Assembly (NCBI GenBank): GCA_023150125.1
Contig: JAKLLM010000003.1
Location: 1 to 36,106, forward strand
From: Zoogloea sp.
Lineage (GTDB): Bacteria > Pseudomonadota > Gammaproteobacteria > Burkholderiales > Rhodocyclaceae
Length of the DNA stretch: 36,106 bases
Reading direction: 5' to 3'
Shown here: in pieces, positions 1 to 36,106 of the stretch
Layout of the letters: each line of letters starts with the position of its first letter
Numbering within the stretch: position 1 is the stretch's first letter
Notes under the pieces: model-generated
The model's database searches: none
Told to the model about the DNA's origin: nothing
The model's input: the letters and a program-made list of their open reading frames with translations, nothing else
Translations under genes and position numbers: made by a program

Positions 1-984
1 GAGCGGCGGACGGGGCGGCGGAGAGAGCATCTCGGCGGTGATCTCACCCGCTTCGCCCATGATGCGGTTGCCGCCGGCGGCGCGGCCCTGGGCCAGCCGC
101 TGCACCGCCACGCCGATGAGGTGGCTGACCGTCTGCGCGTGGCCGGCGTCGGAAGTGGCGATGCCCACCGTGAGGCGGATGCGGATGCGCTCCTCGCGGT
201 AGGTCATCACGATGTGGTCGATCGCCTTCTGCAGGCGCAGCGCAAAACCGGCGGCGCCGTTCATGCTGGTGCTCGGCGAGACCACCGCAAAGCGCGCCGG
301 AGCCAGTTCGGCAACGGTGTCTTCCTTGCGCAGCTTGGTGGCCATGATCTTGGAGAGCTTTCGATTGACCAGCTGCGCCACATGGGCGCCATAGCGGGCG
401 ACGAGGCCCTCGAACTGGTCGATCTCGATCACCTGCACCGACAGCTCGCCCTTGTGGCGCTGGGCCGCGGCGAGCTCCTGGCTGGCGTGGTGGTGCAGGT
501 AGGACGCCGTGGCGAGGCCTGAGTCGGGGTCGACGGGGCTGGCGGTGGCCAGCGCGGCGCGGCTCTCCTCGAGGTCGCGCTGGGTGCGGGCGAGCTGGGT
601 GAGCGCCTCCAGGCGGGCCAGCAGCTCGACGTTGCTGACGCTCTTGGAGATGAAGTCGGTGGCGCCTGCGCTCTTGGCGCGGATGCGCACCTCGGGCTCG
701 TCGTCGCCGGAAATCACCACCACCGGCAGCGTGCTGATGCGCGACAGCCGCGAAGAACGCATGCGCTCGAGGAGGCCGTAGCCATCGAGGCGCGGCATCC
801 CGATGTCGGTGATGACCGCCTGGATGGTCGGGTCGACCAGCAAGGTCTGCCAGCCGGCCTCGCCGTCGGCCTCCTCGCGCACTTCGAAGCGACCCCGCAC
901 GTGCCGGATGATCGAGGCTCTCACCATCCGGGAGTCGTCGATGATCAGGACTCGGGGAAGGTTCTGATCGCGTTCTTCGCTCAT
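1..984 (-). CDS. Response regulator (REC) with C-terminal degenerate GGDEF-like domain; 3' end beyond window start
   Basis: Manual minus-strand translation MSEERDQNLPRVLIIDDSRMVRASIIRHVRGRFEV...VITDIGMPRLDGYGLL...LPVVVISGDDEPE...ATDFISKSVSN... (REC), then GGDEF-like fold with RKED-TVAEL-APARF in place of RxxD-x5-GGDEF. Absent from ORF track because it runs off the window. Confidence 0.85.
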   Translation of the reverse strand, partial: MSEERDQNLPRVLIIDDSRMVRASIIRHVRGRFEVREEADGEAGWQTLLVDPTIQAVITDIGMPRLDGYGLLERMRSSRLSRISTLPVVVISGDDEPEVRIRAKSAGATDFISKSVSNVELLARLEALTQLARTQRDLEESRAALATASPVDPDSGLATASYLHHHASQELAAAQRHKGELSVQVIEIDQFEGLVARYGAHVAQLVNRKLSKIMATKLRKEDTVAELAPARFAVVSPSTSMNGAAGFALRLQKAIDHIVMTYREERIRIRLTVGIATSDAGHAQTVSHLIGVAVQRLAQGRAAGGNRIMGEAGEITAEMLSPPPRPPL

Positions 985-1006
985 GCTGGGCTCACATTGG
1001 GTAACT

Positions 1007-2014
1007 TCAGTCCTTTACGGCAATCACCGTGCGTCCCTTGACCCGTCCTTCGATGAAGTCGTGGAAAACGCCCGGAAGCTCCGCAAACGGCACCGTCCGG
1101 GTCATGGCGGCCAGGTGGCGCGGCTTGAGGTCGGAGGCCAGGCGCGCCCACACCTTGCTGCGGGTCGGTTCGCCCATGTAGCCGGAGTCGACGCCCAGCA
1201 GGCTCACACCCCGCAGGATGAAGGGGAACACCGTGGTGTTGAGCTTGATGCTCTGGGCGTTGCCGATGCTCGCCACGGTGCCGGCCTGCTTCATGGTAGA
1301 CAGCACCCAGGCCAGAATGTCACCGCCGACGTTGTCGACGGCGCCGGCCCACAGGCCCGCGTCGAGGGGGCGCGTGGTGGCCGGGTCGATGGTGTCGCGC
1401 ATGCGCAGTTCGGCGGCGCCGAGGCTGCGCAGGTACTCCTCTTCCTGCGGTTTGCCGGTGAGCGCCACCACGTGGTAGCCGAGCCCCGCCAGCATGTCGA
1501 TGGCCAGCCCGCCCACCCCGCCGCTGGCGCCGGTGACGATCACCGGGCCGTTCTCCGGGCGCAGGCCGTTGTCTTCCATGCGCACGATGCCCAGCGCCGC
1601 GGTGAAGCCCGCGGTGCCCAGCGCCATCGCGTCGAACAGCGACAGGCCGTCGGGCAGCGGCACCACCCAGCCGGCCGGAATGCGCGCGTATTCGGCGTAG
1701 CCGCCGTGGTGGGCGACGCCGATGTCGAAGCTGGTGGCGATCACCGGGTCGCCGGCCTTGAAGCGCGGGTCGCTGCTCTCCACCACCGTGCCCGACAGGT
1801 CGATGCCGCCGACGCACGGAAAGCGCCGGATGATCTTGCCCGCGCCGGTGGCGGCCAGCGCGTCCTTGTAGTTGACGCTCGAGTAGGCCACCTTGATGAG
1901 CACCTCACCGGCGTCGAGCCCGTCGACGCTGAGCTGCTCCATGGCGGCGGACACCTTGCGGTTGTCGTCCTGGCGGATGACGTAGGCCTTGAAGGGGGGG
2001 ACGCTGCTGATCAT
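1007..2014 (-). CDS. acuI: Zinc-free MDR-family oxidoreductase, acrylyl-CoA reductase (AcuI/YhdH) family
   Basis: MISSVPPFKAYVIRQDDNRKVSAAMEQLS...SSVNYKDALAATGAGKIIRRFPCVGGIDLSGTVV...VIVTGASGGVGGLAIDMLAGLGYHVVALTGK... typical of YhdH/AcuI; start placed at internal ATG after an RBS-like GAGGAGAAAAGC. Confidence 0.9.
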   Translation of the reverse strand: MISSVPPFKAYVIRQDDNRKVSAAMEQLSVDGLDAGEVLIKVAYSSVNYKDALAATGAGKIIRRFPCVGGIDLSGTVVESSDPRFKAGDPVIATSFDIGVAHHGGYAEYARIPAGWVVPLPDGLSLFDAMALGTAGFTAALGIVRMEDNGLRPENGPVIVTGASGGVGGLAIDMLAGLGYHVVALTGKPQEEEYLRSLGAAELRMRDTIDPATTRPLDAGLWAGAVDNVGGDILAWVLSTMKQAGTVASIGNAQSIKLNTTVFPFILRGVSLLGVDSGYMGEPTRSKVWARLASDLKPRHLAAMTRTVPFAELPGVFHDFIEGRVKGRTVIAVKD

Positions 2015-2163
2015 GCTTTTCTCCTCTCGATCGGGCCGCCGGGCTGGCGACGCCTGCTTATAAGTCGGTGGATTATAGCCAGCACCCCGCCGCCGTACCG
2101 CATCGGGCCTCAATCCGCCGCGCGGCCTGCCGTAAATGGGGTCATCGCCCGCGGAGCACCGAA

Positions 2164-3048
2164 ATGGCCATGATCACCCACCCCCTCGACAGCCTCGACA
2201 GCTACATCGCCTTCTTCAACCAGCAGCCACTGCCGGCGCTCAAGCACACGGTGCGGGAGCTGCAGGCGATGCGCGAACATGAGGACGACATCAACGGCCG
2301 CACGGTGGCCGCCCTGGTGCTGGGCGACCCGCTGATGACCCTGAAGGTGCTCATCCACATCGAGGCCAACCGGCGGGCGCGCCAGAACCACGACATCACC
2401 ACCATCGAGCGGGCGATCATGATGATGGGCATCTCGCCCTTCCTGCGGGAGTTCTCGGAGGTGCCGACCATCGAGGAGCAGCTGGTGGATTATCCGAAGG
2501 CCCTGGTGGGGGTGCTGCGGGTGATCAGCCGCGCCCGGCGTGCATCGCGCTATGCCCGCGACTGGGCGGTGCTGCGCCACGACCTGGACGTGGACGAGAT
2601 CACCGTCGCCGCACTGCTCTCGGAGGCCACCGAGATCCTGTGCTGGGTCTTCGCACCGACCCTCACCCAGAATGTTTACGCCATGCAGCACGCCGAGCCC
2701 GGCCTGCGCTCGTCGGTCGCCCAGCGGATGATCTTCAACTTCTCGGCCAAGGAGCTCCAGCTGGCCCTGGTGCGCCACTGGCATCTGCCAGACCTGCTGG
2801 TGTCGATGATGGACGAGAAGCACATCGACAACGCCCGCGTGCGCACCGTGCAGCTGGCCGCCAGCCTGTCCCGCCACACCACCCAGGGCTGGAACAACCC
2901 GGCGATCCCCGACGACCTGAGCGCCATCGAGTCGCTGCTGCACATCGGCCGGGAACACCTGCTCAACCGGATCTCCGCCCCCCACGAAGTCATCGAGCCG
3001 CTGCTCGCCGCCGGCGGCAGGGCCGAGGGCTCGCTGCCACCGGCCTGA
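2164..3048 (+). CDS. HDOD domain-containing protein
   Basis: ORF with LPALKHTVRELQAMREHEDDINGRTVAALVLGDPLMTLKVLIHIEANRR...TTIERAIMMMGISPFL, HDOD-like helical pattern; start at ATG 2164. Confidence 0.75.
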   Translation: MAMITHPLDSLDSYIAFFNQQPLPALKHTVRELQAMREHEDDINGRTVAALVLGDPLMTLKVLIHIEANRRARQNHDITTIERAIMMMGISPFLREFSEVPTIEEQLVDYPKALVGVLRVISRARRASRYARDWAVLRHDLDVDEITVAALLSEATEILCWVFAPTLTQNVYAMQHAEPGLRSSVAQRMIFNFSAKELQLALVRHWHLPDLLVSMMDEKHIDNARVRTVQLAASLSRHTTQGWNNPAIPDDLSAIESLLHIGREHLLNRISAPHEVIEPLLAAGGRAEGSLPPA

Positions 3049-3059
3049 GGGGCGCCGCC

Positions 3060-4964
3060 CTACTTCTTGCCGGGGCGGGACTCCAGCTCTTCCCAGCGCA
3101 GCATCGCCGCCTCGATCTCGGCCTCCAGCGCCTGCAGGCGGCTGTTGAGGGCGGGGATCTCCTGGGGTGCATCCTTGTAGGTGGCCGGATCGTTGAGGCG
3201 CGCCTGGACGGCGGCCTGTTCGTCCTCCAGCGCAGCGATGCGATCGGGTAGCGCCTCCAGCTCGCGCTCTTCCTTCCAGGTCAGCTTTGCCGGCTTCGGC
3301 GCGGCCATCGGTGCGGCCTCCCGCTTCGGCGCCGCGGCCTTGGGCGGCGCCACCGGCGCGGCCTCGGCCGGCTTGCGCACGCGCAGCCAGTCCTCGTAGC
3401 CGCCGGCGTACTCCTTCCAGTTGCCGTCGCCCTCCGAGGCGATCACCTGGGTCACCACGTTGTCGAGGAAGGCCCGGTCGTGGCTGACCAGGAACACCGT
3501 GCCGTCGTAGCTGGCGAGCAGCTCTTCGAGGAGGTCGAGGGTTTCGATGTCGAGGTCGTTGGTGGGCTCGTCGAGCACCAGCACGTTGGCCGGCCGGGCG
3601 AACAGACGGGCCAGCAGCAGGCGGTTGCGCTCGCCCCCCGACAGCGACTTGACCGGCGAGCGGGCGCGCTGGGGCGAGAACAGGAAGTCGCCGAGGTAGC
3701 CGATGATGTGCGTGCGGTGGCCGGCGATCTCGACGTAATCCGAGCCCGGGCTGATCACCTCGGTGAGCGGCGCCTCCGGGTCGAGCTGGGCCCGCAGCTG
3801 GTCAAAATATGCCACCGTCTGGCGCGTGCCGCGGCGCACTCGGCCGTCGTCGGGCTCGATGCCGCCCAGGATCAGCTTGAGCAGCGTGGTCTTGCCGGCA
3901 CCGTTGGGGCCGATCAGGCCGATGCGGTCGCCGCGCATGATGCGGGTGGAGAAATCCCGCACGATGGTGCGCTCGCCGAAGCGCTTGGTGACGTTCTCCA
4001 GCTCGGCCACCATCTGGCCGCTGCCGTCGCCGCGATCGAGCGCCAGCTTGACGTTGCCGAAGCGCTCCCGGCGGGCGCTGCGCTCCCGGCGCAGGGCTTC
4101 CAGGCGGCGCACGCGGCCTTCGTTGCGGGTGCGCCGCGCTTCGACGCCCTTGCGGATCCACACCTCTTCCTGCGCCAGCAGCTTGTCGAAGCGGGCGTTG
4201 GCCTTCTCCTCGGCATCGAGCTGCTCGGCCTTGCGCAGCAGGTATTCGCTGAAACGCCCCGGAAAGCTCGCCAGGATGCCCCGGTCGAGCTCGACGATGC
4301 GCGTCGCCACATGGTCGAGGAAGACCCGGTCGTGGGTGATCACCACCACCGCGCCGCGGAAATCGCGGATCAGGCCTTCGAGCCACAGGATGCCGTCGAT
4401 GTCCAGGTGGTTGGTCGGCTCGTCGAGGAGCAGCATCTCGGGCTCGCCCACCAGCGCCCGCGCCAGCGCCACACGCTTGATCCCGCCGCCCGACAGGCTG
4501 CCCACCACCGCCTCGCCCGACAGCCTGAGCTCCCCCAGCACCTGCTCGACGCGCTGCTCGAGGCGCCAGGCCTGGGCATCCTCGACCCGGTGCTGCAAGT
4601 CTTCAAGCCGCGCCAGGGCTGCCGGGCTGGCGTCCTCGGCCACCGCCAGCATCGCCGCGTGGTAATCCACCAGCAGCTGGGCCACATCGCCCAGGCCATC
4701 GGCCACCGTGGCAAACACGCTGCGCTCGAGGGGGAAATCCGCCTCCTGGGGCACGTAGGCCACCTTGGCGCCCGGCTGCCGCCACAGCCGCCCGTCGTCC
4801 AGCGTCGCCTGGCCGGCCAGCGCCTTCAGCAGGCTGGACTTGCCGCTGCCGTTGCGCCCGATCAGCGCCACCCGCTCTCCGGGGTCGAGCTGGAAGGCGG
4901 CCTTGTCGAGCAGGGCGACGTGGCCAAAGGCGAGGCAGGCATCATCAAGGGTAATCAGCGGCAT
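3060..4964 (-). CDS. uup: ABC-F family ATPase, Uup-like
   Basis: Two ABC cassettes (GRNGSGKSSLLKAL / SGGGIKRVALARAL / LLLDEPTNHLDID; GPNGAGKTTLLKLI / LSGGERNRLLLARL / LVLDEPTNDLDIETL) and C-terminal coiled coil; no transmembrane domain. Confidence 0.93.
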   Translation of the reverse strand: MPLITLDDACLAFGHVALLDKAAFQLDPGERVALIGRNGSGKSSLLKALAGQATLDDGRLWRQPGAKVAYVPQEADFPLERSVFATVADGLGDVAQLLVDYHAAMLAVAEDASPAALARLEDLQHRVEDAQAWRLEQRVEQVLGELRLSGEAVVGSLSGGGIKRVALARALVGEPEMLLLDEPTNHLDIDGILWLEGLIRDFRGAVVVITHDRVFLDHVATRIVELDRGILASFPGRFSEYLLRKAEQLDAEEKANARFDKLLAQEEVWIRKGVEARRTRNEGRVRRLEALRRERSARRERFGNVKLALDRGDGSGQMVAELENVTKRFGERTIVRDFSTRIMRGDRIGLIGPNGAGKTTLLKLILGGIEPDDGRVRRGTRQTVAYFDQLRAQLDPEAPLTEVISPGSDYVEIAGHRTHIIGYLGDFLFSPQRARSPVKSLSGGERNRLLLARLFARPANVLVLDEPTNDLDIETLDLLEELLASYDGTVFLVSHDRAFLDNVVTQVIASEGDGNWKEYAGGYEDWLRVRKPAEAAPVAPPKAAAPKREAAPMAAPKPAKLTWKEERELEALPDRIAALEDEQAAVQARLNDPATYKDAPQEIPALNSRLQALEAEIEAAMLRWEELESRPGKK

Positions 4965-5123
4965 GGAGGGAGCGGGCTACAAACGTAAAGGCCGCGATTT
5001 TAACCCGCCGACACCACCGGCCGGCGTTGAAGGCGGGCCTGGCGTGCCGCGATTCGTATCGCAGCTGAAAAAAGCGCGTGATTTGCCCAGCACCCCGTTG
5101 ACGAAACGCTCATCGATCATGAC

Positions 5124-5142
5124 AATACGAATTATTCGCATT
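5124..5142. promoter_or_regulatory. Fur-box-like 19-bp near-palindrome upstream of hemP
   Basis: AATACGAAT-T-ATTCGCATT; arms 8/9 complementary; resembles AATGAGAATNATTCTCATT-type Fur boxes. Confidence 0.6.
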
Positions 5143-5157
5143 TCGATTGGCGTTAAC

Positions 5158-5352
5158 GTGACCACAAGCCCCCCTGCCCCGCCCGCCGATGCCCGGCCTG
5201 TCGTCGATGCGGCCCTGCCGAGCGGTGAGTTCGAAACGCCGATCCGCAGCAAGGAGCTGTTCAAGGAACGCGCCTGCATCTACATCGAGCACGAAGGAAT
5301 GATCTACGCCCTCCGGAGCACCCGCGCCGGGAAGCTGATCCTCACCAAATGA
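5158..5352 (+). CDS. hemP: Hemin uptake protein HemP
   Basis: C-terminal IRSKELFKERACIYIEHEGMIYALRSTRAGKLILTK is HemP-like. Start proposed at in-frame GTG 5158; ATG at 5119 is an alternative but would place the palindrome inside the coding region. Confidence 0.8.
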   Translation: MTTSPPAPPADARPVVDAALPSGEFETPIRSKELFKERACIYIEHEGMIYALRSTRAGKLILTK

Positions 5353-5513
5353 GCCTTGTCATCCGCCACCTCGCCAGACATTCCGGCTCCGCACAGCCCG
5401 TGGAGCCCCGCAGGCCGGTTCCGACAGCCAGCCTGATCGTGCTGGCCTGCATCGGCGCCGCCGGCGGGCTGCTGGCCCTGAACCTCATCATGCAGTTCTA
5501 CACCCCGGGCTGA
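5349..5513 (+). CDS. Small single-pass membrane protein (54 aa), overlapping hemP stop by ATGA
   Basis: Manual translation MSLVIRHLARHSGSAQPVEPRRPVPTASLIVLACIGAAGGLLALNLIMQFYTPG*; below the track length cutoff; one hydrophobic segment; 4-bp ATGA overlap with hemP. Confidence 0.6.
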   Translation: MSLVIRHLARHSGSAQPVEPRRPVPTASLIVLACIGAAGGLLALNLIMQFYTPG

Positions 5514-5558
5514 AGCGCAGGCTGCAGCCGACGTCATCCATCAACAGGAACCCGCAGC

Positions 5559-5786
5559 ATGTACGTTTGCATCTGCCGTGCCGTCACCGAAAAGCACATC
5601 GAAACCGCCGTCAAGGCCGGCGCCCGCCATCTGCGTGACCTGCGCACCGAGCTCGGGATCATCGAAGATTGCGGACGTTGCGCCCGCTGCGCCAAGCAGT
5701 GCATGGATCAGGCCATCGAGCAGGAAGGCTCCCTCCTGCCCCCTCCCCTGCAACAGCTCGCCCTGCTCATCCAGAAAGCCGCCTGA
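5559..5786 (+). CDS. bfd: Bacterioferritin-associated ferredoxin (Bfd), [2Fe-2S]
   Basis: MYVCICRAVTEKHIETAVKAGARHLRDLRTELGIIEDCGRCARCAKQCM: CxC...CxxC ligand spacing of Bfd. Confidence 0.92.
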   Translation: MYVCICRAVTEKHIETAVKAGARHLRDLRTELGIIEDCGRCARCAKQCMDQAIEQEGSLLPPPLQQLALLIQKAA

Positions 5787-5858
5787 ACCGGGCCCCGGCC
5801 CGCACGATGCAGGCGTAGCTTTCTCCCGCCCCCGCAGGATAGAATGCCGCCCTTGCCT

Positions 5859-5933
5859 CTCTCCGTAGTTCAATGGATAGAACGGGCGCCTCCTAAGCGC
5901 CAGATACAGGTTCGATTCCTGTCGGGGGGACCA
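5859..5933 (+). tRNA. tRNA-Arg (anticodon CCT)
   Basis: Cloverleaf: acceptor CTCTCCG/CGGGGGG with G-U pairs, D arm TAGTTCAATGGATAGAA, anticodon stem GGCGC-CTCCTAA-GCGCC, T arm ACAGG-TTCGATT-CCTGT, discriminator A, encoded CCA. Confidence 0.93.
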
Positions 5934-5979
5934 ATCAAGCAGTTCAAGCCGTATCACATAGCATCAGAAACACCCGAAG

Positions 5980-6010
5980 AAGCCCGCCGTTGCGGGCTTT
6001 TTTGTTTTTT
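5980..6010 (+). terminator. Rho-independent terminator downstream of tRNA-Arg
   Basis: AAGCCCGC-CGTT-GCGGGCTT followed by TTTTGTTTTTT. Confidence 0.85.
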
Positions 6011-6147
6011 GGCGTGTCATCCGCATCAGGACATTGATACCCAGGCGCATGGCCATTTGGGGCATATCCGGTGGTAGTTTTCAGTACCTCCGCGATTCCT
6101 CGGTCCAGACACCCCAAGAGAACGCCCGATACCGCGATCCGCCAGGC

Positions 6148-6720
6148 TCACCCCGGCCCGAGCCCCACCGGCGCCGGGGCGATGTTCACGATCTGCGAGA
6201 AGAGCCGCTCGTACGCCCCCGCCGGGCCGCTCCAGGGGTTGTCGTTGGCCAGGAAGGCGGCGTCGATCGCGGCCCAGTCGTCGGGCGCGAGGTCCCGCTC
6301 GGCAAGCGGGAAGATCTCGTGCTCCTCGGCGTTCATGTGCCGCCACTCGGCCTCGATGTACTCCATCACCGCCGCCTGGAAGCCCGCGAAGCCGGCTGGG
6401 CCGCTCTTTTCGTAGGCCTCCAGCGCCGCTTCGAGGGCGCGGATGCGGGCGTCGCCCACGCGGTGCTCGGCCTCCAGGCGCTCGATCACCGGCACGGCCT
6501 CGGGGCTGCGCAGGCGCAGGCGGGCGAAGAGGTACTGGTCTTCCTTCGGGTGGTGCACCTTCTCAGGCACCTGGTCGATGTACTCGATCATCTTCCGGAA
6601 CAGCCCGAAGTCGGGCTTGAGGCGGCCCTTGTCGATGCCCTCGACGAGCTGCCGGAGGCCGTTCAGCATGGCCGCCAGGGCCCGGTGCTCGGCGTGGATG
6701 ATGCGCAGGGATTGCTTCAT
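6148..6720 (-). CDS. Hemerythrin domain-containing protein
   Basis: MKQSLRIIHAEHRALAAML...VHHPKEDQYLFARL...LEAEHRVGDARI...YIEAEWRHMNAEEHEIFPLAE: His/Glu pattern of hemerythrin HHE proteins. Confidence 0.9.
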   Translation of the reverse strand: MKQSLRIIHAEHRALAAMLNGLRQLVEGIDKGRLKPDFGLFRKMIEYIDQVPEKVHHPKEDQYLFARLRLRSPEAVPVIERLEAEHRVGDARIRALEAALEAYEKSGPAGFAGFQAAVMEYIEAEWRHMNAEEHEIFPLAERDLAPDDWAAIDAAFLANDNPWSGPAGAYERLFSQIVNIAPAPVGLGPG

Positions 6721-6735
6721 GGCGGGCTCCTTTCC

Positions 6736-7449
6736 TTAGACGCCGAGGTGTTTCTGGATCAGGCCGGGGTCTTCGCGCACCTGCTCGCTGCTGCCGTCGA
6801 AGACGACTTCGCCCTTCACCAGGATCATCGCCCGGTCGCAGATGCTGGTGACGGCCGAGTGGTTCTTGTCGACGATCATGGTGGCGATGCCGGTCTTGCG
6901 GATCTCCTTGACGATGCGCCAGATCTCCAGCGCAATCAACGGGGCGAGGCCTTCGGTGGCTTCGTCGAGGATCAGCAGGTCGGGGTTGGTCATCAGCGCG
7001 CGGCCGATGGTGAGCATCTGCTGCTCGCCGCCCGAGAGCTGCCAGCCGCCGTTGTTGATGCGCTCGCCGAGCCGCGGGAAGGTGGCCATCACGCGCTCGA
7101 AGGACCACTCGCGCTGGCCGTCGACGCCGGCGCGGGCGGCCATCTGGAGGTTCTCGCGCACCGACAGGTTGGGGAAGATGCCCCGCCCTTCGGGCACGTA
7201 GGCGATGCCGCGCTGCACGGTGCGGTAGGTGGGGGCGCGGGTGAAGTCGTCGCCCCGCACCAGGATGCGGCCGTGGCGCGGGCGCACGATGCCGAGCATG
7301 CTCTTGATGAGGGTGGTCTTGCCCATGCCGTTGCGGCCCATCAGGGCGATGCCTTCGCCCTGGCGGATGTGGAAGTCGATGCCGTGCAGGATGTGGCTGG
7401 CGCCGTAGTAGGTGTGAAGCTCCTTGGCTTCGAGCAGCATGTTAGACAT
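6736..7449 (-). CDS. livF: Branched-chain amino acid-type ABC transporter ATPase (LivF-like)
   Basis: LEAKELHTYYGASHILHGIDFHIRQGEGIALMGRNGMGKTTLIKSMLG...LSGGEQQMLTIGRALMTNPDLLILDEATEGLAP. Confidence 0.9.
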   Translation of the reverse strand: MSNMLLEAKELHTYYGASHILHGIDFHIRQGEGIALMGRNGMGKTTLIKSMLGIVRPRHGRILVRGDDFTRAPTYRTVQRGIAYVPEGRGIFPNLSVRENLQMAARAGVDGQREWSFERVMATFPRLGERINNGGWQLSGGEQQMLTIGRALMTNPDLLILDEATEGLAPLIALEIWRIVKEIRKTGIATMIVDKNHSAVTSICDRAMILVKGEVVFDGSSEQVREDPGLIQKHLGV

Positions 7450-8218
7450 GGAAGCTGTCCTCCTGGCCCAGGTAGGCTTCCTGGACGGCGATGCTGGCGC
7501 GGATCTGCGCCGGGGGGCCGGATTCGAGGACCTGGCCATTGACCATCACGGTGATCACGTCGGCCACCGCGAAGACGGCGTCCATGTCGTGCTCGACAAG
7601 CAGGATGGCGCGGGTCTGGCGCAGGCGCTTGAGGAGCTCGACCATCTTGGCCGATTCTTCCGAGCCCATGCCGGCGAGCGGTTCGTCGAGGAGCAGCACC
7701 TGGGCGTCGGTGGCGAGCACCATGGCGATCTCGAGCTGGCGCTGCTCGCCGTGGCTGAGCACGCCGGCGATGCGCTCGGCGCGCCCGCCGAGGCCGGCTT
7801 CGTCGATGGCGGCGCGGGCCTTGTCGAGCATCCACTGCTGGCGCATCGCGTTCGAGAAGATCCGCCACGGCTGCTGGCGGCGCGACTGGGCGGCGAGGCG
7901 CACGTTCTCGAGCACCGTGAACTTGGGGAAGATGTTGGTGCGCTGGTAGCTGCGCCCGATGCCGACCAGGGAGCGCTGGGCGGCGGTGAGGCCGCTGATG
8001 TCGCGCCCCTGGAAGAGGATGCGCCCGGAGCTTGGCGGCAGGTCGCCCGACAGCATGTTGATGCAGGTGGATTTGCCGGCGCCGTTGGGGCCGAGGAGCG
8101 CGTGGAGCTGGCCCCGCGCGAGGGTCAGGCAGACGTCCTGGTTGGCGAGCAGGCCGCCGAAGCGCCGGGTGATCTTGTCGGCGACCAGCAGGGCTTCCGG
8201 GTTGCGAGAGTCAGTCAT
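7442..8218 (-). CDS. livG: Branched-chain amino acid-type ABC transporter ATPase (LivG-like)
   Basis: MTDSRNPEALLVADKITRRFGGLLANQDVCLTLARGQLHALLGPNGAGKST...LSHGEQRQLEIAMVLATDAQVLLLDEPLAGM. Confidence 0.9.
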   Translation of the reverse strand: MTDSRNPEALLVADKITRRFGGLLANQDVCLTLARGQLHALLGPNGAGKSTCINMLSGDLPPSSGRILFQGRDISGLTAAQRSLVGIGRSYQRTNIFPKFTVLENVRLAAQSRRQQPWRIFSNAMRQQWMLDKARAAIDEAGLGGRAERIAGVLSHGEQRQLEIAMVLATDAQVLLLDEPLAGMGSEESAKMVELLKRLRQTRAILLVEHDMDAVFAVADVITVMVNGQVLESGPPAQIRASIAVQEAYLGQEDSFHV

Positions 8219-9179
8219 GGGCGGAACCTCCCTGGAGTGCGCGCTTGATGCGCCCGGGCACGGCGGAGAGGCCACCCGGCATGAAGAGTACGGCGGCGAC
8301 GATCATCAGGCCCATGGCGAGCTGCCAGTGCTTGGTCCACATCGAGAACACTTCCTGCATGGCGACGAAGGCGAAGGCGCCGGCCACCGCGCCGACGAGG
8401 TTGCCCATGCCGCCCAGGATGACCATCAGCAGCACGTTGCCCGACTGGTGCCAGGAGAGGAGCTCGGGGGTGACGAAGCCGAACACGACCGAGTACAGGA
8501 AGCCCGCCACGCCGCCCAGCCCGCCGGCCAGCGCGAAGGCGGCGAGCTTGTAGCGGAAGGTGACGTAGCCGAGCGACTGCATGCGGTGCTCGTTGCTCTT
8601 GATGCCCACCAGCACGCGGCCGAAGGGCGACTGGAGGACGCGGGCGAGAAAGGCGTACACCAGCACCAGCATGGCGAGGATGAAGTAGTAGAGGTGGGTG
8701 GGCTGGTCGAGGTCGAAGGGCAGGAAGCCGGCGATCTCGGCGGTCGGCTTGACGTTGAGGTAGAGCCCGTCGGAGCCGCCGCCCAGGGGCGTGTCGTGGA
8801 AGACGTAGAAGAACATCTGGGCGAAGGCGAGCGTGACCATGATGAAGTAGATGCCCTTGGTGCGCAGCACGAAGAGCCCCACCACCAGCGCGGCGAGCGC
8901 CGCGAGGCCCACCGAGGCGGGCAGCACGAGCCACAGGCTGGCGGCTTCGTACTTGGGCGAGAGCAGCGCGACCGCGTAGGCGGCGATGCCGAAGTAGGCG
9001 GCGTGGCCGAAGCTGACGAGGCCGGTGAAGCCCACCAGCAGGTCGAGGCTCATGGCGAAGATGGCCATCACCAGGGTCTTGGCGATGAGTTCGGTGTAGA
9101 AGTCGGCGCCGGCGAGCGGGACGCAGGCGAGCCCGGCGAGCGCAAGGAGCTTGAGGACCAGGGAGGTATCGAGTTTCAT
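8211..9179 (-). CDS. livM: Branched-chain amino acid-type ABC transporter permease (LivM-like)
   Basis: Polytopic; MSLDLLVGFTGLVSFGHAAYFGIAAYAVALL and GGMGNLVGAVAGAFAFV signatures of LivM permeases. Confidence 0.9.
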   Translation of the reverse strand: MKLDTSLVLKLLALAGLACVPLAGADFYTELIAKTLVMAIFAMSLDLLVGFTGLVSFGHAAYFGIAAYAVALLSPKYEAASLWLVLPASVGLAALAALVVGLFVLRTKGIYFIMVTLAFAQMFFYVFHDTPLGGGSDGLYLNVKPTAEIAGFLPFDLDQPTHLYYFILAMLVLVYAFLARVLQSPFGRVLVGIKSNEHRMQSLGYVTFRYKLAAFALAGGLGGVAGFLYSVVFGFVTPELLSWHQSGNVLLMVILGGMGNLVGAVAGAFAFVAMQEVFSMWTKHWQLAMGLMIVAAVLFMPGGLSAVPGRIKRALQGGSAHD

Positions 9180-9183
9180 CGCC

Positions 9184-10050
9184 TCAACCTTTCTTGAAGA
9201 TGCCTTCGGGCCGCCACAGCAGCACCGCGGCCATGACGAGGTAGACGACCATCCCCGAGAGTTCGGGCACCAGCACCTTGCCGAAGGTGTCGGCGAAGCC
9301 GATCACCAGGGCGGCGACGAGGGCGCCCCACACCGAGCCGATGCCGCCGATCACGACGATGACGAAGGAGATGATCAGCACGTGGCTGCCCATGTTGGGG
9401 AAGACCGAGGAGATCGGCGCGGCGAGCATGCCGGCCAGTGCCGCCAGCGCCACGCCGAGGGCGAAGACGACCCGGTAGATCATGTTGATGTTGATGCCCA
9501 GCGCCTCGACCATCACCCGGTCGTGGTTGCCGGCGCGGATCATCATGCCGAGCCGGGTGCGCTGGATGACGAAGTAGAGCGCCACCGCGAGCACGATGCA
9601 GACGGCCGAGATGACGAGCCGGTACACCGGGTAGCTGAGCACGTCGCTGAGCTGGATCGAGGCGCTGAAGACGGCCGGGATGTCCACCCCGTGCACTTCG
9701 TCGCCGACCAGCAGGCTGCGCACTTCCTCGAAGATCAGGATGAGGCCGTAGGTGAGGAGCACCTGCTCGAGGTGGTCGCGCTTGTAGAGGTGGGAGAACA
9801 GCGCCCATTCGAGGAAGGCCCCGAACAGCAGCGCCAGCGGGATGCCCAGCGCGATCGCCGCGAAGAGGTTGCCCGTGAGGCTGGCCAGCACGAAGGCCAG
9901 GTAGGCCCCGATCATGTAGAAGCTGCCGTGGGCGAGGTTGATGATGCCCATGATGCCGAACACCAGCGTCAGTCCGCTTGCTACCAGGAAGAGCAGCAGG
10001 CCGTACTGGAGCGAGTTCAGCGTCTGGATCAGGAAGGAGGCGAAATCCAT
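9184..10050 (-). CDS. livH: Branched-chain amino acid-type ABC transporter permease (LivH-like)
   Basis: MDFASFLIQTLNSLQYGLLLFLVASGLTLVFGIMGIINLAHGSFYMIGAYLAF...VIGGIGSVWGALVAALVIGFADT. Confidence 0.9.
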   Translation of the reverse strand: MDFASFLIQTLNSLQYGLLLFLVASGLTLVFGIMGIINLAHGSFYMIGAYLAFVLASLTGNLFAAIALGIPLALLFGAFLEWALFSHLYKRDHLEQVLLTYGLILIFEEVRSLLVGDEVHGVDIPAVFSASIQLSDVLSYPVYRLVISAVCIVLAVALYFVIQRTRLGMMIRAGNHDRVMVEALGININMIYRVVFALGVALAALAGMLAAPISSVFPNMGSHVLIISFVIVVIGGIGSVWGALVAALVIGFADTFGKVLVPELSGMVVYLVMAAVLLWRPEGIFKKG

Positions 10051-10183
10051 GACGTGCTCCTGCCCGGCCATCGCGGAGGATGGCCGGTGAAACAGAGTTG
10101 AATGCGAAAGGACGAGCCGCGAAGGCCCGCAGCGTGTCCGTCGGAGCGGCCCGCGCCGGGGCGGAGGATCGTCACCGGAGGCT

Positions 10184-10202
10184 CCCTGCCGCTCGGGCAG
10201 GG
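10184..10202. promoter_or_regulatory. Stem-loop between SBP gene and livH within the ABC transporter operon
   Basis: CCCTGCC-GCTCG-GGCAGGG perfect 7-bp hairpin in the ~210-bp intergenic gap; no T-run, so not a clear terminator. Confidence 0.4.
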
Positions 10203-10260
10203 CGCTTCATCGACGCGGTGGCGACCCCGCCCCGCTGGCGGGCCGGCAACGGACAGGCGC

Positions 10261-11436
10261 TTACATCTTGCAGCCGCGGGCCGGGTCGGCGAGGCCCTTG
10301 ATCAGGGTGCTGACGACCTTGTTCTGGCCACCCTGGACCTCGCGCAGGTAGATGTCCTGCACCGGGTTGTGGGCCTTCGAGAGGGTGAAGGTGCCGCGCG
10401 GACTGTCGACCTTGGCGGCCTCCATGGCCTTGATGATCTCGGCCTGCTTGGCGGGGTCGCCGCCGGCTGCGCTCAGGCCGGCGTGGTAGAGCTGGGCCGC
10501 GTCGTAGCCCTGCATCGCGTAGACGTCGGGCTGCAGCTTGTAGGTCTTGGCGTAGTTGAGGCGGAAGGCGGCGTCCTTCTTGTTGGGCAGGCCGTCGGCG
10601 TAGTGCAGGGTCGTCTGCAGGCCCTTGCCGGCCTCGCCCATCGCGTCGAGGGTGCCGTCGGTGAGGAAGCCGGAGGCGTACAGCGGGATGCTGCTCTTGA
10701 GGCCGGCCGCGTGGTAGTCGCGGACGAACTTGGCCGCCCCGGCGCCGGCGAAGAAGACATACACCGCGTCGGGCTTGAGCGCCGCGATCTCGGTGAGGAA
10801 GGGCTGGAACTCGACGTTCGGGAAGGGCAGCGTCATCTCCTTGACGATCTTGCCACCACCCTTTTCAAAGCTCTCCTTGAAACCCTCGATCGACTGCTGG
10901 CCGAAGGAATACTTCCAGGTCAGGGTGACCACCCGCTTGTGGCCCTTGTCGGCCACCACCTTGCCCATCGCGTAGGCCGGCTGCCAGGCCGAGAACGAGG
11001 TGCGGAACAGGGTCGGCGCGCACAGGGGGCCGGTCAGCTCGTCGGCGCCGGCGTTGGCGACCAGGAAGATCGTCTTGTTCTCGCGGGCGACCTTGGCCAT
11101 CGCCAGCGCGACGCCCGAGTGCACGGTGCCGACCAGTACGTCCACCTTGTCGCGCTTGACCAGCTTGTTGGCGTTTTCGGTGGCCTTGGAGGGGTCGGAT
11201 TCATCGTCGACGGAGAAGTACTCCACCTCACGCCCACCCAGCTTGCCGCCCTGCTCCGTCACGAACAGCTTGAAGCCGTTGCCGATCGCCGTGCCGGGCG
11301 AGGCGTAGGTGCCGGTGGATGGCAGCATCAGGCCAACCTTGACCTTGGGCTGCGCCTGGGCAGCGACGGCTCCGCAGGTGGCGGCGAGGGCAAGAGCGAG
11401 GGCTGCCTTGCCGAAGATTTGCTGAGTGGTTTTCAT
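10261..11436 (-). CDS. ABC transporter substrate-binding protein (LivK/type 1 periplasmic-binding fold)
   Basis: Signal peptide MKTTQQIFGKAALALALAATCGAVAAQA then QPKVKVGLMLPSTGTYASPGTAIGNGFKLFVTEQGGKLGGREVEYFSVDDESDPSKA; RBS GAGGAGACATTTTCATG. Confidence 0.9.
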   Translation of the reverse strand: MKTTQQIFGKAALALALAATCGAVAAQAQPKVKVGLMLPSTGTYASPGTAIGNGFKLFVTEQGGKLGGREVEYFSVDDESDPSKATENANKLVKRDKVDVLVGTVHSGVALAMAKVARENKTIFLVANAGADELTGPLCAPTLFRTSFSAWQPAYAMGKVVADKGHKRVVTLTWKYSFGQQSIEGFKESFEKGGGKIVKEMTLPFPNVEFQPFLTEIAALKPDAVYVFFAGAGAAKFVRDYHAAGLKSSIPLYASGFLTDGTLDAMGEAGKGLQTTLHYADGLPNKKDAAFRLNYAKTYKLQPDVYAMQGYDAAQLYHAGLSAAGGDPAKQAEIIKAMEAAKVDSPRGTFTLSKAHNPVQDIYLREVQGGQNKVVSTLIKGLADPARGCKM

Positions 11437-11767
11437 GAAAATGTCTCCTCGTCTCTTTGTACGATGGTGTGTTTATTCGGGCATGGCGCCGCATCGCGTG
11501 GGCCGGGAGGGGCAGGCACGCAGCGCAATCGCCACTTCTTGAGATTACCTAAATTTATCGAGAAATCAATAGAATCTATAAAAATCCGTGCAATCCTCAC
11601 CGGCTCCAGCCCGGAAAAGGCGGCCAAGGCCCGGCGCACGCCCCCTGCTGGCGTGGAAAGTCGACGCGAATGCGGTGCAGGGTGGGGGAGGATTTTGTCG
11701 ATTTCGCCGGCCGCTGCGGGCGCCTGCGGCCGGGAAGGCCACACGACGCGAGCCGACCGGCCGGCGG

Positions 11768-12043
11768 CTAGGCCGCGTCGCGCTCGATCATTGCGATCAG
11801 CGTGTCTTCAGGGAACGCGTCGCCCACCTGCACATGCACCGACACCACCCGCCCGGCCACGCTGGTGGGCACGTCGGTGCTGACCTTGCTGGTCTCGGTG
11901 CGGACGATGGTCTGGTTGAAGCGGACCACATCGCCGGGCGCGATCAGCACCTCGGTGACGAAGGCGCCCTCGCCGGCGCAGTTGCCGCAGCTTTTCCAGC
12001 ACACGGGCCACAGGGGCGAACGGACCTCGACAGGTGCCGGCAT
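11768..12043 (-). CDS. Lipoyl/biotinyl-attachment-like mini-protein with an N-terminal Cys motif
   Basis: MPAPVEVRSPLWPVCWKSCGNCAGEGAFVTEVLIAPGDVVRFNQTIVRTETSKVSTDVPTSVAGRVVSVHVQVGDAFPEDTLIAMIERDAA: single lipoyl-type fold with candidate Lys in ETSKV plus CxxxCxxC. Confidence 0.75.
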   Translation of the reverse strand: MPAPVEVRSPLWPVCWKSCGNCAGEGAFVTEVLIAPGDVVRFNQTIVRTETSKVSTDVPTSVAGRVVSVHVQVGDAFPEDTLIAMIERDAA

Positions 12044-12072
12044 GGACGCGCTCCCGGAAGGAACACCCGCGC

Positions 12073-15000
12073 TCAGCGGGCGCAGGCCTCGGCGGCCTTG
12101 GGTTCGAGGTGCGGCAGCAGCACCGGCCCCATCGACTTGAGGATCTGCACCGGCAGCGCCGAGGTGAAGTTGAACTTGCCGGCCTCGGGGCCCATCACGT
12201 AGGCGGTGAGCGTGCCGAAGTGGCGCGGCCCGAGGTAGAACACGAAGGTCGCGGTGCGGTTGAGCGCCACCCCGCGGGCGCCGCCGCGGCCGATCACGAT
12301 GCGGTTGTCGCCGGTGCCGGTCTTGCCACCGAGGGCCAGCGGCGTGCCGTCGGCGAGCTTGAAGGCCCCCGACAGGCGCCGCGCCGTGCCGCCCTCGACC
12401 ACCTCCGACAGCGCCGTGCGCAGCGCCGCGGCCACCTCGGCCGGCAGCACCCGCTCGCCTTCGCCGGGCTGCGGGGCGAAGCGCGTCTCGTAGGGCGTGC
12501 CGACCGCGAAGTTGAGGCGGTCGACGCGCAGCGTGGGCTGGCGGATGCCGTCGTTGGCGATGATGCCCATCAGCTCGGCGAGCGCCGCCGGCCGGTCGCC
12601 CGAGCTGCCCAGCGCGGTGGCGAACGAGGGCACCAGGTGGCCGAAGGGGTAGCCCACCCGCGCCCAGCGCCGGTGGATGTCCACAAAGGCCTCGAGCTCC
12701 AGCATGGTGTAGATGCGGGAATCCTTGGCGCCCTTGTGGCGGGTGCGGAACAGCCAGCGGTACACCGCCTGGCGCTCCTCGGCGCTGTCCTTGACTGCGT
12801 CGGCCCAGGTGGCGTCGGGCTTTTGCTGCAGGTAGGCGGCGAGCCACAGCTGCAGCGGATGGATGCGCGCCACGTAGCCCCGGTCGGCCAGGTCGTAGGC
12901 CTCGAGGCCGTTGCGGGTGTAGAGCTTGTCGATGTTCTGCTCGGAGAACTCCTTGCCGTCGAGGCGCTCTTTCAGGAACTCGCCGAGCGCCTGGGGCGTG
13001 GCCTGCGGCGAGAGGTAGAGGAACACCGCGGAAAGGCGGTCCACACCGGGGCGCAGGTCGTCGAGCAGGTCTTCGCGGATCTCGTCGGGCTTCTTGCCGC
13101 GGTACTTGTTCCAGAAGCGACGCAGGTAAACCTGGCCTTCCCGGTCGGCGAAGCGGGCGAGGTACTCCTGCCGCCGCGGGTCGTCCTCGTCCTCGAGGAG
13201 CTTCGACAGGTTGTCGGGCCCCTGGTAGATGGTGTGGCGCACCACGTCGCGCATGATGCGCACGAAGGGCAGGTTGATCGAGCCCTGCAGGGCCTCGCGC
13301 ACGGTGGGCTGGCGGCCGTCGTCCTGGCGGCGGAAGTTGTTGAAGGTGTGCACGCCGCCGCCGGTGAAGAAGCCCTCGCCGGGGCTGGCCGAGTAGCGCC
13401 GCTCGAGGGCCGCCTGGAGCATCGCCGGCAGGCTGCGGTCCTTGGCTGCGGCGAGGTATTCGATGGCCCACAGGCTCAGGCGGTCGCGGGAGTCGGGCTT
13501 GACGGCGCGCAGCTCGGCGGGCGTCTTGCCGGCGTGTTTTTCGTGCAGTTCGGCGACGATCTCGAGGTAGGTGGTGAGCACCCGCAGCTTGGCCGTCGAG
13601 CCGAGCTCGAGCTTGCTGCCTTCGTTGATGTCGAGGGCCTGGTCGCTGGTGTCGGTCTGCACCCGCACCCGGTTGCCGCCGGGCGTGCTCTCGACGAGGT
13701 TGAAGCTGTAGCGCACCGCGCCGAGGCTGGCCGGGCTGAGCATGCGATCGCCGGCGAGGCCCTGCTGGCGGGCGAACTCGGGCTCGCGGAGGCGCTCCAG
13801 GAAGTCGCTGACCTCCTTCTGCAGGGCGCCGTCGAGGGTGGTGGAGACTTCAGCATCGAAGCGGTCGAGCTCATACAGCGAGGCGTCGAGCATGCCGGCC
13901 AGGCGGTTGCGGATGGTCATCGTGCCCTTGCCGAGGTCGGCCGGCAGCAGCGCCGGGTTGGCCTGCATGTCGCGGAACTTGAGGGGCTCGGCGAGGGCAG
14001 CGTCGCGCAGCGCCGGGCTGATCGTGCCGTGATCGGCGAGGAGGCGCAGGTAGCTCGCCGACAGCTGCCCGAGCCGCTCGCGCCCGCCACCGGCGAGGTA
14101 GAAGGACGGCCGGCGGTGGGCGATCATCAGGGCAACCACCTGGTGCAGCGCGCGGCCCTGGGCGGCCAGCTCCGCGCCGCTGGCCTCGGGCGCGGCGAGC
14201 AGCTTGTTGGTGGCGTCGAAATCGGCGGCGAACCACACCCACAGGCCGTCGCCGAGGCCGTTGACCTCGCCGTGCCCCGGCGCCGCCGAGAGCGGCACGG
14301 TGTTGAGGTAGTCGAGCAGCAGGCGGCGGCGGGCCGGCAGGGTCTCCTCGCCGTCCTGGTAGGCGCGCACGCTGGCGGAGGCCATCTGGCGCAGCTTCTC
14401 GCTGCCGCTGTAGGTCACGCCATCGCGGGAATGGCGGTATTTTTCGATCTGGGTGGCCAGGGTGCTGCCGCCGGGGGCGTCGAAGTCGCTGCTCACCATA
14501 TGCCCGACGCGGCCGAGCACGGCACGGGCGAAGCGCACCCAATCGACGGCCGGGTTCATCAGCGGGCGGGATTCGTCGAGGAGGTCGCGGTTCTCGATGA
14601 ACATCAGCGCCTGGGCCACCCGCGGCGGCACGGCGGCGAAGTCGGCGTAGGCCCGGTAGGGGTAGCGGAAGCCGTGCAGCGGCTTGCCGCGGCAGTCGGC
14701 CACGTCGAGGCCCGCGCGGGTCTTCTCGTGGTAGGGCGCGAACAGGCCGTGGCCGGTGTAGTCGAGCAAGTCCTTGGAGAAACGGACCTGCTCGGTGAGC
14801 GCGTAGCCACGCTCGGCAAGGCGCTGGGTGATGCGCGGCAGCTCGGTGTAGCCCATGCGCTGGTCGAAGGGGCCGTAGAGCGGGAAGCGGATCGCCTCGC
14901 TGGGGCCCTTCAGCACCTGGAAGCTCAGGCTGCGGGCGTAGGGCGCCAGCTGGGAGGCCTGGAAACGGGAGGTTTCGATCTCTTCGGCCACCCACCAGCC

Positions 15001-15216
15001 GCCGGCCGCGAGCAGGACCGCCAGCAGCCCGACGGCCCGGCCGTGGCGGCGCAGGAAGCTGCGGGCAGGCACGGGCGTCGCGGCGGCGGGCTCGGGCGAC
15101 GGGGGCTCCGCGGGAGGTGTCTCGGCCGGGGGTGTTTCGACGGCGGGGGTATCGACGGGATCGTTCGGGCTCACGGGGAAAATCTTGGATGTTGCGCTGC
15201 CGCAAGTATCGCCCAT
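12073..15216 (-). CDS. Transglycosylase (GT51)/transpeptidase penicillin-binding protein, PBP1-like; N-terminus uncertain
   Basis: GT51-like FIENRDLLDES and GGSTLATQIEKYRHS; transpeptidase-like STAK, SINLPFVRI and GGKTGTGDN; N-terminal Pro/Ala-rich segment followed by one TM. Confidence 0.8.
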   Translation of the reverse strand: MGDTCGSATSKIFPVSPNDPVDTPAVETPPAETPPAEPPSPEPAAATPVPARSFLRRHGRAVGLLAVLLAAGGWWVAEEIETSRFQASQLAPYARSLSFQVLKGPSEAIRFPLYGPFDQRMGYTELPRITQRLAERGYALTEQVRFSKDLLDYTGHGLFAPYHEKTRAGLDVADCRGKPLHGFRYPYRAYADFAAVPPRVAQALMFIENRDLLDESRPLMNPAVDWVRFARAVLGRVGHMVSSDFDAPGGSTLATQIEKYRHSRDGVTYSGSEKLRQMASASVRAYQDGEETLPARRRLLLDYLNTVPLSAAPGHGEVNGLGDGLWVWFAADFDATNKLLAAPEASGAELAAQGRALHQVVALMIAHRRPSFYLAGGGRERLGQLSASYLRLLADHGTISPALRDAALAEPLKFRDMQANPALLPADLGKGTMTIRNRLAGMLDASLYELDRFDAEVSTTLDGALQKEVSDFLERLREPEFARQQGLAGDRMLSPASLGAVRYSFNLVESTPGGNRVRVQTDTSDQALDINEGSKLELGSTAKLRVLTTYLEIVAELHEKHAGKTPAELRAVKPDSRDRLSLWAIEYLAAAKDRSLPAMLQAALERRYSASPGEGFFTGGGVHTFNNFRRQDDGRQPTVREALQGSINLPFVRIMRDVVRHTIYQGPDNLSKLLEDEDDPRRQEYLARFADREGQVYLRRFWNKYRGKKPDEIREDLLDDLRPGVDRLSAVFLYLSPQATPQALGEFLKERLDGKEFSEQNIDKLYTRNGLEAYDLADRGYVARIHPLQLWLAAYLQQKPDATWADAVKDSAEERQAVYRWLFRTRHKGAKDSRIYTMLELEAFVDIHRRWARVGYPFGHLVPSFATALGSSGDRPAALAELMGIIANDGIRQPTLRVDRLNFAVGTPYETRFAPQPGEGERVLPAEVAAALRTALSEVVEGGTARRLSGAFKLADGTPLALGGKTGTGDNRIVIGRGGARGVALNRTATFVFYLGPRHFGTLTAYVMGPEAGKFNFTSALPVQILKSMGPVLLPHLEPKAAEACAR

Positions 15217-15285
15217 CCGGCATGACGGAATCGAGATAAATGCAGTGCGGATGCCGGCCCCGACGGGGTCGGCGCGGGAACGGCC

Positions 15286-15759
15286 TCAGATGACTTTCTT
15301 GAACAGCGCGGCGGTCTCGAGGGTCTCGATGGGCTTGTGGAAGAGCTCGCCGAAGATGCGGTCGACCATCGTGTAGCGGCCATCGCTGAGCAGGATCGAA
15401 TGGCAGACGTTGTCGGCGGGGCTCTCGAAATGGCGGATGCCGTATTCGGCGAGGTCCATGTCGAGCACGTACTCGCAGTCGCGCCCGATGCCCGGGGTGA
15501 CGTCGAAGTAGGTCTTGGCGGCGGCGTCCACGTTCCACCAGTGCTGCACGATCTCGGTCTTGTTGAGCGTCTTGTCGTGGGGGCGCACCAGCCAGCCGCT
15601 GACGATCTTGATGTTGCGCTCGCGGTCGATCCGGCGGTGGGCGTTCATGTAGCCATTGCCGTCCTCGCCGCCGCCGAGCTGCCGGACGCTGACCTGCCGC
15701 ACGCCGTACTTGGCAAACGGCTGGCGGTCGCGGATGAAATCCCTGGTGGCTTTGTACAT
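15286..15759 (-). CDS. Conserved hypothetical protein (157 aa)
   Basis: Non-repetitive [93 protein letters not shown]...; protein-like composition. Confidence 0.7.
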   Translation of the reverse strand: MYKATRDFIRDRQPFAKYGVRQVSVRQLGGGEDGNGYMNAHRRIDRERNIKIVSGWLVRPHDKTLNKTEIVQHWWNVDAAAKTYFDVTPGIGRDCEYVLDMDLAEYGIRHFESPADNVCHSILLSDGRYTMVDRIFGELFHKPIETLETAALFKKVI

Positions 15760-15923
15760 GGGCTGGAACCTGAAGAATGGGGCGGAAGCCGCCGCCGCGC
15801 CCTTGCGGGCCCGCGGCGGGCGTCCCGGATTATGGCCCAAAACGGCCGCCTGCCAAGGGGGCGCCGGGCCGCGGCAACTCTGGCACACTTGCCACGCCCC
15901 CTCCTCCGAGCATTTCGCCCCCC

Positions 15924-17327
15924 ATGAGCCTCCACGCCGCCTCGCTGCGCGAACAACTCTCCCGCCTGCGCCCGCGCCGCCTGTGGCCCGTGCTGCTGGT
16001 CGCCCTGGGTTGTGCGCTGGTGCTCTCGCTGCTCGCCTTCAGCCGCCTGCACTCGCGGGTCGGCGTGGAGGCGATGCACGAGACCCAGGCCTACAAGCAG
16101 CAGATCGACCGCTTCGACACGCTGCTGGCCCTGGTGCTCGACGCCGAGACCGGCGTGCGCGGCTACCTGCTCAACGAGCACAAGCGGGTGTATCTCGAGC
16201 CCTACGAGGAGAGCCGGGTGAACATCGGCCCGCTGCTGGCCCGGATCGACCAGGATTACCCGCCGGGCAACGCCGACCGGCAGGAGGTCGAGATGCTCGC
16301 CGAGCTGATCCGCCTCAAGCTCGGGCTGCTCGCCGACACCGTCGAGGCGGGCCGCGTGATCAGCGCCGGCCCGCCCGGCCAGGGCGGCATCGGCAAGGCC
16401 TACACCGACCAGATCCGCCTGTCGATCAGCGTGCTGCGCGAGCGCCTCGAGGCGCGCAACCAGGCGCTGGTGAGCGAATCGATCACGCGCTTCGGCGAGA
16501 TGGAGCACGCGGTAACGCTGCTGGCCCTGGGCGCCATCGGGCTGATCGTCATGCTGTTCGCCGTGCAGCAGCGCCAGGCCAGCCTGCGGGTGCGCATCGG
16601 CGAGCTGCTCGAGCGGGAGAACCTGGCCCTCGAATCCACGGTGTCCCAGCGCACCCGCGAGCTGTCGGACCTCGCCAGCTACCTCACCGACGCCCGCGAG
16701 GCCGAGCAGGCGCGCCTCGCCCGGGAGCTCCACGACGAGCTGGGCGCCCTCCTCACCGCCGCCAAGATGGACGCCAGCTGGCTGCTGCGCAGCCTCGGCG
16801 CCCAGGCCGGGCCCGACATCCAGGCCCGCTTCCGGCGCCTCATCGACACCATCGGCTCGGGCATCACCATCAAGCGGCGCATCATCGACGACCTGCGCCC
16901 GCCGCTGCTCCAGGGCCTCGGCCTGGTCGAGGCCCTGCGCGCCCTCACCGACGAGCTGCGCGGCGAGTTCCAGCTGGCCCTCGAGCTGCCGGCGGCCGAC
17001 CCGCCGTGCTCCGAAGACCAGTCCCTGGCCCTCTTCCGCATCGTCCAGGAGTCGATCACCAACATCCGCAAGTACGCCCACGCCCGGCACATCGAGGTCG
17101 GGCTGAAGCTCGAGGGTCAGGACATCCACCTGTGGGTGAGCGACGACGGCGACGGCTTCGACCCCGACAGCCCGCAGCTCAGCCGCCACGGCCTGGCCGG
17201 CATGAAGCACCGCGCGCAGATGTTCGCGGGCCGCTTCGATGTGCGCTCGGCCCCCGGCGCGGGCACCCGGATCGACGCCCGGATGCCGCTGCGGCCGGCC
17301 TCAGCCGACCATCAGGCCGTGGCGTAG
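15924..17327 (+). CDS. Sensor histidine kinase with CHASE3-like sensor and HisKA_3-type kinase domain
   Basis: TM, then MHETQAYKQQIDRFDTLLALVLDAETGVRGYLLNEHKRVYLEPYEES (CHASE3-like), second TM, EQARLARELHDELGALLTAAKMD (HisKA_3), HATPase VSDDGDGFDP and GLAGMKHRAQMFAG. Confidence 0.9.
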   Translation: MSLHAASLREQLSRLRPRRLWPVLLVALGCALVLSLLAFSRLHSRVGVEAMHETQAYKQQIDRFDTLLALVLDAETGVRGYLLNEHKRVYLEPYEESRVNIGPLLARIDQDYPPGNADRQEVEMLAELIRLKLGLLADTVEAGRVISAGPPGQGGIGKAYTDQIRLSISVLRERLEARNQALVSESITRFGEMEHAVTLLALGAIGLIVMLFAVQQRQASLRVRIGELLERENLALESTVSQRTRELSDLASYLTDAREAEQARLARELHDELGALLTAAKMDASWLLRSLGAQAGPDIQARFRRLIDTIGSGITIKRRIIDDLRPPLLQGLGLVEALRALTDELRGEFQLALELPAADPPCSEDQSLALFRIVQESITNIRKYAHARHIEVGLKLEGQDIHLWVSDDGDGFDPDSPQLSRHGLAGMKHRAQMFAGRFDVRSAPGAGTRIDARMPLRPASADHQAVA

Positions 17328-17936
17328 GGCGTAGGCCGCCAGCTCGGCGTTGCTGGCCACCTCGAGCTTCTCGAGGAGGCGCGAGCGGTAGGTGCTCACC
17401 GTCTTGACGCTGAGGTTGAGCGAGTCGGCGATACCCGACACCGACTCGCCCTTCGCCAGCCGCAGGAACACCTGCAGCTCCCGCTCGGAGAGGCTCTCGT
17501 GGGGCAGCGCCGCCGACACCCCCGCCAGCTCGTCGGCGAGCAGCTCGGCGGTGCGCGGCGACACGTAGCGCCGGCCCTGGGCCACGGTACGGATGGCGCG
17601 GATCAGCTCGTCGCGCTCGCAGTCCTTGCACAGGTAGCCGTTGGCCCCGTTGCGGATCATCGGCAGCGCGTAGCGCTCCTCGGGAAAGCCGCTCAGCACC
17701 AGCACCTTGAGCGCCGAGTAGCGCTGGCGCACCGCGCGCAGCACATCCACCCCGCTCGCACCGGGCAGCGAAAGGTCGAGCAGCAGCACATCGCAGGGCT
17801 GCTCGCGCAGCTTCTGCAGCGCCTCCTCGCCGGAGGCCGCCTCGAACTCGACGCGCAAACCCAGTTCGTCGGCGAGCATCTCCCGGAACCCCGCCCGCAC
17901 GATCCTGTGATCGTCAACAATCGCCAACCGCAACAT
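17301..17936 (-). CDS. NarL/FixJ-family response regulator (REC-LuxR HTH)
   Basis: MLRLAIVDDHRIVRAGFREMLADELG...VLLLDLSLPGASGVDVLR...YLCKDCERDELIRAIRTV...LSERELQVFLRLAKGESVSGIADSLNLSVKTVSTYRSRLLEKL. Confidence 0.93.
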   Translation of the reverse strand: MLRLAIVDDHRIVRAGFREMLADELGLRVEFEAASGEEALQKLREQPCDVLLLDLSLPGASGVDVLRAVRQRYSALKVLVLSGFPEERYALPMIRNGANGYLCKDCERDELIRAIRTVAQGRRYVSPRTAELLADELAGVSAALPHESLSERELQVFLRLAKGESVSGIADSLNLSVKTVSTYRSRLLEKLEVASNAELAAYALRHGLMVG

Positions 17937-18135
17937 GAGCACGTCCTCCAGGCCAAGTGGGGCAATTGTAGCGACACGCCCCGCCGCCATGCGCCCCGAT
18001 TCCGACAGTGACGACGGAATGCGCCTACGCCCGCCTCCGGCATCGTCGGACAGCCCGCCGGCGCGCGACGGCATAAAGTGGAAGCATCGAAACCCCGGCC
18101 CCCGCCCCGGGCGGCCTTTCGAGAGGAGAACCGCC

Positions 18136-18456
18136 ATGAAGCCCGAACAACACGCCGCACGCCTCCAGGCCGACGTCGAGCAGACCCTCGCCGACCTCAA
18201 GACCGCCACCCAGGAGCAGATCCCGGCCGTACGCGAGCGCCTCGAGCGGGCCCTGGAAGCCGCCCGGAGCGACGGCCACGCCCTCTTCGACGATGTGCGC
18301 GGCGCCGCCCGCCGGATCGCCGGCCAGGCCGCCGACACGCTGCGGGACGGCCGCGACAGCACCTGCGACTACATCAGCCACAATCCGTGGCGGGCAGCCG
18401 CCATCATCGGCGCGATCGGCGTGCTCCTCGGCGCCGCAATCAGCCGCCGCCCCTGA
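18136..18456 (+). CDS. DUF883/ElaB-YqjD-like membrane-anchored protein
   Basis: Helical MKPEQHAARLQADVEQTLADLKTATQEQ... with C-terminal NPWRAAAIIGAIGVLLGAAISRR anchor typical of the family; RBS GAGAGGAG. Confidence 0.8.
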   Translation: MKPEQHAARLQADVEQTLADLKTATQEQIPAVRERLERALEAARSDGHALFDDVRGAARRIAGQAADTLRDGRDSTCDYISHNPWRAAAIIGAIGVLLGAAISRRP

Positions 18457-18592
18457 CGGCACCGGCCGTGCGGGCCTTGTGGATATTGTGGGACAAGGCC
18501 TACACGGCTATCGGCGACAACCGACTGCCCGCCCCCGGCGATCCGCGCGAAGATAAGGCCATGACATTCTCCCCGCCCGCCGGGAGCACACG

Positions 18593-19024
18593 ATGAAGAC
18601 CACCGCCGCCATCCGCACCGCCCTGCGCCGCCCGCTGCTCCTCGCCGCCCTGGCCGGCAGCCTGTCGATCGCCTTCCTGGCCGGCGCCACCACCGCCCAC
18701 ACCCTGCTCGCCCCGCGCCCGGTGGACCGGGCGCTGGCCACCACCGCGCTGCCCGGCAACCCGGCCTGGCAGCCCGACGAGCACGCGATCGGGCGCGACA
18801 TCTACTCCCCCCGCGGCACGCCCCTCGGCCGCCTCGTCGCGGTGTTCGACCGCCGCGCCGGCCAGGGCGCCTACGCCTTGATCGCCACCTACGACCGCGA
18901 CGCCCAGCTCGCCGGTGAGATCGCCGTGCCGATGAGCCGGCTCGACCTGCAGGGCGAACGCCTGGTGCTCTCCAGCCCCGCCGGCAGCCCGCCCGATGGC
19001 GAGGCGCGCCGCTGGCAGATGTGA
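18593..19024 (+). CDS. Membrane-anchored PRC-barrel-like protein
   Basis: N-terminal TM, then AIGRDIYSPRGTPLGRLVAVFDRRAGQGAYALIATYDRDAQLAGEIAVPMSRLDLQGERLVLS resembles PRC-barrel. Confidence 0.6.
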   Translation: MKTTAAIRTALRRPLLLAALAGSLSIAFLAGATTAHTLLAPRPVDRALATTALPGNPAWQPDEHAIGRDIYSPRGTPLGRLVAVFDRRAGQGAYALIATYDRDAQLAGEIAVPMSRLDLQGERLVLSSPAGSPPDGEARRWQM

Positions 19025-19073
19025 GCCCGCCAGCCGCCAGGGCCCGCCGAGCCGTGCTGCGGCAGGCCCGGCC

Positions 19074-19883
19074 TCAGCCGCCGATGTCCATCGCCTGCAC
19101 CGCCACCGGCCGGAAGGCGCCGCAGGCCTCGTCGTAATCCAGCCGCTCCAAGCTGCAGCGCCGCTCGCCCGCCACCAGCGCGTGACGGATCACGTTCACC
19201 GAATTCGGGTGCCCTCCGCGCAGCCGCCGGGACGTCGCGGTGCCCGCCAGCGCCGTCCAGCAGCCCCGCGCCACCGGGCCATAGCGCTCGGCCAGCGGGC
19301 GGCAGAAGGGCGCATGGACATGCCCCGAAAGCACCAGGTCGGCCCCCGCCAGCGCCCACCCCATCACCGCCTCCCGCGCCCCGCGGACGATGTCCGCTTC
19401 GTCGGCCAGCGCGGCCACGTCCAGCGGATGGTGGACCACCACCACCCGCAACTGCCACGGGCGAGCACGGCGCAGGCAGCGGCTCACCGCCTCGACCTGC
19501 GCCGGCGAGATCTCCCCGTGCCGATGGCGCCAGCGGCGCGTGCTGTCGACCCCCACCACCAGCAGGTCGGCGAGCCTGCCCGCGGACACCACCCCATCGC
19601 CGAACCAGCGCCGGAAACCGCGGTAGGGACACAACAGGCGCGACACGGGATCGAACAGGGGCAGGTCGTGATTGCCCGGCACCACCAGCCGCGGGCAGTC
19701 GGGCAAGCGCGCCATGAAGGCCGCCGCCGCCGCGAACTCGGCGGGCCGGGCGCGCTGGGTCACGTCGCCGGAGACGACGACCAGATCCGGCCCCAGCGCC
19801 TCGGCCAGCGCCAGCAATGCGCCCACCACCGGCGGGCGTTCGGTGCCGAAATGGGGGTCGGAGATCTGCAGGATGACGCTCAT
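19074..19883 (-). CDS. Metallophosphoesterase (calcineurin-like)
   Basis: ISDPHFGTERP...DLVVVSGDVTQRARPAEF...LVVPGNHDLPLFDP...VVVHHPLD...LSGHVHAPF: full metal-ligand motif set. Confidence 0.93.
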   Translation of the reverse strand: MSVILQISDPHFGTERPPVVGALLALAEALGPDLVVVSGDVTQRARPAEFAAAAAFMARLPDCPRLVVPGNHDLPLFDPVSRLLCPYRGFRRWFGDGVVSAGRLADLLVVGVDSTRRWRHRHGEISPAQVEAVSRCLRRARPWQLRVVVVHHPLDVAALADEADIVRGAREAVMGWALAGADLVLSGHVHAPFCRPLAERYGPVARGCWTALAGTATSRRLRGGHPNSVNVIRHALVAGERRCSLERLDYDEACGAFRPVAVQAMDIGG

Positions 19884-20854
19884 GCCGCCTCCCGCGGCGC
19901 CAGCAGCCACAGGGGCCGCTCGGCCACGCTGAAGACCAGCGGCGGACGCATCCGGATGCTCTCGCCGTCGATCGCCACCGCCACGTCCCGCGCCGGCCAC
20001 CAGCGCCGCCCCGGCTCGATCTGCAGGCGCCGGAACACCAGGCGCTCCACCGCGTCAGCCTCGCCCAGGCGGCCCAGGGCGCCCTTCAGCGCCAGCCCGA
20101 GCAGGGCACCGCGGCCAAGGGGCCGCAGCACCAGCCCGACCAGCCGACCGGCCTCCAGCTCTGCCGCCTCGGGTACGCCGAGCTGTTCGAGCTGCAGGCG
20201 GTTGTTGGCCACGAACACCGTTGAGCTGGTGAGGCTGCGCTCCACCCCGGGCCCGTCGGGCGCGCCAGCCTGCAGGCGGATCGGGTGCTGGCAGTGTTGC
20301 CCCAGGAGCGTCAGCAGCGCCGCGCCCCAGGCCGTCAGCCGGCTGCGCCCCCACTGCTGCTTGAAGGCCTCGCGGTCCTCCAGCAGGCGCGGGTAGAGGC
20401 CGAAGCTGGCATTGACCAGGAAGATCCGGCCGTTGAGGCTCCCCACCTGCACCGGCCGCAGGTGGCCGCCCAGCACCGCGGCCACCGCCTCGGCCGGATC
20501 GGCGGGAAAGCCATGGCAACGGCCGAAGTAATTGAAGGTGCCCTGGGGGATCGCGCTGAAGGCGACCCCGGCGCCCATCGCCGCGCGGGCCACGGTGTTG
20601 AGGGTTCCATCGCCCCCGACCGCCACCAGCAGGCCACGCAATGCGCCGGCGTGGGCCGCCGCGGCAGCTGCAGTCGCCTCGAGCTCGCCCGCCCGGGCGA
20701 CCTGGCGCACGCTCACCTGGCAACCGGCGGCACTCACCGCGTCGCGGATCACCCCGGCCAGCGCCTCGCCCTGCCGGCGGCCGGCGGCGCCATTGACCAC
20801 CACCACCCAGGGCGGCGGGCTGGCCAGGGAAGGCGCCGGGCCGCGCCCTGCCAC
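19880..20854 (-). CDS. Diacylglycerol/lipid kinase family protein; GTG start tentative
   Basis: PPPWVVVVNGAAGRRQG...LRGLLVAVGGDGTLNTVARAAMGAGVAFSAIPQGTFNYFGRCHGFPADPAEAV...: DAGK catalytic GGDGT and GTxN-like motifs; 4-bp overlap with the downstream phosphoesterase. Confidence 0.88.
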   Translation of the reverse strand: MAGRGPAPSLASPPPWVVVVNGAAGRRQGEALAGVIRDAVSAAGCQVSVRQVARAGELEATAAAAAAHAGALRGLLVAVGGDGTLNTVARAAMGAGVAFSAIPQGTFNYFGRCHGFPADPAEAVAAVLGGHLRPVQVGSLNGRIFLVNASFGLYPRLLEDREAFKQQWGRSRLTAWGAALLTLLGQHCQHPIRLQAGAPDGPGVERSLTSSTVFVANNRLQLEQLGVPEAAELEAGRLVGLVLRPLGRGALLGLALKGALGRLGEADAVERLVFRRLQIEPGRRWWPARDVAVAIDGESIRMRPPLVFSVAERPLWLLAPREAA

Positions 20855-21260
20855 ACCGTGCTCGGCGAGCCCTCGATGGCACACCCCGGGGGCTGGCGCA
20901 GGCCTCTGGCAGACGGGATCTTCGGCGACAGGACGGGGGGGCTCGGTCACGGGCTCGCGGCCTCGGGCAGGCTTGATCGACCCTCCAAGCCTAGCGCCCG
21001 CGCGCCCCCGTGCCTGTGGGCCCAGCCCTCGACGCACTGTAGGACGGCACCGACAGACACGCCGCCGGAGCCGGGAGTAATCTCGACAAAAACGCGCCGG
21101 GGGCGGACGTGGGAATCGGCTGACAGACGATTCGGCCCTGCCCGACGGCGGCGCCCCGCGGGCGCACCTAGACTGGCAATCGACACCGGCAGCGCCGTCG
21201 CGGCGGGCATCCCCCCGCGCCATCCCTGCCACCGCAAGCCCCGCCCCAGACGAGTCGCCC

Positions 21261-21659
21261 ATGCCTCCAGTACCGCCGCTGAAAACCGTGATCGTCGAGG
21301 ACAACCCCGTCCTCCTGGACCTGCTCACCGGGATGCTCGCCAGCATTCCGGGCGTCGACCTGGTCGGCCATGCCGACAGCGAGGCGGCCGCCATCTCGCT
21401 GCTCCGGGAAGCGCGCCCCCAGCTGGCCATCGTCGATCTCGAGCTACGCGCCGGCACCGGCCTCAAGGTGCTCGGGGCAGTGCATGACGCGCCCGCCGAT
21501 TTCGGCGCCCCCCGCGCGGTGGTGTTCTCCAACCACGCCCACCCGGTCGTCAAGAGCCGCTGCCTCAATCTGGGCGCGGTGGCCTTCTTCGACAAATCCT
21601 TCCAGATGGAGGAGCTCCTGGAGTTCGTCCAGCAGGCGGCCGAATCCCGCCCCGGCTGA
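21261..21659 (+). CDS. Single-domain response regulator
   Basis: MPPVPPLKTVIVEDNPVLLDLLTGMLASIPGVDLVGHADSEAAAISLLREARPQLAIVDLELRAGTGLKVL...VVFSNHAHP...VAFFDKSFQ: REC only. Confidence 0.88.
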   Translation: MPPVPPLKTVIVEDNPVLLDLLTGMLASIPGVDLVGHADSEAAAISLLREARPQLAIVDLELRAGTGLKVLGAVHDAPADFGAPRAVVFSNHAHPVVKSRCLNLGAVAFFDKSFQMEELLEFVQQAAESRPG

Positions 21660-21728
21660 ACGGCGCGCGCGGCCTCCTGCGCCCGGAAGGGCCGACAGCC
21701 CCCTGCGGGCGGCACGAACGTAAACGCG

Positions 21729-21753
21729 AAAAAGGGGTGGTCGCCCACCCCTT
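21729..21753 (-). terminator. Rho-independent terminator for the BON-domain gene
   Basis: Minus strand AAGGGGTGG-GCGA-CCACCCCTT followed by TTTCG; 9-bp perfect stem, T-run on the minus strand. Confidence 0.75.
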
Positions 21754-21785
21754 GTCTGCTCGCGTCTCGCGGGTCCGGCCCGCGC

Positions 21786-22097
21786 TCAGGGCCGGACGAC
21801 GATGTCGTTCCTCACCGACACGACCCCCGGCGTGCTGCGGGCCAGCTCCTCGGCCTGGCTGCGCTCCGCGGGGCTCTTGGCGAAGCCGGAGAGCTGGACG
21901 GTGCCCTTCAGCGTCTCGACGCTGATCGCCATCGCGCTCACCGCCTTGTCCTCGGCCAGCCGGGCCTTCACCCGGGTGGTGATGGTGGTGTCGTCCACAT
22001 ACTGGCCGACGGTGGATTGCTCGCGGGTCACGGCACAACCGGCGGCGGTGAAGGCCAGCAGGCCGGCCAGGGCAAGGGAAACGGCAGTGGTTTTCAT
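21786..22097 (-). CDS. BON domain lipoprotein
   Basis: MKTTAVSLALAGLLAFTAAGCAVTREQSTVGQYVDDTTITTRVKARLAEDKAVSAMAISVETLKGTVQLSGFAKSPAERSQAEELARSTPGVVSVRNDIVV; lipobox TAAGC. Confidence 0.92.
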   Translation of the reverse strand: MKTTAVSLALAGLLAFTAAGCAVTREQSTVGQYVDDTTITTRVKARLAEDKAVSAMAISVETLKGTVQLSGFAKSPAERSQAEELARSTPGVVSVRNDIVVRP

Positions 22098-22250
22098 GTT
22101 CGGCTCCTTCGATCCAGACGATGCTCGGCGGGACATTCCCGACGGGTGTTGCTGATCGAAAGGATAGGGCCCGGCGCCACGGGGCGATGTCCGACATGGC
22201 GGATTGGGCTGTAGGAAGAATCCTGCCCGGGCCGGGCGGCGCCTCGCCCT

Positions 22251-22670
22251 TCAGCGGCCCCCTCGCCCGGTGCCTGCGGCCGGCGCGTAGGCGCAGTAGC
22301 CCGGCCGCGGCCCCACCTGGGGGTGCTTGCGGCAGGTGTCGGGGCGCAGGTCGTACACCGTGCAGCGGCGCGTCGCTGCATCGAGGTAAAGGCAATCGCC
22401 GCTGGCCCGGCGGGCCAGCGTGAAGATGCTGCGCTTGAAATTGAAATGCTCGACCACGCCGGCCTTGGCGAGGCGCCGGGCGATCTGCTTGGGTGCCTCG
22501 TGCTCGGCTTCGAAGGCGTCCACGAGCTGCAGCCGCACCAGGTCGGGCAGCCGGACTTCCACCGGCATCGTGCAGCAGTTGGCCACGCAGCCGGCGCACA
22601 GGCCGTTGCGGTAGCGGGTCCAGGTTTCCAGACGGTCGACGTCCACCTGGGAAGGGCCGGTTGAAGCCAT
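22251..22670 (-). CDS. YkgJ-like cysteine cluster protein
   Basis: LCAGCVANCCTMPVEVRLPDLVRL...GDCLYLDAATRRCTVYDLRPDTCRKHP: Cys pattern of the YkgJ/CxxCxxCC zinc-iron cluster family; RBS GAGGGAATTTCGATG. Confidence 0.85.
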   Translation of the reverse strand: MASTGPSQVDVDRLETWTRYRNGLCAGCVANCCTMPVEVRLPDLVRLQLVDAFEAEHEAPKQIARRLAKAGVVEHFNFKRSIFTLARRASGDCLYLDAATRRCTVYDLRPDTCRKHPQVGPRPGYCAYAPAAGTGRGGR

Positions 22671-22833
22671 CGAAATTCCCTCGGTTTGCATGCAGGCCCG
22701 GCCGAAGCAGGCTCCGCCGGGGGCGCATGTATCGTCCCCCGGGCCCGCTCCTGTCAAGGGCATCCTGCCGGGCCGCTTGGGCGGGGCATCGGGCCGGGGC
22801 ATAATTGACAAAATCTCACCTCAGGAATCCCCG

Positions 22834-23673
22834 ATGCCCGCACGCCCCCTCCTCGCCGCAGCCCTGCTCGCCGTGGGCCTGTCGACCGCCGCGGCCCAGG
22901 AGACCAGCTACCGCTTCTCGCCGGTCAACCAGTGGGACATCAACAAGACCGCCGCCTACTGGAACCCGATCATCCAGTACGTCTCCGAGAAGAGCGGCGT
23001 GAAGCTCCAGCTCAAGATCGGGCGCACCTCGGCCGACACCACCAGCTATGTGCTCGCCCAGGAGGTCGAATTCGTGTTCAGCAACCATCTGTTCAGCCCG
23101 GAGCGCGACGCGCTCGGCTGGAAGGTCTTCGGCCGCCGCAACGCGCCGGCGCTGCACGGCCAGATCGCCGTGCCGGCCGATTCGCCGATCACCAGGCTCG
23201 AGGAGCTGCGGGGCCAGGAGGTGGCCTTTGCCGGGCCGGAGGCCTTCGTCGGCTACAAGGTGCCCTACGCCCACCTGGCCTCGAAGGGCATCGATGTGAA
23301 GGTCGTCTTCGGCGGCAACCAGAACGCCGCGATCACCCAGATGTTCGCCGGCAAGGCCAAGGCCACCGGCAGCAACTCGATGCTGATCGAAGGCTACGCC
23401 CGGCGCGAGAACAGGAAGTTCCGCATCCTGTGGACGTCCGAGCCCTACCACGACCTGGCCCTGATGGCCTCCGGCAAGGTGCCCGACAAAGACCTCAAGG
23501 CCGTGGCCGGCGCCTTCCTCGAGATGCACAAGGACGCCCGCGGCCGCGAGGTGCTGCACAAGGCCTCGCAGGAGGTCGGGCTGGATGCCGACGCCTACTT
23601 CATCCCGGCCAGCGGCAGCGACTACGCCGCCTACCGCCGCTTCTACCAGAGCGCCCCGGCGGGCGTGCGCTGA
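22834..23673 (+). CDS. PhnD-like phosphate/phosphonate-type substrate-binding protein
   Basis: Signal peptide MPARPLLAAALLAVGLSTAAAQ; YRFSPVNQWDINKTAAYWNPIIQYVSEKSGVKLQLKIGRTSADTTSYVLAQEVEFVFSNHLFSPE...LRGQEVAFAGPEAFVGYKVPYAHLASKGIDVKVVFGGNQNAAITQMFAGKAKATG. Confidence 0.85.
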   Translation: MPARPLLAAALLAVGLSTAAAQETSYRFSPVNQWDINKTAAYWNPIIQYVSEKSGVKLQLKIGRTSADTTSYVLAQEVEFVFSNHLFSPERDALGWKVFGRRNAPALHGQIAVPADSPITRLEELRGQEVAFAGPEAFVGYKVPYAHLASKGIDVKVVFGGNQNAAITQMFAGKAKATGSNSMLIEGYARRENRKFRILWTSEPYHDLALMASGKVPDKDLKAVAGAFLEMHKDARGREVLHKASQEVGLDADAYFIPASGSDYAAYRRFYQSAPAGVR

Positions 23674-23687
23674 GCCTGCCACGCCCT

Positions 23688-25709
<2,022 letters not shown>

Positions 25710-25998
25710 GCGGCCCGGCCGCGGCTGACAGGCGGGCGGCACCGCAAGCCCGGGCCCGCCGGCGGCATCAAGCACTTCACCGTTTGCCGCCGAGCCACCC
25801 CGCCGGCGCGGCGGCGAGCACCTCGAACGCGAAACCGCCAAACTTTCCGGCATCGCGGCCGTTGACCACAAGGCGTCCGGGCCGCGGCACCCGCCCGATG
25901 CACCCACCCGATTCCTGCGGGGACCACCATGATCCACACCCGGATCGTCGCCAGGCACCCAACCCGGCCGACGACCGCAGCACAGGAAGACTGACCCG

Positions 25999-26643
25999 AT
26001 GCCCGACCAAGACGCCGGCAGCCTGAGCTTCAAGCTGGTCTATTACGGCCCGGCCCAGAGCGGCAAGACCACCAACCTGCTGCGCCTCCACGACATCCTG
26101 TCGCCCGAGCTCAAGGGCGAGGTGATGACCATGGAGACCAAGGACGACCGCACCCTCTTCTTCGACCTCCTGCCGCTCGGCTTTCGTGCGCCCTCGGGAC
26201 TGCTGATCAAGCTGCGCCTGTTCACCGTGCCCGGCCAGGTGGCCCACGACGGCACGCGCAAGGCCGTGCTGTCGCGGGCCGACGGGATCGTCTTCGTGGC
26301 CGACTCCGACCGCTGCCAGGAAACCAACAACGGCGAAGCCTTCCAGAGCATGGCCGACAACTGCCACCGGGTCGGGCTGGATTTCGAGCACATCCCCCTC
26401 GTCGTGCAGTTCAACAAGCGCGACCTGCCCGGCGCCGTGCCCGAGGCCGAGATCCGCGAGCGCTGGGAGGCCGCGCCGTGGCCGCTGCACTTCGCGGTGG
26501 CGCTCACCGGCGAGGGCGTCGAGGCCACCTTCGAATCCCTGCTGCGCGCCCTTTACCGGCGCCACGACGCCGAGCTCGGGCTGGCCCGCGAGCACGGCGT
26601 CGGCGAACAGGCCTTCGTTGCCGGCATGCTGGGGCGGCCATGA
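25999..26643 (+). CDS. MglA-type small Ras-like GTPase
   Basis: G1 GPAQSGKTTNL; MglA-like RLFTVPGQVAHDGTRKAVLSRADGIVFVADS; G4 FNKRDLPG. Confidence 0.9.
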   Translation: MPDQDAGSLSFKLVYYGPAQSGKTTNLLRLHDILSPELKGEVMTMETKDDRTLFFDLLPLGFRAPSGLLIKLRLFTVPGQVAHDGTRKAVLSRADGIVFVADSDRCQETNNGEAFQSMADNCHRVGLDFEHIPLVVQFNKRDLPGAVPEAEIRERWEAAPWPLHFAVALTGEGVEATFESLLRALYRRHDAELGLAREHGVGEQAFVAGMLGRP

Positions 26644-27842
26644 GCAGCGCCGACTTCGACCGCGAATGGCGGCTCGGCGAACTCTTCGATGCGCGGATGC
26701 TGGAGCGCATCGCCCCGCCGCTGGCCGAGCTGCTCGGCGCCGACCTGGCGATCCTCGACCGTGACGGCGCCGCGCTGTGGGGCCGGCCCGCCGCCGAGGC
26801 CCGGCGCGAGGCGCTGGTGCTCGAGATCGAGCCCGCCGGCTACCTCGCAAGCAGCAGCGCCGACCCGGCCCGCCTGCGCAGCGCCGGCCGGATGTTCACC
26901 GCCCTCCTGCGCGCCGAGGCCCGCTACCGCATGGCCTCGGCCCTGCACCTCGAGGCGGTCACCCAGGATTTCGAGACCCTCAAGCTCGAACACTCCCGCC
27001 TGCTCGCCTCGGAGGCCCGCTACCGCAAGCTGTCCGAAGAGCTCGAAGCCCGCGTCGAGGCCCAGGTGGCCGACCTCGAGGCCCGCCAGCTGCAGCTCTA
27101 CCAGGCCGAGAAGCTCGCCTCGGTCGGCCAGCTCGCCGCCGGCACGGCCCACGAGATCAACAACCCGCTGGGCTTCGTCAGCAGCAACCTGGGCAGCTTC
27201 AAACACTACCTCGACACGTTTGCCGCACTGCACGGGCGGCTGGCCGAGGGCGAGGCGGCATGGCAGAGCCTCGACCTCGACTTCGTCCTCGCGGACGGCG
27301 CCGAGCTGCTCGCCGACTGCAGCGCCGGCCTGGCGCGGATCGCCCGCATCGTGGCCGACCTGAAGAGCTTCTCCAACGAAGGCCGCCCGCCCACCGAGGC
27401 GGCCGACCTCAACGCCTGCCTGCAGCACGCGGTGAGCGTGATCGGCACGCCGCCGCCGGGCATCCGGCTGCACACCGCGCTCGCCCCGCTGCCCCCCCTC
27501 GCCTGCAACCCGGGGCACCTCAACCAGGTCTTCGCCAGCCTGATCCGCAACGCCCTGCAGGCCATCCAGGACGCCGGCCGGCCCGGCACGGTGCGCATCG
27601 AAAGCGAAGCCAGCGCCGCCGGCATCCACATCCGCATCGCCGACGACGGCGTCGGCATGAGCCCGGCCCAGCTGGCGAGGGCCTTCGAACCCTTCTACAC
27701 TACACGCAGCATCGGCACCGGCACCGGGCTCGGCCTGTCCACCGCCCGCAACATCGTGCTCGCCCACCACGGAAGCATCGAGCTGGCCAGCACCCCGGGC
27801 GCGGGCACCACGGCCACGCTCTTCTTCCCGACCGCGCCATGA
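26640..27842 (+). CDS. Cytoplasmic sensor histidine kinase (HisKA/HATPase)
   Basis: H-box LASVGQLAAGTAHEINNPLGFVSSNL; N-box LIRNALQAIQDAG; G-box IADDGVGMSPAQLARAFEPFYTTRSIGTGTGLGLSTARNIV. ATGA overlap with upstream GTPase gene; no obvious TM. Confidence 0.92.
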   Translation: MSSADFDREWRLGELFDARMLERIAPPLAELLGADLAILDRDGAALWGRPAAEARREALVLEIEPAGYLASSSADPARLRSAGRMFTALLRAEARYRMASALHLEAVTQDFETLKLEHSRLLASEARYRKLSEELEARVEAQVADLEARQLQLYQAEKLASVGQLAAGTAHEINNPLGFVSSNLGSFKHYLDTFAALHGRLAEGEAAWQSLDLDFVLADGAELLADCSAGLARIARIVADLKSFSNEGRPPTEAADLNACLQHAVSVIGTPPPGIRLHTALAPLPPLACNPGHLNQVFASLIRNALQAIQDAGRPGTVRIESEASAAGIHIRIADDGVGMSPAQLARAFEPFYTTRSIGTGTGLGLSTARNIVLAHHGSIELASTPGAGTTATLFFPTAP

Positions 27843-30085
27843 CCGACTACAAGAGCCTGTTCACCGGCAGGAGCGACGCGCCGCAAGCACCGGCGAGCCA
27901 CCTCACGCCGCCCAGATACCGCCTGCTGCTGGTGGACGACGAACCCGGCATCGTCAATGCCCTGCGCCGGGTGTTCCGCCAGGAGAACTACGAGGTCCTC
28001 ACCGCCAACAGCGGCCAGGAGGGCCTGGCGCGGCTGGCCGAGGGGCCGGTGCAGCTGGTCATCAGCGACTTCATGATGCCGGGCATCAACGGCGCCCAGT
28101 TCCTGCGCGAGGTCAAGCAGCGCTCCCCCGACACCATCCGCATCATGCTCACCGGCCACGCCAACACCGACGCGGTGATGGGCGCGATCAACGAAGGCGC
28201 GGTGTACAAGTTCATCCTGAAGCCCTGGAACGACGACGACCTGCGCGTGACGGTGGCGCTGGCGCTCGAGCAGTTCGACCTGATCACCCGCAACCGGGCG
28301 CTCAAGACCGAGAACGCCAAGAAAGCCAAGGAGATCAGCGCCCTCTCGAAGCTGGCCGCCACCCACCGCAGCCGGCTGGGGATCATGCTCCACAAGAAAA
28401 ACCTGCTGTCGGCGGCCCAGCTGCAGGAACTCACGCTGCTGCAGGAGCGCCGCACCGAGCCGATGATCGCGCTGCTGCTCGAGAAGGACTGGGTCGAGGA
28501 GCGCAAGATCCGCAAGCTGCTCAGGGACGACCTGCTGATCGAGGAAGTCCAGCTGCCCGAATTTGCCATCGACCCGGTGCTTGCCGAGATCATCCCGCGC
28601 AGCTTCTGCGCGCGCCAGCTGGTGGTACCCCTCAAGCTGCAAGGCAAGCACCTGATGATCGCGATGGCCGACCCCCTCGACGAGGGGCTGGTGGACGAGG
28701 TGCGCTTCACCGCCGGGCTCGAGCTGCAGATCGTCAGCGCCGACGTGGCGGCCATCCGCAAGAAGATCGAAGAGGTTTACGGCAGCGGCAGCGACGTGGA
28801 TTTCAAGGAGCTCGAAACCCTCATCGCCTCGCCCGACCCCTACGAGGGCATCGAGATCGTCATCGAGGACGACGACGCGGCGCGCCTCGAAGACCTGCTC
28901 CGCGAGACCGAGGCACCGCCGGCGATCCGCCTCGCCAACGCGATCATCATCGAGGCGATCCGCCTCGGCGCCTCCGACATCCACATCCAGCCGCGCACCA
29001 AGAGCGTGGTGGTGCGCTACCGCATCGACGGCGTGCTGATCGACAAGATCCAGATCCCCCACCAGCAGCACCAGTCGCTGGTGTCGCGGCTGAAGATCAT
29101 GTCGGAGCTCGACATCTCGGAGCGCCGCCACCCCCAGGACGGCCGCATCACCGTCAAGACGCCGATGCGGATGGTCGACCTGCGCATCTCCACCCTGCCC
29201 ACGATCAACGGCGAGAAGGTGGTGATGCGCATCCTCGACCGCAACTCGGCGGTGCACAGCCTGGCCAACCTGGGCTTCTCGGCCGTCGACCTGCCCCGCG
29301 TCACCGACATGGTGGCCCGGCCCCAGGGCATCATCCTGGCCACCGGCCCCACCGGCAGCGGCAAGACCACCACCCTGTATTCGCTGCTCCAGCACGACGC
29401 CACGCCCGACAAGAACTACGTCACCATCGAAGACCCGGTCGAGTACTACCTCGACATGGCCGGCCAGGTGCTGGTGCGCGAGAAGATCGGCCTGACCTTC
29501 CCGAGCGTGCTGCGCGCCCTGCTGCGCCAGGACCCGGACGTGATCCTGCTCGGCGAGATCCGCGACTTCGAAACCGCCGAGGTGGCCTTCCACGCCGCCC
29601 TCACCGGGCACCTGGTGTATTCGACGCTGCACACCAACTCGGCGGTGGCCACCGTGGCGCGGTTGTTCGACCTGGGCCTCAAGCCCTACGTGGTGGCCAG
29701 CGCCCTTGAGGGCATCATCGCCCAGCGCCTGGTGCGCCAGGTGTGCCCCAAGTGCCGCGAGGAGGTCGACGCCGCCCCCGCCCTCGGCCGCCGGCTGGGC
29801 GGCGACTTTGCCGGCATCCGCCAGACCTTCCGCGGCCGGGGCTGCACCGACTGCCACGGCACCGGCTACAAGGGGCGGGTGGCGCTTTACGAGGTGCTGA
29901 CGATGGACGACGAGCTGCGCGACTGCATCGGCGGCGGCGCGAGCGTGCTGGAGATCCGCCGCAAGGTGCGCAGCAAGGGCCTGCGCGGCATCGGCCAGCA
30001 TGGCCTCGAGAAGGTCCAGGCCGGCATCACGACCCTAGAGGAAATCCTGCGCGTCCTCGGCCCGCAGGCCGGGGAAGCCAGCTGA
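27839..30085 (+). CDS. REC-MshEN-like-GspE/PilB ATPase fusion protein
   Basis: N-terminal REC (LLLVDDEPGIVNAL...VISDFMMPGINGAQFL...IMLTGHA...FILKPWNDDDL); RLGIMLHKKNLLSAAQLQELTLLQ MshEN-like; ATPase motifs GPTGSGKTTT, LRQDPDVILLGEIRD, GHLVYSTLHTN and Cys4 CPKC...CTDCHGTGYKGR. ATGA overlap with upstream kinase. Confidence 0.93.
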   Translation: MTDYKSLFTGRSDAPQAPASHLTPPRYRLLLVDDEPGIVNALRRVFRQENYEVLTANSGQEGLARLAEGPVQLVISDFMMPGINGAQFLREVKQRSPDTIRIMLTGHANTDAVMGAINEGAVYKFILKPWNDDDLRVTVALALEQFDLITRNRALKTENAKKAKEISALSKLAATHRSRLGIMLHKKNLLSAAQLQELTLLQERRTEPMIALLLEKDWVEERKIRKLLRDDLLIEEVQLPEFAIDPVLAEIIPRSFCARQLVVPLKLQGKHLMIAMADPLDEGLVDEVRFTAGLELQIVSADVAAIRKKIEEVYGSGSDVDFKELETLIASPDPYEGIEIVIEDDDAARLEDLLRETEAPPAIRLANAIIIEAIRLGASDIHIQPRTKSVVVRYRIDGVLIDKIQIPHQQHQSLVSRLKIMSELDISERRHPQDGRITVKTPMRMVDLRISTLPTINGEKVVMRILDRNSAVHSLANLGFSAVDLPRVTDMVARPQGIILATGPTGSGKTTTLYSLLQHDATPDKNYVTIEDPVEYYLDMAGQVLVREKIGLTFPSVLRALLRQDPDVILLGEIRDFETAEVAFHAALTGHLVYSTLHTNSAVATVARLFDLGLKPYVVASALEGIIAQRLVRQVCPKCREEVDAAPALGRRLGGDFAGIRQTFRGRGCTDCHGTGYKGRVALYEVLTMDDELRDCIGGGASVLEIRRKVRSKGLRGIGQHGLEKVQAGITTLEEILRVLGPQAGEAS

Positions 30086-30127
30086 GCCCACCCGGCGCAG
30101 CCGCCAGCCAAGGCCGGCCGGTGGGCC

Positions 30128-31465
30128 TCAGCGGCCCGCGGAGAGCCCCATCTCGACGGTTTCGGACATGTGCTGGATGACATCCACCACGCGCCGGGCG
30201 TCCTCGCGGATGCGCTTGATCGCATCCCCCGCGGTGTTGGCCAGCGCAACCCCCTCGGCGACCTGGGTGAGGCCGGCGTTCATGTTGGCGGTCACGGCCC
30301 GGTTCTCGACCTCGATGGCGGCGACCATGCGGGTGATCTCCTGGGTGGACTTGGCGGTGCGCTCGGCCAGCTTGCGCACCTCGTCGGCCACCACCGCGAA
30401 CCCCCGGCCGGATTCCCCCGCCCGCGCCGCCTCGATGGCCGCGTTGAGCGCCAGCAGGTTGGTCTGGTCGGCGATCTCCTTGATGGTATTGGTGATCGAG
30501 GAGATCTCGGCGGTGCGCTGCCCGAAGCTCGCCACCTGGGCCGCAGCGTCATCCACCGCCTGGGCGATGGTCTGGATCTTGGCCACGGTTTCGAGAATGA
30601 TGGCCTCGCCTTCGGAGGAGATCTTTTCGGTCTCGGTGGCCGCCGCCGCGGCCATCGCGGCGCTCTCCTGCTCGGCCCGGTAACGCTGGACCTGCCCGGT
30701 CACGTCGGAGGCGGTCTTGACGATCCGCGCGACCTGGCCGTCGGGGTCGAACACCGGGTTGTAGCTCGCCTCCAGCCAGACCTGCTCGCCCCGCCGGTTC
30801 ACGCGGCAGAACTGGCCGCTGAAGAAACGGCCGGTACGCAGGCTGGCCCAGAAATCGGCATAGTCGGCCCTGTCCGCCTGGCCGGCCTCGCAGAACATCC
30901 GGTGGTGATGGCCCACCACCTCGCTGGCCTTGTAGCCCATCAGATCGAGGAAGTTGTCGTTGGCCCGCAGGATGGTGCCGTCCGGCGCAAACTCGATGAT
31001 CGCCATCGAACGCTCGATCGCCGTGACCAGCGCCCTCGTGCGGATCTCCTCCTCGACCTGCTCGGTGACGTCGACAGCGAACTTGACGACCTTGCTCACG
31101 CGGCCGGAGCCTTCCTGCACCACCGGGTTGTAGGTGGCCTCCAGCCAGACCACCCGGCCGGACCGGTGGCGACGCTTGAAACGCCCCCGAAAAAACTTGC
31201 CGGCCCGCAGGTCCACCCAGAACTGCAGGTAGATCGGCGAGCCCACGTAATCGGGGTCGCACAGCGCCGCATGGTTCTGCCCGATCAGCCCCCCGCTCTC
31301 AAAGCCCATCATCGTGCAGAAGTTGTCGTTGGCGTCGAGCACCACGCCATCGACACTCAGCTCAACCACCGCCGTCGAGCGGTCCAGAGCCCGCCTGAGG
31401 GCACGATGCGCGGCACACTCCGCCTCCAGCTTCTCGACCTGCTGCTTCCACTTTCCACCAAACAT
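30128..31465 (-). CDS. Soluble methyl-accepting chemotaxis protein with two PAS domains
   Basis: Two PAS repeats ([33 protein letters not shown] and [33 protein letters not shown]), then MCP hairpin [41 protein letters not shown]; no TM. Confidence 0.93.
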
Positions 31466-31529
31466 GCTCACTCCCTCACGCTGCACCCCGAACGCGGAGC
31501 CCGGCCTGCATTTCCATTGCACTGTCTTT

Positions 31530-31556
31530 CTTACGGAAATTCCCCTGCGTCCTTGA
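31530..31556 (-). promoter_or_regulatory. Candidate sigma28 (FliA)-like promoter for double-PAS MCP
   Basis: Minus strand TCAA-N15-TCCGTAAG; partial match to FliA consensus TAAA/TCAA-N15-GCCGATAA. Confidence 0.35.
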
Positions 31557-31628
31557 ACGCCACATGGCAAGAGAATGCAAAGCGGCGTCCCCCCCAGAGA
31601 GGGCGGCGGCCGGCACCCATCGTCACGC

Positions 31629-31655
31629 TAAACATTGCGCGGGCCCTGCCGTAAT
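31629..31655 (+). promoter_or_regulatory. Candidate sigma28 (FliA)-like promoter for Aer-like MCP
   Basis: TAAA-N15-GCCGTAAT 77 bp upstream of ATG 31732. Confidence 0.55.
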
Positions 31656-31731
31656 CAACCCGTAATAAATATGCACCGAACCTGGATCGGCTACCGGCCG
31701 GATAAGCCCGCTCACATCGAGACCTCACGCC

Positions 31732-33318
31732 ATGAGAACGAATCTGCCGATCACCCGCAACGAGGTCCGTCTCCAGCCTGGACGGCCCATCGTCACCAAG
31801 ACCGACCCGGCCGGGATCATCACCTACGCCAACGACTCCTTCGTGGAGATCAGCGGCTTCACCCGCGCCGAGCTCATCGGCGAGAACCACAACATCGTCC
31901 GCCACCCGGACATGCCGCCCGCCGCCTTCGCCGACATGTGGCAGACGATCGCCGCCGGCCAGCCGTGGCGCGGGCTGGTCAAGAACCGTACCAAGAGTGG
32001 CGACTTCTACTGGGTCGAGGCCTTCGTCACCCCGATCGTCGAACAAGGCCGCATCATCGGCTTCATGTCGGTGCGCAACCCGCCCGACGAGCGCGAGGTG
32101 CGCGAGACCGAGGCCCTGTACGCCGCGGTCCGCGAGGGGCGCGCCAGCCTGCCAACCACGCGCATCGTGATCAATGCCCGGCCAGCCCGCCTGCTGTGGC
32201 CGCTGGCGGCGGGTTCGGCCCTCCTCGGGGTGGCCAGCGCCAGCCTGGCGGGCCTGCCCGCACAGCTGCTGGCCGTGCTGGCCGGCGGGCTCGGGGTGGC
32301 CACCGCCGCCTACGCCCAGCACGCCCTCGTCACGCCGCTCAGCAAGGTGAGCAATGCCATCTGCGCCATCGACGAGGGCCGACTGGGCGAGCGGCTGGAG
32401 CATCGCGGCGCGGGGCTGTCGCCCCTGATCCTCAAGCTCGAGGCGCTGCGCATCCATCTGCGCTCGACCTTCTCGGACGTCTCGATCCAGGCCAAGAACG
32501 TCGCCCAACGCTCGAATTAGATCGACACGGCGGTGCAGGCCCTGGTGAGCTCGAGCGCCACCCAGAACGACCGCATTCTCGACATCGCCTCGGCGATGGA
32601 CCAGATGACCGCCTCGGTGGGCGAGATCTCCAGCCACATGACCGAAAGCACCCAGGCCGTGCGCTCCACCGAAGGCACGGCCCACGACGCCATCACCGAC
32701 ATGGAGCAGGCCGTGGCCGCCAGCGACTCCGCCGCATCCGTCGCCACCGCCTCCCAGGCCCGGATCGTCGACATGAACCAGTCGATCGGGCGCATCACCG
32801 AACTCACCAACATCATCCGCGACATCGCAGACCAGACCAACCTGCTGGCCCTCAACGCCGCCATCGAGGCCGCCCGCGCCGGCGAGCAAGGCCGCGGCTT
32901 TGCGGTGGTCGCCGACGAGGTGCGCAAGCTGGCCGAAAAAACCGCCTCCAGCACCGCCGACATCTCCCGCGTCGTGGACGAGATCATCCAGAAGTCCCGC
33001 AACGCCGTGGACACGATGGACAGCGTCTCCGCCCAGGTGCGCAAGACGGCAAGCGGCATCGGCCTGAGCGGCGAGCGTCTGCGCGAGATCTGGACCCTCA
33101 GCCACACGGCCACCGAGCACACCCAGTCGATCGAGAACATGCTCCACCAGCAGACCGACATGACCACCCAGGTCACCGACAACATCAACCAGATAAGCGC
33201 CGTGATCGAAGCCACCTCGGGCAACGTGAACACCGTGGGGCAGGCCTCGGCCCAGCTCCACAACACCGCCTCCGAGCTGCGCGAGCTCATCAAGCACCTG
33301 GAAAAAGCCCTGGTCTAG
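31732..33318 (+). pseudogene. Aer-like PAS/MCP receptor interrupted by an in-frame TAG at 32518-32520
   Basis: 31732-32520 encodes PAS (KTDPAGIITYANDSFVEISGFTRAELIGENHNIVRHPDMPPAAFADMW), a TM hairpin and a HAMP-like region; 32521-33318 continues in the same frame with the full MCP signalling hairpin. Only one stop codon separates them. Confidence 0.85.
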
Positions 33319-33379
33319 GGCGGTGGCCAGCCTGCCGCCGGCCGCTCTCGCCCCTCGCCGGAGCGGCTTTGGACGTGGT

Positions 33380-33407
33380 TTGGCAATCCGGCCCGTCAGG
33401 CTAGAAT
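33380..33407 (+). promoter_or_regulatory. Candidate sigma70-like promoter upstream of FlgT-like gene
   Basis: TTGGCA-N16-TAGAAT located ~50 bp before ATG 33460. Confidence 0.4.
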
Positions 33408-33459
33408 CGGTCGCCCAGGCTACCGCAACCGGCCAGACCCGGCCCTGCCCCGAGACACC

Positions 33460-34515
33460 ATGCCCTCCAGCTTCCGCCCGGCCTGCATCCGACACGCGCT
33501 GCTCGCCACGCTCACCCTGAGCGCGAGCCTCACGCCCGTGGCCTGGGCCCAGCCCCTCAGCGCCACGGCGCAGATCGTCGGGGGCGACGTGGGCACGGCA
33601 CGCTCCGATGCACTGCGGCAGATCCTGTGGGAAGCCGGCCTCCGGGGAAACGCCGTCGTCCACAGCCAGTCGGCGCTGATCGGCGGCGATCTCCATGAAA
33701 ACACGCTGGTCCGCGCCACCTTCCGGCTCAAGAAGTTCCAGATCACCCACGAAGAAATCACCCAGGAGCGCCTGCAGCTCACCGCCGACATCGAGCAGGA
33801 GGAAACCGGCGCCGACGCCTGCAACGCCGCCCTGCCGCTCCAGAACATCGCGTATGGCTGGGAAGGCGTGATCGGCGCCCGCGCATCCGCAGCCAACGAT
33901 CACGCCGGCATGGCGCTCGGCACCCTGATCGGGCGCGGGCTGCGGGCGAGCGCGGCACCCTACCTGCAAGACCCGGGCGCCCCGAAGGACGATGCGATCT
34001 ACCGTATCGGCGCGGCCCTTGAGCGCCCCGGCCGGGAGACGGCCGACGGCGTGCTGCGGCTGCAGGTTCGAGGTGCGACGACGGACCGCCTGATCAAGGA
34101 GATCCGCCTGCCGGCCGGCCCCTCGCCGCTGGCCCGTCAGGAGGAGACCAACCTCGGCTATGCGCTGCTGCGCCAGTGGGTGCCGACTGACGCAGCAGCG
34201 CAGCTGGCCAGCGAGGCGGCAAGGCAGCTGGCGGAGACGATCCGCTGCCTCCCCGCCGTACTGCGGATCCCGCGCCTCGAGCCCGACGGCAGCTTCAGCC
34301 TGACGACGCGCTTTCCGCTGGACCTGAGCCAGCGCGGGCTGGTGCTGTTCTTTTCGGCCTGGCCGGTGGCCGAGGGCGGCCGGGTCGATCTGCTGCAGGC
34401 CGACGGCTACCTCAGGCCGCAGCAGATCGATGAACACAGCCTGCGTTTTCCGGGCGGAGCGCGCCGGCCGGGCAGCAAATACCCGCTCGGTGGCGGCTAC
34501 CTGCTCGTGCCCTAG
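33460..34515 (+). CDS. flgT: Secreted FlgT-like flagellar H-ring-type protein
   Basis: Signal peptide, then SATAQIVGGDVGTARSDALRQILWEAGLRGNAVV... FlgT N-domain-like pattern; neighbours FlgO/FlgP-like genes. Confidence 0.6.
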   Translation: MPSSFRPACIRHALLATLTLSASLTPVAWAQPLSATAQIVGGDVGTARSDALRQILWEAGLRGNAVVHSQSALIGGDLHENTLVRATFRLKKFQITHEEITQERLQLTADIEQEETGADACNAALPLQNIAYGWEGVIGARASAANDHAGMALGTLIGRGLRASAAPYLQDPGAPKDDAIYRIGAALERPGRETADGVLRLQVRGATTDRLIKEIRLPAGPSPLARQEETNLGYALLRQWVPTDAAAQLASEAARQLAETIRCLPAVLRIPRLEPDGSFSLTTRFPLDLSQRGLVLFFSAWPVAEGGRVDLLQADGYLRPQQIDEHSLRFPGGARRPGSKYPLGGGYLLVP

Positions 34516-34544
34516 CCCGCCGCCCCGCCGCACCTGCGGCGCCC

Positions 34545-35168
34545 TCAGCGGATGAAGACGGTATTGGGCTTGAGCGGCGGCACCACGCTGCGCTCGACGA
34601 CCACCTTCTCGACCGCGCCACGGTTGGCATCGCTCAGGATGTAGTTGAGGTCGCGGTTATTGAGGAAGGCCTGCCCCGACGAGACGATGATCCCACTGTC
34701 GGCCTGGATCAGGCGGGCATTGATGACGATCCCGTCGCCGTTGCGGGCCAGCGTCCCGGCCAGGAAATAATGGATGTTGTGGTTCCGGCGCAGCTCGGCC
34801 ACGTCGCGGCTGAACACGAAGTCACCGTTGCTGCGCACCTTCACGTGGTCCCGCGCCTTGAAGTCGACAACGCCGAAACCGCGCACATACATCTCGTGCA
34901 TGAGGTTCTCGGCCAGCGTCATGCCCAGCTTGTCGGTCTCGTCGAGGGTGGTCATGTTGACGAAGGACGCCACCGCGATGCGGCTGTCGGAGACATTCTT
35001 GATGTCGCGGTTGCGCGCCAGCTGGGTGGCCAGGAAGCTGCTGACCTGGTTAAGGGTGTTCGACGCGGCCCCGCCGCCGATCTGCACCGTGGCCGGGAAG
35101 GCCGGGAATTCGGCCAGCGCGTTGGTGCACAAGAACGCGGCGCCCAGCGCCAGAATGATCTTTCGCAT
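34545..35168 (-). CDS. flgO: FlgO-family outer membrane protein
   Basis: Signal peptide; SSFLATQLARNRDIKNVSDSRIAVASFVNMTTLDETDKLGMTLAENLMHEMYVRGFGVVDFKARDHVKVRSNGDFVFSRDVAELRRNHNIHYFLAGTLARNGDGIVINARLIQADSGIIVSSGQ typical of FlgO domain. Confidence 0.82.
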   Translation of the reverse strand: MRKIILALGAAFLCTNALAEFPAFPATVQIGGGAASNTLNQVSSFLATQLARNRDIKNVSDSRIAVASFVNMTTLDETDKLGMTLAENLMHEMYVRGFGVVDFKARDHVKVRSNGDFVFSRDVAELRRNHNIHYFLAGTLARNGDGIVINARLIQADSGIIVSSGQAFLNNRDLNYILSDANRGAVEKVVVERSVVPPLKPNTVFIR

Positions 35169-35183
35169 GTCTGCTCTCCTTGT

Positions 35184-35408
35184 TTAGCGCGCGCAGGCGC
35201 TGTCGGCGCGGACGGACACCTGGAAGCGCGAGCACACCTGGCACGGCGACACCTGGGTGACGTCCTGGACGTTTCGGGTGCATTCGGCAACCGGCTTGTC
35301 CACATAGACGACTTCCTTCGGGGCGCCGCAGCAGTCTTCCTGCTTGGCAACCGTGCCGCAGCCGGACAGCAGGGCGGAGAGCAACAGGGCGGTGGTAAGG
35401 ATCTTCAT
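35184..35408 (-). CDS. Small Cys-rich lipoprotein (74 aa)
   Basis: MKILTTALLLSALLSGCGTVAKQEDCCGAPKEVVYVDKPVAECTRNVQDVTQVSPCQVCSRFQVSVRADSACAR; lipobox LLSGC. Confidence 0.75.
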   Translation of the reverse strand: MKILTTALLLSALLSGCGTVAKQEDCCGAPKEVVYVDKPVAECTRNVQDVTQVSPCQVCSRFQVSVRADSACAR

Positions 35409-35473
35409 GTTGTTGTTTCCTCTTCGATGAATTCGAGGCCCCGGGCTGCACCAGCCCACCCGGGGCAGGTCGG

Positions 35474-35860
35474 TCAGTACCGGACGTCGAGCTCGGCGAC
35501 GGCCTGGTAGATTCCGGGGTCGACGGGCTCGACCCTGATGAAGCGGACACCCTTCAGCGTCGCCCCCGACTCCACCACGATGCTGTCCGCGCCCATCTCG
35601 GATTTCTCCGCCTGGCTGCGGGACTGCAACGTGACGCCGTGGGCCTGCTCGGCCAGCGAGCGCAGCGCCTCGAGCTTGGCGGCGCGGATCGCGGCGAGCT
35701 GCTTGAGGTTGTGCGGGCGTTCGTCGTCCGGCCGCACCGCGGCGAGGCCCACGCCGGTGATCCGGACGCAACGCTCGTCCGCCCAGCACGGCCCGTCGGC
35801 CGCGGCACTGCCCGCAAACAGCGCCACCGACAAACCCAGCATCAAGAGTCGAAAGTTCAT
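35474..35860 (-). CDS. flgP: FlgP/LPP20-like secreted protein
   Basis: MNFRLLMLGLSVALFAGSAAADGPC...LKQLAAIRAAKLEALRSLAEQAHGVTLQSRSQAEKSEMGADSIVVESGATLKGVRFIRVEPVDPGIYQAVAELDVRY resembles FlgP/LPP20 pattern. Confidence 0.65.
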   Translation of the reverse strand: MNFRLLMLGLSVALFAGSAAADGPCWADERCVRITGVGLAAVRPDDERPHNLKQLAAIRAAKLEALRSLAEQAHGVTLQSRSQAEKSEMGADSIVVESGATLKGVRFIRVEPVDPGIYQAVAELDVRY

Positions 35861-35888
35861 ATGCTCACAGCAGAACCCAGATGTATGA

Positions 35889-35915
35889 GTTTCGGCAGGA
35901 GAATGTCGATCTTGA
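35889..35915 (-). promoter_or_regulatory. Candidate sigma28 (FliA)-like promoter for flgP-lipoprotein-flgO operon
   Basis: Minus strand TCAA-N15-GCCGAAAC 29 bp upstream of the FlgP-like start codon. Confidence 0.5.
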
Positions 35916-35997
35916 GCTTTTTGATGAATTTAATACTTGCCGGATGTCATCACGGCGGCGCATCGGCCGGCACGGCGTGGCGCCTCCACGCCGCAAC

Positions 35998-36106
35998 TCA
36001 GCGCACGGCGCGGCGCTTCAGCCAGCCGACGACCTCATGCAGCTCGTCATCCTCCCGGACCTGCGCGGCAAAGGCCGCACAGACCGGCTCATCCACCAGC
36101 ACCCGC
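35998..36106 (-). CDS. C-terminal fragment of an unidentified protein, continues beyond window end
   Basis: Minus-strand open frame ...RVLVDEPVCAAFAAQVREDDELHEVVGWLKRRAVR* ending at 35998. Confidence 0.45.
   Translation of the reverse strand, partial: RVLVDEPVCAAFAAQVREDDELHEVVGWLKRRAVR

Follow-up and report, generated by a model that had tools for sequence, protein, structure and literature searches.

Three genes, encoding an MglA-type GTPase, a soluble histidine kinase and an assembly-type ATPase with a fused receiver domain (REC), form a conserved set in Zoogloea sp. and other bacteria. Because the same set recurs in order across dozens of bacteria, a signalling pathway probably acts directly at the protein level to turn a pilus or secretion motor on or off.

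Locus organisation

The window (the whole 36,106-nucleotide stretch of Zoogloea sp. DNA that was analysed) contains the three open reading frames intact. Every catalytic residue searched for was present in all three proteins. The features of the locus are:

25999..26643, + strand: MglA-type small GTPase, 214 aa; P-loop K23, R51, TVPGQ Q80, NKRD 139-142
26640..26643, + strand: ATGA overlap of GTPase stop and kinase start, read from the sequence
26640..27842, + strand: soluble histidine kinase, 400 aa; N-terminal alpha-beta domain (about residues 1-95), long coiled coil, DHp with H171, HATPase_c 291-399
26640..26924, + strand: kinase N-terminal sensor-like domain, about residues 1-95; short GAF/PocR/roadblock-like fold
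27839..27842, + strand: ATGA overlap of kinase stop and ATPase start, read from the sequence
27839..30085, + strand: REC-MshEN-T2SSE assembly-type ATPase, 748 aa; Pfam domains, own T2SSE clade (100/100)
27926..28255, + strand: receiver domain, residues 30-139; Response_reg 3.4e-25; D33, D34, phospho-acceptor D77, T105, K128
28373..28789, + strand: MshEN region, residues about 179-317; Pfam MshEN 6.9e-17 at 237-317; c-di-GMP motif degenerate
28907..30052, + strand: T2SSE ATPase core, residues 357-738; Pfam T2SSE 1.2e-127
30128-31570, convergent to the triplet: chemoreceptor gene, the 3' neighbour

The earlier note had described three consecutive genes with two 4-bp ATGA junctions, for an MglA-type GTPase, a cytoplasmic kinase and a receiver fused to a full GspE/PilB-type ATPase. 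The sequence, the structure matches of the first product and the domain matches of the other two bore this out. As in the note, neither an MglB/roadblock gene nor a pilus structural gene was found beside the triplet. ATGA overlaps alone are frequent in high-GC operons; it is the conserved gene order that exceeds chance, not the overlaps. The three genes could form a single transcription unit, because the downstream neighbour is transcribed towards them and 290 bp separate the end of the upstream gene from the start of the GTPase gene. Scans of the locus for sigma-70-like promoters, terminators and a sigma-54 pattern gave nothing beyond chance, and PADLOC defence models had no match.

The GTPase is an orphan MglA

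By its P-loop, arginine finger, TVPGQ and NKxD motifs and its similarity to solved structures, the first product is assigned to the MglA family. Residue R51 takes the position of the intrinsic arginine finger. The best structure matches were MglA of T. thermophilus (3t12, E=1.1e-40) and of M. xanthus (8.4e-40); Pfam returned only Arf (2.3e-06). The motifs are kept across 41 aligned rows, and the tree placed the GTPase in its own clade of 40 rows (SH-aLRT 99), separate from Myxococcus and Thermus MglA.

No cognate MglB was identified, and by its gene content this is not a coupled MglA/MglB system. Robl_LC7 had no match at E<=0.001 in five GTPase-bearing genomes (G013, G027, G032, G035 and G050). 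Zoogloea has a roadblock gene beside valS, which is genus-wide and unlinked to the triplet. It was rejected as cognate MglB because its distribution does not track the GTPase. In a 2014 survey, which focused on coupled proteins, 59 of 449 MglA proteins were orphans (PMC4316618).

The kinase is soluble and has a sensor-like N-terminus

The kinase has a clear HATPase_c domain (Pfam 1.2e-23) and matches HisKA weakly; it contains no hydrophobic stretch. H171 is conserved among the aligned triplet loci. The N-terminal domain was modelled by AlphaFold with a mean pLDDT of 87 (residues 1-111). Among the best 25 Foldseek matches of this model, structures of MglB, archaeal roadblock proteins and phytochrome GAF domains recurred, all at E>=0.5 and not significant, which is only a hint of a roadblock/GAF-like shape; a search with the entire kinase yielded ordinary histidine kinases. 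Alignment with the N-termini of Myxococcales PocR-kinases by hhalign reached 96%, partly carried by the coiled coil. Pfam PocR had no match in the Zoogloea kinase, nor did a profile comparison match its N-terminus to the Zoogloea roadblock protein (three sequences on that side).

The ATPase carries a receiver, probably in place of a c-di-GMP input

The T2SSE domain, Walker A and B, Asp box, His box and zinc cysteines assign the third product to the secretion/assembly ATPase family. The core contains Walker A at 503-511 (K509), the Walker B region at 565-576 (E573), the His box at 588-600 and CxxC pairs at 636 and 669. Across the clade, both Walker motifs, the His box and the zinc cysteines are retained. 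Residues 177-740 align to PilB structures (E=1.5e-129), and phmmer against solved structures preferred PilB (437 bits) over GspE (379 bits). All curated family models scored below their cut-offs: PilB (TIGR02538) 549.6 of 675.65 bits, GspE (TIGR02533) 546.2 of 630.25 and TfpB (NF053534) 450.5 of 850. In the T2SSE tree, the ATPase clade stands apart from PilB on a long stem branch.

The MshEN domain had gone unnamed in the earlier note. A c-di-GMP-binding MshEN has two copies of the motif RLGxx(L/V/I)(L/V/I)xxG...LxxxLxxQ (PMC5013675). In the aligned rows, RLG and the final Gln are missing from motif II, and motif I is partial. By this comparison, the ATPase is predicted not to be a c-di-GMP receptor of the MshEN type. 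The motif is lost, and therefore the receiver probably replaces this input. The receiver-domain residues are conserved columns in 38 loci.

Conservation and genomic context

The earlier note had made its reading depend on the triplet being conserved in other genomes. It is contiguous, with order and strand kept, in 42 loci, which belong to 11 families of Zoogloea's order (by label), other gammaproteobacteria and Desulfatitalea. The kinase adjoins the ATPase in 41 of the 42 loci. In the sample of the order, all 27 GTPase-bearing genomes had the ATPase; in two ATPase-only genomes, the contig starts inside the kinase gene. The one real exception is a genome with GTPase and kinase from which the ATPase is gone. 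Four genomes, all from a single genus, have ATPase clade members but no MglA, and in one genome, G084, the clade member lacks REC. There, the ATPase gene adjoins genes for a PilZ-domain cellulose-synthase-like glycosyltransferase and for UDP-glucose dehydrogenase.

Most loci outside Zoogloea add c-di-GMP phosphodiesterases and further two-component genes, so the triplet is best described from gene content as the minimal core of a cluster. Large clusters can encode as many as three kinases together with at least three receivers. In the apparent Zoogloea operon, the kinase and the REC of the ATPase are the sole two-component partners. No pilus or secretion genes were found beside the ATPase in the loci examined, and polysaccharide genes were absent from the top families listed for the flanks of the triplet.

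In Myxococcales, which hold the closest relatives outside the GTPase clade, MglA is paired with a neighbouring PocR-type kinase and the ATPase is missing. Because of this pair and the genome that kept GTPase and kinase after ATPase loss, the kinase seems to be the older partner of the GTPase. The compact phosphorelay gating an assembly ATPase that the earlier note had envisaged is partly supported, with the triplet, phosphotransfer residues and catalytic motifs kept; the cluster, in turn, is usually wider than three genes. The role of the GTPase, which the note took to supply localisation, shifted, as it looks tied first to the kinase.

PilT was above the curated cut-off in all 42 GTPase-bearing genomes tested and PilB was found in 41, a weak test because both are common in these groups. 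Zoogloea sp., a sewage-floc bacterium, has PilB and a true TfpB elsewhere in the genome, and a GspE-like locus with a secretin. As a precedent for an additional motor, Acinetobacter baylyi runs one pilus machine with two extension motors (PMC8213720; discussed in PMC11656802).

Proposed mechanism and alternatives

H171, the receiver residues and the constant adjacency of the genes make kinase and ATPase receiver fit a cognate two-component pair. As the triplet, the phosphotransfer residues and the ATPase catalytic motifs are all conserved, signalling from kinase to ATPase would be the simplest reading. The kinase would autophosphorylate on H171 and pass the phosphate to D77 of the receiver at the ATPase N-terminus. 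The phosphorylated receiver may alter how the hexameric ATPase engages or turns on the type IV pilus platform. On the type IV pilus machine of the cell, the ATPase would work alongside PilB and TfpB as an accessory motor of the extension type, and the receiver input would stand in for the c-di-GMP input of other assembly-ATPase MshEN domains. The GTPase may act chiefly via the kinase, which it would bind or position, probably at a pole, and the GTP state would then set the place or time of ATPase switching. Since the cluster of most other hosts includes response-regulator c-di-GMP enzymes, gating of the motor may there be coupled to c-di-GMP removal. We give this whole model, an accessory pilus motor gated by kinase and receiver with the GTPase acting via the kinase, a tentative probability of about 0.45. 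Against it stand the further response regulators in larger clusters, which are possible real targets of the kinase, the ATPase members without MglA or REC, and the GTPase and kinase pair without ATPase.

A more specific version, in which the Ras-like GTPase directly controls the kinase, the short, roadblock/GAF-like N-terminal domain of the kinase stands in for MglB by sensing or setting the GTP state of MglA, and the kinase switches the ATPase via the fused receiver, is somewhat unlikely. If true, a cascade would run from GTPase to kinase to motor, and the output of the two-component system would be the pilus-type motor itself.

The REC-ATPase could be a regulator and not a motor, forming mixed hexamers with PilB/TfpB or competing for the platform, with phosphorylation relieving or imposing inhibition of the main motors. 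PilB and PilT are already in the genomes, the ATPase gene is an orphan without nearby platform genes, and extension ATPases are reported to interact with each other (PMC11656802). However, the clade keeps all catalytic motifs, although a pure inhibitor could do without them, and the long stem branch separates it from PilB. We consider a regulator unlikely.

It is quite improbable that the ATPase powers type II secretion or another non-pilus assembly. The nearly equal, sub-cut-off PilB and GspE scores and the GspE-like locus with secretin in the same genome are consistent with this, whereas the structure search prefers PilB and adjoining secretion genes are absent. Repurposing of the clade for control of exopolysaccharide or another surface polymer would recall the floc-forming habit of Zoogloea. 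It is suggested by the neighbourhood of the REC-less member in G084, by a Methylobacillus MshEN-bearing protein tied to exopolysaccharide synthesis (PMC5013675) and by the c-di-GMP enzymes in flanks. However, the neighbourhood concerns a single genome and the top flank families argue against it, which makes this reading rather remote. Mere co-expression, in which the kinase serves a REC-HD-GYP or small REC protein and other kinases serve the ATPase receiver, as the kinases and receivers of large clusters might permit, is likewise improbable given the near-constant adjacency of kinase and ATPase and the loci, Zoogloea and several others, that hold only this kinase and this receiver beside the GTPase.

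Comparison with known systems

A second precedent for the proposed mechanism is found in Myxococcus, where MglA recruits PilB via SgmX (PMC11580455). The triplet shares with the M. xanthus MglA/MglB system (its MglA-SgmX-PilB branch) an MglA-type GTPase with arginine finger, Gln and NKxD, a link to a PilB-type ATPase and nearby receiver-domain proteins. It differs in the missing cognate MglB, the separate GTPase clade and the encoding of kinase and receiver-fused ATPase in the operon itself, where no SgmX gene was seen.

Actinobacterial conservons (CvnA-D, AGPS) combine a histidine kinase, MglB, CvnC and a GTPase in a single operon (PMC13343842). Pairing of a histidine kinase with an MglA-family GTPase is common to both. 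Unlike conservons, the triplet has neither CvnB (MglB) nor a CvnC-like gene, its kinase is soluble with a different N-terminus, and the neighbour is a receiver-fused assembly ATPase. By gene content, it is not a conservon.

Proteins with MshEN and REC are already known, e.g., Bd2402 of Bdellovibrio (PMC5013675); in the triplet, this combination comes with a complete T2SSE ATPase, and kinase and MglA are encoded in the same operon. A literature search for an MglA/kinase/REC-GspE operon or a REC-T2SSE protein returned only a general statement on MshEN with REC in the same paper, and a text search of a 2024 review on PilB and its cofactors (PMC11656802) found neither 'receiver' nor 'MglA'. The MshEN and T2SSE architecture is shared with MshE and other c-di-GMP-gated ATPases, from which the degenerate motif and the receiver in front set the triplet ATPase apart. 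Like TfpB of A. baylyi, it would be an extra extension-type ATPase beside PilB; unlike TfpB, it is below the TfpB cut-off, bears a REC and forms a separate clade.

Implications

PilB-type motors are known to be controlled by c-di-GMP, PilZ/FimX, inhibitors and MglA-dependent recruitment. Here, the motor would itself be a response regulator, conserved with a kinase and MglA, which would make phosphorylation-gating of an assembly ATPase directly testable via three small genes. The triplet also offers a simple setting for the regulation of orphan MglA proteins, which lack MglB.

Locus and gene layout

The window makes up one contig from a Zoogloea genome, and its GTPase shares 97% identity with that of Zoogloea ramigera NBRC 15342. 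Every coordinate of the three-gene arrangement described in the earlier note was borne out:

25999-26643, + strand, MglA-type GTPase gene
26640-27842, + strand, histidine kinase gene
27839-30085, + strand, REC-MshEN-T2SSE ATPase gene

Two ATGA overlaps join the genes. The three genes could be transcribed together as a unit, because 290 bp separate it from the upstream gene, which stops at 25709, and the downstream neighbour is convergent. The upstream gene (22809-25709, +) encodes a hybrid histidine kinase with a weak LapD/MoxY periplasmic match; it is 85-87% identical in Z. ramigera, and other Zoogloea loci differ there. Downstream lie two chemoreceptors and the flagellar genes FlgT-like (weak match; 33460-34515, +) and FlgO (34545-35168, -). 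An Aer-like PAS-membrane-chemoreceptor gene (31732-33318, +) is broken by an in-frame TAG at 32518-32520, either as a pseudogene or by assembly error.

Conservation of the triplet

Gene order was scored in each fetched locus with a GTPase orthologue. These loci came from 10 of the 61 relatives, 27 of the 398 genomes in the order and 4 more among the 399 from the phylum, plus the named hits. The triplet is real and conserved: 42 loci have it complete in the same order and strand; in one of them, an additional two-receiver gene separates the kinase from the ATPase. Three further loci are consistent with it up to their contig ends. Within the order it occurs in 11 families, counted by anonymous family labels. 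Exact -4/-4 overlaps are shared by Zoogloea, Dechloromonas and two further families. In one genome, G920, the GTPase and the kinase are present without the REC-ATPase.

The reverse search, starting from the ATPase's REC end, matched 33 genomes: all 27 GTPase-bearing ones, two with contigs starting inside the kinase and four without the GTPase. The accompanying Fisher value takes no account of relatedness between genomes and is therefore not read as a probability. These four represent one genus and look like later losses, since their ATPases nest within the ATPase clade of the tree. In loci L203-L206 of one genus of the order, the receiver-ATPase comes without GTPase or kinase; its neighbours are a TPR protein, a GAF-HD-GYP protein and another T2SSE protein. 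The search also gave a 34th hit (L209:8208-9911, genome G084), which belongs to the ATPase clade and lacks REC. It adjoins genes for a PilZ-domain cellulose-synthase-like glycosyltransferase and for UDP-glucose dehydrogenase.

Most loci outside Zoogloea have a receiver protein of about 200 amino acids, a REC-HD-GYP phosphodiesterase and a kinase upstream of the triplet, often with HDOD and GGDEF-EAL-REC proteins. The small receiver ends in a conserved PGITxVxW tail (EPGITxVxWGxDGS in L157:7002-7553 and equivalents elsewhere). The flanks of 19 loci contributed 78 proteins, in which receiver (35), kinase (23), HD_5 (HD-GYP-type, 14) and EAL (8) domains were counted; pilin, secretin, T2SSF and roadblock were not among the 25 commonest of the 52 families. 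The triplet is the minimal unit of the cluster, as Zoogloea and a few others retain nothing else.

GTPase and roadblock partner

Pfam matches the GTPase only weakly; its alignment to MglA gave E=1.1e-40 for Thermus and E=8.4e-40 for Myxococcus. The P-loop, R51 at the arginine finger position, the TVPGQ glutamine and NKRD are present and kept across 41 orthologues. A quick tree of 112 sequences placed the triplet GTPases in a clade of 40 (SH-aLRT 99), with three Myxococcales/Polyangiaceae sequences as sister (joint support 99); classical MglA of Myxococcus and Thermus falls outside. In L083-L085 of Myxococcales/Polyangiaceae, an MglA relative directly adjoins a PocR-domain histidine kinase, followed in L083 by a stand-alone receiver.

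The cognate roadblock protein MglB is absent. The Zoogloea roadblock gene adjoins valS in 19 of 24 genomes, with or without the GTPase (orphan roadblock/LC7 example L190:1465-1926), and no roadblock genes were found in the other triplet genomes checked.

Kinase

The kinase lacks any hydrophobic stretch and is soluble. Its HATPase boxes are intact, and the conserved phospho-acceptor H171 lies within HEINNP. In the AlphaFold model, a small, confidently predicted N-terminal domain leads into one long helix. Kinases beside the Myxococcales GTPase relatives carry the Pfam PocR domain, and their N-termini match the window type with 96% probability, a score partly supplied by the coiled coil. Foldseek listed MglB, archaeal roadblock and phytochrome GAF structures for the N-terminal domain, none significant. 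We read this domain as a putative shortened GAF/PocR/roadblock-like module for ligand sensing or GTPase binding.

ATPase

Throughout residues 177-740 the ATPase aligns with PilB sequences of solved structure (E about 1e-129); its Walker A and Walker B motifs, His box and zinc cysteines are intact. The scores stay under the curated cut-offs of PilB, GspE and TfpB alike. In a careful tree, the T2SSE part belongs to a clade of 35 (support 100/100) on a long stem, apart from the PilB, TfpB and GspE-like proteins of its own genome. The receiver retains D33, D34, D77, T105 and K128. The earlier note had correctly recognised the REC and ATPase parts; the MshEN domain between them was unnamed there. 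The c-di-GMP motif of MshEN consists of two 24-residue repeats (PMC5013675). It is degenerate in the aligned sequences, the second repeat being without RLG and the terminal Gln, and c-di-GMP sensing, the job of this domain in MshE, has thus probably been lost. The receiver is placed ahead of this MshEN domain in the protein.

Proposed function

PilT scored above cut-off in 42/42 GTPase-bearing genomes tested and PilB in 41/42; Desulfatitalea PilB reached 619 (cut-off 675.65). No genome among these 42 had the module and lacked a type IV pilus motor set, a case that would count against a pilus reading; such motors are common anyway. TfpB of Acinetobacter is a precedent for an accessory extension motor (PMC8213720; PMC11656802), and MglA-dependent PilB recruitment is known from Myxococcus (PMC11580455). 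Conservation, residues and lineage are observations; we infer every step of the signal flow. Most likely, the kinase would phosphorylate the ATPase receiver, this phosphorylation would gate an accessory motor, and the GTPase would act together with the kinase. No published description of the triplet was found in the literature searched. It is a fresh combination of known kinds.
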